Assembly: GCF_021789175.1 (NCBI RefSeq) | Contig: NZ_CP084560.1 | Span: forward strand, 620,001 to 684,000 | Direction of reading: 5' to 3' | From: Arthrobacter sp. FW306-2-2C-D06B | GTDB lineage: Bacteria; Actinomycetota; Actinomycetes; Actinomycetales; Micrococcaceae | Length of the DNA: 64,000 bases | Part shown: positions 1 to 64,000 of the stretch, piece after piece | How positions within the stretch are numbered: the first letter of the stretch is position 1 | Layout of the letters: each line of letters opens with the position of its first letter | The notes under the pieces: model-generated | Told to the model about the DNA's origin: nothing | The model's input: only the letters and a program-made list of their open reading frames with translations | Databases searched by the model: none | Position numbers and translations under genes: made by a program

Positions 1-152
1 ACCGTCTGGCCAGCGAGGCCGAGGGTGTCGACGAAGGCCGCGCCGACGGATTCCACGATGTGGGATGTGATGGATTCGCCGACGATTCCCCGGACGTCAT
101 AGGCCTTGAAGGAAGCCGAGAGGTCAAATGTCTTGTTCTGCTCGCTAGTCAC
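1..152 (-). CDS. manB: Phosphomannomutase/phosphoglucomutase (N-terminal fragment)
   Basis: Only the first 50 or so codons lie in the window; the gene runs off the left edge. The translation from the GTG at 152 contains 'FKAYDVRGIVGE', the N-terminal signature of the alpha-D-phosphohexomutase superfamily, which interconverts hexose 1- and 6-phosphates for GDP-mannose and cell-envelope sugar synthesis. The GTG was chosen because a TAAGAT -10 box (160-165, minus strand) sits seven bases upstream, which implies a leaderless message, and no Shine-Dalgarno sequence is seen. Family assignment is firm. Mannose versus glucose preference cannot be judged from this fragment. Confidence 0.85.
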   Translation of the reverse strand, partial: MTSEQNKTFDLSASFKAYDVRGIVGESITSHIVESVGAAFVDTLGLAGQT

Positions 153-159
153 GCGCTCA

Positions 160-165
160 ATCTTA
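160..165 (-). promoter_or_regulatory. -10 box of manB, leaderless type
   Basis: TAAGAT on the minus strand is followed by seven bases and the GTG start, so transcription should begin at or next to the start codon. No convincing -35 was identified. Confidence 0.5.
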
Positions 166-190
166 CTGTGGAGCGAGGTGGTCACTGCGA

Positions 191-239
191 CGGGACGTCA
201 TCTATGTGGAAAACGCGTGTCCACATAGATGACGTCCCG
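191..239. repeat. Perfect 20-bp inverted repeat between manB and recQ
   Basis: The left arm 191-210 and right arm 220-239 are exact reverse complements around a 9-base loop (aaacgcgtg). Each arm contains TCTATGTGGA or its complement. It lies between two divergent genes, where a terminator is not expected, so an operator or a mobile palindrome is more likely. The TGTGGA/TCCACA half resembles the GTGGACA inner arms of the elements at 9.8 and 14.6 kb. Confidence 0.85.
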
Positions 240-276
240 GGTTCTGGCTGTCTGCGGGTGCTGGAATACTGAAGCC

Positions 277-2448
277 ATGCCCAACAACCCGGATGCTGCC
301 CTACTCGCAGCAGAACAGTCCTCCACCCGGCTGCAGGCCCTTGAAGTACTGAAGGAGCTTGTGGGAAATGCGGACGCCCGATTCCACGACGGCCAGTATG
401 AGGCGATTGAGGCCCTCGTCGACGCCGGACGGCGCGCGTTGGTGGTGCAGCGGACGGGCTGGGGCAAGTCGGCTGTTTACTTCGTCTCTTCGTTGTTGTT
501 GAGGCGCCGGGGCGCTGGCCCGACCCTCATCGTTTCGCCGCTGCTCGCATTGATGCGCGACCAGGTGGCGGCAGCCGCACGGGCGGGGGTGCGGGCCGTA
601 GCGATCAACTCCGCAAACCAGCTTGAGTGGGACAACGTCCGCGAGCAACTGGCCGCGGACGAGGTGGACGTCCTTCTGGTTTCTCCGGAGCGGCTCACCA
701 ATCCTTCATTCCGGGAAAACCAACTTCCCGAGCTCATCCGCCGTACCGGTCTCCTGGTGATTGACGAGGCACACTGTATTTCGGACTGGGGGCACGATTT
801 CCGTCCCGACTATCGGCGCATCTCCGATCTCATCGAGCAACTGCCCGGCAGTGTTCCCGTGTTGGCCACCACGGCCACGGCCAACTCCCGGGTGGTCCAT
901 GACATCGAAGAACAGCTCGGCGCCGGAGTGCTGACCATCCGCGGGGAGCTTGGCCGGGAGTCCTTGCGGCTGGGTGTCTTGAAACTCGCCGACTCGCGGG
1001 ATCGCCTTGGCTGGTTGCTGACCCATCTTGCAAACATGCCAGGCAGCGGAATCATCTACACCCTGACCGTTTCTGCAGCTGAAGACACCGCCCGGCTGCT
1101 CTCCGAGGCAGGCCACAACGTCTTGTCCTACACCGGGAGGACGGATCCCGCGGATCGCGAACGTGCCGAGCAACTCCTCAAGGACAACCAAGTGAAGGCG
1201 CTGGTTGCCACTTCGGCGCTTGGCATGGGCTTCGATAAGCCGGATCTCGGGTTCGTCATCCACCTTGGTGCCCCGTCATCGCCCGTGGCTTACTACCAGC
1301 AAGTTGGCCGTGCCGGCCGTGGCGCCGCAAATGCCGATGTGCTCCTCCTGCCCGGTTCCGAGGACCGCGAGATCTGGCAGTACTTTGCGACCGCTTCAAT
1401 GCCCTCGGAGGAAAAGGCCGCAGCAGTCCTCAATGTCTTGGGCGAATCAGGCTCTGCCTTGTCCACGGTGGCCCTCGAAGCGCGGGTGGACCTGCGACGG
1501 ACGCCTTTGGAACTCCTGCTGAAGGTCCTCGCCGTGGATGGAGCGGTGGAGCGCGTGGGCGGTGGGTGGAGGTCGACAGGACGTCCGTGGATTTACGACG
1601 CCGATCGCTACGCCCGCATCGCCGAGGCCCGGGTGGACGAGCAGGATTCCATGGTGATTTACCAGGACACCGCCGGATGCCGCATGGAATACATCACTGC
1701 GGTCCTGGACGACGAATCCGCACGTGCATGCGGCCGTTGCGACAATTGCGCCGGCAAGTGGTTCCCGGCCGACGTGGCAGCAGCGGCCGCCGACGCCGCC
1801 GGGCAGACCCTTCGGCGCGCGGGTCTTGCACTGGAACCACGGCTTCAATGGCCCAGTGGCATGGATCGGCTCGGCGTGACAGTGAAAGGCAAGATCAAAC
1901 CGGAGGAGTTGCTGGCCGAAGGCCGCGTGCTGGCCCGCCTGACCGACCTCGGCTGGGGTGGTGCCCTCCGTGAGCTCTTTGCGGCCGGTGCCGCTGACCG
2001 CGAGGTTGAACCTGCCATGTTGCAGGCCTGCGTGCAGCTCTTGCGCGAATGGTCTGCCGGAGACGTCCGATCCCCGGGGTGGAGCGGCGAAGGGCGCCCG
2101 GCGGCCGTTGTGAGCATCCCCTCTAGGAACAAGCCGGCGCTGGTCGAATCCTTGGCCCGCGGCATAGCCGGAATCGGCCAGATGCCGTATCTCGGTTCCC
2201 TTCAACTCCAGCACGGCGGACCCACGGGCGGGCGCGGTGGCAACAGCGCCTATCGGCTCGCCGGCGTCTGGGAGCGCCTCGTGGTGGGCCCTGAACTTGG
2301 ACAGAACCTTGCGTCGCTGGGCGGTCAAGGCATCCTCCTGGTCGACGACCTGGCGGACAGCCGCTGGACAATGACCGTTGCAGGCCGTGCACTCAGGCAG
2401 GCCGGGGCAGGATCGGTGTTGCCACTCGTCCTCGGTCAAGCAGCGTGA
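277..2448 (+). CDS. recQ: RecQ-family ATP-dependent DNA helicase with C-terminal PRTase-like domain
   Basis: This 723-residue protein is a 3'-5' DNA helicase of the RecQ family acting in recombination and repair. Visible motifs are Walker A 'GWGKS' (about residue 61-65), motif Ia 'SPLLALMRDQ', the DEAH box 'VIDEAHCISDWGHDFRPDY' (about 163), motif III 'ATTATA' and motif VI 'QVGRAGRG'. A cysteine cluster ending 'CGRCDNC' is the RecQ zinc site. Past it, instead of a plain HRDC domain, the last 110 residues end in 'ILLVDDLADSRWTM', which looks like the PRPP-binding loop of type I phosphoribosyltransferases such as ComF. ATG 277 was preferred to an upstream in-frame ATG at 229, because 229 falls inside the palindrome arm. 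The stop overlaps the next gene as GTGA. Confidence 0.9.
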   Translation: MPNNPDAALLAAEQSSTRLQALEVLKELVGNADARFHDGQYEAIEALVDAGRRALVVQRTGWGKSAVYFVSSLLLRRRGAGPTLIVSPLLALMRDQVAAAARAGVRAVAINSANQLEWDNVREQLAADEVDVLLVSPERLTNPSFRENQLPELIRRTGLLVIDEAHCISDWGHDFRPDYRRISDLIEQLPGSVPVLATTATANSRVVHDIEEQLGAGVLTIRGELGRESLRLGVLKLADSRDRLGWLLTHLANMPGSGIIYTLTVSAAEDTARLLSEAGHNVLSYTGRTDPADRERAEQLLKDNQVKALVATSALGMGFDKPDLGFVIHLGAPSSPVAYYQQVGRAGRGAANADVLLLPGSEDREIWQYFATASMPSEEKAAAVLNVLGESGSALSTVALEARVDLRRTPLELLLKVLAVDGAVERVGGGWRSTGRPWIYDADRYARIAEARVDEQDSMVIYQDTAGCRMEYITAVLDDESARACGRCDNCAGKWFPADVAAAAADAAGQTLRRAGLALEPRLQWPSGMDRLGVTVKGKIKPEELLAEGRVLARLTDLGWGGALRELFAAGAADREVEPAMLQACVQLLREWSAGDVRSPGWSGEGRPAAVVSIPSRNKPALVESLARGIAGIGQMPYLGSLQLQHGGPTGGRGGNSAYRLAGVWERLVVGPELGQNLASLGGQGILLVDDLADSRWTMTVAGRALRQAGAGSVLPLVLGQAA

Positions 2449-3884
2449 CCGGCGCAGTCCCGGACGTCCAGTCCGAATCCAAGTGGCAGCCACGGCTCGC
2501 TTTGCTCGTTGCCGCCACCTTCTTCATGGAGTTCCTTGACGGGACAGTCCTTACAACCGCCATGCCGAGCATCGCGGCCGACTTCAAAGTGGCCTCGGCC
2601 GACGTCAACATCACGATGACTGCCTACCTGGTGACTGTCGCCATGGGAATTCCGCTCAGCAGCTGGCTCGCGGAACGCTTCGGTGCACGCCGGATCTTCT
2701 GCCTGGCGATCGCCGTGTTCACCGTTGCGTCACTGTTGTGCGCGGCCAGCCAGGACCTCACCCTGCTGACCTTGAGCCGGGTGGCGCAGGGGGCCGGCGG
2801 GGCCATGATGGTGCCGGTGGGAACTCTCGTAGTGCTGCGGGGCACACCCAAGTCTGAGCTCCTTCGAGCTACCGCATTCCTTGTGTGGCCCGGGTTGCTT
2901 GCCCCCGTTTTGGCGCCGCTTGTGGGCGGAGCCTTCACTACCTATCTTTCCTGGCACTGGATCTTCCTGATCAACGTACCGCTGGGGCTTGCTGCGTTCA
3001 TCGCAGCCCTTAGGCTGGTTCCGCGAACGGGAGGCGATGCTGCCCGGCGGCTCGACTGGGTGGGGCTCATGCTCACCACCTTCGGCGTCGGATCGCTTGT
3101 GGTGGGCCTTGAAGGAGTTGGTGGTCACGGCGCGGGCGCGGTCCCGGCCGCCGTGCTGCTGGCCGGAGCACTGGCCTTGGCCGGAGCGGCCTGGTGGATG
3201 CTCAAAGCCAAGGCTCCGCTCTTCGATCTCCGGGTTTTCGCCACGCGAACGTTCCGGGCCACCTCCACCGGAGGGTTCGTCTATCGCCTGACCATCAGCT
3301 CGGTGCCTTTTCTGCTGCCGCTGTTGTTCCAGGACGGCTTTGGCTGGGATCCACTCAAATCCGGGGCCATGGTGGCCGCGGTGTTCATCGGCAACATCGG
3401 GATCAAGCCCGCCACGACGCCGATCATTCGGCGGTTCGGTTTCAAACCCGTGTTGGTCCTCGCCTCTTTCGCCTCGGCCGTCACCTTTGCCTCTTGTGCA
3501 GCGCTCAACGCAGGGACCCCGGAGCCGTTGATTTTTGTCTTGCTCCTGGCCAGCGGGGCCTTCCGCTCGATCGGATTCTCGGCGTACGCCTCCGTGCAGT
3601 ATGCGGATATCGTCCCCGGGGAGCTTCCCTCGGCCAACGCTGTGTCAGCTACGCTGGTGCAACTGGCCGCGGGTGGCGGCATTGCCGTGGGTGCGCTCTT
3701 CCTGCGTCTCTTCGACCATGTGTCGCTCTTCGGCGACGGCCCTTCCTCGGCGTACCGTGGTGCCTTCCTCGCCATGGCTGCTGTGATGCTCTTGAGCACA
3801 GTGGACAGCCTCACGCTGCACCGGAACGCCGGAGCTGAAGTCAGTCGTAGTGTTGTGGGCAAACCGGAGAAACGACGGGGCTAG
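2445..3884 (+). CDS. MFS transporter, DHA2 (EmrB/QacA-like) drug exporter
   Basis: This is a 479-residue integral membrane protein of about 14 transmembrane segments. The N-terminal 'FFMEFLDGTVLTTAMPSI' is the motif D1-type start of the DHA2/14-TMS drug:proton antiporters, and 'GMGIPLSSWLAERFGARR'-like loop 2-3 residues (GxLaDrxGrkr equivalent) follow. It should export drugs or metabolites using the proton gradient. Translation starts at a GTG overlapping the recQ stop by four bases (GTGA), so it is probably translationally coupled to the helicase. The substrate cannot be inferred. A strong terminator follows at 3902-3940. Confidence 0.88.
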   Translation: MTGAVPDVQSESKWQPRLALLVAATFFMEFLDGTVLTTAMPSIAADFKVASADVNITMTAYLVTVAMGIPLSSWLAERFGARRIFCLAIAVFTVASLLCAASQDLTLLTLSRVAQGAGGAMMVPVGTLVVLRGTPKSELLRATAFLVWPGLLAPVLAPLVGGAFTTYLSWHWIFLINVPLGLAAFIAALRLVPRTGGDAARRLDWVGLMLTTFGVGSLVVGLEGVGGHGAGAVPAAVLLAGALALAGAAWWMLKAKAPLFDLRVFATRTFRATSTGGFVYRLTISSVPFLLPLLFQDGFGWDPLKSGAMVAAVFIGNIGIKPATTPIIRRFGFKPVLVLASFASAVTFASCAALNAGTPEPLIFVLLLASGAFRSIGFSAYASVQYADIVPGELPSANAVSATLVQLAAGGGIAVGALFLRLFDHVSLFGDGPSSAYRGAFLAMAAVMLLSTVDSLTLHRNAGAEVSRSVVGKPEKRRG

Positions 3885-3901
3885 GGTGCTTGGAGACGCC
3901 A

Positions 3902-3940
3902 GTCGCCGGAACCCCCACCACGGAGATTCCGGCGACTTTT
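3902..3940 (+). terminator. Intrinsic terminator of recQ-MFS
   Basis: The 10-bp arms GTCGCCGGAA (3902-3911) and TTCCGGCGAC (3927-3936) are followed directly by TTTT. They lie between convergent genes. Confidence 0.8.
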
Positions 3941-3972
3941 GGCTGCCCGGCGTCCTGCCGGGATTGCTTTAG

Positions 3973-5055
3973 CTACGAGGCCGGGTGCGTGAACGGGATC
4001 CGGTCGAACGACATGACGCTCGTTGCATCCTCCGGGTTGACCGTGACCTTGAGCCAGTCCTTGGCATTGTTGGATCCATCCACGGTGATTCGCGTCAGGT
4101 TCTTCGCTGCTGTGGCCTGGCCGTAAAAAGACAGCCACGTGGAGCCGGCCGCGAGGGGGTGGTCCTGGTTGTACACGTGGCTGTCACCGTTGATCAGATA
4201 GACCGGGCCGCCGAACGCGTTCGACTCCTCGATCAAGGTCTGCACCAGGGGCTTGAAAGCACCAAAATCCGCCTGGGAAGGGGCCGCGACTGTCGGGTCG
4301 AACATGTCCGCCTGCGTCATCACGACGACGGCCCGGTCACCGTTGTTCCGTGCCTTGCGGAAGGTGTCCCTCAATTCCTGGATGTCAGCTTCGGTCCTCT
4401 GCTGCACCTCGTTAAGCTGGGCGGCGGTGGGCTGGGTCTGGCCAAGTCCGGTCCACGGCAGCATCGAGTTATTGCTGCCGGGAATGTTGACGGCAGTGAA
4501 GGCGACCTCATGCTTGCGGAAGCTGACGTTCTCCGGGAAGCCTTCCTTTGCCTGTGACTTCACCTGCATCGGCGAACCAAGCGTGACGCCGGGCTTCGGG
4601 AAGAAGACTTCCCGGACCTTGGCCAGTCTTTCCAGGGGGTTGTAGGCGCCGTTGTTCGTTCGGTGGCAGTCAGTCCATTCGTTGTCGCCCGGGGTGTAGA
4701 CGAGCGGGGCGGTAAAGCTGTCAAAGTTCTTCTTGATCGCTTCGAAGTACTGGTCCGTGCACTGGGAGGATCCATTTTTGATATCGCCCACGTGTGCTAC
4801 AAAACTCAGTTCCTTGTGCGCGTTCAGGTCCTGAATGTAGGACGGGAAGGCCTGGATCTCGGCGTTACCGTAGGGCACGTCGCCGATCACGCCGAAGCTG
4901 AAGCTCTCGGTATTGCCTTGGTGTCCGTTGCCGTTAGAGCCGCTTTGTCCTGAGTTGCCGCCGTCGTCCGCCGCCACCGCAGGCGACATGAGCAACGTGG
5001 TTGACAGCACGACGGCTCCAACCGTTGCGATCGCGAATCTCGTCATTGAACGCAT
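3973..5055 (-). CDS. Secreted metallophosphoesterase
   Basis: A 360-residue exported protein. Residues 1-28 form a Sec signal peptide (basic start, hydrophobic 'TVGAVVLSTTLLMSP', cleavage near AVA-AD). The mature part has the calcineurin-like metallophosphoesterase motifs in order: 'GVIGDVPYGN', 'HVGDIKNG', 'GDNEWTDC' and a C-terminal 'NGDSHVY'. These supply the Asp/Asn/His metal ligands. A Ser/Gly/Asn-rich linker follows the signal. The start at 5055 is preceded by GAGGAG at good distance; a longer in-frame reading to 5268 has no such site and would run into the tRNA gene. The substrate is unknown; an external phosphate ester is a reasonable guess. Confidence 0.82.
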   Translation of the reverse strand: MRSMTRFAIATVGAVVLSTTLLMSPAVAADDGGNSGQSGSNGNGHQGNTESFSFGVIGDVPYGNAEIQAFPSYIQDLNAHKELSFVAHVGDIKNGSSQCTDQYFEAIKKNFDSFTAPLVYTPGDNEWTDCHRTNNGAYNPLERLAKVREVFFPKPGVTLGSPMQVKSQAKEGFPENVSFRKHEVAFTAVNIPGSNNSMLPWTGLGQTQPTAAQLNEVQQRTEADIQELRDTFRKARNNGDRAVVVMTQADMFDPTVAAPSQADFGAFKPLVQTLIEESNAFGGPVYLINGDSHVYNQDHPLAAGSTWLSFYGQATAAKNLTRITVDGSNNAKDWLKVTVNPEDATSVMSFDRIPFTHPAS

Positions 5056-5192
5056 GAATCTCTCCTCGTCGTTGGTCTCCGTTACCCGGACGAGGTTATT
5101 GGCGCGAGCTGAATTCAAAGAGTCGGAGACATGAATCTTCCCCGCCAGGTTTCGCCGCAAAAGGCCCCGGAACGCAAAAGACCCGGGGACGC

Positions 5193-5219
5193 AAAAGGCC
5201 CCGGTCAGGGACCGGGGCC
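5193..5219 (-). terminator. Terminator downstream of tRNA-Ser(GCT)
   Basis: The perfect 10-bp arms GGCCCCGGTC/GACCGGGGCC (5197-5219) end in TTTT when read on the minus strand, immediately 3' of the tRNA. Confidence 0.8.
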
Positions 5220-5226
5220 AAAACGC

Positions 5227-5313
5227 GGAGACGGGGGGATTTGAACCCCCGGTGGAGTTGTGCCCCACACTTCATTAGCAGTGAAGCCCATTCGGCCGCT
5301 CTGGCACGTCTCC
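5227..5313 (-). tRNA. tRNA-Ser (anticodon GCT)
   Basis: The minus strand gives an 87-nt tRNA with a seven-base acceptor stem GGAGACG/CGTCTCC, an anticodon arm 'TTCACTGCTAATGAA' with anticodon GCT, a long variable arm typical of class II tRNA-Ser, and the T-loop GTTCAAATC. The CCA tail is not encoded. It reads AGC/AGU serine codons. Confidence 0.95.
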
Positions 5314-5443
5314 AGTTGCTATTGCTAGCCAACCAAGGATACGCAGAACTGGGCACCCAGCGCAAAACGGGGGCGCGGGGCGCCGCACCGCCGCCTGTCG
5401 GAGCTGGCGCGGGCCGCCGTCGTGCGCTCCGTCGTGAAGGGCG

Positions 5444-7705
5444 CTAGTGCCCCGAGCCCTCCTTGCCCGCAAGCGCCCGCCACAGGAAGTGCTGGCTGCG
5501 GGCTTGGAGCGAGGCCGCCTGGCGGTTGTCCGAGGCTCCCGCGTGACCGCCTTCAACTGCCTCGCGGAACCACACGTTGGGGATGCCCATTGCCTGCATC
5601 CGGGCTGCCATTTTCCGCGCCTGGACCGGGCCTACACGGTCATCGGAGGTGGCCGTCCAGATGAACGTCTCTGGGTACTCCACGCCGTCGCGCAACAGGT
5701 GGTACGGCGAGAAGGTGCGGATGTACTCCCACTGTTCAGGGACATCGGGGTCGCCGTACTCGGCAATCCAGGAGTAACCGGCCGAAAGCTTGGTGTAGCG
5801 GCGCATGTCCAGCAACGGGACGCCGCAGGAGACGGCTCCGAACAGCTCCGGGTACTGGGTCAGCATGTTGCCCACCAGTAGTCCGCCGTTGGAGCCGCCC
5901 ACGCAGCCGAGCCGCCGCGGACTCGTGACGCCCCGCGAAATGAGGTGCCGCGCCACGGCGGCGAAGTCCTCGAACGCGCGGTGTCGATTCGCCTGCAAGG
6001 CTGCGCGGTGCCAAGCGGGACCGTACTCGCCGCCCCCGCGGATGTTGGCCACGACGTAGACGCCGCCACGTGAATGTGCCGCGGAGCCGTCTTCGGACGG
6101 GATGCTTTCGGTCCGGCGTTCCAGCCAGGCGCGCCCGATGGCTCCGCTGTAGGCCGGCGTCCTAGAGACTTCGAACCCGCCGTAGCCCGAGAGCTGCGTG
6201 GGGTTCTCGCCGTCGAGGTCAAGATCTTTGGACGCCACTTGGAAATAGGGCACGCGGGTGCCGTCTGCCGAGGTGGCGAAGTGCTGCTGGACCTCGTAGT
6301 CCTCCTCGTTGAAGAACGACGGCGAGGACTTCACCACCGCGTGGGTGCTGGCCACTCCGCCGTCATGGCCTGCGTCGAGCGTGTAGCTCGCGATCCCGGG
6401 GGACAAAGTGCCGCGCATGAGCGTGGTGGGGGTAGTGAAGCCCGTTGCCACGAGCCAGTAGTCGTTGCCGGCGTCGTCGCCTTCTGCTTCGTCCTCGTCG
6501 TCGACGGCGTAGGCGTTCACATCGTGCAGCGGCGGGCACGCATCCAACAACGTCGAGGCCCACCCGCCCGCGGAGTCCTTGCGGGCAGGGTCGAGCGCCC
6601 TGATTTCGGAAGAGACGTCATGCAGCAGGTTCAGGAGGAGGTAGTTCCGGGTCCAACTCCACGACTGGAGGGACGTGTGCTCATCCGGGGTGAAAAGCAC
6701 CGTGAAGTCGCGGGCCCCGGACAGATAACCCTCAAAGTCGGCGGCCAGCAGAGACCCGGCGGGATAGGTGGTTCCGTCCACGTTCCAGTCCTGCCGCGGA
6801 CGGAACATGAGCCATTCGCGGTGGGAACTGAGGTTGACGTCGGTGGGGACATCGATGGCGAGCCACGCGTCACCATGCAGCACGGAAGTGGTCCGGTTGA
6901 AGAAGTCGATCCAGTCGACCGCGAACGTGCGTTCGAAACCGGGGGTGGAGTCGTGGGCGACGAGGGCCATCATGTGGTCTTCGGGGATCTCGAAAATCCG
7001 TTCGGCTTCAATCAGGGATTGGCCTCGACGGAGCTTCACCCCGGTGCGCGAGTAGGACGAGCTGGTCTTCGGCAGGCCGTCGGCAGTGGTGGCAACCAGC
7101 AGGGTATCGGCGTCGAGCCAGCTCACGTTGCCCTTCGCGGTCGGGAGGTCGAAACCGCCCGTGGCAGGGTCCACGAAGGTGCGGGTCTCGACGTCGAACT
7201 CGCGGTGGCGGTTGGCGTCACCGCCGTCGGGGGAGAGGGCGATGATGGCGAGGCGGTGCGGTTCGCCTTCGGCCGGGCGCAGGAAGTTGGCGCCGTGGAA
7301 AACCCATTCTTCGCCTTCAGCGGCGGCCAGTTCGTCGATGTCGAGCAGCACGTCCCATTCCGGGGCATCGCTGAGGTAGCTTTCCCATGTGGTCCGGCGC
7401 CAGAGGCCCTTGGGGTTCTGCTGGTCTTTCCAGAAGTTGTAATAGTGCTCGCCACGCTTGTTGACCATGGCGATCCTGTCCGTGGAGTCCAGAACCTCCA
7501 GGATTCCGGCTTCCAGGGCGGCGTAGTCGGCGTCGTCGAGCAAGTCTTCGGTGCGGGCATTTTGCTCCCGCACCCAGGCCAGCTGTTCCTCGCCGTGAAT
7601 GTCTTCAAGCCAGATATTCTCGTCGACAGGCTCGGGGGCGGTTGCGGTTTCCTGGGCAGTTTCGTTGTCGGGCGCGGGCGCTTGATCAGCTGCTGTGGTG
7701 GTCAT
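5444..7705 (-). CDS. Prolyl oligopeptidase family serine peptidase (S9A)
   Basis: This 753-residue cytosolic peptidase cleaves short peptides, classically after proline. About the first 430 residues should form the beta-propeller gate and the rest the alpha/beta-hydrolase domain. The catalytic triad is visible: nucleophile Ser in 'GGSNGGLL' (about 605), Asp in 'TSDDRVGP' (about 689) and His in 'EGGHAG' (about 721). No signal peptide is present; the N-terminus is a low-complexity Thr/Ala/Pro/Glu stretch. ATG 7705 has GAGGG five bases upstream. Motifs suit the PREP branch, but oligopeptidase B-like specificity cannot be excluded. Confidence 0.92.
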   Translation of the reverse strand: MTTTAADQAPAPDNETAQETATAPEPVDENIWLEDIHGEEQLAWVREQNARTEDLLDDADYAALEAGILEVLDSTDRIAMVNKRGEHYYNFWKDQQNPKGLWRRTTWESYLSDAPEWDVLLDIDELAAAEGEEWVFHGANFLRPAEGEPHRLAIIALSPDGGDANRHREFDVETRTFVDPATGGFDLPTAKGNVSWLDADTLLVATTADGLPKTSSSYSRTGVKLRRGQSLIEAERIFEIPEDHMMALVAHDSTPGFERTFAVDWIDFFNRTTSVLHGDAWLAIDVPTDVNLSSHREWLMFRPRQDWNVDGTTYPAGSLLAADFEGYLSGARDFTVLFTPDEHTSLQSWSWTRNYLLLNLLHDVSSEIRALDPARKDSAGGWASTLLDACPPLHDVNAYAVDDEDEAEGDDAGNDYWLVATGFTTPTTLMRGTLSPGIASYTLDAGHDGGVASTHAVVKSSPSFFNEEDYEVQQHFATSADGTRVPYFQVASKDLDLDGENPTQLSGYGGFEVSRTPAYSGAIGRAWLERRTESIPSEDGSAAHSRGGVYVVANIRGGGEYGPAWHRAALQANRHRAFEDFAAVARHLISRGVTSPRRLGCVGGSNGGLLVGNMLTQYPELFGAVSCGVPLLDMRRYTKLSAGYSWIAEYGDPDVPEQWEYIRTFSPYHLLRDGVEYPETFIWTATSDDRVGPVQARKMAARMQAMGIPNVWFREAVEGGHAGASDNRQAASLQARSQHFLWRALAGKEGSGH

Positions 7706-7753
7706 CCCTCATCCTAGGGTGACTGTCTGAGAAGGAAGCAAGTCACAAGAAGT

Positions 7754-7759
7754 TAGGCT
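7754..7759 (+). promoter_or_regulatory. -10 box, leaderless type (TAGGCT)
   Basis: TAGGCT is followed by five bases and then GTG 7765. The same hexamer and spacing recur before genes at 43570, 44765 and 51252. Confidence 0.5.
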
Positions 7760-7764
7760 TGGGC

Positions 7765-9756
7765 GTGGGTAAATCGCAGAACATTCGGGTTGGGCTGATC
7801 GGGGCAGGCCCTCGCGGCACCAGTGTGCTGGAGCGTTTGCTCGCCAATTGGGCTGCGACGGAAACCCAAACGCGATCCCTGCACATCGACGTCGTTGACC
7901 CCTATCCCGCCGGCCCCGGGCACGTCTGGCAGCCCGATCAGTCCCGGCTGTACCTCATGAACACCCAGTCCTTCTACCCCACACTGATCCCCGAGGACGA
8001 GCGACTCGCGCCGCCGTTGGCCGGGGGCTCCTTTGAGCAGTGGCGAGCGAAGCAGCGGTCAGTTGGCGGTCCGGGCCTGAGCGACGAGGAACGGGCTGAA
8101 CTTGCCGTGCTCGCCTCCCACGACTTTCCCAGCCGTGCCCTGTACGGACGGTATCTGCGTTCGACGCTGGAGGACCTGCTGGACCGTGTCCCGGCCGGCG
8201 TCGAGATCGCCTTTCACCGGAACAACGCCGTGGCGGCGCGTCCCCTGCCGGGCGGGCCGGCGGACGGTTCGCCGGGTAAGCCCGCGGGCGGCGGGTTCGA
8301 CGTCGAACTCGACGACGGTGCTCGGCTCACCGTGGATTCCCTCGTCCTCGCGCTGGGCCACCTTGAATCCCGGCTCAACCCGGAGCAGCGTTCGTTCAGG
8401 GAAGTGGCGGCGGAGCTTGGGCTGTTGTACGTGCCGCCGGCCGCACCTGCCGACGTGGACTGGGCACTCGTCCCGGACGGGGAGACGGTCCTGGTCCGGG
8501 GCATGGGCCTCAATTTCTTCGACGTCATGGGCCAGCTGACCGAAGGCCGCGGGGGACAGTTCGTGCCGGCCGAAGACGGTCTCCAGGGGAAGCTTAAGTA
8601 CTTGCCTTCGGGCCGGGAACCGAAGGTCATCGCGGCATCCAGGCGTGGCACTCCGTACCGGGCCAAGGCCGGCTTGGACGGTTATTATCCCAAGTCCGTG
8701 CGCTTGCGGTATCTGACCGAGAACGCGGTGGAACGCTTCGCCGCGGCCGGAATCCAACCTGGCTTCGATCACGACCTTTGGCCCCTCCTGCATCGGGACG
8801 CCCTGTGGGCTTACTATTCAACATTGATCGTGGCGGAACCTGTAGCCGTGTCTGATGCGACTGAATTCCTTGCGGCCTTGGAAGACTTGTTGCGGCCACA
8901 CGCGCATGCCACCGGGCGATGGGAAAACCAAGTCGCGGAGTTGGTCTCCACCCACGTAGCGGCGTCGCGCCGCCTTGACCTGCTAGGCCTCGCGGCGCCT
9001 TTGGCCGGGCATTCCTTTGCCTCCAGGAAGGAACTCGACGCCGCCGTCGTGGACTATCTGGACGACGACGCCCGCCGCTCCGCGCTCGGGGAAGCAGATC
9101 CCGTGAAGATGGCCATCGGTGCGTTGCACACGGGAAGGGCCATCCTGAAGAGTGCCGTGGCCGACGGCGGCATCACGGACGAATCGTGGGTTGGCGAACT
9201 GAGGGGCTGGTTCGAGTCCTTCGTTGAGGGACTCGCGAGCGGTCCGCCCGCCCTGCGCGCCGAACAATTGGCCGCTTTGGCGCGTGCCGGCGTCGTGAGT
9301 TTCGTCGGCCCGGATCCGCGATTCAGCGTTGATCATTCCAAAGGCGTCTTCCGCGCGGTGTCTGCCTGGGTGCACGCCGACGCCGCGGAAGCCAGGACCC
9401 TGATTGAGGCGATGTCCCCGGCGAACCGGGTGGGCGTGAGTGTTTCTCCGTTCCTGCGGCAGTTGCTCGCCGACGGGTTGGTGCGACCCAAGGTGATGAT
9501 GACTGCCGAGGGAACGCCGGTGCAGACCTCCGGGTTGGATGTCGAGCCGCACCCCTACCGACTGGTAGGCGCCAACGGTTCCGTGACTCCGGGGATGTAC
9601 GCCCTTGGCCTGCAGCTTTCCTCCACCCAATGGGGAACCGCCATCGCCGCGGAAGCCCGGCCTTCCGATGGCACCAGCTACCGAAGCGGCCAACGGACCC
9701 TCCGCGACGCGGACGAAATCGCCAGGGACATGCTCGGCCTTCCCCTCCAAAAATGA
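7765..9756 (+). CDS. FAD/NAD(P)-binding protein
   Basis: A 663-residue protein with an N-terminal Rossmann dinucleotide-binding motif 'VGLIGAGPRGTSVLERLL' and a length and layout matching the large FAD-NAD(P)-binding family (Pfam PF13454-type) found in actinobacteria. A second nucleotide-binding region around 'DGETVLVRGMGLNFFDV' fits a two-dinucleotide-domain flavoprotein. Its substrate is unknown. GTG 7765 was taken as start because of the TAGGCT -10 box; an in-frame TTG six bases upstream is the alternative. It is divergent from the prolyl oligopeptidase gene, and its stop codon lies at the edge of a palindromic element. Confidence 0.78.
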   Translation: MGKSQNIRVGLIGAGPRGTSVLERLLANWAATETQTRSLHIDVVDPYPAGPGHVWQPDQSRLYLMNTQSFYPTLIPEDERLAPPLAGGSFEQWRAKQRSVGGPGLSDEERAELAVLASHDFPSRALYGRYLRSTLEDLLDRVPAGVEIAFHRNNAVAARPLPGGPADGSPGKPAGGGFDVELDDGARLTVDSLVLALGHLESRLNPEQRSFREVAAELGLLYVPPAAPADVDWALVPDGETVLVRGMGLNFFDVMGQLTEGRGGQFVPAEDGLQGKLKYLPSGREPKVIAASRRGTPYRAKAGLDGYYPKSVRLRYLTENAVERFAAAGIQPGFDHDLWPLLHRDALWAYYSTLIVAEPVAVSDATEFLAALEDLLRPHAHATGRWENQVAELVSTHVAASRRLDLLGLAAPLAGHSFASRKELDAAVVDYLDDDARRSALGEADPVKMAIGALHTGRAILKSAVADGGITDESWVGELRGWFESFVEGLASGPPALRAEQLAALARAGVVSFVGPDPRFSVDHSKGVFRAVSAWVHADAAEARTLIEAMSPANRVGVSVSPFLRQLLADGLVRPKVMMTAEGTPVQTSGLDVEPHPYRLVGANGSVTPGMYALGLQLSSTQWGTAIAAEARPSDGTSYRSGQRTLRDADEIARDMLGLPLQK

Positions 9757-9857
9757 GCATGTTCCCCTAAGCAAAATGAGCATGCTCCCCGCCCGTTCCA
9801 ACGAGTGGACATAAACCTTATATGTCCACTCGCCGGGGCCGGGGTAGAGCATGCTCA
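9750..9857. repeat. Intergenic palindromic element, copy A
   Basis: Nested hairpin: outer arms TGAGCATGCTC (9777-9787) and GAGCATGCTCA (9847-9857), inner 12-bp arms CGAGTGGACATA (9802-9813) and TATGTCCACTCG (9821-9832). An imperfect direct repeat AAAATGAGCATGYTCCCC occurs at 9750 and 9773, the first copy containing the upstream stop codon. It is the sibling of the element at 14543-14627 and sits between convergent genes. Confidence 0.85.
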
Positions 9858-9883
9858 TCCGGGGTTGGCGCTGCGGCTAGCCC

Positions 9884-12800
9884 CTAAAGGCACTTCTGGT
9901 ACTCAAGCCACGCGAAGGTGTACTTGATCCAGCCGAGCACGTCGTACCACTTGCTCGGCATGACGGGTGCAGTGCACTTGGGAGGCAGAGGAGCGGCAAC
10001 CTTGATTGCAGCTTTGACAACAGTCCCGGACTCGACGGCAGTCAGCATCAGGGTTCCTGTTCCGGCTGCGGCTCCCGCGGGTACCTTGACGTTCACTGAG
10101 GCGGCACCGGAAGCGACGCTGACCGTTCCCAGTTGTGTCGCGACACCCTTGGCGTCCGTAAAGACTGCCTTGAGAGAGGTGTTCTGCGGGCTGCCGAGCG
10201 AAGTCAGGTTCAGCTTGGAGACGGACAGGGCCATGACGTCACCGCTCCTCACCTCTGCTGCCGTGCTGTTCACGACAGCAGCGGAACGTCGGGCGAAGTC
10301 CGGTGACACCGGATTGTGGGCCTGCAAGTACTTGATCCACGCGTCACGATCCACGAGTCCTGAGTCCTTGGTGTTGCTGCCTTCCTTGAAGACCCGGAAG
10401 TTGTCGCCCCCAGCGGCCAGGAAGCTGAAGGTTCCGATGCGATACGACTTCGCGGGGTCGATGAGCGCTCCATTCACCCAGATAGAGGTGATCCGGTCGC
10501 CCGCTGCACGCCCGGCGTCGAACGTGTAGTTCACGTTCTTGGACACGCCCAGCTGCAAGTACGGACGGCTCGGTACGGAACCATCGGCGTTGGTCTGCCA
10601 TTGCTGCTCAAGAAGCGACTTGAACTGGGTGCCCGTCAGCGAGGTGGTCCAGAGATTGTTCACGAACGGCAGTACCGCGTTGGCTTCCGCATACGTGATG
10701 GTGCCGTCGGGCGCGTAGTAGAGCTCGTTGCGCAGGCCGCCGGGGTTCACGACGCCGATCTCGGCCCCGCCAAGTTCGGGTGCCTTGAGCGTGTCCACCA
10801 GTGAATCCGCCACCAGGTTGCCCAGTGTGGATTCGCTCGCGCGGTCATCGCGCTTGGGAGTCCCGCCCGCGGGGTCAGGCGTGAACGCCGTGGTGATATC
10901 CGCGGTGAGCGCACCGACCCGCTGATTGCCGACGACGGCGGCATCGGCCAGCGCTTTGTCGACGATGGCCTTGACCTGTGCAACACGGGGGTAGGTTCCG
11001 GACATGTCCGTTGTGGAGCGCTTGACGTTGCCCGCGGTGTAGGCGGTCACGGCCATGCTCTTGGTATCTACCGTCAGGGTGATGCGGCCGATGTTTTCGC
11101 CGTAGTTCCCGGTCTGCACGATCGGGCGGGTCTTGCCCGTCGGCTGGCCGTTGGCGTCAAGGATTGGTGCGTCCCAGGCGTATTCCTTGTGGGTGTGGCC
11201 GGTGAAGATGGCCGCAACATCAGCTGTGGTTTCCTTCACGAGCTTGGCGAACGGGCCGCCCGCGGCGACTTCCTGTTCGATCGTGGCACCTTCCGGGGTA
11301 CCGGCTCCGGCGCCGTCGTGGATTTCCGCGACGATCACATCGGCCAGCTTGCCGGCCTTGATCTTGGCGGCAACACGGTTGACGGCGTCCACGGGGTCAC
11401 CGAATTCGAGGTCCGCGATCCCGGCCGGGCTGACCAGGGACGGGGTTTCCTGCGTCACCGTGCCGATGACGGCCACCTTGACGCCGTTCATGTCCAGAAC
11501 GGTGTACTCCGGCAACACCGGTGTGGTGGTGCCTTTCTGGTAGGCGTTGGCACCCAGGATCGGGAACTTCGCATTGTTGCCGCCTGCGATGACGCGGTCC
11601 CGCAAGTCCGCCCATCCGCCGTCGAACTCGTGGGTTGCCCACCGCGGACGCCTTGAGCTCAAGCGCGTTCAGCACGTCGATCGTCGGCTGGTCTTTGGCC
11701 ACTGCGGAGGCGAAGAGCGACGCACCGATGTTGTCTCCCGCGGAGATGAAGGCGGTTGAACCGGCCGCGCTAGCGGCCCGGAGCTGTTCGATGGTGCTGG
11801 CGAACAGGACCGTGTTGCTGTCGATGCGTCCGTGGAAATCATTGATGCCCAGGAACTGCAGGTCCACGCTTGCCGGAGTGGTCGGCAGGTTCAGGCCGAC
11901 CACCACGGGGTCGTGGTCACTGGCCCGGAATTGGTCCGCGGCGTAGTAGTTGACCACGTTGTTGTTGTACCGGCTGTACTCGAAGGCGACCGACTCCACC
12001 GAGTTGATGTTCCAGATGTCGGTTCCCGTGACCACTTCTTGGGCGGCGGGGGAGGCCAGGATGTGGTCGAGGGATCCGACCATTCCGCCGAACAAGTACG
12101 AGTGCTTCCCGGTGCTTGTTTCCAAGTCCGCGTAGCCGGCCCCCGTCAGGACGTTGATCGGGTCTTCTTTGGAATAGGCGTTGAAATCGCCGATGAGGAA
12201 CACCTTGTCGGTGCCCTTGGAGGACTTCAACTGATCGGCGAACGTCAAGAGCGACTGTGCCTGCTTGGTCCGGGCAACGTTGGAAGCGCCTTGGCCCTTG
12301 TCGGTGTCGTCCGGTGTTACTGCTGAGCCCTTGGACTTGAAATGGTTCACAATCGCGATGAACTTCTTGTCATCGCTGGCACCCACGGGCTTGAATACCT
12401 GGGCGAGGGGCTTGCGTGCGCTGGCGAAAGCGACAGTGTCGTTGTGGATGATCGACTCACCCAGTGGTTCGGCGCTGGCCTTCTTGAAAATGAAGGCCGT
12501 ACGGATCATGTCCTCGTCGCTCAGCGGGGGAGCGTTTGCAGGCGTGCGGACGTAGTCCCAGATTCCCGGGGTTTCAATGTTGAGGGAATCCACCAGCTTG
12601 GCGAGGGCATCGTCTCGGTTCATGCCGAATTGTGCCGAGTTCTCGATCTCCTCCAAGGAGACGACGTCGGCGCCGGACTTGGTGATTGCGCCGACGATCT
12701 TTGCTTGCTGGCGCTGGAGGTTCTCGGCGTTCGCCGCACCGCGGGCGTTGCAGCCGTCCTTGACCGTGATCGGGTTTCCGTCCCGGTCGGTGTAGTAGGT

Positions 12801-14378
12801 GCAGCCACTGAGCTGGTCACCGGTGGTGGGGAAGTAGTTCAACACGTTGAAGGAGGCGATCTTCAGGTTGCCGCCCACGTTGGCCGGGGCCTGGGGCCGG
12901 TTACCGGTGAAGCTGATGGGCTGCACGGAGTCCGCGGTGGCCGGGGTCAGTTGAGAGAGCGGCTGGAATTTCCAGGCGTTGTTCCCGTAGCCGAGGATCA
13001 CGTTGGTGCGGAAGCTCGCAGCCGATCCGACCCGGACCGGATCACTCGTGGTCAGATAGGGGAGCGGCTGAGCCTTCGTCGAGGCGTCCTTGAGGAAGTT
13101 GGTGGACGCGCCGTCGTCGAGCTTGATGCCTCGCAGTGCGTTGTCGGCAACCACGGCGTTGTATTCCGCTGAGCCGAAGCTTGCTACGGCAGTGGGCTGG
13201 ACCAAAGGGGAGGTCCCTGCCGCCAGGCCGATTTCGCCGTACTGGTTCAGTGAATAGTTGTCCGTCACCGTGAACGTACCCTGGGGTGCCAGCAGCATGC
13301 CTTCGTAGCGCTCGCGGGTGGCTTCGTCGGCCGGAAGCGCGAAGTTGCTGGGCTTGACTTCAGGCGCGGCTTCGCTGAGCTTCTTCACTCCAGCTGCGTC
13401 CGCGGTGAGCTGCGTCTGGTTGGAGAACTCGCTCACCGTGCCGGTGAGTTCAAGGTAGTCGCCGATCTGGGTTCCGCCCGCCGTTGACGGCGAGTAGACG
13501 AAAATCGCGTCCGACGCCGTCCTGGCCGCCGGATCAGTGTCGCCACCGGTTCCCGGGGTCTGCACGTAGTAGCCATTGAATCCGCCGGTCGCGTAGACGG
13601 CGGTGACTTTGCCGCGGGTGGTGACCGTGGCACCCGTGAACGGGCTGGCCGCTCCGGTGCCTTGGATTTCCGCAATGGTCTTGTTCTCGGGGACGGTGGG
13701 CGGAGTGGTTGTGGCGCCTGCCGCCGTCGGGGTGATGACGGCGCTGAGGCTTAGGTCGGCGGCGTTGTTGTTGGTGTCCGCTCCGTTGCTCCGGTTCAGG
13801 CTCCTGACATCCGTGTTGCTTGTCGGTGCCAGGGCCGCCGCAGTCTCAAAAGTGTTGCTGCTGCCGTAGCCGAGGAGATCGGCTACGGCAGAGTTGCCCA
13901 CTACGGAACCCGCGGGGAGGGGGTTCACTGCGGTGCCTTGCTTCGCAAGGAGGATGGTGCCGGCACTTCCGCTGGGGTTGAGCGTGCCGGAGCCGTCGAC
14001 GTCGGCGGCCGGCAATTCTGCCGCCGTCGAGGTTGCGCTGTTGCTGGCGCCCTTGATGAGGAAGTATCCCCTGGCCGGGATGTTGCCGCTGAGGGGAGTG
14101 ATGAAGGTGGGCGGATTGACGTTGCCCGCCGCGCGGTATTGGAGTGACCAACCGCTCAGGCTAACGGCGGTGTCGGAGTTGTTGTACAGCTCCACGAACT
14201 TGTTCCGGAACGCAGCTCCGGCGCTGCCTCCGCTGAGATAGGCCTCATTGATCACCACCGACGGGCCTGTTGCGGGCGATGTATCGGCTGCCATGGCCGG
14301 AACGGTGGCGAGCGGGGCTGCAAACAATCCCGCCGACACCACCAAACCGACTAGAAATTTCCCATTTTTGAAATGCAT
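9884..14378 (-). pseudogene. ExeM/NucH-type secreted nuclease fused to 5'-nucleotidase, frameshifted
   Basis: Read 14378 to 11397, this frame gives a signal peptide (ends 'AMAADT'), a lamin-tail domain ('VVINEAYLSGGSAG', 'FVELYNNSD'), an endonuclease/exonuclease/phosphatase domain ('ASFNVLNYF', 'LEEIENSAQ', 'GDFNAYSKED', 'DHDPVVVG') and the start of a metallophosphoesterase ('GINDFHGRID'). The reading frame is then lost. The continuation lies in the next frame from about 11640 to 9884: 'HEFDGGWADL', 'GHTHKEYAWD', the C-terminal 5'-nucleotidase domain ('NPGGLRNELYYAPDGT') and an Ig-like tail. The invariant GNHEFD is split exactly at the frameshift; removing one G from the GGG at 11632-11634 restores it, giving about 1,500 residues. 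Intact homologues degrade extracellular DNA and nucleotides for phosphate. A sequencing error is the main alternative to true inactivation. Confidence 0.85.
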
Positions 14379-14542
14379 CAGCTCTGACTTTCAATTGGCC
14401 TTGTGGGGCGCGCCGTGGAAGACGCCCGCCGTGTGCGTCGGCGTGCGGTGAACCGGGCTCTAGTCCGGTGGGGATATCACGCTCGGCATCACATCAGTAG
14501 TGAATGAATACGGGGTTGCCATATGGTGACGGCACAAACAAG

Positions 14543-14627
14543 AGAGAGCATGCCCTCCCTTTGAGGCGGGGAGTGGACATCATCCCAATATGTCCACTCC
14601 CCGCGTCGTGGGGGGAGCATGCTCTCT
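14543..14627. repeat. Intergenic palindromic element, copy B
   Basis: Outer arms AGAGAGCATGC (14543-14553) and GCATGCTCTCT (14617-14627) enclose perfect 15-bp inner arms GCGGGGAGTGGACAT (14566-14580) and ATGTCCACTCCCCGC (14590-14604). It shares the GAGCATGC outer and GAGTGGACAT inner sequences with copy A, but the bases between differ. Confidence 0.85.
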
Positions 14628-14659
14628 GGTGCGTGGCGGGCTGCGCCTGGCGGCTGGGC

Positions 14660-15439
14660 TTATGCAGCCTGGTTTTCGATGAGTTTGAAGATCGCACCCG
14701 TCGGGTCTGTCAGGGTGGCCATCCGGCCGTAGGGAGTGTCCTCAGCCGCCTGGACGACGGTGGCGCCCAGCGCGACCGCCTGCTCGATGGTGTCATCGAC
14801 CTTGTCCACCGCGAAGTAGACGCCCCAGTAGGACGGGACCTCCGCCGGGAGGAAACCGGAGGCATCCATGATGCCTGCCTTGGAGTCGTCGCCGGCACCG
14901 AGCGTGGTGTAACGGAACTCCGGGGTATCGCCCACGACGGTGGTTTCCCAACCAAAGACGTTCTGGTAAAAGGAAACAGCCGAGTCGTACTCCTTGGCGA
15001 AGAGCTCGTGCCAGGCGGGCGCGCCGGTTTCGGCAGCCAGCTGATAGCCCTTCATCTCGCCGAACTGCCAGGCGCCGATGGCTGCTCCCGAGGAATCCGC
15101 GTACATGGCCATGGTTCCCTGGTCAGGTACTTCCATGGGTTCCATGTAGACCTGGCCGCCGTTGGCGACTGCCGCTTCGGTGGTCGCCTTGATGTCATCG
15201 GTGCGCAGGTAAGTGGACCAGACATCGGGCATCTGGCCCATGTCTTCCTGCTTCTGCATGATCCCGGCCACCATCTTGCCGTCCTTGGAGGCCGTGATGT
15301 AGCCGCCGTACTTTTCCTGGTCCCCGGTCTCGTAGGTCCAGCCGAAGAGCGTGTTGTAGAAGGACTTTGCCTTCTCCGGGTCCGAGGTCATCAGGTCGAT
15401 CCAGCAAGGTGAGCCGGGGGTGATGTCAGGCGTAGGCAT
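14660..15439 (-). CDS. VOC family protein (two glyoxalase-like domains)
   Basis: A 259-residue cytosolic protein made of two vicinal-oxygen-chelate repeats: 'PCWIDLMTSDPEKAKSFY' with 'LFGWTYE' opens the first and 'AWHELFAKEYDSAVSFYQ' with 'VFGWETT' the second. The layout matches the mycobacterial CFP30B-type two-domain proteins. Enzymatic function is not established for this group; lyase/isomerase or dioxygenase roles are only possible. The start at 15439 has AGGAG five bases upstream, so a 14-codon upstream extension was rejected. It lies 120 bp downstream of uppP in the same direction. Confidence 0.85.
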   Translation of the reverse strand: MPTPDITPGSPCWIDLMTSDPEKAKSFYNTLFGWTYETGDQEKYGGYITASKDGKMVAGIMQKQEDMGQMPDVWSTYLRTDDIKATTEAAVANGGQVYMEPMEVPDQGTMAMYADSSGAAIGAWQFGEMKGYQLAAETGAPAWHELFAKEYDSAVSFYQNVFGWETTVVGDTPEFRYTTLGAGDDSKAGIMDASGFLPAEVPSYWGVYFAVDKVDDTIEQAVALGATVVQAAEDTPYGRMATLTDPTGAIFKLIENQAA

Positions 15440-15562
15440 GTTTGCTCCTGTGTCGTTACCGCGGTTGTTCCACGGTTTCATGAGTGGGTGGTGGAGACAG
15501 ACAAAACCCTATGCGGGGCCCCTGACAGTTTCAATGCCTTCGGTCAATGCCGTCAGCGGAAC

Positions 15563-16441
15563 CTAGCCCATGATGAGCATCAGGATGAAGTAGATCGCTC
15601 CGCCGACCACCGAGTAGATAGCGAAGGGCGTCAGGGTCCGGGTCTCGAAGAAACGAAGCAGGAACTTGGTGGCGAACCATGCGGCGACACCCGCGCACAA
15701 GGCCCCCACCAGGAACACGCCACGCTCGTCGGCCATGGCCGGGGTGAAGAGTTCAGGCAGCTTGAGCACGGCGGCCGCGCCGATGATCGGCGTGGCGAGC
15801 AGGAAGCTGAACCTCGCAGCGTTTTCGTTGTTCAGTCCGGACAGCAAGCCACCGGCCATTGACGAGCCGGAGCGGGAGATACCCGGGATGAGGGCGGCGG
15901 CCTGGGCGGTTCCGATTGCCAAGGCGCGCTTCCACGGCAGGGTGGCGATTTCGGCGTCGGAAGCTGTTGCAGTCACCGGTTGCCCCGCCGCGCGGCGGTT
16001 TTCCCTGGTACGCAGACGTTCGGCCGCAAAAAGGATGAGCCCGTTGAGCACCAGGAAGGCGGCAGCGATGAGCGGCGAACCGAAGAGGTTCCGAATGGGC
16101 TTTTCCAGGACCAAACCGATGATTCCGGCCGGCACGGTTCCAACCACGAGGAGCCAGCCGAGCTTTGCGTACGTGTCTGACGGAGCAATCTTCCGATCCC
16201 GGATGGAACGGCCCAGACCCTTGGCGATTTCAATCCAGTCCCGGAGGAAGAAGAAGAACAGCACAATTGCCGTAGCCAGGTGGGTGGCTATGAGGAAGTT
16301 CAGGAATTCGGGCGCCTTCTGGTCCAGGCCCCAACCGAACAGTTTGGGCAGGATGACGCTGTGGCCGAGGCTGGAAATCGGAAAGAGTTCAGTGATTCCC
16401 TGCAGCAGGCCCATAACGATGGCCTGGATCATATTAATCAT
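15563..16441 (-). CDS. uppP: Undecaprenyl-diphosphatase
   Basis: A 292-residue polytopic membrane enzyme that dephosphorylates undecaprenyl pyrophosphate to recycle the lipid carrier of peptidoglycan synthesis; overproduction of the family gives bacitracin resistance. Diagnostic motifs are the N-terminal 'GLLQGITELFPISSLGH' (catalytic Glu and Ser) and 'PGISRSGSSMAGGL' (conserved Arg) near residue 175. About seven to eight transmembrane helices are visible, and length is normal for the family. Confidence 0.95.
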   Translation of the reverse strand: MINMIQAIVMGLLQGITELFPISSLGHSVILPKLFGWGLDQKAPEFLNFLIATHLATAIVLFFFFLRDWIEIAKGLGRSIRDRKIAPSDTYAKLGWLLVVGTVPAGIIGLVLEKPIRNLFGSPLIAAAFLVLNGLILFAAERLRTRENRRAAGQPVTATASDAEIATLPWKRALAIGTAQAAALIPGISRSGSSMAGGLLSGLNNENAARFSFLLATPIIGAAAVLKLPELFTPAMADERGVFLVGALCAGVAAWFATKFLLRFFETRTLTPFAIYSVVGGAIYFILMLIMG

Positions 16442-16538
16442 GGGTTCGATCCTAGCCAGTACCGGTTACTGGGAGATGAACGTTTGCTGGGAGGCAGCCG
16501 TGTGCCAGCAGGTGAACGCGGTCAATGGGGTAGGTGGC

Positions 16539-16544
16539 TAATAT
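16539..16544 (+). promoter_or_regulatory. -10 box of the potassium channel gene
   Basis: TAATAT lies six bases before ATG 16551. No Shine-Dalgarno sequence is present, consistent with a leaderless mRNA. Confidence 0.5.
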
Positions 16545-16550
16545 CGACGA

Positions 16551-17324
16551 ATGACCCAAGAGCGATGGCGGCAGGTTTCCGAATGGCCCATGGTGGCGGC
16601 AGCAGTGCTGTTCCTGGTGGCCTATTCGTTCCAGGTGATCGCCAATCTCAGCGAGGCCCAATCCACAGTCGTTGACTCCATCATCTGGGTCACCTGGCTG
16701 GTGTTTGCGCTGGACTACGCGATGTGCCTGGTCCTGGCGCGGCGTCGCGCCCGGTGGTTCGTGCGGAACCTGCACGAATTGCTGATTTTGGCCCTCCCTG
16801 TCCTCAGGCCCTTGAGGTTGTTGCGGCTCGTGACACTCCTGAAGCTGCTTCACCGCACTGCCGGGAACGCCATGCGGGGCCGCATCCTCACTTTTGTCCT
16901 TGGGTCCGCGGCCCTCCTGACGTATTGCGGTGCCCTCGCCGTGCTTGATGCTGAGGAGAACGCCGCGGGCGCCAACATCACCAACTTTGGCGACGCCATC
17001 TGGTGGGCGATGGTCACCATCACTACCGTCGGCTACGGGGACCACTACCCGGTGACGGTTGTGGGCCGCTGTGTTGCCGGCGGCTTGATGGTCTGCGGAA
17101 TCGCTGTCCTGGGCGTCGTGACCGCCTCGGTTGCCTCGTGGCTTGTCGAACAGGTCTCCTCCGGCGCTGCGGCGGCCGCGACAGTCGCCGAAGAGCCCAT
17201 GAAACAGGAGATCCGCAGGTTGGCAGAGCACGTCGAACGCCTTAGCGCGCTTCTGGAAAACGCCGACGGCGAGGCGCGGGGCGGCGCGGTCGGAGCCCGC
17301 GGCGATCACTCGCCGTCGTCATAG
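16551..17324 (+). CDS. Potassium channel family protein
   Basis: A 257-residue ion channel subunit. Several hydrophobic segments (from 'MVAAAVLFLVAYSFQV') lead to a positively charged S4-like stretch rich in Arg/Leu ('VLRPLRLLRLVTLLKLL'). A pore loop follows with the selectivity filter 'TVGYGD', then a final helix and a short acidic cytoplasmic tail ('AEHVERLSALLENADG'). This is the six-transmembrane voltage-gated-like architecture of bacterial Kch/KvAP-type channels. No RCK/TrkA-N domain is attached. The gene is divergent from uppP. Confidence 0.88.
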   Translation: MTQERWRQVSEWPMVAAAVLFLVAYSFQVIANLSEAQSTVVDSIIWVTWLVFALDYAMCLVLARRRARWFVRNLHELLILALPVLRPLRLLRLVTLLKLLHRTAGNAMRGRILTFVLGSAALLTYCGALAVLDAEENAAGANITNFGDAIWWAMVTITTVGYGDHYPVTVVGRCVAGGLMVCGIAVLGVVTASVASWLVEQVSSGAAAAATVAEEPMKQEIRRLAEHVERLSALLENADGEARGGAVGARGDHSPSS

Positions 17325-17341
17325 CCCGCTTGGTTCAACGC

Positions 17342-17387
17342 AAAAGAGGCCGGTCACGGAATCGAAAGATTCGCATGAACCGGCCTC
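17342..17387 (-). terminator. Terminator downstream of tRNA-Ser(TGA)
   Basis: Arms GAGGCCGGT (17346-17354) and ACCGGCCTC (17379-17387) enclose a second small stem (GAATC/GATTC). On the minus strand the structure ends in TTTT. It can also serve the convergent channel gene. Confidence 0.7.
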
Positions 17388-17412
17388 TCAGCTGCGCTGT
17401 GTCGCGCCACGC

Positions 17413-17499
17413 GGAAGGTAAGGGATTTGAACCCTTGGTGCGGGGTTACCGCACACTGGTTTTCAAGACCAGCTCCTTAGGCCGCTCGGACAACCTTCC
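17413..17499 (-). tRNA. tRNA-Ser (anticodon TGA)
   Basis: The minus strand folds as an 87-nt class II tRNA: acceptor GGAAGGT/ACCTTCC, anticodon loop CTTGAAA with anticodon TGA, a long variable arm (GTGCGGTAACCCCGCAC) and T-loop GTTCAAATC. It decodes UCA and, by wobble, other UCN codons. Confidence 0.95.
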
Positions 17500-17613
17500 C
17501 TGCCTAGTAGTGTTTCATAGGGAGTTGGTTGCGCCAAAAACCTGCCGCCGCGATTAACGCGGTTAAGGTGTCTGAAAGGCCAGCTGCACTGAGCGAGGGA
17601 TCGGGAGCACTCT

Positions 17614-18597
17614 ATGAAAGCCGTCTACATCTCCGAACCGGGCGGGCCCGAGGTTCTGGAAATCCGGGACGTTCCTGCTCCGGTTCCAGGCCCCGGCGAG
17701 GTTCTCATCGACGTCGTCGCCGCCGGTCTGAACAGGGCCGATGTCCAGCAGCGCCGCGGTTTCTACCCGCCACCGCCGGGAGCGTCCGACATTCCCGGCC
17801 TAGAGGTTTCCGGCAGGATTGCCGCGTTCGGGCCCGAGGTGAGCAAGCCGTTTTCGGTGGGCGACAAGGTAGTGGCCCTGCTTTCGGGTGGCGGCTATGC
17901 GCAGCAGGTTGCGGTCCCGGCGGAGCAGGTTTTGCGACTGCCCGACGGCGTGGACCTGGTCACCGCCGCGTCCCTGCCTGAGGTAGCCGCAACGGTGTAC
18001 TCGAACCTCATCATGACGGCGCAGCTGCAGGCCGGTGAGACGGTACTGATCCATGGCGCCACTGGCGGCATCGGCACCATGGCCATCCAGCTCGCCAAAG
18101 CGTACGGCGCTACGGTCGCGACGACGGCCGGAACGGCCGAAAAGGTCGGAACCGCGAGTGCCTTCCTTGGGGCCGACATTGCCATCAATTACGCGGAGGA
18201 AGATTTCGTCGAAAGCCTCAAGGCTCAAAACGGCGGCAAAGGCGCCGACGTGATTCTCGACGTCGTCGGTGCCAAATACCTGCGGCAGAACGTGGAAGCA
18301 CTGGCGGACTACGGCCGGCTGGTGGTGATCGGGCTGCAGGGTGGAGTGAAGGGCGAACTCGACCTCGGCCAGTTGGTCAGCAAACGGGCGGCCATCATCG
18401 GCACGGCGCTCCGTCCGCGGCCGGTCGCGGAAAAGGGTGTCATCATGAATGCCGTCCGTGAATCGGTCTGGCCGATGCTGGCCGACGGCCGGATCAAGCC
18501 GTTCGTGGCCAAGTCGTTCCCCCTGGAGCAGGTCCGCGAAGCCCACGAGTACTTCGATTCCGGCGAGCACATGGGCAAGGTCCTGCTGCTGCTCTAG
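17614..18597 (+). CDS. NAD(P)H-quinone oxidoreductase (zeta-crystallin/PIG3 type MDR)
   Basis: A 327-residue medium-chain dehydrogenase/reductase without zinc ligands. The N-terminal GroES-like half contains 'GLNRADVQQRRGFYPPPPG' and 'PGLEVSGRI', typical of the PIG3/TP53I3 quinone reductases. The C-terminal Rossmann half has 'IHGATGGIGTMAIQLAK', the NADPH-binding AxxGGIG motif. It should reduce quinones with NADPH. GGGAG lies nine bases before ATG. A PadR regulator follows 35 bp downstream and is likely co-transcribed. Confidence 0.9.
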   Translation: MKAVYISEPGGPEVLEIRDVPAPVPGPGEVLIDVVAAGLNRADVQQRRGFYPPPPGASDIPGLEVSGRIAAFGPEVSKPFSVGDKVVALLSGGGYAQQVAVPAEQVLRLPDGVDLVTAASLPEVAATVYSNLIMTAQLQAGETVLIHGATGGIGTMAIQLAKAYGATVATTAGTAEKVGTASAFLGADIAINYAEEDFVESLKAQNGGKGADVILDVVGAKYLRQNVEALADYGRLVVIGLQGGVKGELDLGQLVSKRAAIIGTALRPRPVAEKGVIMNAVRESVWPMLADGRIKPFVAKSFPLEQVREAHEYFDSGEHMGKVLLLL

Positions 18598-18632
18598 CGG
18601 CGCCCGCCAAACCGGCAGCACGAAGGAGAGCG

Positions 18633-19214
18633 ATGTCCATCCGGTACAGCATCCTGGCATTGCTTCAGGAGCAACCACGCTACGGCTACCAATTGCGGGC
18701 GGCGTTTGAGGAACGCACGGGAGCCGTCTGGCCGTTGAACATCGGACAGGTGTACACCACCCTGAACCGGCTGGAGCGCGACGCCTTGGTCCGTAAAGAG
18801 GGCGACGACGGCCGCGGCCACGTGCTTTTCAGCATCACCGACGCGGGGACTGCGGAGATCCGTCGATGGTTCGCGACCGCAGTGGATCGTGGAGCGCCGC
18901 CGAGGAACGAATTGGCCATCAAGCTGGCGTTGGCCGTCTCGACGGCGGACACGGACGTCCCCGCACTCATCCAGGCCCAACGTGAGATTTCCTTGCGGGA
19001 ACTGCAGGAGTACACCCAAGACCGCAGGGACCTGGCCGCCAACCAAAGAGTGACGGATACGGCCAGGCTGCTCGTCCTGGACTCCCTGATCTTCCATGCC
19101 GAGGCGGAGGCCCGCTGGCTGGATCTTTGCGACGCCAGGCTGGTCCAGCAAGCCAATGGCGCCAGCAACGGGATGACCGGCACCGTCCGCGGTGCCGGGA
19201 CAAACACCGCATAG
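18633..19214 (+). CDS. PadR family transcriptional regulator
   Basis: A 193-residue DNA-binding protein. The N-terminal winged helix-turn-helix shows the PadR hallmarks 'ILALLQEQPRYGYQL' and 'IGQVYTTLNRLERDALV', followed by a 'DAGTAEIRRWF' wing. The helical C-terminal half (PadR subtype with a Vir_act_alpha_C-like domain) mediates dimerisation and ligand response. AAGGAG lies six bases before ATG. The position directly behind the quinone reductase suggests control of that operon, perhaps by an aromatic or quinone compound; this is inference. Confidence 0.9.
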   Translation: MSIRYSILALLQEQPRYGYQLRAAFEERTGAVWPLNIGQVYTTLNRLERDALVRKEGDDGRGHVLFSITDAGTAEIRRWFATAVDRGAPPRNELAIKLALAVSTADTDVPALIQAQREISLRELQEYTQDRRDLAANQRVTDTARLLVLDSLIFHAEAEARWLDLCDARLVQQANGASNGMTGTVRGAGTNTA

Positions 19215-19707
19215 ACTGCTCCGCACGGGAGGTGCTGACATCGAAACTTTGACGAATGCCGACGTCCGGATCCGGCTGCTTGGTCCCGACGACGCCGACG
19301 CGCTGATCCGCTTGGCGGAGACGGATAACTTGTTCGACGAGGATCCTTCAGTCGCGCCGTCAGGCGCGTTGACGTACGACGGCGCCCGCTCCTTTCTGGA
19401 CGACCCCGCCGTGCTGTTTTGGCTGGCTGAGCTCGGTGGCGGGATGGTGGGATTCCTCCACTGCTGCATTCAGCGCCGTCGTAGTGCCGGACCGTGGGCC
19501 GAACTGCTCCTCATGGAAATGGGGACCCATGCCCAGTGGCGCCGCCGCGGTATCGGCCGGTCCCTTCTGGCCGTCATGGAGGAGTGGATGCGGGAACATG
19601 GGATGGAGGAAGTCTGGGTACCGGCCAACCTCTATGCGACGGGGTTCTACGAAAAATGTGGTTTCGCTAAGGACGAAGGCGAAATACTCGTCAAGGCGCT
19701 GGGCTGA
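19192..19707 (+). CDS. GNAT family N-acetyltransferase
   Basis: A GNAT acetyltransferase of about 150-171 residues. Motif A 'MGTHAQWRRRGIGRSLL' is the acetyl-CoA pyrophosphate-binding R/QxxGxG/A loop, and 'ATGFYEKCGFAK' is motif B. The start is ambiguous. GTG 19192 overlaps the end of padR. A strong GGGAGG at 19227-19232 points instead to a start near 19240, where the in-frame codon is ATC, with TTG 19249 as the nearest canonical alternative. The acetyl acceptor is unknown. Confidence 0.82.
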   Translation: MPGQTPHRLLRTGGADIETLTNADVRIRLLGPDDADALIRLAETDNLFDEDPSVAPSGALTYDGARSFLDDPAVLFWLAELGGGMVGFLHCCIQRRRSAGPWAELLLMEMGTHAQWRRRGIGRSLLAVMEEWMREHGMEEVWVPANLYATGFYEKCGFAKDEGEILVKALG

Positions 19708-19733
19708 GTTGCGGCCCATGAGAGTATGAACGC

Positions 19734-20387
19734 ATGAGCGATCAGGACGACACTCAACCCAGTGGCGAGAGTTTTGACGACATCCCGGTGGAGGGCACAA
19801 CCTTGGACGCTGGCACGGCGCAGAGCACATCGGAAGCGGGTCCGAAGGCCGACGGGAAGCCTGGCGCTAAGAAGGGCAGTACCCTGCAGGATCTCGTCGA
19901 CGAACCAGCCAAGGTCATGCGGATCGGCACCATGATCCGCCAGCTCCTCGAAGAAGTGAAGAGTGCCCCCTTGGACGAGGCAGCACGCGGACGCCTTGCC
20001 GCGATCCACGAACGCTCCATCAAAGAGCTGGAAGAGGGCCTCGCACCGGAACTTGTAGAAGAGCTGGAGCGCATCAGCCTGCCCTTCCCTGAACACGCCA
20101 CGCCCTCTGACGCTGAGCTCAGGATCGCCCAGGCGCAGCTGGTCGGTTGGCTCGAGGGGTTGTTCCACGGAATCCAGACCGCCATTGCTGCCCAGCAGGC
20201 AGCCCGGGAGCACGCTGTTGCCCAGTTGCAGCTTCGCCAACTGCCGCCTGGAACCATGATCGCCCCGGGCGTCGTTATTGGCGAGAACGGGGAGCCTCAG
20301 CGTGCACACCTTCCCGGCAAAGAAGCGGAGCCCGGCCAGCCGGCTCGCGTGGAAGATCCGGACCACGGTCCGGGCCAGTACCTCTGA
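19734..20387 (+). CDS. bpa: Bacterial proteasome activator (Bpa/PafE)
   Basis: A 217-residue homologue of mycobacterial Bpa (Rv3780). Bpa forms a dodecameric ring that opens the 20S proteasome gate without ATP. Evidence is the conserved helical core ('VMRIGTMIRQLLEEVKSAP', 'RGRLAAIHERSIKELEEGL', 'AQLVGWLEGLFHGIQTA') after a disordered acidic N-terminus, and above all the C-terminal GQYL tetrapeptide that docks into proteasome alpha-ring pockets. A proteasome itself is not encoded in this window. The start ATG 19734 lies 27 bp after the GNAT gene. Confidence 0.92.
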   Translation: MSDQDDTQPSGESFDDIPVEGTTLDAGTAQSTSEAGPKADGKPGAKKGSTLQDLVDEPAKVMRIGTMIRQLLEEVKSAPLDEAARGRLAAIHERSIKELEEGLAPELVEELERISLPFPEHATPSDAELRIAQAQLVGWLEGLFHGIQTAIAAQQAAREHAVAQLQLRQLPPGTMIAPGVVIGENGEPQRAHLPGKEAEPGQPARVEDPDHGPGQYL

Positions 20388-20395
20388 GCACTGGG

Positions 20396-20848
20396 TTGGG
20401 ATTCTTTGGGGCCGTCCGCCAGGGGCGGAAGGACGACGCTGAACTTGGCAAAGGACTATGGCGGCGCGCCCACGACCGTTTTCACCGAGGCCTGGATCGG
20501 TATCACCAAGTGCTTGAAGGCGTAGAAGACGAACAGCTTTACGGCGAACTCGTGGCCATTGCGAACGAACTGGCGGACCTGTCGTCCAGGGTACGCTCCA
20601 TCTGTGTGGAGGCCCAGCTGCAGGCGCCCAGCGACGGACTGGATATTCCAGGGTCGCTCGCAGGCGTGCATCGCGCGCTGTCCAAAGCAGGGAACTCTCT
20701 TGCCACGACGGCGGAGGCCGCCGCGATGCTGCGTCTCGCCGTCGGGCCCGTTCCTGTGGGCGCGGCTTCGGTACGACGACGCGCCGAAGCCGTTTACGAG
20801 CATGTCGAGGAAGCCGAACGGCTGCTGAGGACCAAAGCAGGTTCGTAG
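20396..20848 (+). CDS. Hypothetical protein encoded directly after bpa
   Basis: About 150 residues, mostly alpha-helical with many Ala, Glu and Arg, no signal peptide or membrane segment, and no motif I recognise. 'GLWRRAHDRFHRGLDRYH' and 'YGELVAIANELADLSSRV' suggest amphipathic helices. TTG 20396 was chosen because it lies nine bases behind the bpa stop; the reading frame upstream overlaps bpa and has unnatural composition there. The spacing suggests an operon with bpa, but a functional link is only inference. Confidence 0.62.
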   Translation: MGFFGAVRQGRKDDAELGKGLWRRAHDRFHRGLDRYHQVLEGVEDEQLYGELVAIANELADLSSRVRSICVEAQLQAPSDGLDIPGSLAGVHRALSKAGNSLATTAEAAAMLRLAVGPVPVGAASVRRRAEAVYEHVEEAERLLRTKAGS

Positions 20849-20981
20849 GCTGTTGGCGATATAGGTTGTTGGGGATATAGGTGCAGACGCGTCTATTCCC
20901 ACATAACAACTATTAAGCGCCTAGCTTAGAGGGGCCGGAATCCGTAGCCACCCAGTGTGCGCGGCTGGCAGGATGGAAGCC

Positions 20982-21821
20982 ATGACTTCGTCACCGAACC
21001 TTACTTTTAACGACGGCAACTCCATCCCCCAGCTCGGCTACGGGGTGTGGCAGGTTGAGGACGATGTAGCCGAAAAGGTAGTGCGTCAGGCCTTCGACGC
21101 CGGCTACCGCCACATCGATACCGCCAAGATCTACGGCAACGAGGCAGGCGTGGGACGCGCCATCGCATCCTCCGGCCTCAAGCCCGAGGAAATCTTCATC
21201 ACCACCAAGCTGTGGAACGCAGACCAGGGCTACGAGTCCACGCTGGCGGCTTTCGAAGAATCCATGAACCGCCTCGGCCTGGAAACCCTTGACCTGTACC
21301 TGATCCACTGGATGCAGCCGAAGCAGGACAAGTTCGTGGACACCTGGAGGGCGCTCATTGAGCTCCAGAAGCGCGGACGCATCAAGTCGATCGGAGTCTC
21401 AAACTTCAGCAAGGAAGGCCTGCAGCGCCTGATCGACGAAACCGGCGTTGTTCCGGCGATCCACCAGATCGAACTGCACCCGTTCTTCAACCAGTCGGAA
21501 CTCCGGGAGTTCGCTACGGCGCGCGGCATTTTGACGCAGGCCTGGTCGCCCCTCGGCCAAGGCGGCGAGCTCCTTGAGAACGCCACTATCGCCCAGATCG
21601 CCGCCAAGCACGGCGCCACCCCGGCGCAGGTGGTCATCGCCTGGCACTTGGCGATCGGCAACGTCGTGATCCCCAAGTCCGTGACCGAGTCCCGGATCCA
21701 GGAAAACTTCGCCGCACTTGGCGTCACTTTGGATGAGGCTGACATTGAGGCCATCAACGGACTGGACCGAGGCGCCGAAGGCCGCATCGGACCGGATCCG
21801 GCAGTCTCAGACTTCGCGTAG
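20982..21821 (+). CDS. Aldo/keto reductase
   Basis: A 279-residue (beta/alpha)8 NADPH-dependent oxidoreductase of the AKR5-like group (2,5-diketo-D-gluconate reductase type). The catalytic tetrad is visible: Asp and Tyr in 'GYRHIDTAKIYGNE', Lys in 'FITTKLW', His in 'YLIHWMQP'. The cofactor site 'VIPKSVTESRIQENF' is near the C-terminus. ATG 20982 was selected over the ATG nine bases upstream because a CAGGAT box sits seven bases before it. The physiological carbonyl substrate is unknown. Confidence 0.9.
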   Translation: MTSSPNLTFNDGNSIPQLGYGVWQVEDDVAEKVVRQAFDAGYRHIDTAKIYGNEAGVGRAIASSGLKPEEIFITTKLWNADQGYESTLAAFEESMNRLGLETLDLYLIHWMQPKQDKFVDTWRALIELQKRGRIKSIGVSNFSKEGLQRLIDETGVVPAIHQIELHPFFNQSELREFATARGILTQAWSPLGQGGELLENATIAQIAAKHGATPAQVVIAWHLAIGNVVIPKSVTESRIQENFAALGVTLDEADIEAINGLDRGAEGRIGPDPAVSDFA

Positions 21822-21850
21822 TTCTCAACTCGCGTAGTTCTCAACTCGCG
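21815..21850. repeat. Short tandem duplication at the end of the aldo/keto reductase gene
   Basis: The 16-base unit CGCGTAGTTCTCAACT occurs twice, followed by CGCG of a third copy. The first copy contains the TAG stop codon, so the duplication provides a second copy of the stop. Confidence 0.8.
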
Positions 21851-21866
21851 GAGTTTCAACCGGAAG

Positions 21867-21895
21867 ACCCTGCACCTATTAGGTGCGGGGTTTTC
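21867..21895. terminator. Terminator between convergent AKR and LacI genes
   Basis: Stem ACCCTGCACCT / AGGTGCGGGGT with loop ATT, followed by TTTTCTT on the plus strand. It can act in both directions. Confidence 0.8.
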
Positions 21896-21923
21896 TTGTC
21901 TTAAATGGGGGAGCGCTGAGGGT

Positions 21924-22961
21924 TCACCTTGCTGGCCGGAGGGGTGCGCCGGTGGAGGCGCGGATCGTCAGATGGGTAGGGAGTTCGACTTTCATGCGCA
22001 TCTGGGACCGGCCGGGTCGCAGCCTGCTGACGAGCATGTCCGTCGCCACCCGTCCGGCTTGTTCGATCGGGGCGGTGAGGGTTGTCAAGGGCGGCTGGCA
22101 GAAATCGGCTCCGAAGATGTCATCGCATCCGACGACGCTCATTTCATCGGGGACGTCGATGCCGCGTTCCCTCAGCCGGACGAGGACGCCGATGGCAACC
22201 AGGTCGTTGAATGCAATGCAAGCAGTGGCCCCGCTATTGAGCAGGGTGTCAGCGGCGGCGGCCCCGGAACGCGTACTCGGGTGGTAGGGGCCAAGGCGCC
22301 GGATGGTGATTCCCAACAACTCGGCTCTCTCCTGCAACGCGACCCACCGCCGCCCGTCCGACCAGGAATTCGGCGGGCCCGCGAGATAGGCGATATCCCT
22401 GTGACCGAGTGAAAACAAATGCTCCATCGCCTGCTGGACCCCCGAAGGGGTATCGATAATCACGCTGGGGACACCGGGTGTGCTGCGGTTGATTGTCACC
22501 AAGGGGGATTTGGCGGCGGCGCTGATCAGCTGCTCGTCGCTGAGACGGGTCGCGGGAAGAATGAAGCCGACAGCGGAGCCGCGGAACTCGTCCAGGTAGG
22601 TTGCTTCAAGTTCGACATCCTCTTCAGTGTCGACGAGCAACTGGGTGTAGCCGGCAGTCTTGAGTTGGTGCTGCGTGCTGCGGATGAAGTCAAAAAAGTA
22701 CGGGTTCGTGATGTCCGGAACCAGGACCGCGACTGCTCCGGATCGTCCTGGAGCAGTACTGCGGGGATATGCGGAGGGCGCGTATCCCAGTTCGCGGGCG
22801 GCCGCTTCAATGCGTTCCCGGGTGGCTTGGTTGACGCGGTGCGGTTGGGTTAAGGCCCGTGAGACAGTGGAGGCGGCCACTCCGCTGAGAGCGGCAACGT
22901 CCCTGATAGTCGGCCCCCGCCCAAGCGGGCTGTTTCCAATGCTGGCCTCGCTAATGCTCAT
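21924..22961 (-). CDS. LacI family transcriptional regulator
   Basis: A 345-residue repressor. The N-terminal helix-turn-helix 'TIRDVAALSGVAASTVSRAL' and hinge 'RIEAAARELGYAPSAYPR' are typical, followed by a periplasmic-binding-protein-like effector domain from 'VAVLVPDITNPYFF'. The start at 22961 has a G-rich site upstream; a 33-codon upstream extension lacks one. It is divergent from the sugar ABC operon and should bind the inverted repeats in the intervening region, being released by the imported sugar or a catabolite. Confidence 0.92.
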   Translation of the reverse strand: MSISEASIGNSPLGRGPTIRDVAALSGVAASTVSRALTQPHRVNQATRERIEAAARELGYAPSAYPRSTAPGRSGAVAVLVPDITNPYFFDFIRSTQHQLKTAGYTQLLVDTEEDVELEATYLDEFRGSAVGFILPATRLSDEQLISAAAKSPLVTINRSTPGVPSVIIDTPSGVQQAMEHLFSLGHRDIAYLAGPPNSWSDGRRWVALQERAELLGITIRRLGPYHPSTRSGAAAADTLLNSGATACIAFNDLVAIGVLVRLRERGIDVPDEMSVVGCDDIFGADFCQPPLTTLTAPIEQAGRVATDMLVSRLRPGRSQMRMKVELPTHLTIRASTGAPLRPAR

Positions 22962-23060
22962 AGTGCTGCCCCCTTGCGGCCCCGCAATGCGTTCTGAGAC
23001 TCCATCTTCTCTCATTTGCGAAGCGCCCTCCCATCTGTGACAAGCCGGTCCCTGAAGCAA

Positions 23061-23109
23061 CTATGGCAATTTTTGGCAACCGTTGCACTTGTTGCAGCAA
23101 CTGTCATAG
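23061..23109. promoter_or_regulatory. Candidate LacI-type operators in the divergent promoter region
   Basis: Two inverted repeats, GCAAC-C-GTTGC (23076-23086) and GTTGC-A-GCAAC (23091-23101), lie ten bases apart. They are nested in a wider near-palindrome CTATGGCA (23061-23068) ... TGTCATAG (23102-23109). The position between the regulator and the operon it faces supports operator function; binding itself is inference. Confidence 0.6.
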
Positions 23110-23188
23110 TGTTCCAGCTAACATCCGGTCTGTCTGGCCGGTTCCCCCGAAGATCTCGGGGCGACTCAACGAGGAGCATTAAGAAGAC

Positions 23189-24556
23189 ATGAAGAACTCA
23201 AGGACGCGACTTATTGGCGCGGTCGTTCTCGTTTCGCTGGGAGCACTAGGGGTAACCGGATGCGGTGGCGACAATAGCTCTGCAAGCGCGAGCGGGGGCG
23301 CCCCTAACGGCCAGGGCAAGACCCTGGATGTCTTGGTCGGTGCCAACACAAACAAAGCCGAGCAGTACAAGGCCTGGCAAGCCCACATTGCCGATGCATT
23401 CAAGAAGCAGACCGGCGCTGACCTGAAATTCGAGACGTTTGCCAACGCCAACGATGAGCTCTCGAAGATCCAAACCTCTGTTGTCGCGGGCCAGGGCCCG
23501 GACGTGTACGCGGTGGGTACGACCTTTACCCCGACCGCGTACTCAACGGACGCCTTCGTGAAGTTCGACTCAAATATGTGGAACAAGGTAGGCGGCCGCG
23601 ATCGCTTCGTTCCGGCGACGCTCGGAATTTCCGGTCCCGACGCCCAGAACGAAGTGGGCGTCCCCTTCACCTCCCGGCCCTACGTTCTTGCCTACAACAC
23701 CGAATTGTTCAAGAATGCGGGGCTGGACAAGCCGGCGAACACTTGGGACGGACTGCTGGATCAGGCCAAGAAGCTGACCACGGGATCCACGTACGGGTTC
23801 GCGACCGGATATGCGGACAACTACACACCGTGGAAGTTTGCCTGGGCCATGGCCAACCAGTCCGGCAACCCCCTGGTGGATGGAAAGACAGCCCGCATTG
23901 ATGACCCGACTGTGCTCAAGGCATATGAAACGTACTTCGGCTGGCTGACTAAAGACAAGGTAGTCAACCCGGCCGCAGTGGGTTGGAACGACACCCAGGC
24001 TGCAGCTGACTTCGCCGCGGGTAAGTCCGCGATGATGTTGATGACTACCGCATCATCAAAGGTCACGTTCGATGCCTCACCGGTGAAGGGCAAGTACGCC
24101 TACGCCGTGATGCCGACTGTGCCCCCCGGCCAGAGTTCCGCCCCCTCCGGTGGCCAGCCGGTCAGCTCAATCATTTCCGGTGACAACCTGGTGATCGCAA
24201 AGTACTCGGAGAACCAGGACCTCGCGGCTGCGTACATCAAACTGCTCACCAGCGACGACGAGCAGATCAACTACAACAAGCTGTTCGGGGATCTTCCCAC
24301 GAACGCCGCAGCTGCCAAGAAGGTCCAGGACGCGGATCCCTCGCTGTCCCCGATCATTGATTCGGCATCCAAGGCGAAGACCACGCCGTTCACGGGCGCA
24401 TGGGGCGACATCCAGCTGGCGATGACCAACGTCGTCGTTCAATCCCGCCCGGATCTTGGCAATGGCAGCTTCAATGAGACCAATCTCAAGGCTGCGCTGG
24501 CCAAGGCCCAGAAGGATGCCCAAGCCTCCCTCGACAGGGCGTCGGCAAACAAGTGA
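23189..24556 (+). CDS. Sugar ABC transporter substrate-binding lipoprotein
   Basis: A 455-residue extracellular solute-binding protein, family 1. Its signal peptide ends in the lipobox 'VTGC' with the lipidated Cys at residue 25, followed by a Ser/Gly linker. The body shows the family pattern, e.g. 'GPDVYAVGTTFTPTAY' and 'VPFTSRPYVLAYNTELFKNAG'. It captures a carbohydrate for the two permeases encoded next. Start ATG 23189 is preceded by GAGGAG. First gene of the operon; the stop overlaps the next gene as GTGA. No ATPase gene is present locally, as is usual when a shared MsiK-type ATPase is used. Confidence 0.9.
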   Translation: MKNSRTRLIGAVVLVSLGALGVTGCGGDNSSASASGGAPNGQGKTLDVLVGANTNKAEQYKAWQAHIADAFKKQTGADLKFETFANANDELSKIQTSVVAGQGPDVYAVGTTFTPTAYSTDAFVKFDSNMWNKVGGRDRFVPATLGISGPDAQNEVGVPFTSRPYVLAYNTELFKNAGLDKPANTWDGLLDQAKKLTTGSTYGFATGYADNYTPWKFAWAMANQSGNPLVDGKTARIDDPTVLKAYETYFGWLTKDKVVNPAAVGWNDTQAAADFAAGKSAMMLMTTASSKVTFDASPVKGKYAYAVMPTVPPGQSSAPSGGQPVSSIISGDNLVIAKYSENQDLAAAYIKLLTSDDEQINYNKLFGDLPTNAAAAKKVQDADPSLSPIIDSASKAKTTPFTGAWGDIQLAMTNVVVQSRPDLGNGSFNETNLKAALAKAQKDAQASLDRASANK

Positions 24557-25524
24557 GCATCACTGTGAAAAAAGACGCCGCCCTGCGGCGCGCCCCGGAG
24601 CTTGGCGGGCAACCTCCTGCCAAGCGCCGGCGGACTGTGAGCGAACGAAACCGGCCGCTGTGGATGCTCACTCCGGGTGCGCTCCTGATCGGCCTGATCA
24701 TCATCGTTCCCCTGATTCTAGGCATCTACATCGCGATGCTTCAGCTGGATCAGTACACCATCCGTAAATGGATCAGTGCCCCTTTCGTGGGACTGAACAA
24801 CTTCGTCGAAGCGTTCACATCCACTGACTTGGTCCACGCCTTCGGCAACAGCGTCGGCTTCTCGGTGATCGCCACCGTCATTACCGTGCCGATCGGTATT
24901 TACGCCGCACTGGCGACCCAGAACGCTTATCGTGGCAGGTCATTGGTGCGCTCGATGTTCCTGATTCCCTATGTCCTCCCATCGTTCGTGGTCGGAAGCT
25001 TCTGGCGCACCATGCTCCAGCACGACGGCATCGTCAACAAGGTGCTGACCGGGTTCGGGCTGCCTGCCGGTCAATGGCTCACCGGTCCGGCCAGCTTCTG
25101 GGTACTGATCCTCGTCGAAGTCTGGGCGGCCTGGCCGTTCATCTACCTCATGGCATTGTCGGGCCTTCAATCCGTTGACCAGGAAGTCCACGAGGCTGCC
25201 GCGATCGACGGCGCCCTATGGTGGACGAAACTGCGCTACGTGATCTTCCCTTATTTGCGCGGGCCGGTCGCCTTGGCCTGCCTCATCGCGACCCTCCACC
25301 ACATGAACAACTTCTCGCTTGCCTTCTTGCTCTTCGGCGTCCCTGCTCCATTTGACGTGCAAGTACTGCCGACCCTCGTCTACAGCATGAGTTTCACCAG
25401 CTTGCGGTTCGGCATGGGAGCGGCAATGGCACTGATTTCGCTTCTGCTGATCGCCATACCGCTCTACTTCTACCTGAAGGCCGTTCGACTCGATACCGGT
25501 ACCGACGCGGGAGGCAGGAAATGA
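24553..25524 (+). CDS. Sugar ABC transporter permease (MalF-like)
   Basis: A 323-residue inner-membrane permease with six or so transmembrane helices after a basic cytoplasmic N-terminus. The EAA loop that contacts the ATPase is 'EVHEAAAIDGALWWTKLRYV'. It starts at a GTG overlapping the previous stop and ends overlapping the next start (ATGA), so the three transporter genes are translationally coupled. Together with the next permease it forms the heterodimeric channel. Confidence 0.92.
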   Translation: MSITVKKDAALRRAPELGGQPPAKRRRTVSERNRPLWMLTPGALLIGLIIIVPLILGIYIAMLQLDQYTIRKWISAPFVGLNNFVEAFTSTDLVHAFGNSVGFSVIATVITVPIGIYAALATQNAYRGRSLVRSMFLIPYVLPSFVVGSFWRTMLQHDGIVNKVLTGFGLPAGQWLTGPASFWVLILVEVWAAWPFIYLMALSGLQSVDQEVHEAAAIDGALWWTKLRYVIFPYLRGPVALACLIATLHHMNNFSLAFLLFGVPAPFDVQVLPTLVYSMSFTSLRFGMGAAMALISLLLIAIPLYFYLKAVRLDTGTDAGGRK

Positions 25525-26474
25525 GCAACAACCAGGCTCCCGACGTCGTCATGGAAGTTCCGCTGGAGACCTCCCCGGCGCTTCGCGCTGGAAGTGTGCC
25601 ACGCAAGACCGGACGGCAGACCGCCGCAGTGTATCGTCTGCTCCCGACACCTCTGTTGGTCGGCGGCACCATCGTGCTGTGCGCCATGGTCGCGATTCCC
25701 TTGCTCTATATCGTGTTCTCGTCCATGAATTCGGATGTGGAAGTGGCCCGTGGGGCATACTTCCCCACCGAATTCACCCTGGACAACTACACGAAGATCT
25801 GGAGCACCCTGCCGTTGGGCAACGGGCTGATCAACAGCGTCATGATCGCCGGCGCGGTCGCCGTCGTTTCCTCGTTGCTGGGCATCATCACCGCCTACGT
25901 GCTGGTCCGGTTCGAGTTCGTGGGCCGCCTCAGCATTCTGCGCGGGCTCATCGGCCTGCAAAGCGTTCCGGGCGGACTGCTCCTGCTCCCGGTGTTTGTT
26001 CTCTTCGCCTCAGCGGGCAACTATCTGGGAATCACGGTCATCGGCACCTACTGGGGCCTTTTCCTCGCGTACCTGACATTTGCGCTGCCGTTTTCCACCT
26101 GGGTCATGGTCACCTATCTGAGGGGCTTGCCCAAGGAACTCGAGGAAGCAGCCCGCATCGACGGATCTTCTTCCCTCGGGGTCCTTTTCCGGATCATCTT
26201 CCCGCTCAGCTGGCCCGGGTTGGTGGTTTCCGGCGTGTTTTCCTTCCTGCTCGGCTGGAACGACGTCATGTTCGCCTCGGTCTTGACCCGTCCAAACACC
26301 CAGACCGTTGCGGTTGTCCTGCAGATCTTTGGTTCCTCCGCGGAGGGCGGGGCGCTTCCCCTTTACGGCCAAATGATGGCCGCATCCTTGGTCTGCGCCG
26401 CCCCGGTGGTCATCCTCTATCTCATCTTCCAACGATTCCTCGTCGGCGGCATGACCGCCGGCGGTGTCAAGTAG
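25521..26474 (+). CDS. Carbohydrate ABC transporter permease (MalG-like)
   Basis: A 317-residue permease, partner of the preceding one. The EAA loop is 'ELEEAARIDGSSSLGVLFRI', followed by 'FPLSWPGLVVSG'. An unusually long N-terminal extension of about 45 residues precedes the first membrane helix. The start ATG overlaps the upstream stop by four bases. Confidence 0.92.
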   Translation: MSNNQAPDVVMEVPLETSPALRAGSVPRKTGRQTAAVYRLLPTPLLVGGTIVLCAMVAIPLLYIVFSSMNSDVEVARGAYFPTEFTLDNYTKIWSTLPLGNGLINSVMIAGAVAVVSSLLGIITAYVLVRFEFVGRLSILRGLIGLQSVPGGLLLLPVFVLFASAGNYLGITVIGTYWGLFLAYLTFALPFSTWVMVTYLRGLPKELEEAARIDGSSSLGVLFRIIFPLSWPGLVVSGVFSFLLGWNDVMFASVLTRPNTQTVAVVLQIFGSSAEGGALPLYGQMMAASLVCAAPVVILYLIFQRFLVGGMTAGGVK

Positions 26475-26523
26475 GCCAGCCACACCGGCTGCCACCCATG
26501 CATCACCTCAAGGAGAAAACGAC

Positions 26524-27369
26524 GTGACCGTCAAGCAAACCCAGTGGACCCTGTCTGGATTCGGCGACGAAATAAGCCCTGACCCGCTCATCCAGATCGC
26601 AGTCCTGCAGGCCTTGGGCGCCAACCACATCGAAGTCCGCAGCGCTTGGGACACCAACATCGTCGAGATGTCCGAAGAGGACCTCGTCCGGCTGGAGCAG
26701 ATACTGCGCGAGCAAAACATGGGCGTGTCCGCCATTGCCTCTCCCATCGGCAAGGTGGACGTCACCACGCCTGTCGCCGTCGAGGTGGACCGCCTCCACG
26801 CGGCCATTCGTGCCGCGAAGATCCTGGGTACCCGTTACATCCGGATCTTCTCGTTTTATCGAGAGGAAGGCCTCAACGCCGAAGACATCCGCGACGCCGT
26901 CATGGTGCGGATGCGTGCCTTGGCCGCAGAGGCCCAGGCACACGACGTCGTGCTCTTGCACGAAAATGAAAAGGACATCTACGGCGACACGCCTGAACGC
27001 GTCCTGGACATCATTACGACCGTTAATTCCCCGGCGCTGCGGGTTGCCTGGGACGCCGCGAACTTCGTTCAGGTAGGTGTCAAGCCCTTCAGCGAGGCAT
27101 ACGACATGCTTCGCCCGTACCTGGAATATCTCCAAGTCAAGGATGCCCGTGCCGATGACAGCCTGGTGATGCCGGCGGGCGATGGCGACGGCCAACTCCG
27201 CGAAACCATCAACGCACTGAAGGCGGACGGTTTCGAAGGCTTCGCTTCCTTGGAACCACACCTGGCAAACACCCATCACCTCGGAGGATTCTCCGGACCT
27301 GCAGCGTTCGGAGTTGCGGGCCGCGCCTTCAACCGCCTCCTCGCAGAAGCCGGAGTTGGCACAAAATGA
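26524..27369 (+). CDS. Sugar phosphate isomerase/epimerase (TIM barrel, AP endonuclease family 2)
   Basis: A 281-residue xylose-isomerase-like TIM barrel. Features include 'FGDEISPDPLIQIAVLQALG', 'GTRYIRIFSFYREEG', metal-ligand Glu in 'VLLHENEKDIYG' and 'AWDAANFVQVG', and a C-terminal 'GFASLEPHL'. Members include inosose isomerases/dehydratases and rare-sugar epimerases. GTG 26524 was chosen because AAGGAG lies nine bases upstream; an in-frame extension to 26464 overlaps the permease. The stop overlaps the next gene (ATGA), which places the enzyme in the sugar operon. Confidence 0.87.
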   Translation: MTVKQTQWTLSGFGDEISPDPLIQIAVLQALGANHIEVRSAWDTNIVEMSEEDLVRLEQILREQNMGVSAIASPIGKVDVTTPVAVEVDRLHAAIRAAKILGTRYIRIFSFYREEGLNAEDIRDAVMVRMRALAAEAQAHDVVLLHENEKDIYGDTPERVLDIITTVNSPALRVAWDAANFVQVGVKPFSEAYDMLRPYLEYLQVKDARADDSLVMPAGDGDGQLRETINALKADGFEGFASLEPHLANTHHLGGFSGPAAFGVAGRAFNRLLAEAGVGTK

Positions 27370-28544
27370 CCACCTCGAACACTGCAACCACGCCCAAACG
27401 CCGGCTGCGCACCGCCGTCGTCGGCTGCGGAGTCATCGGCCGCCAGCACGCCCGGGTTATCACCGACAACAAGGACCTGGAGCTCATCGCCCTCGTTGAC
27501 CCGGTGGGGCCAGCCGCGGCTGCGTTGGCGGACTCGGTCGAGAACGAGCTGCACAACCCTCGTCCGGCGACGTACTCGTCGCTCGCGGCAGCACTAAAGG
27601 CCTCGGACATCGACCTTGTCGCAGTCTGCACGCCAAGCGGCCTACACGCCGATCTGGCCGTAGAGGCCCTGAATGCGGGCAAGCACGTCCTCATCGAAAA
27701 GCCGATCGATGTTGACTTGCCCAGCGCTAGGCGCATCGCGGATGCTGCGGCTGCCGCGACAGGGCAGGTCATTTCGGTGATCAGCCAGCACAGATTCGAT
27801 CCGGCCAGCGTCGCCGTGGCTCGGGCGGTCCGGTCCGGACGCTTCGGCAGGATCACCTCGGGAGTGGCTTCGCTGGCCTGGTGGCGGGCGCAGAATTACT
27901 ACGACTCCGGCCAGTGGCGGGGCACCTGGGAGCTCGACGGCGGCGGAGCCGTGATGAATCAAGGCGTCCACAGCGTTGATCTGCTTCTTTGGTTCCTGGG
28001 AACCCCTGTTCAGATCCACGCCCATACTGCGTTGCTTGCGCACGAACGCATCGAAGTGGAAGACACAGCAGTTGCCACCGTCCGTTTCGCCTCGGGCGCC
28101 CTTGCAGTGATCCATTGCACCACTGCGGCCTATCCCGGACTTACTGCCCGGATCCAGGTCCACGGCGACAAGGGCTCGGCCGTGGTCGACAATGATCGGC
28201 TGCAGTATTTCCATGCCGCTGATAACGCTCCCGTCGAGGGAGAATCCTCCTACGGCATGGCCGGGGCCGGGAACCAGTCCGAACTTGAGGTCGGGGCGCA
28301 TGATGCCTCAGCCAACACGGACGGATCAGACGACCTGCAGACCGCGCACCAAAAGCAGTACGCCGACGTCGTGGAATCCATCCGATCAGGAAAAGATCCG
28401 CGGGTCGGAGTTCAGGAAGCAACCGCGGCCCTGGCCACGGTGCGGGCCCTTTACGTGTCGGCAACCTTGGGGACGGCCGTGTACTTCGAAGACGTCCTGG
28501 CCGGGAAGTATGACGACCTCGTTGTCCACACCGGGGGCGCTTAG
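27366..28544 (+). CDS. Gfo/Idh/MocA family oxidoreductase
   Basis: A 392-residue NAD(P)-dependent dehydrogenase. The N-terminal Rossmann motif is 'VVGCGVIGRQHARV', the family signature 'EKPIDVD' carries the catalytic-region Lys, and 'GGGAVMNQGVHSVDLLLWFL' holds the conserved His of the C-terminal domain. It would oxidise the imported sugar or inositol derivative. Last gene of the operon; its TAG stop overlaps the stop of the convergent downstream gene. Confidence 0.9.
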   Translation: MTTSNTATTPKRRLRTAVVGCGVIGRQHARVITDNKDLELIALVDPVGPAAAALADSVENELHNPRPATYSSLAAALKASDIDLVAVCTPSGLHADLAVEALNAGKHVLIEKPIDVDLPSARRIADAAAAATGQVISVISQHRFDPASVAVARAVRSGRFGRITSGVASLAWWRAQNYYDSGQWRGTWELDGGGAVMNQGVHSVDLLLWFLGTPVQIHAHTALLAHERIEVEDTAVATVRFASGALAVIHCTTAAYPGLTARIQVHGDKGSAVVDNDRLQYFHAADNAPVEGESSYGMAGAGNQSELEVGAHDASANTDGSDDLQTAHQKQYADVVESIRSGKDPRVGVQEATAALATVRALYVSATLGTAVYFEDVLAGKYDDLVVHTGGA

Positions 28545-29038
28545 GTCCGCTTGGCTGCCGTGCTGGTGCCGCTCTCTGCGGCGCCAGCGCGCAGTTCGCG
28601 CAACCACCCCAGGGCTTCTGGTTCGTCGGAGAAATACCGGGTAGGGCACTGCGGTGCGGGGAGTCCACGCCTGCCGTGGGCAATGACACGGTCCACCGGC
28701 GTGCTGCCCAGGATCGCAAAGGCCGTGATGGTGGCGGCCTCACTGAAGAATCGGACGGCGTCGCGGCTGACGGACTCGACGCCGATGACCTGCAGCAGCA
28801 CCGCGGCGCCCGTTCCGGCCGTCAGAGCCAGGTATCTCTCCCGGACAAGCGCTCCGTCCTCTGCGGTGATCCGGCGCCCCGGGCGCAAAGTGATCCGGAG
28901 TACCCCTTCACCCGTGTCCTCAACACTGACATTCTCATGTTCTGAACGGAACCACGCCCCACAGGCGTCCGCGTCCGAAGCGGTGCCCACCTCTGCGTGA
29001 GGGTGTAATTCGCCCTCCGACTGAACCAGCGTTGTCAT
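28541..29038 (-). CDS. Hypothetical protein, possible STAS/SpoIIAA-like fold
   Basis: A 165-residue soluble protein. The central part ('ITLRPGRRITAEDGALV', 'AAVLLQVIGVESVSRDAVRFF') alternates strands and helices in a way that recalls STAS/SpoIIAA-like domains common in Arthrobacter proteins of unknown role. This is a weak structural impression, not a domain hit. ATG 29038 has GGGGGA upstream. The gene converges on the sugar operon with overlapping stop codons and no terminator between them. Confidence 0.65.
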   Translation of the reverse strand: MTTLVQSEGELHPHAEVGTASDADACGAWFRSEHENVSVEDTGEGVLRITLRPGRRITAEDGALVRERYLALTAGTGAAVLLQVIGVESVSRDAVRFFSEAATITAFAILGSTPVDRVIAHGRRGLPAPQCPTRYFSDEPEALGWLRELRAGAAESGTSTAAKRT

Positions 29039-29202
29039 CAAATCCCCCAGATGTGATTCCGCTGCAACCCCATTGACGCAGCTCCCGGATCAGCAAGAGT
29101 CGGGTGCAGATCACAATACCGGTGAGGGTGTCCGGCGTCCATGAATAGTGGGTGTGCGGAGGGTTTTCGCTCGAGTGTCCTCCCGAATCAAGTAGCGGGC
29201 AC

Positions 29203-29239
29203 AGCGAAGGGCGCACCCCGATGGGATGCGCCCTTCGCT
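29203..29239. terminator. Hairpin downstream of csbD-like gene
   Basis: Perfect 13-bp arms AGCGAAGGGCGCA (29203-29215) and TGCGCCCTTCGCT (29227-29239), eleven bases beyond the stop of the small minus-strand gene. No long T tract is present. Confidence 0.6.
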
Positions 29240-29250
29240 AGACGGTCAGG

Positions 29251-29427
29251 TCAGTCCTTCTTGAAAGCGTCCTTGACCTTCTCGCCGGCCTGCTTCAAAT
29301 CGCCTTTGGCCTGGTCGGCCTGGCCTTCCGCCTTCAGGTTTTCGTCACCTGTGGCGTTACCGGCAGCTTCCTTGCCCTTGCCGCCAGCCTTCTCGGCAGC
29401 GTTCTCAATCTTGTCGCCTAGTCCCAT
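29251..29427 (-). CDS. CsbD family general stress protein
   Basis: A 58-residue, highly charged, Lys/Ala/Gly-rich helical protein, 'MGLGDKIENAAEKAGGKGKE' onward, with the CsbD-type repeats 'GDENLKAEGQADQAKG' and 'LKQAGEKVKDAF'. CsbD proteins accumulate in general stress; their biochemical activity is unknown. The start has a strong GGAGGAAACACC upstream. The gene is too short for many ORF filters but is well supported by composition and family resemblance. Confidence 0.88.
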   Translation of the reverse strand: MGLGDKIENAAEKAGGKGKEAAGNATGDENLKAEGQADQAKGDLKQAGEKVKDAFKKD

Positions 29428-29625
29428 GGTGTTTCCTCCTCTGGTTCGGCAGCCGATCGATCCGGCCGTTACTACATACTAAGCATGCTTTGGGTTTGGA
29501 TTTCAAATCCGGCCGAGTTGCCGTGCATGACACTGCAGTGTGTTCATCCGGCGGCCGCCCGTCAACAAAGGGACGAACCGTGGAAACCAAACGCACAACC
29601 TCACGGGCCGTGGCAGAATCGTCTG

Positions 29626-29829
29626 ATGCCACTGATCCAGGTTTTGAACGCTTCGCCGGCATCTACCGATAAGAAGCGAGAGCTGCTGGCAGCGCTGACT
29701 GCGACCTACGCCGACGTCATGGGGATCCGGCTCGACACCATCCGCGTCGTCCTCCACGAAGTCCCGCGAGAGAACTGGTCCGTGGCCGGAGTGACCCTCG
29801 CTGATTCAGGTCAGAACGAAGCGGTTTAA
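29626..29829 (+). CDS. 4-oxalocrotonate tautomerase family protein
   Basis: A 67-residue tautomerase. The N-terminus 'MPLIQVLNAS' gives the catalytic Pro1 after Met removal, and the family pattern 'KRELLAALTATYADVMG' then 'VVLHEVPRENWSVAGVTLAD' follows. Members are hexamers of about 62 residues that tautomerise 2-hydroxymuconate and relatives. ATG 29626 is fixed by the need for Pro at position 2; upstream in-frame codons encode unrelated sequence. No aromatic degradation genes are adjacent. Confidence 0.85.
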   Translation: MPLIQVLNASPASTDKKRELLAALTATYADVMGIRLDTIRVVLHEVPRENWSVAGVTLADSGQNEAV

Positions 29830-29923
29830 GCTCCGCCAGGGGCCGCTTCCTCGACCAGGGTCAACGCGGCTGTGAACGCGATCGTCGGCTACGGTGACGT
29901 CCATGGTCAAGGAGGATAGGGAA

Positions 29924-30475
29924 ATGCAGACGACGATCCGGGTTGTCAGGCACAGCCATCTTCTTCGCGGAACCATTGAGGGCCTTCGATCCCTGTTCGA
30001 CGCCGAATATTACGAGACGTTCGGGGTATGGGATCCTGACTGTCCCTATGGGTATTCGCCCGCCGATGTCCATGTCCTCGCTTTCGATGGTCTAGGCCTC
30101 ATTGGTCACGTCGGATTCCAGCGGAGGTTGATCGACGTCGGCCCTGTCGGGGTCCTGGTGGGTGGCACTGGCGGGGTAATCGTGGCTCGTCGAGTGCGAA
30201 GAGCAGGACTCGGCACCGTGCTGATGGGCCGCGCACGGGAAGCCATGGAGACGGCTGGCGTGGATTTTGGCTACCTCGGCTGCCGTGAAGACGTGGCGCC
30301 GTTCTATGAGTCCTGCGGCTGGCGCCGGATCCGTGCTCAAGAACGGTGCCTATCAAGACGGGACAGGACCACAGTCGTCGAATCCGTGGATACCCCGATC
30401 ATGATCTGTTCCGCGGTCAAGAGCGCCGAATCGTGGCCTGCTGGACTGATCGACCTTCGGGGAACCCCTTGGTAG
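29924..30475 (+). CDS. AAC(2')/NodA-like GNAT acyltransferase
   Basis: A 183-residue protein resembling the branch of GNAT enzymes that includes aminoglycoside 2'-N-acetyltransferase and the nodulation acyltransferase NodA. Matching features from memory of those families are 'LIGHVGFQRRLIDVG' (cf. HxxxxxRRxI), 'VIVARRVRRAGLGTVLMG' (CoA-binding region), 'FYESCGWRRI', and a C-terminal 'ESWPAGLIDLRG' close to NodA's (E/D)WPAGxxID(R)NG end. ATG 29924 has AGGAGG eight bases upstream; ATG 29903 lacks one. The acceptor could be an aminoglycoside, an amino sugar or something else. It converges on the PheS-like gene. Confidence 0.8.
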   Translation: MQTTIRVVRHSHLLRGTIEGLRSLFDAEYYETFGVWDPDCPYGYSPADVHVLAFDGLGLIGHVGFQRRLIDVGPVGVLVGGTGGVIVARRVRRAGLGTVLMGRAREAMETAGVDFGYLGCREDVAPFYESCGWRRIRAQERCLSRRDRTTVVESVDTPIMICSAVKSAESWPAGLIDLRGTPW

Positions 30476-30562
30476 AGCGCCCCGCGATGGAGGTCCCGGT
30501 GGGGCCTTTTGCCGGCTGGTCCCGCGGCGCCCGGCATCATTTGGGGCAAGCCGCGGCATGTC

Positions 30563-31681
30563 CTATCCCGCGATGAGCTCCTTGACCGGCCCCTCGTGCA
30601 GTGCTCGATAAACAATGTCCCGGATCTGGTTGGCTTGGGGATCCGTCATGGTCCGGGTAAGGGGGCGCAGTACCAGACGTATCAGGGCGTTGGCCTGTCC
30701 GTCGCGGATGCGGAGCCGCTCCCGTGCTGGCGCGGGAAGTTCTCCATATGAGGTCAGCGCCAGGAGGTCGACGCTTTCCAGGTCTTCGGCTTGCTCACCT
30801 AGGGCTGTCCGCACCTGGTCTCCAAGCACTTCGGCGTCCACGTCTGCGGGAACGACGATCGAAATGTCCCTCCGAATGGAGGGCATCTGGGAGACCGGCT
30901 TCAATCGGGAGAGGTCCAGCATCTGCTGTTCGATTCTTTTGTCCGTGGACCTGAGCAACGTGATGTCGGGGATGCCTTTGCGGAGCATCAGGGCCCGGTC
31001 CATCCCCATCCCCAGAGCCAACCCCGACCACATTGCAGGATCGAGGCCGGCCTCGGAGAACAGATGCGGGGCCATGAGCCCGCATTCCGCGAGTTCAAGC
31101 CATTCCCCGTCCATGAGTACATCGACCTGTAAGCCCTCCCTGGTGTAGGGGTGAACCGCCGGGACCGTGCGCCATTGCGCCTCCGGAAGGACCGCTTGCA
31201 CGAGGGAAGCGGTCATTTCCTTCAGGTCGCCGGAGCCGAGGTGCTCCCGGGAGCTGACGCGCCACAAGTCCACCTGGTGTGGAGTGCCGACGTGGGTGCG
31301 GTCGATGGAATCGCGCCGGTAGACAAGGCCGGGGATGGCCCAGAGCTCGTCGATGGATTCATCTGGATCCAGTGCCCGCAGCAGAGATGGGATGGAAGCC
31401 GAGGTATGGCTGCGGAGCATCACTGTAGGACTGACATAGCGGGAGTATTTTTGATCCCGTGTGACATCCGATTCGTTGAACCCCAGGCGGTCGTAGTTGT
31501 CGGCCACGCTCACCAGCGGGCTATGTCGAACGATCCGTTCAGGCACACCCCATTTAATGCCGAGCGCGTCGATGACTCCTTGCAGGAGTGTCTGCATTGC
31601 GTGGGGCCCGCCGTCGGGATTTGAGAGATCCCGGATGGTCAAAGCATCGTTGAGTTCGGAGGGACTGAGATAAGCGGGCAT
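30563..31681 (-). CDS. Single-chain PheS-like tRNA-ligase homologue with FDX-ACB domain
   Basis: A 372-residue paralogue of phenylalanyl-tRNA synthetase alpha. It lacks the N-terminal coiled coil but carries a C-terminal ferredoxin-fold anticodon-binding domain ('MPSIRRDISIVVPADVDAEV', about 273-372), normally found at the end of PheT. This core-plus-FDX-ACB layout is that of monomeric mitochondrial PheRS. Class II motif 2 ('MLRSHTSASIP') and motif 3 ('GLALGMGMDRALML') keep their arginines. The amino-acid pocket differs: the usual FHQxEG reads 'TPHQVDLW' and FPFTEP reads 'VHPYTREG'. It may resemble proteins NCBI labels 'PheS-related mystery ligase SrmL'; I cannot verify that. AAGGA lies six bases before ATG. 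Confidence 0.85.
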   Translation of the reverse strand: MPAYLSPSELNDALTIRDLSNPDGGPHAMQTLLQGVIDALGIKWGVPERIVRHSPLVSVADNYDRLGFNESDVTRDQKYSRYVSPTVMLRSHTSASIPSLLRALDPDESIDELWAIPGLVYRRDSIDRTHVGTPHQVDLWRVSSREHLGSGDLKEMTASLVQAVLPEAQWRTVPAVHPYTREGLQVDVLMDGEWLELAECGLMAPHLFSEAGLDPAMWSGLALGMGMDRALMLRKGIPDITLLRSTDKRIEQQMLDLSRLKPVSQMPSIRRDISIVVPADVDAEVLGDQVRTALGEQAEDLESVDLLALTSYGELPAPARERLRIRDGQANALIRLVLRPLTRTMTDPQANQIRDIVYRALHEGPVKELIAG

Positions 31682-31698
31682 TGCTTGTCCTTATGTTC

Positions 31699-31735
31699 GG
31701 ATTTGAGTGGCGGGTTCCACCCCCGACTCAAATCC
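31699..31735 (-). promoter_or_regulatory. Leader hairpin just before the PheS-like gene
   Basis: Perfect 10-bp arms GGATTTGAGT/ACTCAAATCC enclose CGGGGGTGGAACCCGCC, which can pair further (CGGG/CCCG). It ends 17 bases before the start codon, next to the ribosome-binding site, and has no T tract. A translational or attenuation role is plausible but untested. Confidence 0.6.
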
Positions 31736-31746
31736 AGCGCCAGGAC

Positions 31747-31818
31747 CTAGGCGCGCGCCTGAGAGCCCTCGCGACCGGAACCCGGTCGGGGGCAAGTAAA
31801 TCGGCGCATGGAGAGCAT
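31747..31818 (-). CDS. Possible leaderless 23-residue leader peptide
   Basis: On the minus strand a TATAGT box is followed by six bases, then ATG at 31818 and an open frame of 23 codons ending in TAG: 'MLSMRRFTCPRP', then 'GSGREGSQARA'. The frame overlaps the hairpin CGACCGG-GTT-CCGGTCG and precedes AGGCGCGCGCCT and the hairpin at 31699-31735. This arrangement of leaderless peptide plus hairpins resembles ribosome-mediated attenuation leaders in actinobacteria. Coding is not proven; chance occurrence is possible in GC-rich sequence. Confidence 0.4.
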   Translation of the reverse strand: MLSMRRFTCPRPGSGREGSQARA

Positions 31819-31824
31819 GGGGTG

Positions 31825-31830
31825 ACTATA
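31825..31830 (-). promoter_or_regulatory. -10 box TATAGT upstream of the PheS-like gene
   Basis: TATAGT on the minus strand is the best -10 sequence in the 190-bp gap. It predicts a start at or near base 31818, that is, a 137-base leader before the PheS-like gene. No clear -35 at 17 bp. Confidence 0.5.
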
Positions 31831-31874
31831 CCCCAGCTGCCGACCCTGATCGTCGGAATCAGCGCATCGCGCAG

Positions 31875-32555
31875 CTACAAACCGAGGTCTTTGACCGCAG
31901 TGACCCAGTTGCGGGCGATCGCCTCCTGGGCAGCTGACAGGGTGACCTTGTGAGCGCAGATGGCCCTGTGCAGAGTGTTCTCCACCGCGTCTTTCGGGTT
32001 AGTGGTCCCCGTGGCGCTCGACTTGTTCGGCTCGGGCCACAGATTCGATACGGAGTTGGTGCCGCCGAGCTCCAAGCTGATCAGGTGATCGTATTCCGTG
32101 GTCTTCATTGGGACCTGGCCGTATTCGCGCAGGCTCTCGGCCTTCACCTTGTCTGTGTTCGAAGCGGGCGGGCGCACCGTGGCCGTGTAGCCGCTCGTGC
32201 AAATGGTTGAATCGATGTTCTCCTGGGTAACCGCTGGATCTGCGGCCCCCGGAGTGCAGGCCGGGTCCGGCAGGTACTCGCCGGTGGCGGCGTCGACCAC
32301 TTTGGCGGCGCACTGTCCGTCGGCAAGCTGCTCGTCGGCAGCGACCATGCCGGGGGAGTGGATGGACTTCACGGCTGCAGCCGCCGCACCCGAGGCGGCG
32401 CCCACTGGAACGGGCGCCACTCCCTGAGGAACTGCCGGCGACGCGGCCTTGGTCATCGCTTCGGCGGCGGAATGGGTTCCCTGCTGGCATCCAGTGAGGG
32501 CCAATGCAGTAACGAGGAATGCGGCGGGCAGGGCGAGGTATTTACGGAAATTCAT
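31875..32555 (-). CDS. Lipoprotein with HNH-like nuclease motif
   Basis: A 226-residue secreted protein with lipobox 'ALTGC' (Cys23) and an Ala/Pro/Val-rich linker. The C-terminal part contains 'EYDHLISLELGGTNSVSNLW' followed by PEP, the DH-x5-LGG-x(n)-NLWPE pattern of many HNH-fold nuclease-like proteins. Four cysteines ('GQCAAK', 'PACTPG', 'STICTSG', 'AICAHK') could form two disulfides outside the cell. GAGG lies upstream of ATG 32555; a 69-codon upstream extension is arginine-rich and non-native. Nuclease activity is inference. Confidence 0.78.
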   Translation of the reverse strand: MNFRKYLALPAAFLVTALALTGCQQGTHSAAEAMTKAASPAVPQGVAPVPVGAASGAAAAAVKSIHSPGMVAADEQLADGQCAAKVVDAATGEYLPDPACTPGAADPAVTQENIDSTICTSGYTATVRPPASNTDKVKAESLREYGQVPMKTTEYDHLISLELGGTNSVSNLWPEPNKSSATGTTNPKDAVENTLHRAICAHKVTLSAAQEAIARNWVTAVKDLGL

Positions 32556-32875
32556 GACCCTCAGGTGTTCGGGAGCTCGGAAGTTTGTCCCCCGGAAAAG
32601 GGAACGACGGGCGGAAGCCAGTAGCTCCCGCCCATCTTTTCTATCCCGTTGACTGGACTTCGGAGCGCCCGGCGCGCCGGGCAGCCGGTCGCAGCGAGCC
32701 CATTCAAGAATGTCTGCTCGGCCAGATCTGTGAAGTGGCGCCGCCCTGGGAAAGGGGCGCAACCGGTGGCAGGGGGACGGAGTGGGGGAAGATTAGCCCC
32801 CCAGCGACGAGTGCAATGCTGAACAGCGTCCATACGGCGGGATGTGGTCAATAGGGCCACATAGGCCGCTGTCCA

Positions 32876-33184
32876 TCAAGGATGAAAGAGGTACCGGGCG
32901 ATGAGGTAGAACGCAAAATCGGCGACACCGATGATCATGCCAGCGATGGCGAGCCCGCGCCCACGCAACCCGCGCTCTCTGACCCGCCGGAAGCCAAGGC
33001 CTGAGATTGCTGTCCCGAGTGGACCCACCATGGCAAAGACGAAAAGCCCGATGCAGCTGATGATGAACCCCGCTATTGCCGCCTTGCTGAACGGAGCGCG
33101 TGGCTGGACTGGCGCGTATGGATTAGATATCTGCGGGGCGTCGGACGGCCAACGCTTTTCGGGAGGTGGAGGAACACTGCTCAT
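32876..33184 (-). CDS. DUF4190 domain-containing membrane protein
   Basis: A 102-residue protein with a Pro-rich cytoplasmic N-terminus ('MSSVPPPPEKRWPSD') and two hydrophobic helices ('AIAGFIISCIGLFVFAMV', 'GLAIAGMIIGVADFAFYLIA') separated by 'ISGLGFRRVRERGLRGRGLA'. This is the DUF4190 pattern of small actinobacterial membrane proteins of unknown role. Start at 33184 was selected by its match to the usual family N-terminus. Confidence 0.82.
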   Translation of the reverse strand: MSSVPPPPEKRWPSDAPQISNPYAPVQPRAPFSKAAIAGFIISCIGLFVFAMVGPLGTAISGLGFRRVRERGLRGRGLAIAGMIIGVADFAFYLIARYLFHP

Positions 33185-33222
33185 GAGGTCTGTTCTTTCT
33201 CCTGGAATGTAGTCACGTGACC

Positions 33223-33541
33223 CTACGATGTTGCATGCAAGCATCCGTGCAGGCCGGGAATCCTCCGGTGTGTCGGAGCCTTGAAATCGAACTGCCTACT
33301 CTGGTGCCGGACGGGGTAGGCAAGCTCTTCCGCGGCTCCAAGGACGCCCTCCGGCCATTCGGACAGAAATATCCACGGCATGTTCTCCTCGGCGAGAAAG
33401 GTCACCGGCGCCCAGGAATAGAAGGGGATGCGGGCGCCCCGGATAGATCTCGCGGACGGCGGATTGCTCGAGCGGCCAAGGGCCGAAGTGGCGCGCCCAC
33501 CATCGGGATCGGGGGTGGAACTCAAGCCGCGAGACGCTCAT
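33223..33541 (-). pseudogene. Hypothetical gene interrupted by a one-base frameshift
   Basis: Two minus-strand frames join sensibly. From ATG 33541 the protein reads 'MSVSRLEFHPRSRWWARHFG', then 'REIYPG'. Past the run CCCC (plus strand 33437-33440) the next frame continues 'ARIPFYSWAPVTFLAEENMP' and 'RQFDFKAPTHRRIPG' to a stop at 33223. Deleting one base of the run gives a continuous 105-residue protein with normal third-position GC in both halves. I do not recognise the family. Either a decayed gene or a homopolymer sequencing error. Confidence 0.55.
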
Positions 33542-33631
33542 GGTGAGTAGGACCCACGGCCCGTGGACCCTGAACCGGCCGGGGATCGAAAGTCCACCTC
33601 TGAAACGTATGTCATTCGGTCACCCGGGGTT

Positions 33632-33943
33632 TCAGTCATCGTCGCGCTCGGGTTCCAACGTAAGGCCCGCGGCGATGCGTCGCCGGTCCTCCTTGTGCGA
33701 TTTGCGGACGAGCCTGAGTCGAAGCATTCCCTTCACCATCAGCCCTCCCGTCACAAGCATCAGGACTGCCATCAATGCGATAGCCCAATACGAGCTCGGA
33801 TCGCTGGCTTTGGGTTGGAATACAACGAGCACGACGACTACGAGGAGCAATGTGAAGTTGGCGACCGCCATCCGACCGAACATCGAGTACACGGCTTGCC
33901 ACGTGTTCCTGCCGTTCGTTGGCCCGTGGGCTCTTCTGGTCAC
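33632..33943 (-). CDS. Hypothetical two-helix membrane protein
   Basis: A 103-residue protein with hydrophobic segments 'VANFTLLLVVVVLVVFQP' and 'WAIALMAVLMLVTGGLMV', then a basic tail ending in acidic residues. Probably an N-in, C-in inner-membrane protein. GTG 33943 was chosen since GGAAGG precedes it at seven to eight bases; a TTG 13 codons upstream is the alternative. No family recognised. Confidence 0.65.
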   Translation of the reverse strand: MTRRAHGPTNGRNTWQAVYSMFGRMAVANFTLLLVVVVLVVFQPKASDPSSYWAIALMAVLMLVTGGLMVKGMLRLRLVRKSHKEDRRRIAAGLTLEPERDDD

Positions 33944-34163
33944 GTCAGCGCCCTTCCAATCCTGCGGGACCGCTCCGATCAAGGATCTTCATATCAGGCC
34001 CACTTGCCTAGGAGAGCTTGTATCCAGACAGGACCTCGGACCCGCACGCGCGTCACGGCACCCTCCCTCTCGCGAGTGAAGAGGAGACCCGGGCCCGGAC
34101 CTCTGTCGCGGCAGGATGGCAGCCCTTACTCTTTGGTCAAGGGCAAGCAACGGAGGGGCGGCA

Positions 34164-34520
34164 TTGGGGAGAACTCTCAAGGAATTGGGGTCGCTCACGC
34201 TGCCGCTGCGGGTGGCATGGGTGACGTGCGCCGTCCTCATTCTGCTCACCGTCCTGGGCTCACTTGCACTGCCGCACGATGTGGGGAAAGCGGTCTTTCC
34301 GTACGCCTTCGGGTTGATTGGCCTTGCCGCGTTCCTTGAAGGCATGATTCTGGTCACCGACCATCGCGGTTCCTTATCTAGGGTTGCCAAGCTCTCAACG
34401 ATTGGCATCGGGTCGCTGCTACGCGGTTTTCTTCGGGTGTATGGCGTACTCTCAATGGTCTTCGGCGCCATCTTCGTGGCGGTGTCAGTTTTTGTCCTGG
34501 TTTTCGTGCGCCCGTCATGA
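34164..34520 (+). CDS. Hypothetical membrane protein
   Basis: A 118-residue protein with three hydrophobic segments ('VAWVTCAVLILLTVLGSLAL', 'YAFGLIGLAAFLEGMILV', 'VLSMVFGAIFVAVSVFVLVF'). TTG 34164 is favoured by GGAGG seven bases upstream; ATG 34116 is the alternative and lacks a site at good spacing. No motif suggests a function. Confidence 0.6.
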   Translation: MGRTLKELGSLTLPLRVAWVTCAVLILLTVLGSLALPHDVGKAVFPYAFGLIGLAAFLEGMILVTDHRGSLSRVAKLSTIGIGSLLRGFLRVYGVLSMVFGAIFVAVSVFVLVFVRPS

Positions 34521-34648
34521 CATCTCGCAGCAAGGAACGCCGTTGATGTATTTAGGCCCCGTTGTTAGAGGGATCCGTGTCTGTGACCGACTCGCGAGCA
34601 GTTGCGCCCTTCGGGAGTGCCTAGTGGCAGCTTTGGCGAGGTGATTCG

Positions 34649-34879
34649 ATGGCTCCCGGAGTGCTGTTCGGACTCGTGCTGGTCGGCGCGGGCCTGTTTG
34701 GCTGGGCGATCGCACGGCCGCTGGCGCGTCGCGCCGCCAAGATCCGGACGTGGGTTTCGGCCACTGCCGATGTCGCGTGGTGGACACAGCGAGGCACAAC
34801 GCAGGTCCGCGTCCTGACCGCCTGTTGGATTGTCATCGGATTCTTAGTCGCGATTCTCTCCCTGACGGCCGGCCTGTAG
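34649..34879 (+). CDS. Hypothetical small membrane protein
   Basis: A 76-residue protein with two hydrophobic helices ('VLFGLVLVGAGLFGWAIA' and 'VLTACWIVIGFLVAILSLTA') around a basic loop containing 'RPLARRAAKIRTWVSATADV'. GAGGTGAT lies six bases before ATG. No family recognised. Confidence 0.6.
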   Translation: MAPGVLFGLVLVGAGLFGWAIARPLARRAAKIRTWVSATADVAWWTQRGTTQVRVLTACWIVIGFLVAILSLTAGL

Positions 34880-35187
34880 GGTCCACTCCCGGTTTAGGCC
34901 GTGTCAGGCGCGCTCAAGAGGGCGTCTCGTTCTTCGATCGGATAGCCGGCTAGTACTGCGCGAAGCCATCCGGATGACGTGCGGATCAGCGGCCAGGGCC
35001 TCCATCGCAGATGTAGCCGGACTTCCCCTGGCCGTCGCCAAATCATTTGTGCCAGACCGTCGCGACGACCTCAGGAGCGATCGGAGTACCGGCGGTTATC
35101 TGCGAGGCAGAGTCCTACTTCTCCGGAGCTCCCCGGGCTTTGACGTCGAGCAAGTCGTGAGCATTCAGTCGCTCGGTGCTCGCTGGA
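34880..35187. other. Gene-poor stretch with possible decayed coding sequence
   Basis: No intact gene is supported. On the minus strand short frames read plausibly but are interrupted: 'QITAGTPIAPEVVATVWHK' then stop, and a 50-codon frame 35046-34894 containing 'GWLRAVLAGYPIEERDALLS'. They may be pieces of one or more degenerated genes lying downstream of the AAA ATPase. Confidence 0.4.
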
Positions 35188-36315
35188 TCACGAGCGCCTC
35201 GGGTGCTGCAGCCGCAGCCCATACGCTGGAGTGTCGCGGAGGAACTCGCGGAACGTCGGAACAGCAAAGTCAACATACCCGCGACTTGTCGTCTCAATGA
35301 CCCCGGCCGCCAGAAGCCGAAGCCGGTACTGGCCTCCGTAGACACTGTTGACGCCCAGCCGCTTAGCAATCGTCGTGGTGCTCGAGGGGCCGTCGTCTTC
35401 AGCCATGGCAAGAAGATATGACTGGTCGACGTCGGAAAGCGCCGAGTAGGCAGACTGCAGGACTGTCGCCCCCATCCGCCGTCGGGCTTTCTGTATCCCC
35501 GCAGCGAGGGCCGAGTCGGTGACTTCTCCGCCCGCGTTCTTGGCCTGGCTCCACACGTGATAGCCGACCAGCTGTATCAGAAAGGGGTAGCCGCCGGTCG
35601 CGTCGGCCAACTGCCGGAGGTGTCCGTCGCTAATGCTCACCCCGCTTTCGGAGAATGTGTTCCGAAAAGCTTCGGTTACCTCGTCTATGGACGTCCGGTG
35701 CAGGTCGTACTTTTCGGCCCGGCGAAGGAATGTCGAAACTCCTTCGTTCAGCAGGTCTTCGACGGCCTTGGGCAGGCCGGCGAGGACAAGGCCAATCGGG
35801 AGGTTTTCGCGGATCAGATGTTGGACCACCGCCGCGATCTCCGACAGCTGTGTTCTGTCCACTGCGTGAATTTCATCGATGCTGAGCAGCAGCCCGGTTT
35901 CTTGCGCGCTCAACTTCTCCAGGAGCTCGGTGATCTGGCGGCGCCAGTGGACCTCGCGGGTGGCAGGGAGTTGCGTGTCCACGCGTAGGATGCCAACCGT
36001 CACCCCGGTGACGCGGCGGCCTGCGGGGCCGTCCCCTAGTTCCTCCGCGGCGGCGCGCACTGCACTGCCTATACGGTCCACCAATCCGGCCGTGGCGGTC
36101 TCCGAGATAACAATCCAGCCATGCTCAATTGCTTCGTCCTCGATTTCCCCCAGCATGACGGTCTTGCCGATGCCGCGAGGCCCCGTGAAAATGGAGAGAA
36201 GCCCCGGCGCCCCCGGCCCGTTTTCGATACTCTCGGCGAAGTCTTGGCGCATATCATCCCGGCCGATAAGAAGCGGTGGCCGGGCACCGGCTGTCGGCTT
36301 GAACGGATTTTTCAC
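35188..36315 (-). CDS. AAA-type ATP-binding protein with C-terminal winged helix
   Basis: A 375-residue STAND/Orc1-like P-loop ATPase. Walker A is 'GPRGIGKT' (about 45-52), Walker B 'LLLSIDEIHAV' (about 140-150), sensor-like 'IGLVLAGLP' follows, and 'ATGGYPFLIQLVGYHVW' is typical of the archaeal-type ATPase/AAA_16 family. The last 90 residues form a winged helix ('TTTIAKRLGVNSVYGGQYRL'). It may be a single-protein sensor or a defence/regulatory ATPase; no effector gene is adjacent. Start GTG 36315 has AAGGA upstream, and an AT-rich promoter unusual for this genome precedes it. Confidence 0.8.
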   Translation of the reverse strand: MKNPFKPTAGARPPLLIGRDDMRQDFAESIENGPGAPGLLSIFTGPRGIGKTVMLGEIEDEAIEHGWIVISETATAGLVDRIGSAVRAAAEELGDGPAGRRVTGVTVGILRVDTQLPATREVHWRRQITELLEKLSAQETGLLLSIDEIHAVDRTQLSEIAAVVQHLIRENLPIGLVLAGLPKAVEDLLNEGVSTFLRRAEKYDLHRTSIDEVTEAFRNTFSESGVSISDGHLRQLADATGGYPFLIQLVGYHVWSQAKNAGGEVTDSALAAGIQKARRRMGATVLQSAYSALSDVDQSYLLAMAEDDGPSSTTTIAKRLGVNSVYGGQYRLRLLAAGVIETTSRGYVDFAVPTFREFLRDTPAYGLRLQHPRRS

Positions 36316-36325
36316 AGCACATCCT

Positions 36326-36372
36326 TTACACGCCTATAAATTTTTTAAAGTATTTATATTTCTTATAGTAGC
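36326..36372 (-). promoter_or_regulatory. AT-rich promoter region of the AAA ATPase gene
   Basis: About 45 bases of very AT-rich sequence (TACTATAAGAAATATAAATAC... and AAAAAATTTATAGG on the minus strand) contrast sharply with the surrounding GC-rich DNA. Several -10-like hexamers are possible (TATAAG, TATAAA, TTATAG). Confidence 0.5.
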
Positions 36373-36375
36373 TCG

Positions 36376-36744
36376 GTCGATCCCGATCAGTCCCAGGCAG
36401 GAGACGCCGCGCCGCCTGCTTGGGACTGCGGTGATACCAGCGATGCAAGTCCCGGCCATCGAGTCTCACGGACTCTAGCTTGGTGGGGAACGACCCCGAA
36501 CTCCGTTTTTGACATCGAGATCGTCTCGATCACGCATCGCCGCGACGCCTGCAGCAAGCGGACTTGCGTTCCGGACAGGATGGAACGTCACCGAACCTTG
36601 TCGGCCGATATAAGGGCAGTGAAGGGAGATTGGGGCTTAGGAGGGTTCTCGCCCGCTTGACGCCCGTTTCTCGTGTCCATCTGGACCGGTGGGCATAGGA
36701 TCGGTAAGAATTGCCGCGCTGCGGCACGACACGGGGGGACAGGT
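36376..36744. other. Non-coding stretch, nothing recognised
   Basis: No convincing gene or RNA. Short open frames have poor composition. It should contain the promoter of the plus-strand gene at 36745. Confidence 0.5.
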
Positions 36745-37191
36745 ATGGATGAGATCCGAAGCGGCGGACTGATCAAAGGGCCCCCGGCGTTCGCGCTTCT
36801 GAGGCTGCGCTACAGGTGCACCACGGCGGCTCTGGCTGTCCTTGGCATCGTGCTTATCCTCAACGTGTCCGGGGTTCCGCAGTCGTGGTTCACCAATTCG
36901 GTGGTGGCCGCCGTGGGTGTCGCCATGATTCCTGTGATCGTGCTGATCATCTGGGTTCCGGTCAAAGCGCAAGCGGAGCAGGAGGCCGGTTACACCACCC
37001 TGCGGAACGAACTGAAGGATCTGGAGCAGCGCGATCCGTACCTGGGGCGGGTCATCCGGAATCCCGGCGAGGAGCACCTTCAGCGTGCGGATTTCCTCGC
37101 AATCATTCAGGCCGCCAAACAAGAAGCCGAAAGTCTTTCAGGAACAGCCCATGCCTCAAGCGCCAGACCTTCGACGGGCGGTACTGAATGA
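36745..37191 (+). CDS. Hypothetical membrane protein
   Basis: A 148-residue protein with two membrane helices ('TTAALAVLGIVLILNVSGVP', 'VVAAVGVAMIPVIVLIIWVP') and a charged helical C-terminal domain ('LRNELKDLEQRDPYLGRVI', 'FLAIIQAAKQEAESLSG'). ATG 36745 has a GGGGGGA tract upstream. Its stop overlaps the next start as ATGA, so the two genes form a coupled pair. No family recognised. Confidence 0.68.
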   Translation: MDEIRSGGLIKGPPAFALLRLRYRCTTAALAVLGIVLILNVSGVPQSWFTNSVVAAVGVAMIPVIVLIIWVPVKAQAEQEAGYTTLRNELKDLEQRDPYLGRVIRNPGEEHLQRADFLAIIQAAKQEAESLSGTAHASSARPSTGGTE

Positions 37192-37628
37192 TGACGAAGG
37201 GCACCCGACAGGGGTGGTGGCGTACCGGAAAAGTGTCGCGCAGGCTGGTCTGCATGGGTATCGGGTTGGGTGCAGTCGGAGCATTGGCGCACCTCGGAAG
37301 TTCCGCATGGGGCCACCAGATCAATGCTTCTGCTCTTGTCTGGGGTCTGTACTTCCTGGTCATCGAGGTGATTGTTTTGGGAATCCTTGGGCTGGTTGTT
37401 GCCGGCGTTGTGATCAGCGCCAGGTTCCTCGTGACTGAGGAAGCGAGCCGCAAGATCCGTGCAGTCGTTACTGGTGTCTCGGCCCTGATGAGTTCGGGAA
37501 TTCTCACCTACGCGTTCTGTAGCCTCTTTCCTCCCTTGATGAACCCTGGGGCCATCGCGACGGTCACGGGAGTCCTGGCGGGCAGCGCGTTCGCCATCGT
37601 TTCCTACCGGCACACCTCCCAGGCCTGA
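37188..37628 (+). CDS. Hypothetical polytopic membrane protein
   Basis: A 146-residue protein with about four hydrophobic helices ('LVCMGIGLGAVGALAHLG', 'GLYFLVIEVIVLGILGLVVA', 'AVVTGVSALMSSGILTYAF', 'AIATVTGVLAGSAFAIVSY'). It is translationally coupled to the preceding gene. No function can be assigned. Confidence 0.68.
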   Translation: MMTKGTRQGWWRTGKVSRRLVCMGIGLGAVGALAHLGSSAWGHQINASALVWGLYFLVIEVIVLGILGLVVAGVVISARFLVTEEASRKIRAVVTGVSALMSSGILTYAFCSLFPPLMNPGAIATVTGVLAGSAFAIVSYRHTSQA

Positions 37629-37725
37629 ACTCACGATATGGTGAGCGGCATGGATGCCGTCCCGGGGGAGCCTGCCGACAATGAGCAATACAGAGAAGTC
37701 ATTGGATTCAACACCTCAAACCACC

Positions 37726-37767
37726 AAAAACCCCGCATCCCCACTAAACAAGCGGGAATACGGGGTT
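37726..37767 (-). terminator. Terminator of tRNA-Thr(CGT)
   Basis: On the minus strand arms AACCCCG...CGGGGTT with an inner ATTCCC/GGGGAT extension are followed by TTTTT, directly downstream of the tRNA. Confidence 0.75.
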
Positions 37768-37776
37768 CTCGTCCGA

Positions 37777-37848
37777 GCTTCCTATCAGAATCGAACTGAT
37801 GACCTTTTCATTACGAGTGAAACGCTCTACCGACTGAGCTAAGGAAGC
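37777..37848 (-). tRNA. tRNA-Thr (anticodon CGT)
   Basis: The minus strand gives a 72-nt tRNA: acceptor GCTTCCT/AGGAAGC, D arm GCTCAGTCGGTAGAGC, anticodon arm TTCACTCGTAATGAA with anticodon CGT, and T arm ending GTTCGATTC. No encoded CCA. It borders the accessory stretch to its left. Confidence 0.95.
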
Positions 37849-38070
37849 ACCGCGTTATCGGCCGGGTACCGGCTGAATCACGCAAGATACAACTGTAATA
37901 GAGTCACCTCGTCCGGGTCAAAACAGCCCCGGGCGGAGCTCCTGTGGCGCCGTTGTTGCGGAATTCATCCGCTCGTCGCGCCGGGTTCAGGCCGCCGTCG
38001 CGGGCCGGGGGCAAGCTGGGCGGACTAACGTGGCCGCACGATTTCGGTCATCAACCAGCGAAGGGGCGCC

Positions 38071-38814
38071 ATGAGCATGGACAGCAGCAAGAGGATCAAC
38101 GCGGACGACGCCGGGGCACATCGTGCGCAGCGGCTCCGGCTTGCTGTCTTGGATATGGTGGGCACCACGATTACCGACGATGGTCTTACGGAGCGTGCGA
38201 TGTCCGTCGCCCTGCAGGAGACCGGCGTCGAGCCTGGTTCGCCCCGTTTCGAAAGCATGCTCGGCTACGCCCGGGACACCATGGGCTTTTCCAAGTTGAC
38301 CGTTTTCAGCCACCTTTTTGAAGAAGCACAACGGGCCGAGAGCGCCAATAAGGCTTTCGAACGCGCATACGACGATCTGATTGCCGACGGCGGCGTCCGG
38401 GCTATTCCAGGCGCCGAGGAAACCATCGACTGGTTGCGGGACTCCGGTGTGAAAGTCTGCCTTGCTACAGGCTTCGGCCGGCACACCCAGAACATGGTGC
38501 TTGAGTCGCTGGGCTGGATGGGGAAGGCGGATCTCAGCTTGTGCCCCGCCGACGCCGGCCGCGGGCGCCCTTACCCGGACATGATTCTCACTGCAGTGTT
38601 GGCCCTTGACCTGGATGATGTCCGCGAGGTCGTCGTGGTGGGCGACACGAGCTCGGATATGTTGTCCGGCCTTCGCTCCGGCGCCTCCGCCGTGGTGGGC
38701 GTGCTCACTGGCTTCCATTCCGAGGCGGCTTTGCGCGCGGCCGGCGCCACCGCCGTCGTGCCCTCGGTCAAGGATCTTCCCGCGCTGCTGGAGCCCCGCG
38801 CGGCACGGCTCTAG
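38071..38814 (+). CDS. Phosphonatase-like HAD family hydrolase
   Basis: A 247-residue HAD hydrolase. Motif I is 'AVLDMVGTT', in which the second Asp is replaced as in phosphonoacetaldehyde hydrolase (DxxGTT). The cap region has 'DTMGFSKLTVF', where the Lys may correspond to the Schiff-base Lys of PhnX. Motif II/III 'CLATGFGR' and motif IV 'VVVVGDTSSDM' complete the fold. No phosphonate uptake or transaminase gene is nearby, so the substrate may be another small phosphoester or phosphonate. Confidence 0.82.
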   Translation: MSMDSSKRINADDAGAHRAQRLRLAVLDMVGTTITDDGLTERAMSVALQETGVEPGSPRFESMLGYARDTMGFSKLTVFSHLFEEAQRAESANKAFERAYDDLIADGGVRAIPGAEETIDWLRDSGVKVCLATGFGRHTQNMVLESLGWMGKADLSLCPADAGRGRPYPDMILTAVLALDLDDVREVVVVGDTSSDMLSGLRSGASAVVGVLTGFHSEAALRAAGATAVVPSVKDLPALLEPRAARL

Positions 38815-38834
38815 CGCCTGCCCCTCAACGATCC

Positions 38835-38912
38835 ACCACTTTTGGCCCCGCCTCAGCTACGCGGGAGCCGTCAATCCGCCACTTACGCCGCAGGGTGCCG
38901 CCCAAAAGTGGT
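38835..38912. repeat. Intergenic palindromic element, CACTTA type
   Basis: Perfect 11-bp arms ACCACTTTTGG (38835-38845) and CCAAAAGTGGT (38902-38912) enclose GC-rich sequence that includes the core CCACTTACGCCG. Confidence 0.75.
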
Positions 38913-38999
38913 CAGGTGTTGCGAGCCAAAAGCATGAAGTTGTCCACATAGACAAACCCAGGGCTCCGCAGCAACCCTCCACGCAGGCATCTTGGAGCC

Positions 39000-39839
39000 A
39001 TGGATCTCATAGCTGCCCTTCGTGCACGGGGAGGCGTGGCCATGCGCGGGGATCTCCTCAGCGCAGGAGTCGGCGCCTGGCAGCTCAGAACTGCGGCACG
39101 TCGGGGCGGAGTGGTGGTTCCGTATCGCGGCGTCGTGGCTTTGGCGGGTGCACCTCCGGAATTCGCTGAAGCCTTTCGGCACGGAGGTGTCCTCACATGC
39201 GTCTCGGCTGCCCCACACTATGGACTTTGGCAACTGCATCCCGCCAGCGAGCTCCATTTGGTCTGCGGCAACGGGCTACCCCGCGATGGCGTCGTGCTGC
39301 ACCGGAGCGCATCGTTGCCGGCTTTGCCGGGCCGGCCGGTGGCAGCTCTTGCCGATGTGCTGGTGCATGCCTTGCGATGCCGGCCTCCAGCTGAAGCGCT
39401 GGTCATGGTGCAGTGTGCCGTTTCGCGTGCCGACATAACCACCGAGTTCCTACGCGGAAAGCTGCCCGGCAACCGCAACGGCCGGGCGAGGGACGTCCTG
39501 GATCTCGTGCGCCAGAGAGCCGATTCCCTGCTTGAACCACTGGCGGCCATGCACTTCCAGCAGGCTGGAATAGCTTTTGTGCAGCATGTGGAACTGCTCG
39601 GCGTGGGGGAGGTTGATTTCGTCGTCGAGCGCATTTTGATCGTTGAGCTGGACGGCAAGACGCACTTCGAACCCCGGGCCATCAAGAGGGATCGACGCCG
39701 GGATAACACCTCTGTTGCCGGCGGCTTCACTGTGTTGAGGTACTTCTACGAGGACGTTGTTCACCACCCCGAGGCTATGGTCGCGGAAGTGCAGGCCGCC
39801 ATCCGGGCCCACCATTCAGGGCCGCGCCTCAACAAATGA
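39000..39839 (+). CDS. AbiEi-like winged helix protein with Vsr-fold endonuclease-like domain
   Basis: A 279-residue protein common in actinobacteria under the label type IV toxin-antitoxin AbiEi family or DUF559. The N-terminus 'LIAALRARGGVAMRGDLLSA' to 'RGVVALAG' is a winged helix. The C-terminus has a PD-(D/E)xK-like pattern 'GEVDFVVERILIVELDGKTH' with downstream 'DRRRDNTSVAGGFTVLRYFY', as in Vsr/DUF559 proteins. No AbiEii nucleotidyltransferase toxin gene is adjacent, so toxin-antitoxin function is doubtful. A possible CATCTT -10 box sits six bases before ATG. Confidence 0.8.
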   Translation: MDLIAALRARGGVAMRGDLLSAGVGAWQLRTAARRGGVVVPYRGVVALAGAPPEFAEAFRHGGVLTCVSAAPHYGLWQLHPASELHLVCGNGLPRDGVVLHRSASLPALPGRPVAALADVLVHALRCRPPAEALVMVQCAVSRADITTEFLRGKLPGNRNGRARDVLDLVRQRADSLLEPLAAMHFQQAGIAFVQHVELLGVGEVDFVVERILIVELDGKTHFEPRAIKRDRRRDNTSVAGGFTVLRYFYEDVVHHPEAMVAEVQAAIRAHHSGPRLNK

Positions 39840-39922
39840 CCATCTTTGCGGGCGCCTGGCATCAAACATCCCCGTCTCGCCGCCCACAATCGGCTCAACC
39901 CAGCTCTAAAAACGGTCAGAAG

Positions 39923-39936
39923 TGGCGGTCCCGCCA
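39923..39936. repeat. Short hairpin downstream of peptidase gene
   Basis: TGGCGG-TC-CCGCCA, flanked by AGAAG and AAAAACCGG, lies between convergent genes. The RC contains GCCACTT, similar to the core of the other intergenic palindromes. It may be a terminator or a degenerate copy. Confidence 0.5.
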
Positions 39937-39954
39937 AAAACCGGACTACCTAAG

Positions 39955-41556
39955 TCAGCACGTAGTCCCGTCCGAAGGTGCCTTTCCATCCACGAAGTAG
40001 TTGTCCACGGCGTCGGACACGCACTGGTTGGAGCGGCCGTAGGCGGTATGGCCTTCACCCTTCCACGTCACGAGGGAAGCGTTGCCGAGTTGTTTCCGCA
40101 GAGAACCAGCCCAGGCGACAGGCGTCGCGGGGTCCCCGGTGGTGCCTACGACCACAATCGGCGCACTGCCGGTGTACTTCACGGGAGCAGGCGTGTGCAC
40201 CGGCTTATAGGGCCAGTCCTTGCAGTTGATGCCGGTGTAGGAGAAGTAATAGCCGAAGGTGGGGGAGAGCTGCTTCAATCGGGCTTCTTCGGAACGCATC
40301 CCGGCCGTATCCGTGACCATGGGGTAGTCAAGGCAGTTGATGGCGTTGAACGCGAACGAGGTGTTCGACGTGTAGGTGCCGTTCGGGTCCCGGTCCGCGC
40401 CGAAGTCGGCAATCCGGAGCATGAGGGACACGTCGCCCTTGAACGCCGCCACCAGAGCCTGGGTCAGCACAGGCCACGATTCGTTGTCGTAGAGCGGGGT
40501 GAAAATACCGCTGACGAACGTAGCCCCGGTGACAAGCCGTCCGTCTTTGGCGCGTTTGGGATTCTGCTCGACGTCGGCGATGAGGTTCTGGATCTGCTGC
40601 ACGCCACTGTCGACGCTGCCGGTCATGGGGCATCCGGATTTTGCCTGGCAATCCGCCACATACGTGCGGAGTTCTTTTTCGAACGCCTCTGCCTGTCCCG
40701 CGGTGAGGTCCTCGTTATTGAGGGACGGGTCCACTGCGCCATCCAAAACGAGCTTGCCTACGTTGTTCGGGAACAAGGACGCATAAGTGGCGCCGAGGGA
40801 GGTTCCGTAGGAAAAGCCCAGATAGTTGAGTTTTGCGTCGTTCAGCACTGCGCGGAGGATGTCCATGTCCTTGGCGGAGCTGGCGGTATCGATGTGCGGC
40901 AGGGCGGGCCCGGACTTTCCCACGCACTGGGCATTCATGGCCTTGGTGTCGGCCAGCGCCGCGGCGACGCCCTGGTCAGTGTCGTAGTTGTAGACCTTCT
41001 CGCGGGAAGCATCCCGCTCGGCATCGCTGAGGCACGTCACCGGTGCCGACCGCTTGACGCCGCGGGGATCGAAACCCACCAGGTCGAAGCTGGACCGCAG
41101 CTTGCTGGTGAAGTGTGTTTTCGCCGCGTCCCTGACGAAGTCATAGCCTGAAGCTCCGGGGCCACCAGGATTCACCAGTAGTGAACCCTTCTTTGTGCCC
41201 TGGCTCTGGAGCCGGATTGCAGCGATGGAGATGCTGTCACCATCGGGTTTTGCGTAGTCCACCGGCACTTTGATGTTGGCGCACTGGAATCCCTGCTCAC
41301 AGGATGTCCAGTTCACTTTTTGGGAGTAGAAGCTTTCCAGTCCTGCCGGCGCCGCGGCTGCGATGGACGGGTCCGGGGTGCTGACGTTACCGGACCCGTT
41401 GCCGGCGCCATCGTTGGGCACCGGTACCGAGAACACGCAGCCGCTCAGCAGCAGGCTCGCGGTGACCGTGGCAGCGACTGCCGCTGCCGCCCGCCGCAGT
41501 GAGGGGAACCGTGTCCTGGAACTGGACCCGGCGGGCCGGCGTCGTGCGGGGGTCAT
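39955..41556 (-). CDS. Secreted alpha/beta hydrolase, tripeptidyl aminopeptidase family (S33)
   Basis: A 533-residue lipoprotein peptidase. After a basic twin-arginine-like N-terminus the lipobox 'LLSGC' places the lipidated Cys at 40. The catalytic Ser is in 'GFSYGTSLGATYA', the oxyanion region is 'NPGGPGASG', Asp lies in 'GTTGDPATP' and His in 'GEGHTAYG'. The C-terminal cap (TAP-like domain) with 'CVSDAVDNYFVDG' completes the Streptomyces SlpD/E-Tap pattern. It trims N-terminal tripeptides from external peptides. Confidence 0.9.
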   Translation of the reverse strand: MTPARRRPAGSSSRTRFPSLRRAAAAVAATVTASLLLSGCVFSVPVPNDGAGNGSGNVSTPDPSIAAAAPAGLESFYSQKVNWTSCEQGFQCANIKVPVDYAKPDGDSISIAAIRLQSQGTKKGSLLVNPGGPGASGYDFVRDAAKTHFTSKLRSSFDLVGFDPRGVKRSAPVTCLSDAERDASREKVYNYDTDQGVAAALADTKAMNAQCVGKSGPALPHIDTASSAKDMDILRAVLNDAKLNYLGFSYGTSLGATYASLFPNNVGKLVLDGAVDPSLNNEDLTAGQAEAFEKELRTYVADCQAKSGCPMTGSVDSGVQQIQNLIADVEQNPKRAKDGRLVTGATFVSGIFTPLYDNESWPVLTQALVAAFKGDVSLMLRIADFGADRDPNGTYTSNTSFAFNAINCLDYPMVTDTAGMRSEEARLKQLSPTFGYYFSYTGINCKDWPYKPVHTPAPVKYTGSAPIVVVGTTGDPATPVAWAGSLRKQLGNASLVTWKGEGHTAYGRSNQCVSDAVDNYFVDGKAPSDGTTC

Positions 41557-41605
41557 GCGTTTCTCCTCAGGCTGGGGAAGCGTGCTGTATTTCTAAACTA
41601 TCCGG

Positions 41606-42754
41606 CTATTGCTGAATCAGGCTGCTCGCCATGGACTCGACGGCCAACAGCGGTGCCACGTTGGTCGTGGTGATCCGCACCCGCGCCTTGTTGATGGCAT
41701 CCATGCGCGCCAAGGTGATCTCTGGCGTGGAGCCGGCCGCGTAGGCCTCCAGTTCACTCCTGAGTTCAACGTTGACCAACTCGACGGCGTTCCCCAGCTG
41801 AATGACCAGGACGTCCCGGTAGAAGGACAGCAAATCGGTCAGCGTGCGGTCCAGGGAATCGGTGATGGATCGCTTGGCACGGCGCTTCTGGTCGTCCTCG
41901 AGCTGTCTGACCTGGCCGCGCATCGACGGCGGCATGGTGCCCGACTCCGGAGCGCCCAGGCTCGCGAGCAGGGCGACCTTCTCGGCGGCATCGCGTTCGT
42001 CGTTGGAGCTGTTGGCCTCATCGGTTGCGATCTTGACCAGCTTTTCGGCCATCATCACGGCAGCAGTGACGCCCCGCAGGCCCAGCGGGAAACGGACAGT
42101 CTCCATCCGGCGTTCCCTGGCTTCCGGATCGCGGGCCAGCCGACGCGCAATTCCGATGTGGCTTTGGGCCGCGCGGGCGGCCCTGTCCGCAATGGCGGGG
42201 TCGATGCCGTCGCGCTTCACCAGCAGGGCGGCGACGTCAGCGGCCGGCGGAATCCGGAGGCTCACCGGGCGGCAACGCGAGCGGATGGTGACCAGCACAT
42301 CCGCGGGCGACGGCGCGCACAGCATCCAGATGGTGCGGGGCGTCGGTTCTTCAATGGCCTTGAGGAGCACGTTGGTGGTGCGTTCGGCCATGCGATCCGC
42401 GTCCTCCACCACGATGATGCGCCAACGTCCGGTCGCCGGCCGGTCGCCGGCCTTGGACACCAATTGGCGGGCTTCGTCGATGGTGATGGTGACCTTCTCC
42501 GTGCGGACAAAGGTCACGTCGGAATGGGTCTCGCCCAGGATGGTCCGGCACGATGCGCATTCGCCGCAGCCGCGAAGTGCGACGTCGTCCTGTTCGCAGT
42601 TCAATGCCGCGGCGAATGCCTTGGCCGCGTTGGAACGACCTGAACCCGGAGGACCGGTGAACAACCATGCGTGCGTGAGGCCTTCGCCTTGGGCGGCGGC
42701 GCGCAATTGTGCGACGACGGGGGCCTGGCCCTGGAGCTCATCCCAGACGCTCAT
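41606..42754 (-). CDS. holB: DNA polymerase III subunit delta'
   Basis: A 382-residue clamp-loader subunit. The N-terminus 'MSVWDELQGQAPVVAQL' is the conserved start. The P-loop is 'FTGPPGSGRSNAAKAFAAAL', and the zinc module is the Cys set in 'CGECASC' with the upstream Cys. The SRC-like motif appears as 'IRSRCRPVSLRIP'. Delta' helps open the sliding clamp during replication. The start ATG overlaps the tmk stop (ATGA), the usual tmk-holB coupling. Confidence 0.94.
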   Translation of the reverse strand: MSVWDELQGQAPVVAQLRAAAQGEGLTHAWLFTGPPGSGRSNAAKAFAAALNCEQDDVALRGCGECASCRTILGETHSDVTFVRTEKVTITIDEARQLVSKAGDRPATGRWRIIVVEDADRMAERTTNVLLKAIEEPTPRTIWMLCAPSPADVLVTIRSRCRPVSLRIPPAADVAALLVKRDGIDPAIADRAARAAQSHIGIARRLARDPEARERRMETVRFPLGLRGVTAAVMMAEKLVKIATDEANSSNDERDAAEKVALLASLGAPESGTMPPSMRGQVRQLEDDQKRRAKRSITDSLDRTLTDLLSFYRDVLVIQLGNAVELVNVELRSELEAYAAGSTPEITLARMDAINKARVRITTTNVAPLLAVESMASSLIQQ

Positions 42755-43431
42755 GTGCGGCCCCCGAGCAAGTCCTGCACACGCCGGAGGATCTGCGCGG
42801 CGAGGTTTTCGACGGCGTCCTTGGCGGGCAACACGAGGTACGTCTCCGGGCGGGCCTCGGCCAACTCCAGGAACGCCGCACGGATGCGGGCATGAAAATC
42901 GTCCGGTTCCGACTCGAGCCGGTCCTCGGCAGCGTCTCCGGCAGTTCTGCGGTCCCGCCCATCGCCCGGGTGGACGTCCAGGAGCACTGTCAGGTCCGGC
43001 TCGAGGCCTTCGGTGGCCCATTCGTTGAGCCGCCTGACGTCCACGGTCCCGAGGTCCCTGCCGGCACCCTGGTAAGCGACGGAGGAATCGATATAGCGGT
43101 CCGTGATCACCACAGAACCCTGCGCCAAGGCCGGGCGGATGACCTGGCTTGCGTGGGCGGCCCGGGATGCGGCGAACATCAGGGCTTCGGTCCGGGGGTC
43201 GATAGTGCCGTGGCCGTGGTCCAGCACCAAGGAACGCAGCTTCTCGCCGATCGGCGTGCCCCCGGGCTCGCGGGTGCGCAGCACCGAAAAGCCGAGGGAC
43301 TCAAGCGACTCAGCCAGGCGGGCGGCCTGCGTGGACTTGCCGGCTCCATCCCCGCCCTCGAAGGCGATGAAGAGTCCTGGACGCTGGTCGGGTGTGGGGC
43401 CCTGGTCCTGCTTGAGGCGCTGCGTAGTCAC
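42751..43431 (-). CDS. tmk: Thymidylate kinase
   Basis: A 226-residue dTMP kinase. P-loop 'FEGGDGAGKSTQAARL', the dTMP-binding 'REPGGTPIGEKLR', 'FAASRAAH' and 'ITDRYIDSSVAYQGAGR' are all present. GTG 43431 was chosen because TACGCT lies seven bases upstream (leaderless type) and this matches the usual N-terminal length; the open frame continues far upstream only because GC-rich antisense sequence lacks stops. Confidence 0.94.
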   Translation of the reverse strand: MTTQRLKQDQGPTPDQRPGLFIAFEGGDGAGKSTQAARLAESLESLGFSVLRTREPGGTPIGEKLRSLVLDHGHGTIDPRTEALMFAASRAAHASQVIRPALAQGSVVITDRYIDSSVAYQGAGRDLGTVDVRRLNEWATEGLEPDLTVLLDVHPGDGRDRRTAGDAAEDRLESEPDDFHARIRAAFLELAEARPETYLVLPAKDAVENLAAQILRRVQDLLGGRT

Positions 43432-43438
43432 GGATCTA

Positions 43439-43444
43439 AGCGTA
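43439..43444 (-). promoter_or_regulatory. -10 box of tmk-holB
   Basis: TACGCT on the minus strand, seven bases before GTG 43431. Confidence 0.4.
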
Positions 43445-43557
43445 CAGAGGAACTCCGACACTGCCCGACGACGGCGCTCGCCCACCTGCGCGGGACCGAA
43501 CCTGCCGCGCGGCGAGACGTAGCCGTAACACCTTTCCAGCCCCCGCTCCCCGCGCCG

Positions 43558-43563
43558 TAGGCT
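43558..43563 (+). promoter_or_regulatory. -10 box (TAGGCT) of the transsulfuration gene
   Basis: TAGGCT is followed by six bases and ATG 43570; leaderless type. Confidence 0.5.
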
Positions 43564-43569
43564 GGGGCA

Positions 43570-44754
43570 ATGAGTCTTTCCCGAGAACATACCGCAGATC
43601 TGTCCCCTGACACTGTGGTGGTGGCGGCAGGCCGTCCCGAACGAAGCCATGACCAGCCCGTCAACCCGCCCATCGTTCTGTCCTCCACGTATTTCGGCAC
43701 AGGGGCATTGAGCGACGGCGACCGCGGCTACGGACGCTATGCGAACCCCACGTGGGATCCGTTCGAGGAAGCACTGGCCCAGCTGGAAGGAGCCGAGCTG
43801 CCCGGTTTGCTCTATGCCTCGGGCTTGGCCGCAGTGAGTTCCGCGTTGTCGCTCGTGCCTGCCGGCGGTGTCCTGGTCATGCCCACGCACAGCTACGCAG
43901 GATCGCTCGTCATGGCCACCGAACTCGCGGCCAAGGGCATCCTTGAACTGCGGACCGTTGATATCGCGGACACCGACGCTGTCAAGGCGCAGCTCGCCCC
44001 CGCCGATGGAATACCCGCCAGCATGCTGTGGATTGAAAGCCCCACCAACCCCATGCTCGGCATCGCCGACGTACGGGCACTGGCCGCCGCCGCCCATGAA
44101 GCCGGCGCCATCGTGGTCACCGACAACACCTTCTCCACGCCGCTCGTTCAGCAGCCCCTCAGCCTGGGCTCCGACGTCGTGCTCCATTCGGTGACCAAAT
44201 ACCTGGCTGGACACTCCGACGTCGTACTCGGCGCCTTGGTGACCTCGAATGCGGAACTGCGCGCCGAACTCCTTCACCACCGGATCATCCACGGCGGCAT
44301 CGCGGGCCCCTTCGAGGCGTGGCTCGCGCTCCGTGGCCTGCGCACGCTGGCACTCCGGATCGAGCGTTCGCAAGCATCTGCCGCCACGTTGGCCGAGCGG
44401 CTGAGTACCCACCCGCGCGTCGAGTCCATCCGCTTCCCGGGTCTGCCGGATGATCCCGGCCATGAACGGGCCAAGTCCCAGATGAAGGGCTTCGGCTCCA
44501 TCCTGTGCATCCAGCTGGCCGGAGACGGAACCCGCAGCGGTGCCGACGCAGCAGATGAACTGGTTCGCGCATTGCGGTTGTGGATCCCCGCGACGTCGCT
44601 GGGCGGGGTCGAATCCCTCATCGAACGCCGACGCCGGCACACCGCCGAACCGCTCAGCGTGCCGGACAACCTGATCAGGATGAGCGTCGGGATCGAGAAC
44701 GTCGAAGACCTCTGGGCGGATTTGGAGCAAGCGCTCAAGTCGCTTGACCGCTAG
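43570..44754 (+). CDS. Cystathionine gamma-synthase/lyase-type PLP enzyme
   Basis: A 394-residue member of the Cys/Met metabolism PLP-dependent family. The Schiff-base Lys lies in '[14 protein letters not shown]', phosphate-cup residues in '[12 protein letters not shown]', and '[14 protein letters not shown]' and '[14 protein letters not shown]' are typical of the fold. '[14 protein letters not shown]' is the C-terminal family signature. It acts in transsulfuration or methionine synthesis; CGS, CGL and methionine gamma-lyase cannot be told apart safely here. Divergent from tmk. Confidence 0.88.
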
Positions 44755-44757
44755 GCT
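44752..44757 (+). promoter_or_regulatory. -10 box (TAGGCT) of the DUF2516 gene
   Basis: TAGGCT overlaps the TAG stop of the upstream gene and lies seven bases before GTG 44765. Confidence 0.5.
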
Positions 44758-44764
44758 TGTGGGC

Positions 44765-45103
44765 GTGGACGGAAAAATTTTGATTTCAAACATCCAGAAT
44801 GGGATTTGGTTCATTCTGGGACTGGTTGCCTTCGCTTTGGAGCTGTGGGCGCTGGTCGATTGCCTGCGCCACAAACCCTCGTCGTTTGAAGCGGCATCCA
44901 AGCGCACCAAGACCTTCTGGCTGGCCCTGACCGGCGTCGCTGCAGTGATTGGCGGCCTTTCCCTCCTCGGTGGCGGCAGTGGCTTCGGCATCTTTGGCAT
45001 CGCAGCCGTCACGGCAGCGTGTGTCTATTTGGCGGACGTCCGTCCCGCAGTGAAGGAAATCGGGAACAGCGGCCGGAACCAGGGGCCGTACGGTCCCTGG
45101 TGA
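44765..45103 (+). CDS. DUF2516 family membrane protein
   Basis: A 112-residue membrane protein with three hydrophobic segments ('NGIWFILGLVAFALELWALV', 'LALTGVAAVIGGLSLLGG', 'FGIFGIAAVTAACVYLADV') and a C-terminal 'ADVRPAVKEI', the DUF2516 pattern found throughout actinobacteria. GTG 44765 was chosen from the leaderless -10 box; an upstream TTG at 44744 would overlap the preceding gene. Function unknown. Confidence 0.85.
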   Translation: MDGKILISNIQNGIWFILGLVAFALELWALVDCLRHKPSSFEAASKRTKTFWLALTGVAAVIGGLSLLGGGSGFGIFGIAAVTAACVYLADVRPAVKEIGNSGRNQGPYGPW

Positions 45104-45110
45104 CGGTGAG

Positions 45111-45926
45111 CTAAGCCGGGGCCACCGCCGACCAGTCGACGGTAAGTTCCCCCAAGCGCCAGCGCGACGTTCCGTCCTGAAGGGGCCAACCGGCGTCGCG
45201 CATTGACTGGCACATAGCGGTCCACCGTTGCTTGCTGCCAAAAGACGCGAGCGGTGCGGCTTCCAACCAGGCCTGGTCCAGCGCATTCAGGAAACCATGA
45301 ATGCGTTCGCCCGGGATATTTCGGTGGATGAGTGCCTTCGGCAGGCGTTCGGCCACGTCGGAGGGAAGTTCGAAACCGCCGAAGCGCATAGACAGGCTCA
45401 GGCTCAAGGGCCCGTCCGGATCCAACGCAACCCACGTCACCCTGCGGCCGATTTCGTCACACGTGCCGTCGATGAACAATCCCTGCGGAGCCAGCCGCGA
45501 CTGCACCAGCGCCCAGATCCCGGCCACATCCGACTCCTCATATTGCCGCAGCACGTTGAAGGCCCGCACCAGCACGGGATTGCCTGGAACAGGAACCTCG
45601 AAACCGCCCACGTGGAAGCTGAGCCCGGGCTTTTCCAGGGATTTCGCGACCCGGACGCGCTCGGGTTCGATCTCGATCCCGCACACTCGGACGTCGGGGC
45701 GGACTGCCTGCAGCCTTTCGAAGAGTTCGACGGCGGTGGCCGGGGAAGCGCCGTAGCCCAGGTCCACTACCAAGGGGTCGACGGCCGAGCGCAGCCGCCA
45801 AGCCTGTGGGCCCGCCAGCCAGCGGTCCAGACGACGCATGCGGTTGGGATTGGTGGTGCCCCTGGTGACGTTGCCGACGGGTTTGCCGCGCCTTCCCTGC
45901 ACCCGCTCCGCCTTTTGCACCACCAT
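45111..45926 (-). CDS. Class I SAM-dependent methyltransferase-like protein
   Basis: A 271-residue protein with a glycine-rich SAM-binding loop 'LVVDLGYGASPATAVELFER' and a following acidic position 'VCGIEIEPERV', as expected for a Rossmann methyltransferase. The basic N-terminus contains 'RGTTNPNRMRRLDRWLAG', a conserved start of this actinobacterial group. The substrate is unknown. It converges on the DUF2516 gene with seven bases between stops. Confidence 0.78.
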   Translation of the reverse strand: MVVQKAERVQGRRGKPVGNVTRGTTNPNRMRRLDRWLAGPQAWRLRSAVDPLVVDLGYGASPATAVELFERLQAVRPDVRVCGIEIEPERVRVAKSLEKPGLSFHVGGFEVPVPGNPVLVRAFNVLRQYEESDVAGIWALVQSRLAPQGLFIDGTCDEIGRRVTWVALDPDGPLSLSLSMRFGGFELPSDVAERLPKALIHRNIPGERIHGFLNALDQAWLEAAPLASFGSKQRWTAMCQSMRDAGWPLQDGTSRWRLGELTVDWSAVAPA

Positions 45927-45937
45927 CCCACTTTATC

Positions 45938-46006
45938 CTCCAACGCGGGGTCACTTACGGCCCATCCGGCGCCCAAACACCGGCGCTAAGTGACCCCGCG
46001 TTGGAG
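45938..46006. repeat. Intergenic palindromic element with perfect 20-bp arms, CACTTA type
   Basis: Left arm 45938-45957 and right arm 45987-46006 are exact reverse complements (CTCCAACGCGGGGTCACTTA). The 29-base centre holds CGGCCCATCCGGCGCCCAAA. It lies between divergent genes, so it is not simply a terminator. Confidence 0.9.
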
Positions 46007-46039
46007 CGTAACGCCCGGCAACAGCAGGGAATGATCGCT

Positions 46040-46045
46040 TAGGAT
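46040..46045 (+). promoter_or_regulatory. -10 box of gpmA
   Basis: TAGGAT, seven bases before ATG 46053; leaderless type. Confidence 0.5.
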
Positions 46046-46052
46046 GAAAACC

Positions 46053-46799
46053 ATGACTTACAAGCTGATTCTGCTGCGCCACGGCCACAGCGACTGGAAC
46101 GCCAAGAACCTGTTCACCGGCTGGGTGGACGTCGACCTGAACGACCAAGGCCGCGAGGAAGCAGCGCGCGGCGGAGAGCTCCTGGTCGAGAACAACGTTC
46201 TCCCGGATATCCTGTACACGTCCTTGCTCAAGCGGGCCATCAACACCGCGAACATTTCCCTCGACAAGGCCGACCGCGGCTGGATCCCGGTCAAGCGCGA
46301 CTGGCGCCTCAACGAGCGTCACTACGGCGCGCTGCAGGGCAAGGACAAAGCCCAGACCCTGGCCGAATTCGGCGAAGCGCAGTTCATGGAATGGCGCCGC
46401 AGCTACGACACCCCGCCGCCCGCCCTTTCCGATGACAGCGAGTTCTCCCAGGTCAACGACGTGCGCTACGCGGGCCTCGGCGACGCCCTGCCGCGCACCG
46501 AGTGCCTCAAGGACGTCCTCGTGCGTCTCCTGCCGTACTGGGAATCCGACATCAAGGAAGACCTCAAGGCTGGCAAGACAGTCCTGGTCACGGCCCACGG
46601 CAACTCCCTGCGCGCCCTCGTGAAGCACCTCGACGGCATCAGCGACGAAGACATCACCGGTCTGAACATCCCCACAGGCATCCCGTTGGTCTACGACCTG
46701 GACGAGAACTTCCAGCCGATCAACCCCGGCGGAACCTACCTCGATCCCGAGGCCGCGGCAGAGTCCATCAAGGCTGTAGCCGCCCAGGGCAAGAAATAG
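46053..46799 (+). CDS. gpmA: 2,3-bisphosphoglycerate-dependent phosphoglycerate mutase
   Basis: A 248-residue glycolytic enzyme interconverting 3- and 2-phosphoglycerate. '[20 protein letters not shown]' carries the phosphohistidine RHG motif, '[10 protein letters not shown]' the active-site Glu/Arg region and '[11 protein letters not shown]' the second catalytic His. ATG 46053 rather than 46044 is supported by the leaderless -10 box, which overlaps 46044. gpmA beside senX3-regX3 is the standard actinobacterial order. Confidence 0.95.
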
Positions 46800-46810
46800 G
46801 TCTTTGAGGG

Positions 46811-46860
46811 AACGACGGCGGCCGGCCCACCTCGCAAGGTGGGCCGGCCGCCGTCGTTGT
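46811..46860. terminator. Strong bidirectional terminator between gpmA and phoU
   Basis: Arms of 22 bp (46811-46832 and 46837-46858) with a 4-base loop, GACGGCGGCCGGCCCACCT and complement, followed by TGTTTGT. It serves two convergent genes. Confidence 0.85.
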
Positions 46861-46873
46861 TTGTAAAGACTGG

Positions 46874-47527
46874 CTAGAAGCCTTCCGGCTGCCATTCACC
46901 GGTGACCAGATAGGTCACCTTGCGGGCAACCGAGACGCCGTGGTCGGCGAAGCGCTCGAAGTAGCGGCTGGCGAGGGCCACATCCACGGTGGTGGCGGCG
47001 GTCTCGGCCCACGCGGGATCGGCGATCGCCCTGAAGACGCTCAGGTGCAGATCGTCAACCCGGATGTTGAGCTTGAGGATGTCCCGGGCAACTTCCAGGT
47101 CGCGGGACTCCAGAAGCAGGGTGACCTTCTGGACGATTTCGAGGTCGAGGCGGGCCATGTCCTTGAACGTTGCCGTCAGCTGCTCGGGGATGACCGTGGC
47201 CGGGTAGCGCAAACGGGCCAGCTGGGCCACGTGCCGGGCGAGGTCACCCATGCGTTCCAGGGACGCGCTCATCCGCAGGGAACCGACAATCATCCGGAGA
47301 TCGCTTGCCACGGGACCCTGGAGCGCGAGGATATCGATGGCCCGTTCGTCGAGGCCGTTCTGCAGGAAATCGATCCGGGCATCGGCGGCAATGACATCCT
47401 GGGCAAGATCTACGTCGGCACCTTCGAATGCGGTGGTCGCGTTCTGGATCGCCTCAGTGACCAGTTTTGAGATCTCGATGAGGTCCTCACCGACCTGGAT
47501 GAGCTCCTCCTGAAAAACCTTGCGCAC
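46874..47527 (-). CDS. phoU: Phosphate signalling complex protein PhoU
   Basis: A 217-residue helical metal-binding regulator that links phosphate transport to the SenX3 kinase. The two PhoU repeats begin 'VFQEELIQVGEDLIEISKLV' and 'FKDMARLDLEIVQKVTLLL', with metal-site segments 'DARIDFLQNGLDERAID' and 'RYFERFADHGVSVARKV'. GTG 47527 was chosen because AGGAGAGG lies about eight bases upstream. It is divergent from senX3-regX3. Confidence 0.93.
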   Translation of the reverse strand: MRKVFQEELIQVGEDLIEISKLVTEAIQNATTAFEGADVDLAQDVIAADARIDFLQNGLDERAIDILALQGPVASDLRMIVGSLRMSASLERMGDLARHVAQLARLRYPATVIPEQLTATFKDMARLDLEIVQKVTLLLESRDLEVARDILKLNIRVDDLHLSVFRAIADPAWAETAATTVDVALASRYFERFADHGVSVARKVTYLVTGEWQPEGF

Positions 47528-47643
47528 GGTGGCGTCCTCTCCTTGGAAATCTCCTCCGCACCCTTCTGGCGGCGCGAAAATTATCACAGCTAACTACGGT
47601 CCAACTAGCAAGGGTGGCAGTGGTCAATGAACGATTGCGCACC

Positions 47644-47665
47644 TTTAGGTGAACGTTAGCTGAAT
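47644..47665. promoter_or_regulatory. PHO-box-like direct repeat (RegX3/PhoP site)
   Basis: The minus strand reads ATTCAGCTAAC-GTTCACCTAAA, two 11-base units of the GTTCAYYTRNN type bound by actinobacterial PhoP/RegX3 response regulators. It sits between phoU and senX3, where autoregulation is expected. Confidence 0.55.
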
Positions 47666-47712
47666 CGGGGCGGTTTGGTGACCGTTCCATATTTTGCAGT
47701 GTTTTGAGCGCA

Positions 47713-47718
47713 TAAGCT
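47713..47718 (+). promoter_or_regulatory. -10 box of senX3-regX3
   Basis: TAAGCT, six bases before GTG 47725; leaderless type. Confidence 0.5.
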
Positions 47719-47724
47719 AGATCC

Positions 47725-48939
47725 GTGGATCCAGTGCTCATCGGTGTCATCGCAGGTCTAGTCGGCCTGTCGTGCGGCGTCTTTGGCGTGCTCGCGTTCA
47801 GGCTCAGCGAACGGCAGCGGAAGATCGTTGACCTAGACGTGACCGAGCCGCTGCTTCCGGAGGGAGCCGCGGAGGTGCTGTCCGTCGTCGGGCGCGCTTT
47901 CGTCGTGGTGGACGCGATCGACGGCGTGGTCCGGGCCAGTCCCGCGGCCTACGCATATGGCCTCGTGAGGGGCCACACCGTGGTGCACAAGCAGTTGCTG
48001 GACATGACCGCAAAGGTGCGGCGCGACGGCGTGATCCTGGAGAAGACTTTCGAGCTGCCCCGCGGTCCGTTGGGCAAGGGAACCATTGTGGTGCAGGTGC
48101 GGGCAGCCATGCTCGGATGGGAATATATCGTCCTGCTGGCCGATGACCGCACCGAAATTACCCGCACCGAAGAAATCCGGAACGACTTCGTGGCGAACGT
48201 CTCTCACGAACTCAAGACGCCGGTGGGCGCCATCTCCCTGCTGGCCGAAGCGCTCGAGGCAAGCCCCGACGACGAAGAAGCGGTGCGCCGCTTCGCGAAG
48301 CGCATGCACAAGGAATCGACACGGCTCGCCGCGCTGGTGCAGGACATCATCGAGCTGTCCCGGCTTCAGGGGGCCAATGTGGCACAGCAAGGGCACGCCG
48401 TGGATATCAATACGGTGATCGCCGAGGCCGTGGACCGGTCGCAGCTCCCGGCCGAGCTCAAGAACATCAAGATCGTGGTCGGCGGACGCTCGGAAACAAT
48501 GGTTTTCGGCGACCAGGACCTGTTGGTGACCGCCCTGCGGAACCTGATCGACAACGCCATTCGTTATTCGCCGGAGAACACCCGTGTGGGAGTGGGGGTC
48601 CGCGCCAAAGAGGGCGTGGTTGCCATTTCCGTCACAGACCAAGGTGAGGGTCTCAGCCCTGAGGACCAGGAACGCATCTTCGAACGCTTCTACCGCGTGG
48701 ATGCGGCGAGGTCCCGGCAGACCGGGGGAACGGGTTTGGGCCTGAGTATCGTCAAACACGTGGTGTCCAACCATGGCGGCGAGGTCACCGTCTGGTCCCA
48801 GCCCGGCCAAGGTTCTACTTTCACCATCCGCCTTCCGGAAATGGAAGGCCAGGAGGACGACGACGCCGGGGCGAAGCCCCGAAGCGTGATTCAATCGACG
48901 GGCGCTGTGCGCGCCCTAGAGCAAGGAGCTGGCGCTTGA
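47725..48939 (+). CDS. senX3: Phosphate-sensing sensor histidine kinase SenX3
   Basis: A 404-residue membrane kinase. An N-terminal membrane segment ('LIGVIAGLVGLSCGVFGVLA') is followed by a PAS-like region, the H-box 'FVANVSHELKTPVGAISLL' with the phosphorylated His, the N-box 'LRNLIDNAIRYSP', and G-boxes 'VTDQGEGLSPEDQ' and 'GGTGLGLSIVKHV'. It phosphorylates RegX3 under phosphate limitation. It overlaps regX3 by four bases (TTGA). Confidence 0.94.
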   Translation: MDPVLIGVIAGLVGLSCGVFGVLAFRLSERQRKIVDLDVTEPLLPEGAAEVLSVVGRAFVVVDAIDGVVRASPAAYAYGLVRGHTVVHKQLLDMTAKVRRDGVILEKTFELPRGPLGKGTIVVQVRAAMLGWEYIVLLADDRTEITRTEEIRNDFVANVSHELKTPVGAISLLAEALEASPDDEEAVRRFAKRMHKESTRLAALVQDIIELSRLQGANVAQQGHAVDINTVIAEAVDRSQLPAELKNIKIVVGGRSETMVFGDQDLLVTALRNLIDNAIRYSPENTRVGVGVRAKEGVVAISVTDQGEGLSPEDQERIFERFYRVDAARSRQTGGTGLGLSIVKHVVSNHGGEVTVWSQPGQGSTFTIRLPEMEGQEDDDAGAKPRSVIQSTGAVRALEQGAGA

Positions 48940-49616
48940 GCAGGATTCTGATCGTGGAGGACGAAGAGTCGTTCAGCGACCCTCTGTCCTACCTATTGGG
49001 CAAGGAAGGCTTCGATGTCCAGGTTGTGGACAACGGCAGCGACGCCTTGGTGGAGTTCGACCGCAACGGGGCCGACCTCGTGCTCCTGGACCTGCAGCTT
49101 CCGGGGACTCCCGGCACTGAGGTTTGCCGGCAACTGCGCCAACGTTCCAGCGTCCCCGTCATCATGTTGACGGCCAAGGACTCGGAAATCGACAAGGTAG
49201 TAGGACTGGAGCTTGGCGCGGACGATTACGTCACCAAGCCGTACTCCTCCAGGGAACTCGTCGCGCGCGTCCGTGCCGTGCTGCGCCGGCAGGGCGAGCC
49301 GGAGGAGCTCATCACATCCACCGTGCAGGCCGGCCCGGTAAGGATGGACATCGAGCGGCATGTGGTGAGCGTCAACGGCGAACAGGTATCGCTTCCACTG
49401 AAGGAGTTCGAACTCCTCGAGATGCTCCTTCGCAATTCGGGCCGTGTGCTCACCCGCGGGCAGTTGATCGACCGCGTCTGGGGTTCCGACTACGTGGGCG
49501 ATACCAAGACCCTGGATGTCCACGTGAAGCGCTTGCGCAGCAAGATCGAGCCGGACCCGTCGGTTCCCCGCTACCTCGTGACGGTTCGGGGCCTGGGCTA
49601 CAAGTTCGAGCCGTAA
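48936..49616 (+). CDS. regX3: Response regulator transcription factor RegX3
   Basis: A 226-residue OmpR/PhoB-family regulator. The receiver domain has the acidic pocket 'VEDEES', the phosphoacceptor Asp in 'VLLDLQLPG', Thr in 'VIMLTAKD' and Lys in 'YVTKPYS'. The C-terminal winged helix carries 'LLRNSGRVLTRGQLIDRVWG' and 'VDVHVKRLRSKIE'-type recognition helix residues ('LDVHVKRLRSKIEPD'). TTG start, coupled to senX3. A strong terminator follows. Confidence 0.95.
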   Translation: MSRILIVEDEESFSDPLSYLLGKEGFDVQVVDNGSDALVEFDRNGADLVLLDLQLPGTPGTEVCRQLRQRSSVPVIMLTAKDSEIDKVVGLELGADDYVTKPYSSRELVARVRAVLRRQGEPEELITSTVQAGPVRMDIERHVVSVNGEQVSLPLKEFELLEMLLRNSGRVLTRGQLIDRVWGSDYVGDTKTLDVHVKRLRSKIEPDPSVPRYLVTVRGLGYKFEP

Positions 49617-49627
49617 GAAGCTACAGC

Positions 49628-49663
49628 AAAAGGAAGGGCTCCCATCGGGAGCCCTTCCTTTTT
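49628..49663 (+). terminator. Intrinsic terminator of senX3-regX3
   Basis: Stem AAGGAAGGGCTCCC-ATC-GGGAGCCCTTCCTT ending in TTTTT. Confidence 0.9.
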
Positions 49664-49717
49664 GCCTTCGAGGAGCCGGCTTGTTTGCCGACAGGGGCGG
49701 CGCAGGCCGCCGGCCGC

Positions 49718-50311
49718 CTAGTGGCCGGTGGCGCTTGCGCTCGGCGTCGGGGTCGTGCTGCTTCCCGGCGTCGCGCTGCTTCCCGGCGTCGCGGAACCGC
49801 TGACCGAGGGGCTCGGAGAAGCGGAAACTGTGGGGAGGTACTTCGAGTATTCCTTCAAGGAAGCGTCCAGGACCGGGAACTGCACGGCACGGGAATCGGA
49901 GCCGGTCTTGATAGTCACGGAAACCATGGAACCCGGGGCTCCGCCGCTCGTGCTCAGAACCGCGGCGTCCGTGGTCTCGTTGAGGTAGGTCTGCGACTTG
50001 GCCTTGACCGGAATAGTCGTCTGTGACCCGCCGGCGCCACTGATGGTCAGGGTTGCATCGCTCGAGGAAGTGTTGAACACGGCACCAATGACGCGTCCCG
50101 GCTTGTTGGCATCCGTGGAGACGATGAGCATGTTGCGCAGCTGAAGCGAACCGAGGTCTTCCCTGACGCCGTCAGACGGAGAGTACTGCTCGTTGGTCTG
50201 CTGGGGGTTGATATAGCCACAGCCGGTCACGGACAAGAGACCGATGCTGATGGCGGCCGCCGCCATCGCCAGTTTGCCGCGCTGGACACGGTTCATCGCA
50301 GTAATGCGCAC
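49718..50311 (-). CDS. Hypothetical lipoprotein
   Basis: A 197-residue lipoprotein with lipobox 'LSVTGC' (Cys31), then 'GYINPQQTNEQYSPSDGVRE' typical of a conserved actinobacterial family of unknown function seen beside carD. The central domain is beta-rich ('LRNMLIVSTDAN', 'TIPVKAKSQTYLNE'); the C-terminus is a Ser/Thr/Pro/Ala tail with duplicated 'SATPGS'. GTG 50311 is favoured by GAGGAG at eight bases; ATG 50335 would place this site inside the gene. Confidence 0.8.
   Translation of the reverse strand: MRITAMNRVQRGKLAMAAAAISIGLLSVTGCGYINPQQTNEQYSPSDGVREDLGSLQLRNMLIVSTDANKPGRVIGAVFNTSSSDATLTISGAGGSQTTIPVKAKSQTYLNETTDAAVLSTSGGAPGSMVSVTIKTGSDSRAVQFPVLDASLKEYSKYLPTVSASPSPSVSGSATPGSSATPGSSTTPTPSASATGH
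49757..49792. repeat. Tandem 18-bp repeat inside the lipoprotein tail
   Basis: GCTGCTTCCCGGCGTCGC occurs twice in tandem, in frame, encoding the repeated SATPGS unit. Likely a slippage-variable spacer. Confidence 0.8.
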
Positions 50312-50591
50312 GACACGTACTCCTCTAAGAGTCATTGGAACACTTTTCAGCCATAGCCTATCGGCAAACTAGCAGGAACAAGGATTCCGATCACCATTGT
50401 GGCGGCCCTCCAGAAGGAGTAGGGTCATCCGGAACGCTGCGTCCAATGCACTTTTATGCCCTCCCGTCAAGAGGGTGCCGGAGGGCCGAAAAGGCCATTT
50501 TCCGCGTATTTACAGGGCTCAGGACCCCTTTCCGTGCCAATCGTATGCCTTAAGCGTGATAAACTGGTCTGCGGGAAAGGGGAAAGTCCAC

Positions 50592-51074
50592 ATGGTTTTT
50601 GAGGTCGGCGAGACAGTAGTTTACCCTCACCACGGTGCAGCAAAAATTGAAGAAATCAAGATGCGCACTATCAAGGGCGAAGAGAAAATGTATCTCAAGC
50701 TCAAGGTGGCTCAGGGTGATCTGACCATTGAAGTTCCAGCAGAAAACGTAGACCTTGTTGGGGTCCGCGACGTAGTGGGCAAGGAAGGCTTGGAGCACGT
50801 ATTCGACGTTCTCCGTGCCGAGTTCACTGAAGAGCCCACCAACTGGTCCCGTCGCTACAAGGCAAACCTGGAGAAGCTTGCTTCCGGCGACGTCATCAAG
50901 GTTGCAGAGGTTGTCCGCGATCTTTGGCGCCGTGATCACGATCGCGGCCTTTCCGCAGGTGAAAAGCGAATGCTGGCCAAAGCCCGTCAGATTCTGATTT
51001 CAGAACTGGCACTGGCTGAGAAGACCGACGAAGAGAAGGCCGCAAGCGTTCTCGACGAAGTTCTGGCTTCCTAA
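50592..51074 (+). CDS. carD: CarD family RNA-polymerase-binding transcription regulator
   Basis: A 160-residue essential actinobacterial regulator that binds the RNA polymerase beta subunit and stabilises open complexes at rRNA and other promoters. The N-terminal RNAP-interaction domain is '[20 protein letters not shown]' to '[13 protein letters not shown]'; the helical DNA-binding part contains '[17 protein letters not shown]' with the conserved minor-groove Trp in '[20 protein letters not shown]'. ATG 50592 has AAAGGGGAAAG upstream. A GATAAACT -10-like box lies 35 bases upstream. Confidence 0.95.
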
Positions 51075-51092
51075 CAGAGATTCAAAGATTTG

Positions 51093-51127
51093 AACCCCGG
51101 TGGCAACCTGCTGCCGGGGTTTCCTTT
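51093..51127 (+). terminator. Terminator downstream of carD
   Basis: AACCCCGG-TGGCA...TGC-TGCCGGGGTT hairpin followed by TCCTTTT. Confidence 0.8.
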
Positions 51128-51156
51128 TGCCCGAAAGCCTTGCTGCCCGCTCCAAA

Positions 51157-51224
51157 GCCCAACTGACTGGCAGTAAGTGTCGTTCTGGGCGCCCAAAACG
51201 ACACCTACTGCGAGCTAGTTGGGC
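51157..51224. repeat. Intergenic palindromic element between carD and ispD, CACTTA type
   Basis: Outer arms GCCCAACT/AGTTGGGC and inner arms GCAGTAAGTGTCGTT (51170-51184) / AACGACACCTACTGC (51197-51211, one mismatch), around a GGCGCC centre. The complement reads ACACTTACTGCC, matching the core of sister elements. Confidence 0.85.
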
Positions 51225-51238
51225 GGGTGGGCACCACG

Positions 51239-51244
51239 TAGGCT
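51239..51244 (+). promoter_or_regulatory. -10 box (TAGGCT) of ispD-ispF
   Basis: TAGGCT, seven bases before ATG 51252; leaderless type. It starts directly behind the palindromic element. Confidence 0.5.
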
Positions 51245-51251
51245 TGGGCGC

Positions 51252-52034
51252 ATGACTACACCATCCCAGCGCGAGGCCACCGCCGTCGTCGTCGTTGCGG
51301 CAGGCTCCGGGGAGCGGCTTGGCTACGGCATGCCCAAGGCGAAAGTTCCACTGGGCGGCGAAACGATCCTCACCCACGCCCTTCGCGGCGTCGCGACGGC
51401 GGACGTTGCCCGCCAGATCTGCGTGGCCGTCCCCGCGGGGGACCTGGAGCTGCGCGAGCTGTGCGAGGAATTCCGGCAGGAACTGGGCGCTGACGGCCCG
51501 CTGATTACCGTCGTCGACGGCGGATCCACCCGTGCCGATTCGGTCCGCGCCGCCCTTGGGGCGGTCCTCGAAGGAACGCGCGCTGTGCTGGTTCACGACG
51601 CCGCGCGTGCGCTGACTCCCGAACGCGTCTTCCACCGGGTTGCCGTGGCGCTCTCGTCCGGCGCCAAAGCGGTCATCCCCGCCATTCCGGTGGTGGATAC
51701 CGTCAAGATGGTTGCGGAAACTGACGGTGACGACGCCGGAATCGCGCCGGAGATCGTCACCGGCACCGCCCCGCGCGAACAACTGCGCGCCGTGCAGACC
51801 CCGCAGGGATTCGACTTTGAGACTTTGTTGCGCGCCCACGCGGCGGCCGCGACGTTCGACGACGAGCAGTCGGCGGCAGTCACGGATGACGCCATGCTGG
51901 TCGAGCTCCTGGGCGTGCCGGTCCACGCGGTCCGGGGCGCCAGCCAGTCGCTGAAGATCACCACGCCGTTGGATCTCATCATTGCCGAAGGCCTGCTGGA
52001 GGGGCCGCTCGGAGTCCGCTGGGTTGAAGGCTGA
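51252..52034 (+). CDS. ispD: 2-C-methyl-D-erythritol 4-phosphate cytidylyltransferase
   Basis: A 260-residue MEP-pathway enzyme forming CDP-methylerythritol. The CTP-binding loop is '[20 protein letters not shown]', followed by '[14 protein letters not shown]' and '[16 protein letters not shown]', all conserved in IspD. ATG 51252 was chosen by its leaderless -10 box. The stop overlaps the ispF start (TGATG), so ispD and ispF are coupled. Confidence 0.95.
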
Positions 52035-52588
52035 TGGCGGACTCGGAGAACGCAGCGATGATTCTGCCACGCACAGGCATCGGGGTGGACGTGCACGCCT
52101 ACGCACCTGACAACGATCCGCAGCCGCTATGGCTCGGCGGGCTGTTTTGGGAGGGGGAGCGCGGACTTTCGGGGCATTCCGACGGCGATTGCGTTGCCCA
52201 CGCGGCTGCTGATGCGCTCTTCTCCGCTTGCGGCATTGGTGATCTCGGCACGCATTTTGGCACCAACCGTCCCGAATTCGCAGGTGCGTCCGGGGTGAAG
52301 TTGCTGGGGGAGGCGGCCAGGATTGTCCGGGCTGCCGGCTTTGAGATCGGGAACGTGGCAGTCCAGTTCGTTGCAAACAGGCCGAAGTTCGGGCCGCGGC
52401 GTGAGGAGTCGCAGCGTGTCCTCAGCGCCGCCGCAGGAGCTTCCGTCAGCGTCACGGCAACCACGAGCGACGGCCTGGGTTTCACGGGGCGGGGAGAGGG
52501 CATCTCCGCTGTCGCCACGGCCCTCGTCTACGCCGTGCCGGCAGCGCCCCAAAGCGATGGCGCCTCAATAGCGCCTCAACAGGGATAG
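52034..52588 (+). CDS. ispF: 2-C-methyl-D-erythritol 2,4-cyclodiphosphate synthase
   Basis: A 184-residue MEP-pathway enzyme, the next but one step after IspD. Zinc ligands are in 'GIGVDVHAY' (Asp, His) and '[16 protein letters not shown]'; '[10 protein letters not shown]' and '[12 protein letters not shown]' are conserved. The C-terminal '[18 protein letters not shown]' is diagnostic. The N-terminus is about ten residues longer than usual; ATG 52058 is an alternative start. Confidence 0.95.
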
Positions 52589-52623
52589 ATGGTGTGCAAC
52601 GAAGCCGGATGGTGCGCATCCGC

Positions 52624-52629
52624 TAATCT
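52624..52629 (+). promoter_or_regulatory. -10 box of cysS
   Basis: TAATCT, six bases before GTG 52636; leaderless type. Confidence 0.5.
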
Positions 52630-52635
52630 GGAGCG

Positions 52636-54099
52636 GTGACCCTGCGCTTTTACGACACTGCATCCGCCGAAGTCCGCGACTTCGTTCCCCTTGAAGCCGG
52701 CAAGGCCAGCGTCTACTACTGCGGTGCCACGGTGCAGGGGATGCCGCACGTGGGACATGTGCGTTCCGCGATCGCCTTCGACCAGTTGACCCGTTGGCTT
52801 GAATACCGCGGCCTGCGTGTCACCGTTGTCCGCAACGTCACTGACATCGACGACAAGATCCTCGCCAAGTCGGCGCAGTCCTTCGGGCCGGACTGGGCCG
52901 AGGAACCCACAGCCAGGGCCGAGGAAGAATGGTGGGCCCTGGCCTACCGCTACGAGCAGGAGTTCGAGCAGGCCTACGATGTCCTGGGCGTTTCCCGCCC
53001 CACCTACGAGCCTCGCGCCACCGGCCACATCCCGGAGATGCACGCCCTCATTCAAAGGCTCATCGACCGCGGCCACGCCTATCCCGCGCTGGACGACTCC
53101 GGCGACGTCTACTTCGACGTCCGCTCCTGGAGCAAGTACGGCTCGCTGACCCGCCAGAACATCGACGACATGCAGGGAGCCGCCGACGTCGAGCCCCAAT
53201 TCAGCAACAGGAAGCGCGACCCGCGCGACTTTGCGCTGTGGAAAGGCTACAAGGACGGGGAGCCGACGACGGCGAGCTGGGTTTCGCCGTGGGGAACAGG
53301 CCGGCCGGGTTGGCACCTTGAATGCTCCGCCATGGCCACGAAGTACCTGGGCCAGCAATTCGACATCCACGGCGGCGGATTGGACCTCCGCTTCCCGCAC
53401 CACGAGAACGAGATGGCACAATCGCAGGCCGCGGGTGACGGATTCGCCAACTTCTGGCTGCACAACGGCATGGTCACGTATGAGGGCGAAAAGATGTCCA
53501 AATCCGTTGGCAACACAGTGAGCCCCGGAGAGATGCTTGAGCTGGCGAGTCCCCGCGTTGTCCGGTACTACCTTGGCCAGGCGCAGTACCGCTCCGTCCT
53601 GGACTACCGGCCCACGTCGCTCCAGGAGGCTGCGGCCGCAGTGGAGCGGATCTATGGCTTTGTTGCAAAGGCTTCCAAGAAGTTCGGTGGTGATTTCGCC
53701 GCGCACCCTGAGTCGAGCCCCGTGCCTGACGCCTTTGCTTCTGCCATGGATGACGACCTCAACGTCCCGCAGGCCCTTGGCGCGCTGCACGAGACTGTCC
53801 GTGCGGGAAACACGGCGCTGGCGTCCGGGGACGACGCCGCGGCCGCGCAGGCGCTCCAGGCCGTGATGGCCATGACCACCGTGCTTGGACTGAACGACGT
53901 CCGCGGCGAAGTCCAGGAGAACTCCGAGACGGCCCAGGCCCTGGAGGTCCTCGTGGAAGCCCAGCTGCAGGCGCGCGCCGAGGCACGGGTCAACAAGGAT
54001 TGGGCGGCGTCCGACGCGATCCGCGACACTCTCGCAGCAGCCGGTATCGCCGTCGAGGATGGCGCCGATGGAGCCAGCTGGAGCCTCAAGCGGGACTGA
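52636..54099 (+). CDS. cysS: Cysteinyl-tRNA synthetase
   Basis: A 487-residue class I synthetase. The HIGH motif is '[15 protein letters not shown]', the KMSKS loop '[10 protein letters not shown]', and zinc ligands include the Cys in 'YYCGATVQG' and 'LECSAM' with His in '[10 protein letters not shown]'. The C-terminal DALR-type helical domain ends '[20 protein letters not shown]'. GTG start from the leaderless -10 box. rlmB follows 79 bp downstream as in mycobacteria. Confidence 0.96.
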
Positions 54100-54178
54100 G
54101 AAACCGCCGTCGTCCCGATTTAAGTTGATTCAGTAGACTTGATTGCAGACGTACTCAACACAATCAAGGGTGGAATTC

Positions 54179-55174
54179 ATGGCCAACAACGGTCGCCGGG
54201 CTGTCAAGAGCAAGAAGGGCCCCACCACCGGAACCGGTGGCCACGGTCGAAAGGCCCTCGAAGGCCGGGGTCCAACCCCCAAGGCTGAGGACCGCGAGTA
54301 CCACAAGGCGTACAAGAGCAAGCAGCTTGCCGAGCGCTCCGCGGCGAAGCGCGCGGCCGGGGGCGCCAGCCGCTCCAATCCGGGCGCCCGCTCAGGCCCT
54401 AAGGGCCGCGCTACTGAGGAAGTCGTCACAGGACGCAACTCCGTGGTGGAGGCGCTTCGCGCCGGAATCCCCGCGAAGGCACTGCACGTTGCCATTCGGA
54501 TCGAGATGGACGACCGCGTCAAGGAGTCCCTCAAGCTCGCCGCCGAACGTGGCATCCCGCTGCTGGAAACCGGTAAGCCCGAGCTGGACCGCATGACCGA
54601 AGACGCTGTGCACCAGGGCCTCGTACTGCAGATCCCGCCGTACGAATACCAGGACGCTTACGACCTCGCCGAAGAGACGGTCACCAAGTGGAAGAAGGGG
54701 TACATCCCCAACGCGCCCCTCTTCGTCGCGCTCGACGGCATCACCGACCCGCGCAACCTGGGCGCCATCATCCGCTCCGTTTCCGCCTTCAGCGGCCACG
54801 GCGTGATTGTCCCGGAGCGCCGCTCCGTCGGCGTCACTGCTTCGGCTTGGAAGACCAGCGCCGGCGCGGCGGTCCGCGTTCCCGTGGCCCGCGCCGCCAA
54901 CCTGAACAACGCGCTCAAGCAGTTCAAGCAGATGGGCATCTTCGTGCTGGGCCTGGACGGCGACGGCGATGTTTCGCTGCCGGATCTGGCCCTGGCCACT
55001 GATCCCGTGTGCATTGTGGTGGGTTCCGAGGGCAAGGGCCTCAGCCGCCTGGTCCGCGAAAACTGCGACCAGATCATCTCCATCCCGATCGACTCCGCGA
55101 TGGAATCGCTCAACGCCTCGATGGCCGTGGGCATCTCGCTGTATGAGATCTCAAGGCAGCGCGCAGCCAAATAG
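54179..55174 (+). CDS. rlmB: 23S rRNA (guanosine-2'-O-)-methyltransferase RlmB
   Basis: A 331-residue SpoU/TrmH-family methyltransferase that modifies G2251 of 23S rRNA. A basic, disordered N-terminus ('NNGRRAVKSKKGPTT') leads to the substrate-binding domain ('VTGRNSVVEALRAG') and the knotted SPOUT domain: motif 1 'GITDPRNLGAIIRS', motif 2 'CIVVGSEGKGLSRLV', motif 3 'IPIDSAMESLNASMAVGI'. ATG 54179 has GGGTGG upstream; a TAGACT box lies about 40 bases upstream. Confidence 0.94.
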   Translation: MANNGRRAVKSKKGPTTGTGGHGRKALEGRGPTPKAEDREYHKAYKSKQLAERSAAKRAAGGASRSNPGARSGPKGRATEEVVTGRNSVVEALRAGIPAKALHVAIRIEMDDRVKESLKLAAERGIPLLETGKPELDRMTEDAVHQGLVLQIPPYEYQDAYDLAEETVTKWKKGYIPNAPLFVALDGITDPRNLGAIIRSVSAFSGHGVIVPERRSVGVTASAWKTSAGAAVRVPVARAANLNNALKQFKQMGIFVLGLDGDGDVSLPDLALATDPVCIVVGSEGKGLSRLVRENCDQIISIPIDSAMESLNASMAVGISLYEISRQRAAK

Positions 55175-55208
55175 CCAGTTGGATGGCGGCACAGCCGCCG
55201 CCCAAAAG

Positions 55209-55278
55209 CCAACGCTCGCTCACTTATGGCGCCAAATACGGCAACGCTCGCTCACTTCTTTTGGTGAGCGAGCGTTGC
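55209..55278. repeat. Intergenic palindromic element with duplicated arm, CACTTA type
   Basis: SCAACGCTCGCTCACTT occurs at 55209-55225 and 55241-55257, and its complement GTGAGCGAGCGTTGC at 55264-55278. A GGCGCC centre lies between the two direct copies. Either copy can pair with the complement. Located between convergent genes. Confidence 0.85.
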
Positions 55279-55298
55279 TGTTCCCTTGGAAGTCGGGG

Positions 55299-56111
55299 TT
55301 AGAAGTCGCGGCGGTTCGCCAGGACCGGAAGCCTGACCCGCGCTTCCTCGACGACGGCGGCGTCCAGCTCCGCGAACAAGAGGCCGGGTTCGGCGTCGAG
55401 CTCTTCGAGCACGTTCCCCCAGGGGGACACGACGACGGAGTGCCCCACTCCGGTGGGCGCCGCACCCTTGGGTTCACGGCCCTGGCTCGCGGGATCGCCT
55501 TGGCCGCACGCCAGCACGAAGGTCGTGGTGTCGATCGCCCGGGCACGCGCGAGCAGCTTCCACTGCTCCGCCTTCCCAGGCCCGGCACCCCAGGAAGCGG
55601 AGACGATATTCACCTCGGCGCCTCGGTCGGCGTTGGCGGTGAAGAGGGCCGGGAAACGGATGTCGTAGCAGGTGGCCAGGCCAAAGGTGAGGCCTCCGGC
55701 GTCGAACGTCACCGGATCCGTGCCGGCGTCGACGGTATCGGATTCCGCAAAGCCGAAGGCGTCGAAGAGGTGGATCTTGTCGTAGCTGGTGTCCACCCCG
55801 GGCCCGGTGGCGATCAGGGTGTTCCGGACTTTGCCGTTGCTGCTGCCGTCGGAGGCCAGTCCGGGGGTGAACATTCCGGCCACGATCACGATCCCAAGAT
55901 CCTGGGCGATCTTCCGCACCTGGCTGGCCCATGGCCCGTCCAGGGGCTCCGCGATGTCGAGCAGGGAATTCCCGAACGCCCGCATAGTCGCTTCCGGGAA
56001 TACCACGAGTTCGGCGCCGCCCTCTTTTGCCCGGCGGGCGTAACCTTCCAACAGGAGCAGGTTGTCTGCCAGCTCGCGGCCGCTGATGAGTTGAGCAAGG
56101 GCGATTCGCAC
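55299..56111 (-). CDS. Carbon-nitrogen hydrolase (nitrilase superfamily)
   Basis: A 270-residue cytosolic amidase-type enzyme. The catalytic Glu-Lys-Cys triad is visible in 'VVFPEATMRAFG', 'YDKIHLFDAFG' and 'GLATCYDIRFPALF'. Members hydrolyse small amides such as omega-amides or deaminated glutathione. GTG 56111 has GGAGG at five bases; longer upstream frames are GC-rich noise. Confidence 0.9.
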   Translation of the reverse strand: MRIALAQLISGRELADNLLLLEGYARRAKEGGAELVVFPEATMRAFGNSLLDIAEPLDGPWASQVRKIAQDLGIVIVAGMFTPGLASDGSSNGKVRNTLIATGPGVDTSYDKIHLFDAFGFAESDTVDAGTDPVTFDAGGLTFGLATCYDIRFPALFTANADRGAEVNIVSASWGAGPGKAEQWKLLARARAIDTTTFVLACGQGDPASQGREPKGAAPTGVGHSVVVSPWGNVLEELDAEPGLLFAELDAAVVEEARVRLPVLANRRDF

Positions 56112-56172
56112 AATTACCTCCACATTGGTGTATAGCCAAAGTATGCAACGACCGCGCCGAGGATACGAACTC

Positions 56173-56192
56173 ATGCGCGCGGGCGCGCGCAT
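56173..56192. repeat. Alternating GC palindrome
   Basis: ATGCGCGC-GGGC-GCGCGCAT, an 8-bp perfect palindrome with a 4-base centre, in the 280-bp gap between the amidase gene and glgX. The rest of this gap holds their promoters; nothing else was recognised. Confidence 0.6.
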
Positions 56193-56377
56193 TCGGCGCA
56201 ATCGACACAATCCGCTCAAACGACCGGTTTCACGAAAAGCGCAACGAGCCGGGTGATTCGACGTTTCAGCAGGTGAGCGGCTTGTTTGCGTTCGCAGGGG
56301 CCGCCAGCTTGGTTCCGACTGGCGGGCTTGGCCACTGTCATATGGGCCGCGGGGAAGGGAGAATTGGCGTCGGAGAC

Positions 56378-56383
56378 TAAACT
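56378..56383 (+). promoter_or_regulatory. -10 box of glgX
   Basis: TAAACT, eight bases before ATG 56392; no Shine-Dalgarno sequence. Confidence 0.45.
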
Positions 56384-56391
56384 CTCAACTA

Positions 56392-58500
56392 ATGGTTATG
56401 CCGATTTTTGACACAGCATCTACAGTGGACGCCTCGCGGCCGTCGCCGCTCGGGCTGAGTGTTCCGCTGCCTGGGAAGTCCGACCGTGGCACCCCCTCGC
56501 CGGACCGGGTCAACGTCGCCGTGTGGTCCCCAGGACTCACGCGAGTCGAAATCGCCTACAAAGCCCCCGGCGACTCCTGGAAGGTCCACACGCTGCCCAA
56601 CCTTGAGGACGGCGTGCACCACGGGATTGTGGACGGGCTGCCGCCCGGCACCCGGTACGGCTTCCGCGCAGCGGCCCACGAGGACGCGATTCCACTGTCG
56701 GTTCCTGCTCCGGACTTTGACGCCGACGACGCCGAGCAGCTGTTGCTGGATCCCTACGGCCAGGCGGTGCACCAGCGCGGAGAGCTGCTGACCTCCGTAC
56801 GGATGGAATCGGCTTTCGATTGGGGCGACGATCGGCTGCTTCGCACGCCGTGGCGGGACACGATTGTCTACGAGGCCCACGTCCGCGGCCAAAGCATGCT
56901 GCACCCGGACATCCCCGAGCACCTCCGCGGCACCTACGCGGGCATGGCACACCCGGCCATGATCGAGCACTTCCACTCATTAGGGGTGACGGCCGTTCAA
57001 TTGCTGCCCATCCACTTCCACATGGACGAGCAGCACCTGCAGTACTTGGGCCTGACCAATTACTGGGGATACAACACTGCGGCGTTCTTTGCGCCACACG
57101 CGGACTACGCCACGCAAGCCGCCCAGCAGGCGGGGCCGCACGCCGTTCAGGACGAGCTCAAGGGCATGGTGAAGCTCTTGCATGCCGCGGGGATCGAAGT
57201 GATCCTCGACGTCGTCTACAACCATACGGCGGAAGGCGGGCCCGACGGCGATACCTCCAGTTTCAGGGGCCTGGGCGAGCGGCAGTACTACCGCCACGAT
57301 GCCCACGGCCGTTACCTTGACACGACAGGCTGCGGCAACACCCTCAACTTCGCCGAACCCAGGGTGGTGGACCTGGCCATTGACTCGCTGCGATATTGGG
57401 CGGACGAATTCCACATAGACGGCTTCCGTTTCGACCTTGCGGTGACGCTGTGCCGCAATGCGGGCAATGAATTCGACCCTGAGCACCCATTCTTGAAACG
57501 GATCGCCCAGGACCCGGTGCTTTCCAAGACCAAGCTCATTTCCGAACCCTGGGATGTGGGCTATGGCGGCTGGCAGACCGGGCGGTTCCCCGAGGGATGG
57601 GTGGACTGGAATGATCATTTCCGCGACGGCGTGCGCCGTTTTTGGCTCTCAGAGCGGGGCGCTGCCGACGGCGGGATGTCCGGAAGCACCATGGGAGATC
57701 TCGCCGACGCCTTGACGGGCTCGGCCCGGGTCTTTGAACCTTCAGGACGCTCCAGGCTCGCCTCGCTCAACTTCGTCACGGCCCACGACGGCTTCACCCT
57801 GACCGATCTGGTGTCCTACGACCGTAAGCACAACGAGGCCAACGGCGAGCAAAACCGCGACGGGCAGACCAACAGCCTCAGCTATAACCACGGATTCGAA
57901 GGCCGCACGGAAAACGAGACAATCCTCGCTGCCCGTGCCCTTTCCAAGCGGAACCTCATGACCACTTTGATGATCTCCATTGGAGTACCCATGATCACCG
58001 CTGGCGACGAGCTCGGACGCACACAGCAGGGAAACAACAATGCCTATTGCCAGGACAACCCCCTGACGTGGATCGACTGGACCCAGACACCCGAATCGCA
58101 TGACATGCTGCGGAGCACCAAACGGGTGATACGGCTCCGGAAAGAGTTCCTGCAAGCCCAGGACGCCGGCTTCCCGGACAGCGGGACGGGCCTGGATTGG
58201 TTTGATGAGAAGGGCCAGCCCATGACGGCGGCCCGTTGGCATGATCCCTCCCGGCGTGTTGTGCAACTCTTGGTGAGCTCGGAAGGCGGCGCCTACCGCG
58301 GCTTGCTTGTGATCAACGGGAACAAGGATGACCAAAAGGTCGTCCTGCCCAAACTGCTCGCCGAATCCGGGACCGGCAGCCGGATGTTCGAACTAAGGCT
58401 GACAACGTCCGAGCTCAATGACCGCAGGCAAGGAGCGCTCGTTGCGGCAGGCGAACGGGAAGTCGTCCAAGGCAACACCATCAACATCTACCGCACCTAG
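56392..58500 (+). CDS. glgX: Glycogen debranching enzyme GlgX
   Basis: A 702-residue GH13 isoamylase-type enzyme that removes short branches from phosphorylase-trimmed glycogen. The N-terminal CBM48 region has 'VNVAVWSPGLTRVEIAYK'. GH13 motifs are 'DVVYNHT' (region I), nucleophile Asp in 'DGFRFDLAVTL' (region II), Glu in 'KLISEPWDVG' (region III) and 'FVTAHDGFTLTDLVSY' (region IV). It leads the alpha-glucan block; the barstar-like gene follows six bases after its stop. Confidence 0.94.
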   Translation: MVMPIFDTASTVDASRPSPLGLSVPLPGKSDRGTPSPDRVNVAVWSPGLTRVEIAYKAPGDSWKVHTLPNLEDGVHHGIVDGLPPGTRYGFRAAAHEDAIPLSVPAPDFDADDAEQLLLDPYGQAVHQRGELLTSVRMESAFDWGDDRLLRTPWRDTIVYEAHVRGQSMLHPDIPEHLRGTYAGMAHPAMIEHFHSLGVTAVQLLPIHFHMDEQHLQYLGLTNYWGYNTAAFFAPHADYATQAAQQAGPHAVQDELKGMVKLLHAAGIEVILDVVYNHTAEGGPDGDTSSFRGLGERQYYRHDAHGRYLDTTGCGNTLNFAEPRVVDLAIDSLRYWADEFHIDGFRFDLAVTLCRNAGNEFDPEHPFLKRIAQDPVLSKTKLISEPWDVGYGGWQTGRFPEGWVDWNDHFRDGVRRFWLSERGAADGGMSGSTMGDLADALTGSARVFEPSGRSRLASLNFVTAHDGFTLTDLVSYDRKHNEANGEQNRDGQTNSLSYNHGFEGRTENETILAARALSKRNLMTTLMISIGVPMITAGDELGRTQQGNNNAYCQDNPLTWIDWTQTPESHDMLRSTKRVIRLRKEFLQAQDAGFPDSGTGLDWFDEKGQPMTAARWHDPSRRVVQLLVSSEGGAYRGLLVINGNKDDQKVVLPKLLAESGTGSRMFELRLTTSELNDRRQGALVAAGEREVVQGNTINIYRT

Positions 58501-58505
58501 GAACC

Positions 58506-58865
58506 ATGAAAATCTATTCGGCAGACACGTGGACACTTGAAGAACTACAGGAACAAGTGTCCGACGCCGGCCGCCGCACCGTGATGGTGCCCCCGGCAGC
58601 AAACAGGGAGGGCGTCCTGGAAGTGTTCGGCCAGGTGCTCGATTTCCCCGAGTACGAAGGGGTGGACCTGGATGCGCTCAACGATTCACTCCACGATTTC
58701 GCAGACAGTGTGTCCGAAGACGAGCAACCACCCATCACCCTGATTTGGCAGGTCCCGGCGGCCTACCGGACGGACCGGTCCTTCGGGTTGGTTTGCGAAA
58801 TCCTCCAGGACGCCGAGTTCTACTCCGGGCGGGACCTCGCTGTCATAGCGGTCTTCCAGCAGTAG
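58506..58865 (+). CDS. Barstar family protein
   Basis: A 119-residue acidic protein with the barstar pattern: 'EVFGQVLDFPEYEGVDLDAL' (Phe-Pro-x-Tyr-x-G-x-x-Leu-Asp-Ala-Leu is the hallmark) preceded by 'AANREGVLEVF' and followed by 'SDEDEQPPITLIWQ'-like strand residues ('EDEQPPITLIWQVP'). Barstars inhibit barnase-type ribonucleases. No ribonuclease gene is adjacent; the gene is apparently co-transcribed with glgX. Confidence 0.85.
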   Translation: MKIYSADTWTLEELQEQVSDAGRRTVMVPPAANREGVLEVFGQVLDFPEYEGVDLDALNDSLHDFADSVSEDEQPPITLIWQVPAAYRTDRSFGLVCEILQDAEFYSGRDLAVIAVFQQ

Positions 58866-58870
58866 CTCGA

Positions 58871-58900
58871 CTGGCCGGGGGGTGATGCCCACCCGGCCAG
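58871..58900. terminator. Hairpin between convergent barstar and glgP genes
   Basis: CTGGCCGGG (58871-58879) pairs with CCCGGCCAG (58892-58900), with a further GGG/CCC inside. No long T tract. Confidence 0.55.
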
Positions 58901-58907
58901 CTTGTCG

Positions 58908-61526
58908 CTACGCGTTGACGATCAGTCCCAGCTCGGCCTTCGAGGCCAGGGAGGGGTGCTTCGGGAAGACCCGGACGGTGTACCCGAAGGATCCGGAGCG
59001 GTTGATCAGGATGGACCCGGTGAACAGGTGCCGCCCGTTGCCTAGGTCCTCGAATGAGCTCAATTCGGCCACCGTGATGTCCTCCAACTCATCGCTTTCT
59101 TCAGCCCGTCCGTAGGCCACTTCGACGCTGACGTCGTCCGGTGTCAGGGTGTGGAGGGCGATGTAGGCGTTGACCTGGAGGGTGTCGCCGATCTGGGGTT
59201 CTTCGGAGACGCCGATGGAATCGACGTGTTCCACGATCAGCTGCGGCCAGGCGTTGCGGACCTTGGTGGTCCAGGCCGCGAGTTCCTTCGCTTCCTTGAA
59301 GGAGCCGGCCACGGCACGCCGTCCTGACTCCGCTGCCGGGCGGTAGAGGGTGTTGACGTAGTCCTGGAGCATCCGGTCCGCCGAGACCGCCGGGCCGAGG
59401 TGGGCCAGGGTGTGCTTGATCATGGACACCCAGTGCGTCGGGACTGCTTCCGGGCCCGATTGCGAGGGCCCGGCCGCGCCGGCGTCCGCGGAGACCGTGG
59501 AGCCGTAGAAGCGCGGGGCCACCTGGGTCTCCAGGAGCTCGTAGAGCGCGGCGGCTTCGATGTCATCGCGTTCGGTCGGGGACGCGTCGTTGTTCGCGGT
59601 CGGGATCGCCCAGCCGTTCTCGCCGTCGTACATCTCATCCCACCAGCCGTCCAGGACCGAAAGGTTCAGCGAGCCGTTGATGGCCGCCTTCATCCCGGAG
59701 GTCCCGCAGGCCTCCAGCGGCCGCAACGGGTTGTTCAGCCAGACGTCGCAGCCCGGGAACAGGGTCCGTGCCATGGCGATGTCGTAGTTGGGCAGGAACA
59801 CGATCCGGTGCCTGACGGCGGGGTCGTCGGTGAACTTCACCAGGTCCTGGATCATCTTCTTGCCGGCGTCGTCCGCGGGGTGGGACTTGCCGGCGATGAC
59901 CAGCTGGATGGGGTGCTTCGGGTGCAGCAGCAGCGCCTTGAGGCGTGCCGGGTCCCGGAGCATGAGGGTCAGGCGCTTGTAGGTGGGCACGCGCCGGGCG
60001 AAACCGATCGTGAGCACGTCCGGGTCCAGCACGGTGTCCGTCCAGCCCAGCTCCGCGTCGGCCGCCCCGCGCTTCTTCCACGCCGCCCGGAGCCGACGCC
60101 GGACATCCTCCACGAGGGACACGCGAAGTTGACGCCGCAGCGTCCACACGTCCTCGTCGCTGACGTTGTAGGCAAGATCCCACCGGCCCATGGCCTCGGC
60201 CTCGCTTCCAAACTGCTGGCGGGCCAAGGCAGAGATGCGCGGGTCCACCCAGGTGGGTACGTGGACGCCGTTGGTGACGGAGGTGATCGGGATTTCGGAG
60301 TGGTCGAAGCCTGGCCAGAGCCCGGAGAACATCTCGCGGGAGACCACCCCGTGGAGTTTGGCCACGCCGTTGGCCCGCTGCGCCAGGCGCAGGCCCATGA
60401 CGGCCATGTTGAAGACCGCGGGGTTGCCGCCCTCGTAGTTTTCCCGGCCCAGGTCCAGGACCTTTTCCACCGGGACGTCCGGGGCAAGGCCGGCGTCGAA
60501 GAAGTGCCTGATCTGCACGGCCTCGAAGCGGTCGATGCCGGCCGGCACCGGGGTGTGGGTGGTGAACACCGTGGACGCGCGTCCCGCGGCGAGAGCCTCG
60601 GACCAGCTCAGCGGGGCCTCGGCGGACATGAGTTCCTGGATGCGTTCGATGCCCAGGAACCCGGCGTGGCCTTCGTTGGTGTGGAACACTTCCGGGGCCG
60701 GGGTGCCGGTGAGGCGCTGGTAGACCCGCAGCGCCTTCACCCCGCCCATGCCCAGCAGGAGTTCCTGCTGCAGCCGGTGGTCCCCGCCGCCGCCGTAGAG
60801 ACGGTCCGTGATCCCGCGCGCAGCGTCGTCGTTGGCCGGAACGTTCGAATCGAGCAGCAGCAGCGGCACCCGCCCGACGTCGGCCCGCCAGATGTGCGCG
60901 TTGAGCTTGCGTCCGTTGGGCAGCGGCAGCGAGATTGTCACCGGCTTGCCGGTGCCGTCCTCGGACGGTTCGCGCAACAGCGTCAGTGGCAGGCCGTCCG
61001 GGTCCAGGACAGGGTAGGTCTCCTGCTGCCAGGCGTCGCGGGACAGGGACTGCTTGAAGTAGCCCGCCTGGTAGAGCAGCCCGACGCCGATCAACGGCAC
61101 GCCCAGGTCCGAAGCGGCCTTCAGGTGGTCCCCGGCCAGGATCCCCAGGCCGCCCGAATACTGCGGGAGCACCTCGGTGATGCCGAACTCGGGCGAGAAA
61201 TAGGCGATGCACGCCGGAGCATCCGGACCCAGCCCCTGGTACCAGCGCGGCTCACTGAGGTACCGGTCCAGGTCCGCAGCCGCATGCTGGACGCGCTCTA
61301 CAAGTTCATTGTTGGAAGCGAGCTGGTCCAGCTGATCGCGGCTAATTGACCCGAGGAGGCTTATTGGATCGTGACGGCTCTCCTCCCACAATTCCTGGTC
61401 AAGGCTCGCAAAGATTTCACGGGTAGGCCGGTGCCACGACCAGCGCAGATTCATCGCGAGACGCGCCAGTGGCTGGATCGGCTCGGGGAGCAGGGTACGG
61501 ACGGTAAACCTTCGAATTGCCTTCAC
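58908..61526 (-). CDS. glgP: Alpha-glucan (glycogen) phosphorylase
   Basis: An 872-residue GT35 enzyme that releases glucose 1-phosphate from alpha-1,4-glucans. The N-terminal segment 'PLARLAMNLRWSWHRPTREI' marks the short actinobacterial/archaeal-type phosphorylases (DUF3417 at the start). 'AYFSPEFGITEVLPQYSGGL' and the PLP/phosphate-site 'EACGTSGMKAAINGSLNLSV' are conserved. GTG 61526 was chosen since TAGTGT sits seven bases upstream; ATG 61595 would give an atypical 23-residue extension. Divergent from glgE. Confidence 0.92.
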   Translation of the reverse strand: MKAIRRFTVRTLLPEPIQPLARLAMNLRWSWHRPTREIFASLDQELWEESRHDPISLLGSISRDQLDQLASNNELVERVQHAAADLDRYLSEPRWYQGLGPDAPACIAYFSPEFGITEVLPQYSGGLGILAGDHLKAASDLGVPLIGVGLLYQAGYFKQSLSRDAWQQETYPVLDPDGLPLTLLREPSEDGTGKPVTISLPLPNGRKLNAHIWRADVGRVPLLLLDSNVPANDDAARGITDRLYGGGGDHRLQQELLLGMGGVKALRVYQRLTGTPAPEVFHTNEGHAGFLGIERIQELMSAEAPLSWSEALAAGRASTVFTTHTPVPAGIDRFEAVQIRHFFDAGLAPDVPVEKVLDLGRENYEGGNPAVFNMAVMGLRLAQRANGVAKLHGVVSREMFSGLWPGFDHSEIPITSVTNGVHVPTWVDPRISALARQQFGSEAEAMGRWDLAYNVSDEDVWTLRRQLRVSLVEDVRRRLRAAWKKRGAADAELGWTDTVLDPDVLTIGFARRVPTYKRLTLMLRDPARLKALLLHPKHPIQLVIAGKSHPADDAGKKMIQDLVKFTDDPAVRHRIVFLPNYDIAMARTLFPGCDVWLNNPLRPLEACGTSGMKAAINGSLNLSVLDGWWDEMYDGENGWAIPTANNDASPTERDDIEAAALYELLETQVAPRFYGSTVSADAGAAGPSQSGPEAVPTHWVSMIKHTLAHLGPAVSADRMLQDYVNTLYRPAAESGRRAVAGSFKEAKELAAWTTKVRNAWPQLIVEHVDSIGVSEEPQIGDTLQVNAYIALHTLTPDDVSVEVAYGRAEESDELEDITVAELSSFEDLGNGRHLFTGSILINRSGSFGYTVRVFPKHPSLASKAELGLIVNA

Positions 61527-61533
61527 GAGCGTC

Positions 61534-61539
61534 ACACTA
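61534..61539 (-). promoter_or_regulatory. -10 box of glgP
   Basis: TAGTGT on the minus strand, seven bases before GTG 61526. Confidence 0.45.
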
Positions 61540-61644
61540 ATCCACTCGGTGGACGGCAGGAACAGCTTTCGGTTTCTTTTAGGTAAATGACACATTGCGC
61601 GGAAGAGTCTGGGGCACCTCTTCGCAAAATGTGATTTTTCTCGC

Positions 61645-61650
61645 TAACGT
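61645..61650 (+). promoter_or_regulatory. -10 box of glgE-treS
   Basis: TAACGT, seven bases before GTG 61658. The 118 bp between the glgP and glgE starts hold both divergent promoters. Confidence 0.45.
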
Positions 61651-61657
61651 CGAGGTT

Positions 61658-63736
61658 GTGACCACTACTGCAGCACCGCGATCCAGCTCAGCATCCAAGT
61701 CCAAGCAGAAGACGGGTATCACCGAAGGTCTTAGATTCGGCAGATTCCCCATCACGGCCGTGCAGCCCGTGATCGAGGAAGGCCGGTTCCCGGCCAAGGC
61801 CTTGCCTGGTGAAGATTTGGTGGTTGGCGCCACGGTCTTCCGTGAAGGCCACGACCAGCTGGGGGTGAGCGCCGTCCTCCTGGACCCCAAAGGCAAAGAA
61901 CGCCAACGTGTCCGGCTCGCCCCGGCCCCGGGCGAGCGTGGCAAGGGAACTGACCGTTGGGAGGGCCTGCTGACCCCGACGGCGCCCGGAGCCTGGACTT
62001 TCGCAATCGAAGCCTGGCACGACCGCTACGGCACCTGGCATCACAACGCGGAAGTGAAGGTCGAGGCGGGCATCGATGTGGAGCTGATGCTCGCTGAGGG
62101 TGTCGCCCTGCTCGCTGAAGCGGCAGGCGAAAGCGCCCGAAGCGCGGCGGACAAGCGCATCCTTCGCGCTGCCTCGGAAGGCCTCGCCGATACTTCGAAG
62201 AGTGACGAGGAGCGCCTTGCCGACGGCTTCAGCGCAGAGGTCGTGGCCGTCGTCGAGCGCCAGCCAATCCGTGAACTGGTGACCGTCTCGGAACAATACC
62301 CGCTCCTCGTGGAGCGTGACCTCGCCGGCCGCGGGGCCTGGTACGAATTCTTCCCCCGTTCCGAAGGTGCCGTGCTTGATCCCACCACGGGAACGTGGAC
62401 TTCAGGCAACTTCACCACAGCGGCCAAGAGGCTCGACGCCGTCGCGGACATGGGCTTCGACGTCATCTACCTGCCCCCCATCCACCCGATTGGTTTCCAG
62501 CACCGCAAGGGACGGAACAACACGTTGACTCCGGGTCCGCAGGATCCGGGCTCGCCGTGGGCCATCGGTTCCGAAGCCGGCGGCCACGACGCCATCCACC
62601 CGGAATTGGGATCGTTCGAGGATTTCGACGCTTTTGTGGCCCGCGCCAACGAGCTGGGCCTCGAGGTCGCTCTGGACTTGGCGCTGCAGGCCGCCCCGGA
62701 CCATCCCTGGGTGAAGACAAATCCGGAATGGTTTACAACTCGGGTTGACGGCAGCATCGCCTATGCCGAAAATCCGCCCAAGAAGTACCAGGACATCTAT
62801 CCGCTGAACTTCGACAACGATCCCGCCGGACTATCCAAGGAAATCCTGCGCATCGTCTTCCTCTGGGTGAGCCACGGCGTGAAGATTTTCCGCGTGGACA
62901 ACCCCCATACCAAACCGGTGTGGTTCTGGGAATGGCTGATCGGCAAGGTCAACAAAAAGTACCCCGACGTCGTTTTCCTCGCCGAGGCGTTCACTCGCCC
63001 CGCGATGATGCACGCACTCGGACGGGCAGGATTCCAACAGTCGTACACGTACTTCACGTGGCGGAACACCAAAACCGAACTGGAATCGTATTTCCAGGAA
63101 GTCAGCCACGAATCCCCGGCCTACTTCCGGCCCAACTTCTTCGTCAATACCCCGGATATCCTCACCGAATACCTCCAATACGGAGGTCCGGCCGCGTTCC
63201 GCATCCGCGCCGCACTGGCAGCCACGGCCAGTCCGCTCTGGGGTGTGTACGCCGGATTCGAGCTGTACGAGCATGTGGCGCGTCCCGGTGCCGAAGAGTA
63301 CATCGACAACGAGAAATATGAGTTCAAGGATCGCAACTGGGATGCCGCAGCCGCTTCCGGGCACAGTCTCGCCCCGTACATCACGCGGCTCAACGCCATC
63401 AGGAAGGCCCACCCCGCCCTGGGCGACCTGCAGAACCTGACTTTGCACCACAGCACGGACGACGCCACCATCGTGTTCTCCAAGCACAAGACCTTGCCTG
63501 ACGGCAGCAAGGACACCTTGATCATCGTGGTCAACGTCGATCCCCACGGCATCAGGGAAAGCACCGTGACCCTGGATCTCTCCGCTCTTTCGCTGGATCC
63601 CTCCGACTTCACCGCCAACGGACGATTCTGGGTGGATGATTTGGTCAGTGGCGAAAGCTGGGAGTGGGGCGAGTACAACTACGTCCGACTGGACGCCCAT
63701 CAAGAACCGGCACACATTCTCAATATCCGGAGGTAG
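61658..63736 (+). CDS. glgE: Alpha-1,4-glucan:maltose-1-phosphate maltosyltransferase
   Basis: A 692-residue GH13_3 enzyme that extends alpha-glucan with maltose units from maltose 1-phosphate. Region II has the nucleophile in '[18 protein letters not shown]', the acid/base Glu is in '[13 protein letters not shown]', and '[17 protein letters not shown]' is GlgE-specific. An N-terminal beta domain ('[20 protein letters not shown]') precedes the barrel. GTG 61658 was selected from the leaderless -10 box and normal family length. treS follows after five bases. Confidence 0.95.
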
Positions 63737-63741
63737 CCTTA

Positions 63742-64000
63742 GTGAGCTTTAATCCGCAGGGTCAAAATCAGTACTTCACGCCGAAGAACACTTTCGAGCT
63801 GAACGCCCCGGGTCTTCAGCATGACCCTCATTGGTATCGAAAGGCTGTTTTCTACGAGGTTCTGGTGAGGGCCTTCGCGGACGCAAATGGCGATGGTTCC
63901 GGTGACTTCCACGGACTGATCGACAAGCTGGATTATCTGCAGTGGCTCGGGGTGGATTGTTTGTGGCTGCCACCGTTCTTCGATTCGCCTTTGCGCGACG
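63742..64000 (+). CDS. treS: Maltose alpha-D-glucosyltransferase/trehalose synthase (N-terminal fragment)
   Basis: The gene runs off the right edge after 86 codons. The translation '[20 protein letters not shown]' and '[20 protein letters not shown]' plus '[18 protein letters not shown]' is the highly conserved TreS N-terminus (GH13). TreS interconverts maltose and trehalose, and in actinobacteria pairs with maltokinase to feed GlgE. GTG 63742 has GGAGG eight bases upstream. Likely operon with glgE. Confidence 0.93.

Follow-up and report, generated by a model that had tools for sequence, protein, structure and literature searches.

The single-chain form of phenylalanyl-tRNA synthetase (PheRS) is classed as mitochondrial in the available part of PMC3275996, and second copies of other synthetases are known, the accessible text of PMC9437257 describing inhibitor-resistant second IleRS, TrpRS and SerRS enzymes together with a plasmid-borne IleRS. 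On the regulatory side, a 2005 survey, in the portion available (PMC1262725), reported the phenylalanine operons of Actinobacteria as lacking conserved RNA structure and found classical attenuators at trpS and leuS. The latter imply that the mechanism proposed below for srmL is of a known kind, and the use of a Phe-codon attenuator at this gene appears to be new within the literature searched. Our search on the PheS-related mystery ligase SrmL found no description, an absence in the searched literature and not in print. Here we describe the srmL locus within a 64,000-nucleotide stretch of the genome of Arthrobacter sp. FW306-2-2C-D06B (the window), and consider it reasonably likely that SrmL is a self-contained single-chain Phe-tRNA synthetase, which stands beside pheST, is induced when Phe-tRNA-Phe is scarce and probably serves as an inhibitor-tolerant backup.

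A single-chain PheRS-like protein encoded beside pheST

The reading frame singled out by the first-pass annotation is real and open across all 372 codons, but it lies on the minus strand; the plus strand carries four stops in the printed frame (Table 1). Its product scores 517.4 bits against NCBIfam NF051887, “PheS-related mystery ligase SrmL” (curated cut-off 300), across model positions 1-349 of 349, and so belongs to this family. The family name carries no function, and the leader, phage copies and proposed function described here go beyond it. Pfam identifies the two domains as tRNA-synt_2d (E 1e-30) and FDX-ACB (E 8.8e-8), bearing out the fusion of a PheS catalytic core to an FDX-ACB domain that had been read from the letters. 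By sequence, the best solved relatives of SrmL are human mitochondrial PheRS structures; the predicted fold, with core and FDX-ACB in one chain, is that of human mitochondrial PheRS and superposes on it along the entire chain, in keeping with the mitochondrial-type architecture suggested earlier. It counts against a PheRS function that SrmL fails to reach the cut-offs set for genuine PheRS, with 128.4 bits against TIGR00469 (mitochondrial single-chain PheRS, cut-off 258.35) and 92.4 bits against TIGR00468 (bacterial PheRS alpha subunit, cut-off 237.45). PylRS and SepRS were considered as the closest kin of SrmL and set aside, their likeness appearing weaker than that to PheRS.

The same genome possesses a canonical pheS (353 aa) with pheT directly after it. 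Thus, SrmL is a second enzyme next to an intact pheS-pheT pair, as had been supposed, and not the housekeeping PheRS, which is also the arrangement seen for inhibitor-resistant second synthetases.

Table 1 Positions of srmL and of its leader elements in the window
Feature	Position	Strand	Remark
Possible -10 box TATAGT	31825..31830	minus	sequence likeness only
Leader ORF MLSMRRFTCPRPGSGREGSQARA (then stop)	31747..31818	minus	second ATG start at 31809
CGA-TTT (Arg-Phe)	31798..31803	minus	TTT is the proposed sensor codon
RNA segment 1 CCCCCGACC	31784..31792	minus	pairs with segment 2 or segment 3
RNA segment 2 GGTCGCGAGGGC	31765..31776	minus	pairs with segment 1; can pair with the anti-Shine-Dalgarno segment
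Anti-Shine-Dalgarno segment GGTCCT	31742..31747	minus	shares one base with the leader ORF, the last of its stop codon
RNA segment 3 AGTCGGGGG	31720..31728	minus	covaries with segment 1
srmL Shine-Dalgarno AAGGAC	31687..31692	minus	
srmL	31681 down to 30563	minus	PheRS-like ligase of 372 aa in one chain; class II core at 58-253, FDX-ACB at 264-362

Within the amino-acid pocket, P134, Q136, D138, H177, Y179 and T180 are invariant in 59 aligned SrmL sequences and H135 is found in 58 of them; at these positions the genome's own PheS has F, Q, E, F, F and T, and H at that of H135. R122, R229, Q136, T180 and A222 are likewise invariant, so that the class II arginines (the motif arginines previously listed as retained), the Gln and the para-gate residues are kept. 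The Phe258/Phe260 pair of bacterial PheRS is absent, with H177 and Y179 in 59 of 59 sequences, and E199 (window 31085-31087, minus strand) is an invariant Glu where PheS and FARS2 have glycine. The motif changes noted at the outset (FHQxEG to PHQVDL, FPFTEP to HPYTRE) are as described and family-wide. These invariant departures from PheS, above all E199 in place of the pocket glycine, weigh against SrmL as a PheRS. As judged from the alignment, the pocket changes are real and a trait of the whole SrmL family, and by themselves they are no sign of a substrate other than Phe.

One reading of such a pocket is that SrmL is a stress-induced recoding enzyme, charging tRNA-Phe with a non-Phe amino acid via its His/Tyr/Glu pocket when Phe-tRNA runs out. 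If so, Phe codons would still be read during Phe-tRNA shortage, by an enzyme common to some bacteria, plasmids and giant phages. The invariant H177, Y179, E199 and D138, which replace F, F, G and E of PheS, speak for this, and the tRNA-Phe evidence given below applies to it equally. However, the para-gate residues T180 and A222 are kept, misreading of this kind would presumably be costly and, according to the available part of PMC3275996, human cytosolic PheRS still recognises Phe with Asn410 and Tyr412 where the bacterial enzyme has Phe258 and Phe260; we regard recoding as improbable. The para gate and the human cytosolic enzyme also undercut the view of the first-pass annotation that SrmL likely activates something besides Phe, and the near-invariant TTT codon of a leader common to pheST in two genomes points to tRNA-Phe charging.

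A Phe-codon leader and its alternative RNA helices

The DNA 5' of srmL is conserved across genera, and we examined it in 81 loci, comprising the window and the best 80 of 296 relatives from a genome-contig scan. A regular expression of CGNTTY plus segment 1, which presupposes Arg-Phe and allows TTT and TTC equally, matched 76 of the 81, the match in L100 being spurious. Once the misses had been read and the true leaders of L100 and L098 recovered, a leader ORF with a Phe codon, as expected of a Phe attenuator, was present in 77 of 81 loci, and it was found in 19 of 19 further leaders. L040 and L078 have fewer than 150 bases of upstream DNA, and no leader was seen on reading the upstream DNA of L043 and L053, a point against the proposed induction by Phe-tRNA scarcity, as are the CGNTTY presupposed by the search and the single sensor Phe codon, not a run, of most leaders. 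A TAnnnT box lies a few bases ahead of the leader start in many loci and, if a promoter element as its sequence would allow, would make the leader ORF nearly leaderless.

Of the 77 leaders, 76 use TTT for the Phe and one uses TTC; all 19 further leaders use TTT. A looser ORF rule gave 74 TTT and 2 TTC in 76 loci; the count from regular expression and reading is preferred, and at least the one D entry of the looser rule is explained by chance ORFs of L089 and L108, in other frames, that have Asp before the Phe. Of the 12962 Phe codons in neighbouring genes (called heuristically), 1361 are TTT, as are 3 of the 86 in srmL. At a frequency of 10.5%, finding 76 TTT among 77 would have a probability of about 10^-72 if the loci were independent, but they are not.

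The residue ahead of the Phe is usually Arg, with Ser in L008 and L010; in the 19 further leaders it is Trp (10), Arg (5) or Leu (4). The PRP of the leader peptide is encoded by RNA segment 1 and reads PGP in several Nocardia, with pairing kept. Since Arg is replaceable and PRP can become PGP without loss of pairing, Phe is, on these comparisons, the conserved point of the peptide. This bears on whether the leader might be a drug sensor. In erm and cat leaders, a drug induces ribosome arrest on the leader peptide, and by analogy a ribosome-targeting antibiotic could arrest translation at an RF..PRP peptide, with no sensing of Phe-tRNA. Conservation of the RF..PRP motif and the plasmid neighbours cmx, erm(X) and tet(65) (see below) would fit, but the coding of PRP by a pairing segment and its change to PGP, the Ser, Trp or Leu that can stand before Phe, the unrelated leaders of L122 and L125, which share Phe codons only, and the use of the same leader by true pheST make a drug sensor distinctly unlikely.

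The leader RNA can form mutually exclusive helices. Across 42 aligned leaders, segments 1 and 3 are paired in 97.9% of cells, with 25 double-changed cells; none of 500 shuffles reached the paired fraction, the double changes or the covariation score, and 5 and 14 of 500 reached two counting measures. For segments 1 and 2 the corresponding values are 98.8% paired and 12 double-changed cells, with 0 of 500 shuffles on the same three measures, and 498 of 500 equalling the two counting measures; in both cases the shuffle comparison is inflated by related rows. When the partner segment is slid along, the pairing of both helices drops sharply. Helix 1:3 is thus well supported, and helix 1:2 is supported by the one of its four pairs that varies on both sides, which tells against the proposed switch. 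In the predicted fold of the window's leader (-69.4 kcal/mol, z -4.7), segment 1 is paired with segment 2.

The anti-Shine-Dalgarno (anti-SD) segment and the Shine-Dalgarno (SD) sequence are complementary in several versions (GGTCCT/AGGACC, GGTCTCC/GGAGACC, AACTCC/GGAGTT). In 71 leaders (75 minus three without a terminal start codon and minus L083), the mean longest helix is 5.8 for own pairs, a mean lowered by misplacement of segment 3 in several rows, against 4.8 for crossed and 4.5 for shuffled pairs; helices of at least 6 pairs occur in 55%, 24% and 13%, respectively. Between segment 2 and the anti-SD, pairing can extend over 12 pairs in Nocardia, G-U included, and over 10 in Pseudonocardia, and the mean over 72 leaders is 7.1 against 6.3 and 6.1 in controls, a modest gain that also weighs against the switch.

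A covariance model of the leader, R1, matches the window at 31679-31818 with 109.6 bits, this being a training sequence. It has exactly one match in each of the nine srmL genomes, each just 5' of srmL; the window's leader was used in training and the others may have been. Among 394 genomes of the class, 20 match: the window's own genome, 17 in which the leader is followed by a SrmL of about 50-54% identity, and 2 (L166 and L167, from genomes G735 and G699 of one genus) in which it is followed by a 28%-identical protein. The latter is the housekeeping PheS, with FHQVEG and FPFTEP, and PheT comes next. The same TTT Phe-codon leader therefore precedes true pheST in two genomes of one genus. Against the proposed induction by Phe-tRNA scarcity, no R1-type leader was found at the window genome's own pheS, and R1 gave no match to the Azotobacter leader (L120), L043 or L053.

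A strict leader pattern matched the window's genome alone among 296 genomes of the phylum and was too narrow, the covariance model finding more; a relaxed pattern had 2 matches in that genome, at srmL and elsewhere, as many as its reversed control. A T-box riboswitch 5' of srmL, suggested by chance ORFs, was discarded when the motif turned out to be the Phe-codon leader. Window 29500-33500 showed no match to the Rfam T-box at E up to 1, and L099, L103 and L104 showed none at E up to 0.1; Rfam contained nothing like the srmL leader at the thresholds used.

Gene neighbours and mobile copies of srmL

Clustering of ORFs within about 8.5-9.5 kb revealed no conserved neighbour of srmL in the 81 loci, so that srmL seems to act alone. 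Besides srmL and its shadow frames, the sole recurrent family was an ABC ATPase (10 genera, 17 loci), which was taken for chance as its positions and strands vary. In the window, a GNAT protein at 29894-30475 (plus strand), convergent with srmL, resembles NodA and AAC(2')-Ia, scoring 34 bits against an AAC(2')-Ia cut-off of 350, and did not recur among the 81 loci. Further features are a small 4-oxalocrotonate tautomerase-like protein (29593-29829, plus) and ORFs that by eye resemble a sugar ABC transporter, a TIM-barrel enzyme and an oxidoreductase (23189-28544, plus).

This lack of a partner bears on the idea, raised in the first-pass annotation, that SrmL charges no tRNA and uses its adenylate on a small molecule, carrier or protein. 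Synthetase paralogues with such roles are known (available text of PMC9437257) and the pocket is changed; against this stand the FDX-ACB domain, the want of a conserved partner gene in the 81 loci, a leader common to pheST and the tRNA-Phe neighbours of L124 and L130, and we find a non-tRNA role very improbable. Among the purposes then listed, carrier or natural-product chemistry is accordingly not supported, and resistance, named as one use, is.

Among 297 genomes of the order, 9 contain a protein that exceeds the NF051887 cut-off. Copies of srmL were also found on 3 of 72,556 plasmid records. In Glutamicibacter pGnB68, the gene listed immediately after that of a Cmx/CmrA chloramphenicol exporter is srmL. 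Between erm(X) and tet(65), the C. diphtheriae plasmid FRC0402_p2 (L121) carries an unannotated C-terminal srmL piece (8001-8645) that covers 58% of the query and for which the leader pattern was not found. The third copy, on a plasmid of the gammaproteobacterium Azotobacter chroococcum, has IS transposases within a few kb, and its leader, MNNRSHRFSRPWVRSDQDRAARA (then stop), keeps CGATTT ahead of a terminator-like hairpin. The link to resistance is one of guilt by association in two plasmid records.

More distant copies have leaders of their own, their terminators being read by eye. A 634 kb record labelled as phage (L122) encodes a SrmL of 39% identity behind the leader MNTNTTFNFFFSHKMV (then stop; 4 Phe) and a terminator-like hairpin, and contig L125 has MLNKNNFSFFMFDFFGTQARGAILLKE (then stop; 6 Phe), likewise with a terminator-like hairpin. 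L125 may be bacterial, given that a protein identical to its SrmL is listed on a 2.2 Mb contig. That such unrelated leaders share Phe codons is, at the level of sequence, the strongest argument that the signal would be Phe-tRNA.

Scans of viral contigs yielded five distinct contigs with srmL, of 181 to 578 kb, and one further scan gave none. Two tRNA-Phe(GAA) genes flank srmL in L124, inside a tRNA array; in L130 the nearest tRNA 5' of srmL is tRNA-Val and the next is tRNA-Phe; and in the giant-phage contig L123 (IMGVR_UViG_3300049793_000366) srmL follows ORFs that look SerRS-like and HisRS-like by eye, amid tRNA arrays. In 6 of 6 such records PF01409 has a single strong match, which is SrmL (110-124 bits); two of them contain a further, weak match (21 and 18 bits). 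Two observations weigh against the proposed function: a Phe-rich leader is absent from phage contigs L123, L124, L128 and L130, and no tRNA-Phe gene was found in 49 scanned sources (the window and chromosomal loci).

The distribution also helps to judge whether SrmL, while charging tRNA-Phe with Phe, is a mere booster for times of starvation, unconnected with inhibitors or resistance and, for example, binding Phe more tightly. Neither the leader logic nor the presence of the leader before pheST in two genomes calls for an inhibitor, and no neighbour family, resistance or other, is conserved in the 81 loci. However, carriage in 9 of 297 genomes is patchy, the pocket is strongly altered, and plasmid copies lie beside resistance genes and on a gammaproteobacterial plasmid, leaving this an unlikely explanation.

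Proposed function and comparison with known systems

The Phe-codon leader, its use by pheST, the tRNA-Phe neighbours in phages and the mitochondrial-type PheRS architecture together point to tRNA-Phe charging, and we infer that tRNA-Phe and Phe are the substrates of SrmL. That SrmL is carried patchily, lies next to resistance genes on plasmids and has a changed active site suggests a second enzyme that tolerates inhibitors. Its likely purpose would be to let translation continue while the housekeeping PheRS is inhibited, SrmL being an inducible, sometimes mobile, inhibitor-tolerant PheRS akin to the resistant second IleRS, TrpRS and SerRS; the resistance role, too, we infer.

Classical translational attenuators serve as the model for the switch. 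With ample Phe-tRNA, the ribosome would clear the leader ORF, segments 1 and 2 would pair and the anti-SD would hold the SD (OFF). A ribosome stalled at the leader Phe codon would cover segment 1, so that segment 2 could pair with the anti-SD and the SD would be freed (ON). Both this scheme and the direction of the switch are put forward by analogy. In Azotobacter and two low-GC copies, the same signal would act via a terminator.

The SrmL reading supplies NCBI's mystery ligase family with a function that can be tested. If it is true, SrmL would be a bacterial single-chain PheRS, of the form that the available part of PMC3275996 classes as mitochondrial, with a putative Phe-codon attenuator in Actinobacteria, where the accessible portion of PMC1262725 reported no conserved RNA structure. 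Should the resistance reading hold, an inducible and sometimes mobile PheRS would already lie beside known resistance genes, which is relevant to PheRS-directed drugs and would hint at an undiscovered natural PheRS inhibitor.

Compared with mitochondrial PheRS (human FARS2), SrmL shares 27-28% identity, its genes are bacterial, phage and plasmid, and its pocket is changed. Its core is homologous to PheS and its FDX-ACB domain to the PheT C-terminus of the bacterial (alpha-beta)2 enzyme; unlike that enzyme, its chain has no large beta subunit or editing domain, and it coexists with pheST. In the Phe attenuator of gammaproteobacterial pheST, as here, the gene for a Phe-tRNA ligase is preceded by a leader ORF containing Phe codons and by RNA that can fold in alternative ways; the form in Actinobacteria usually has a single sensor TTT, and an anti-SD in place of a terminator. 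Finally, although no inhibitor is known for SrmL and the available text of PMC9437257 contains 0 occurrences of PheRS or PheS, SrmL resembles the inhibitor-resistant IleRS (mupirocin), TrpRS (indolmycin) and SerRS (albomycin) in being a divergent second copy beside the housekeeping enzyme.
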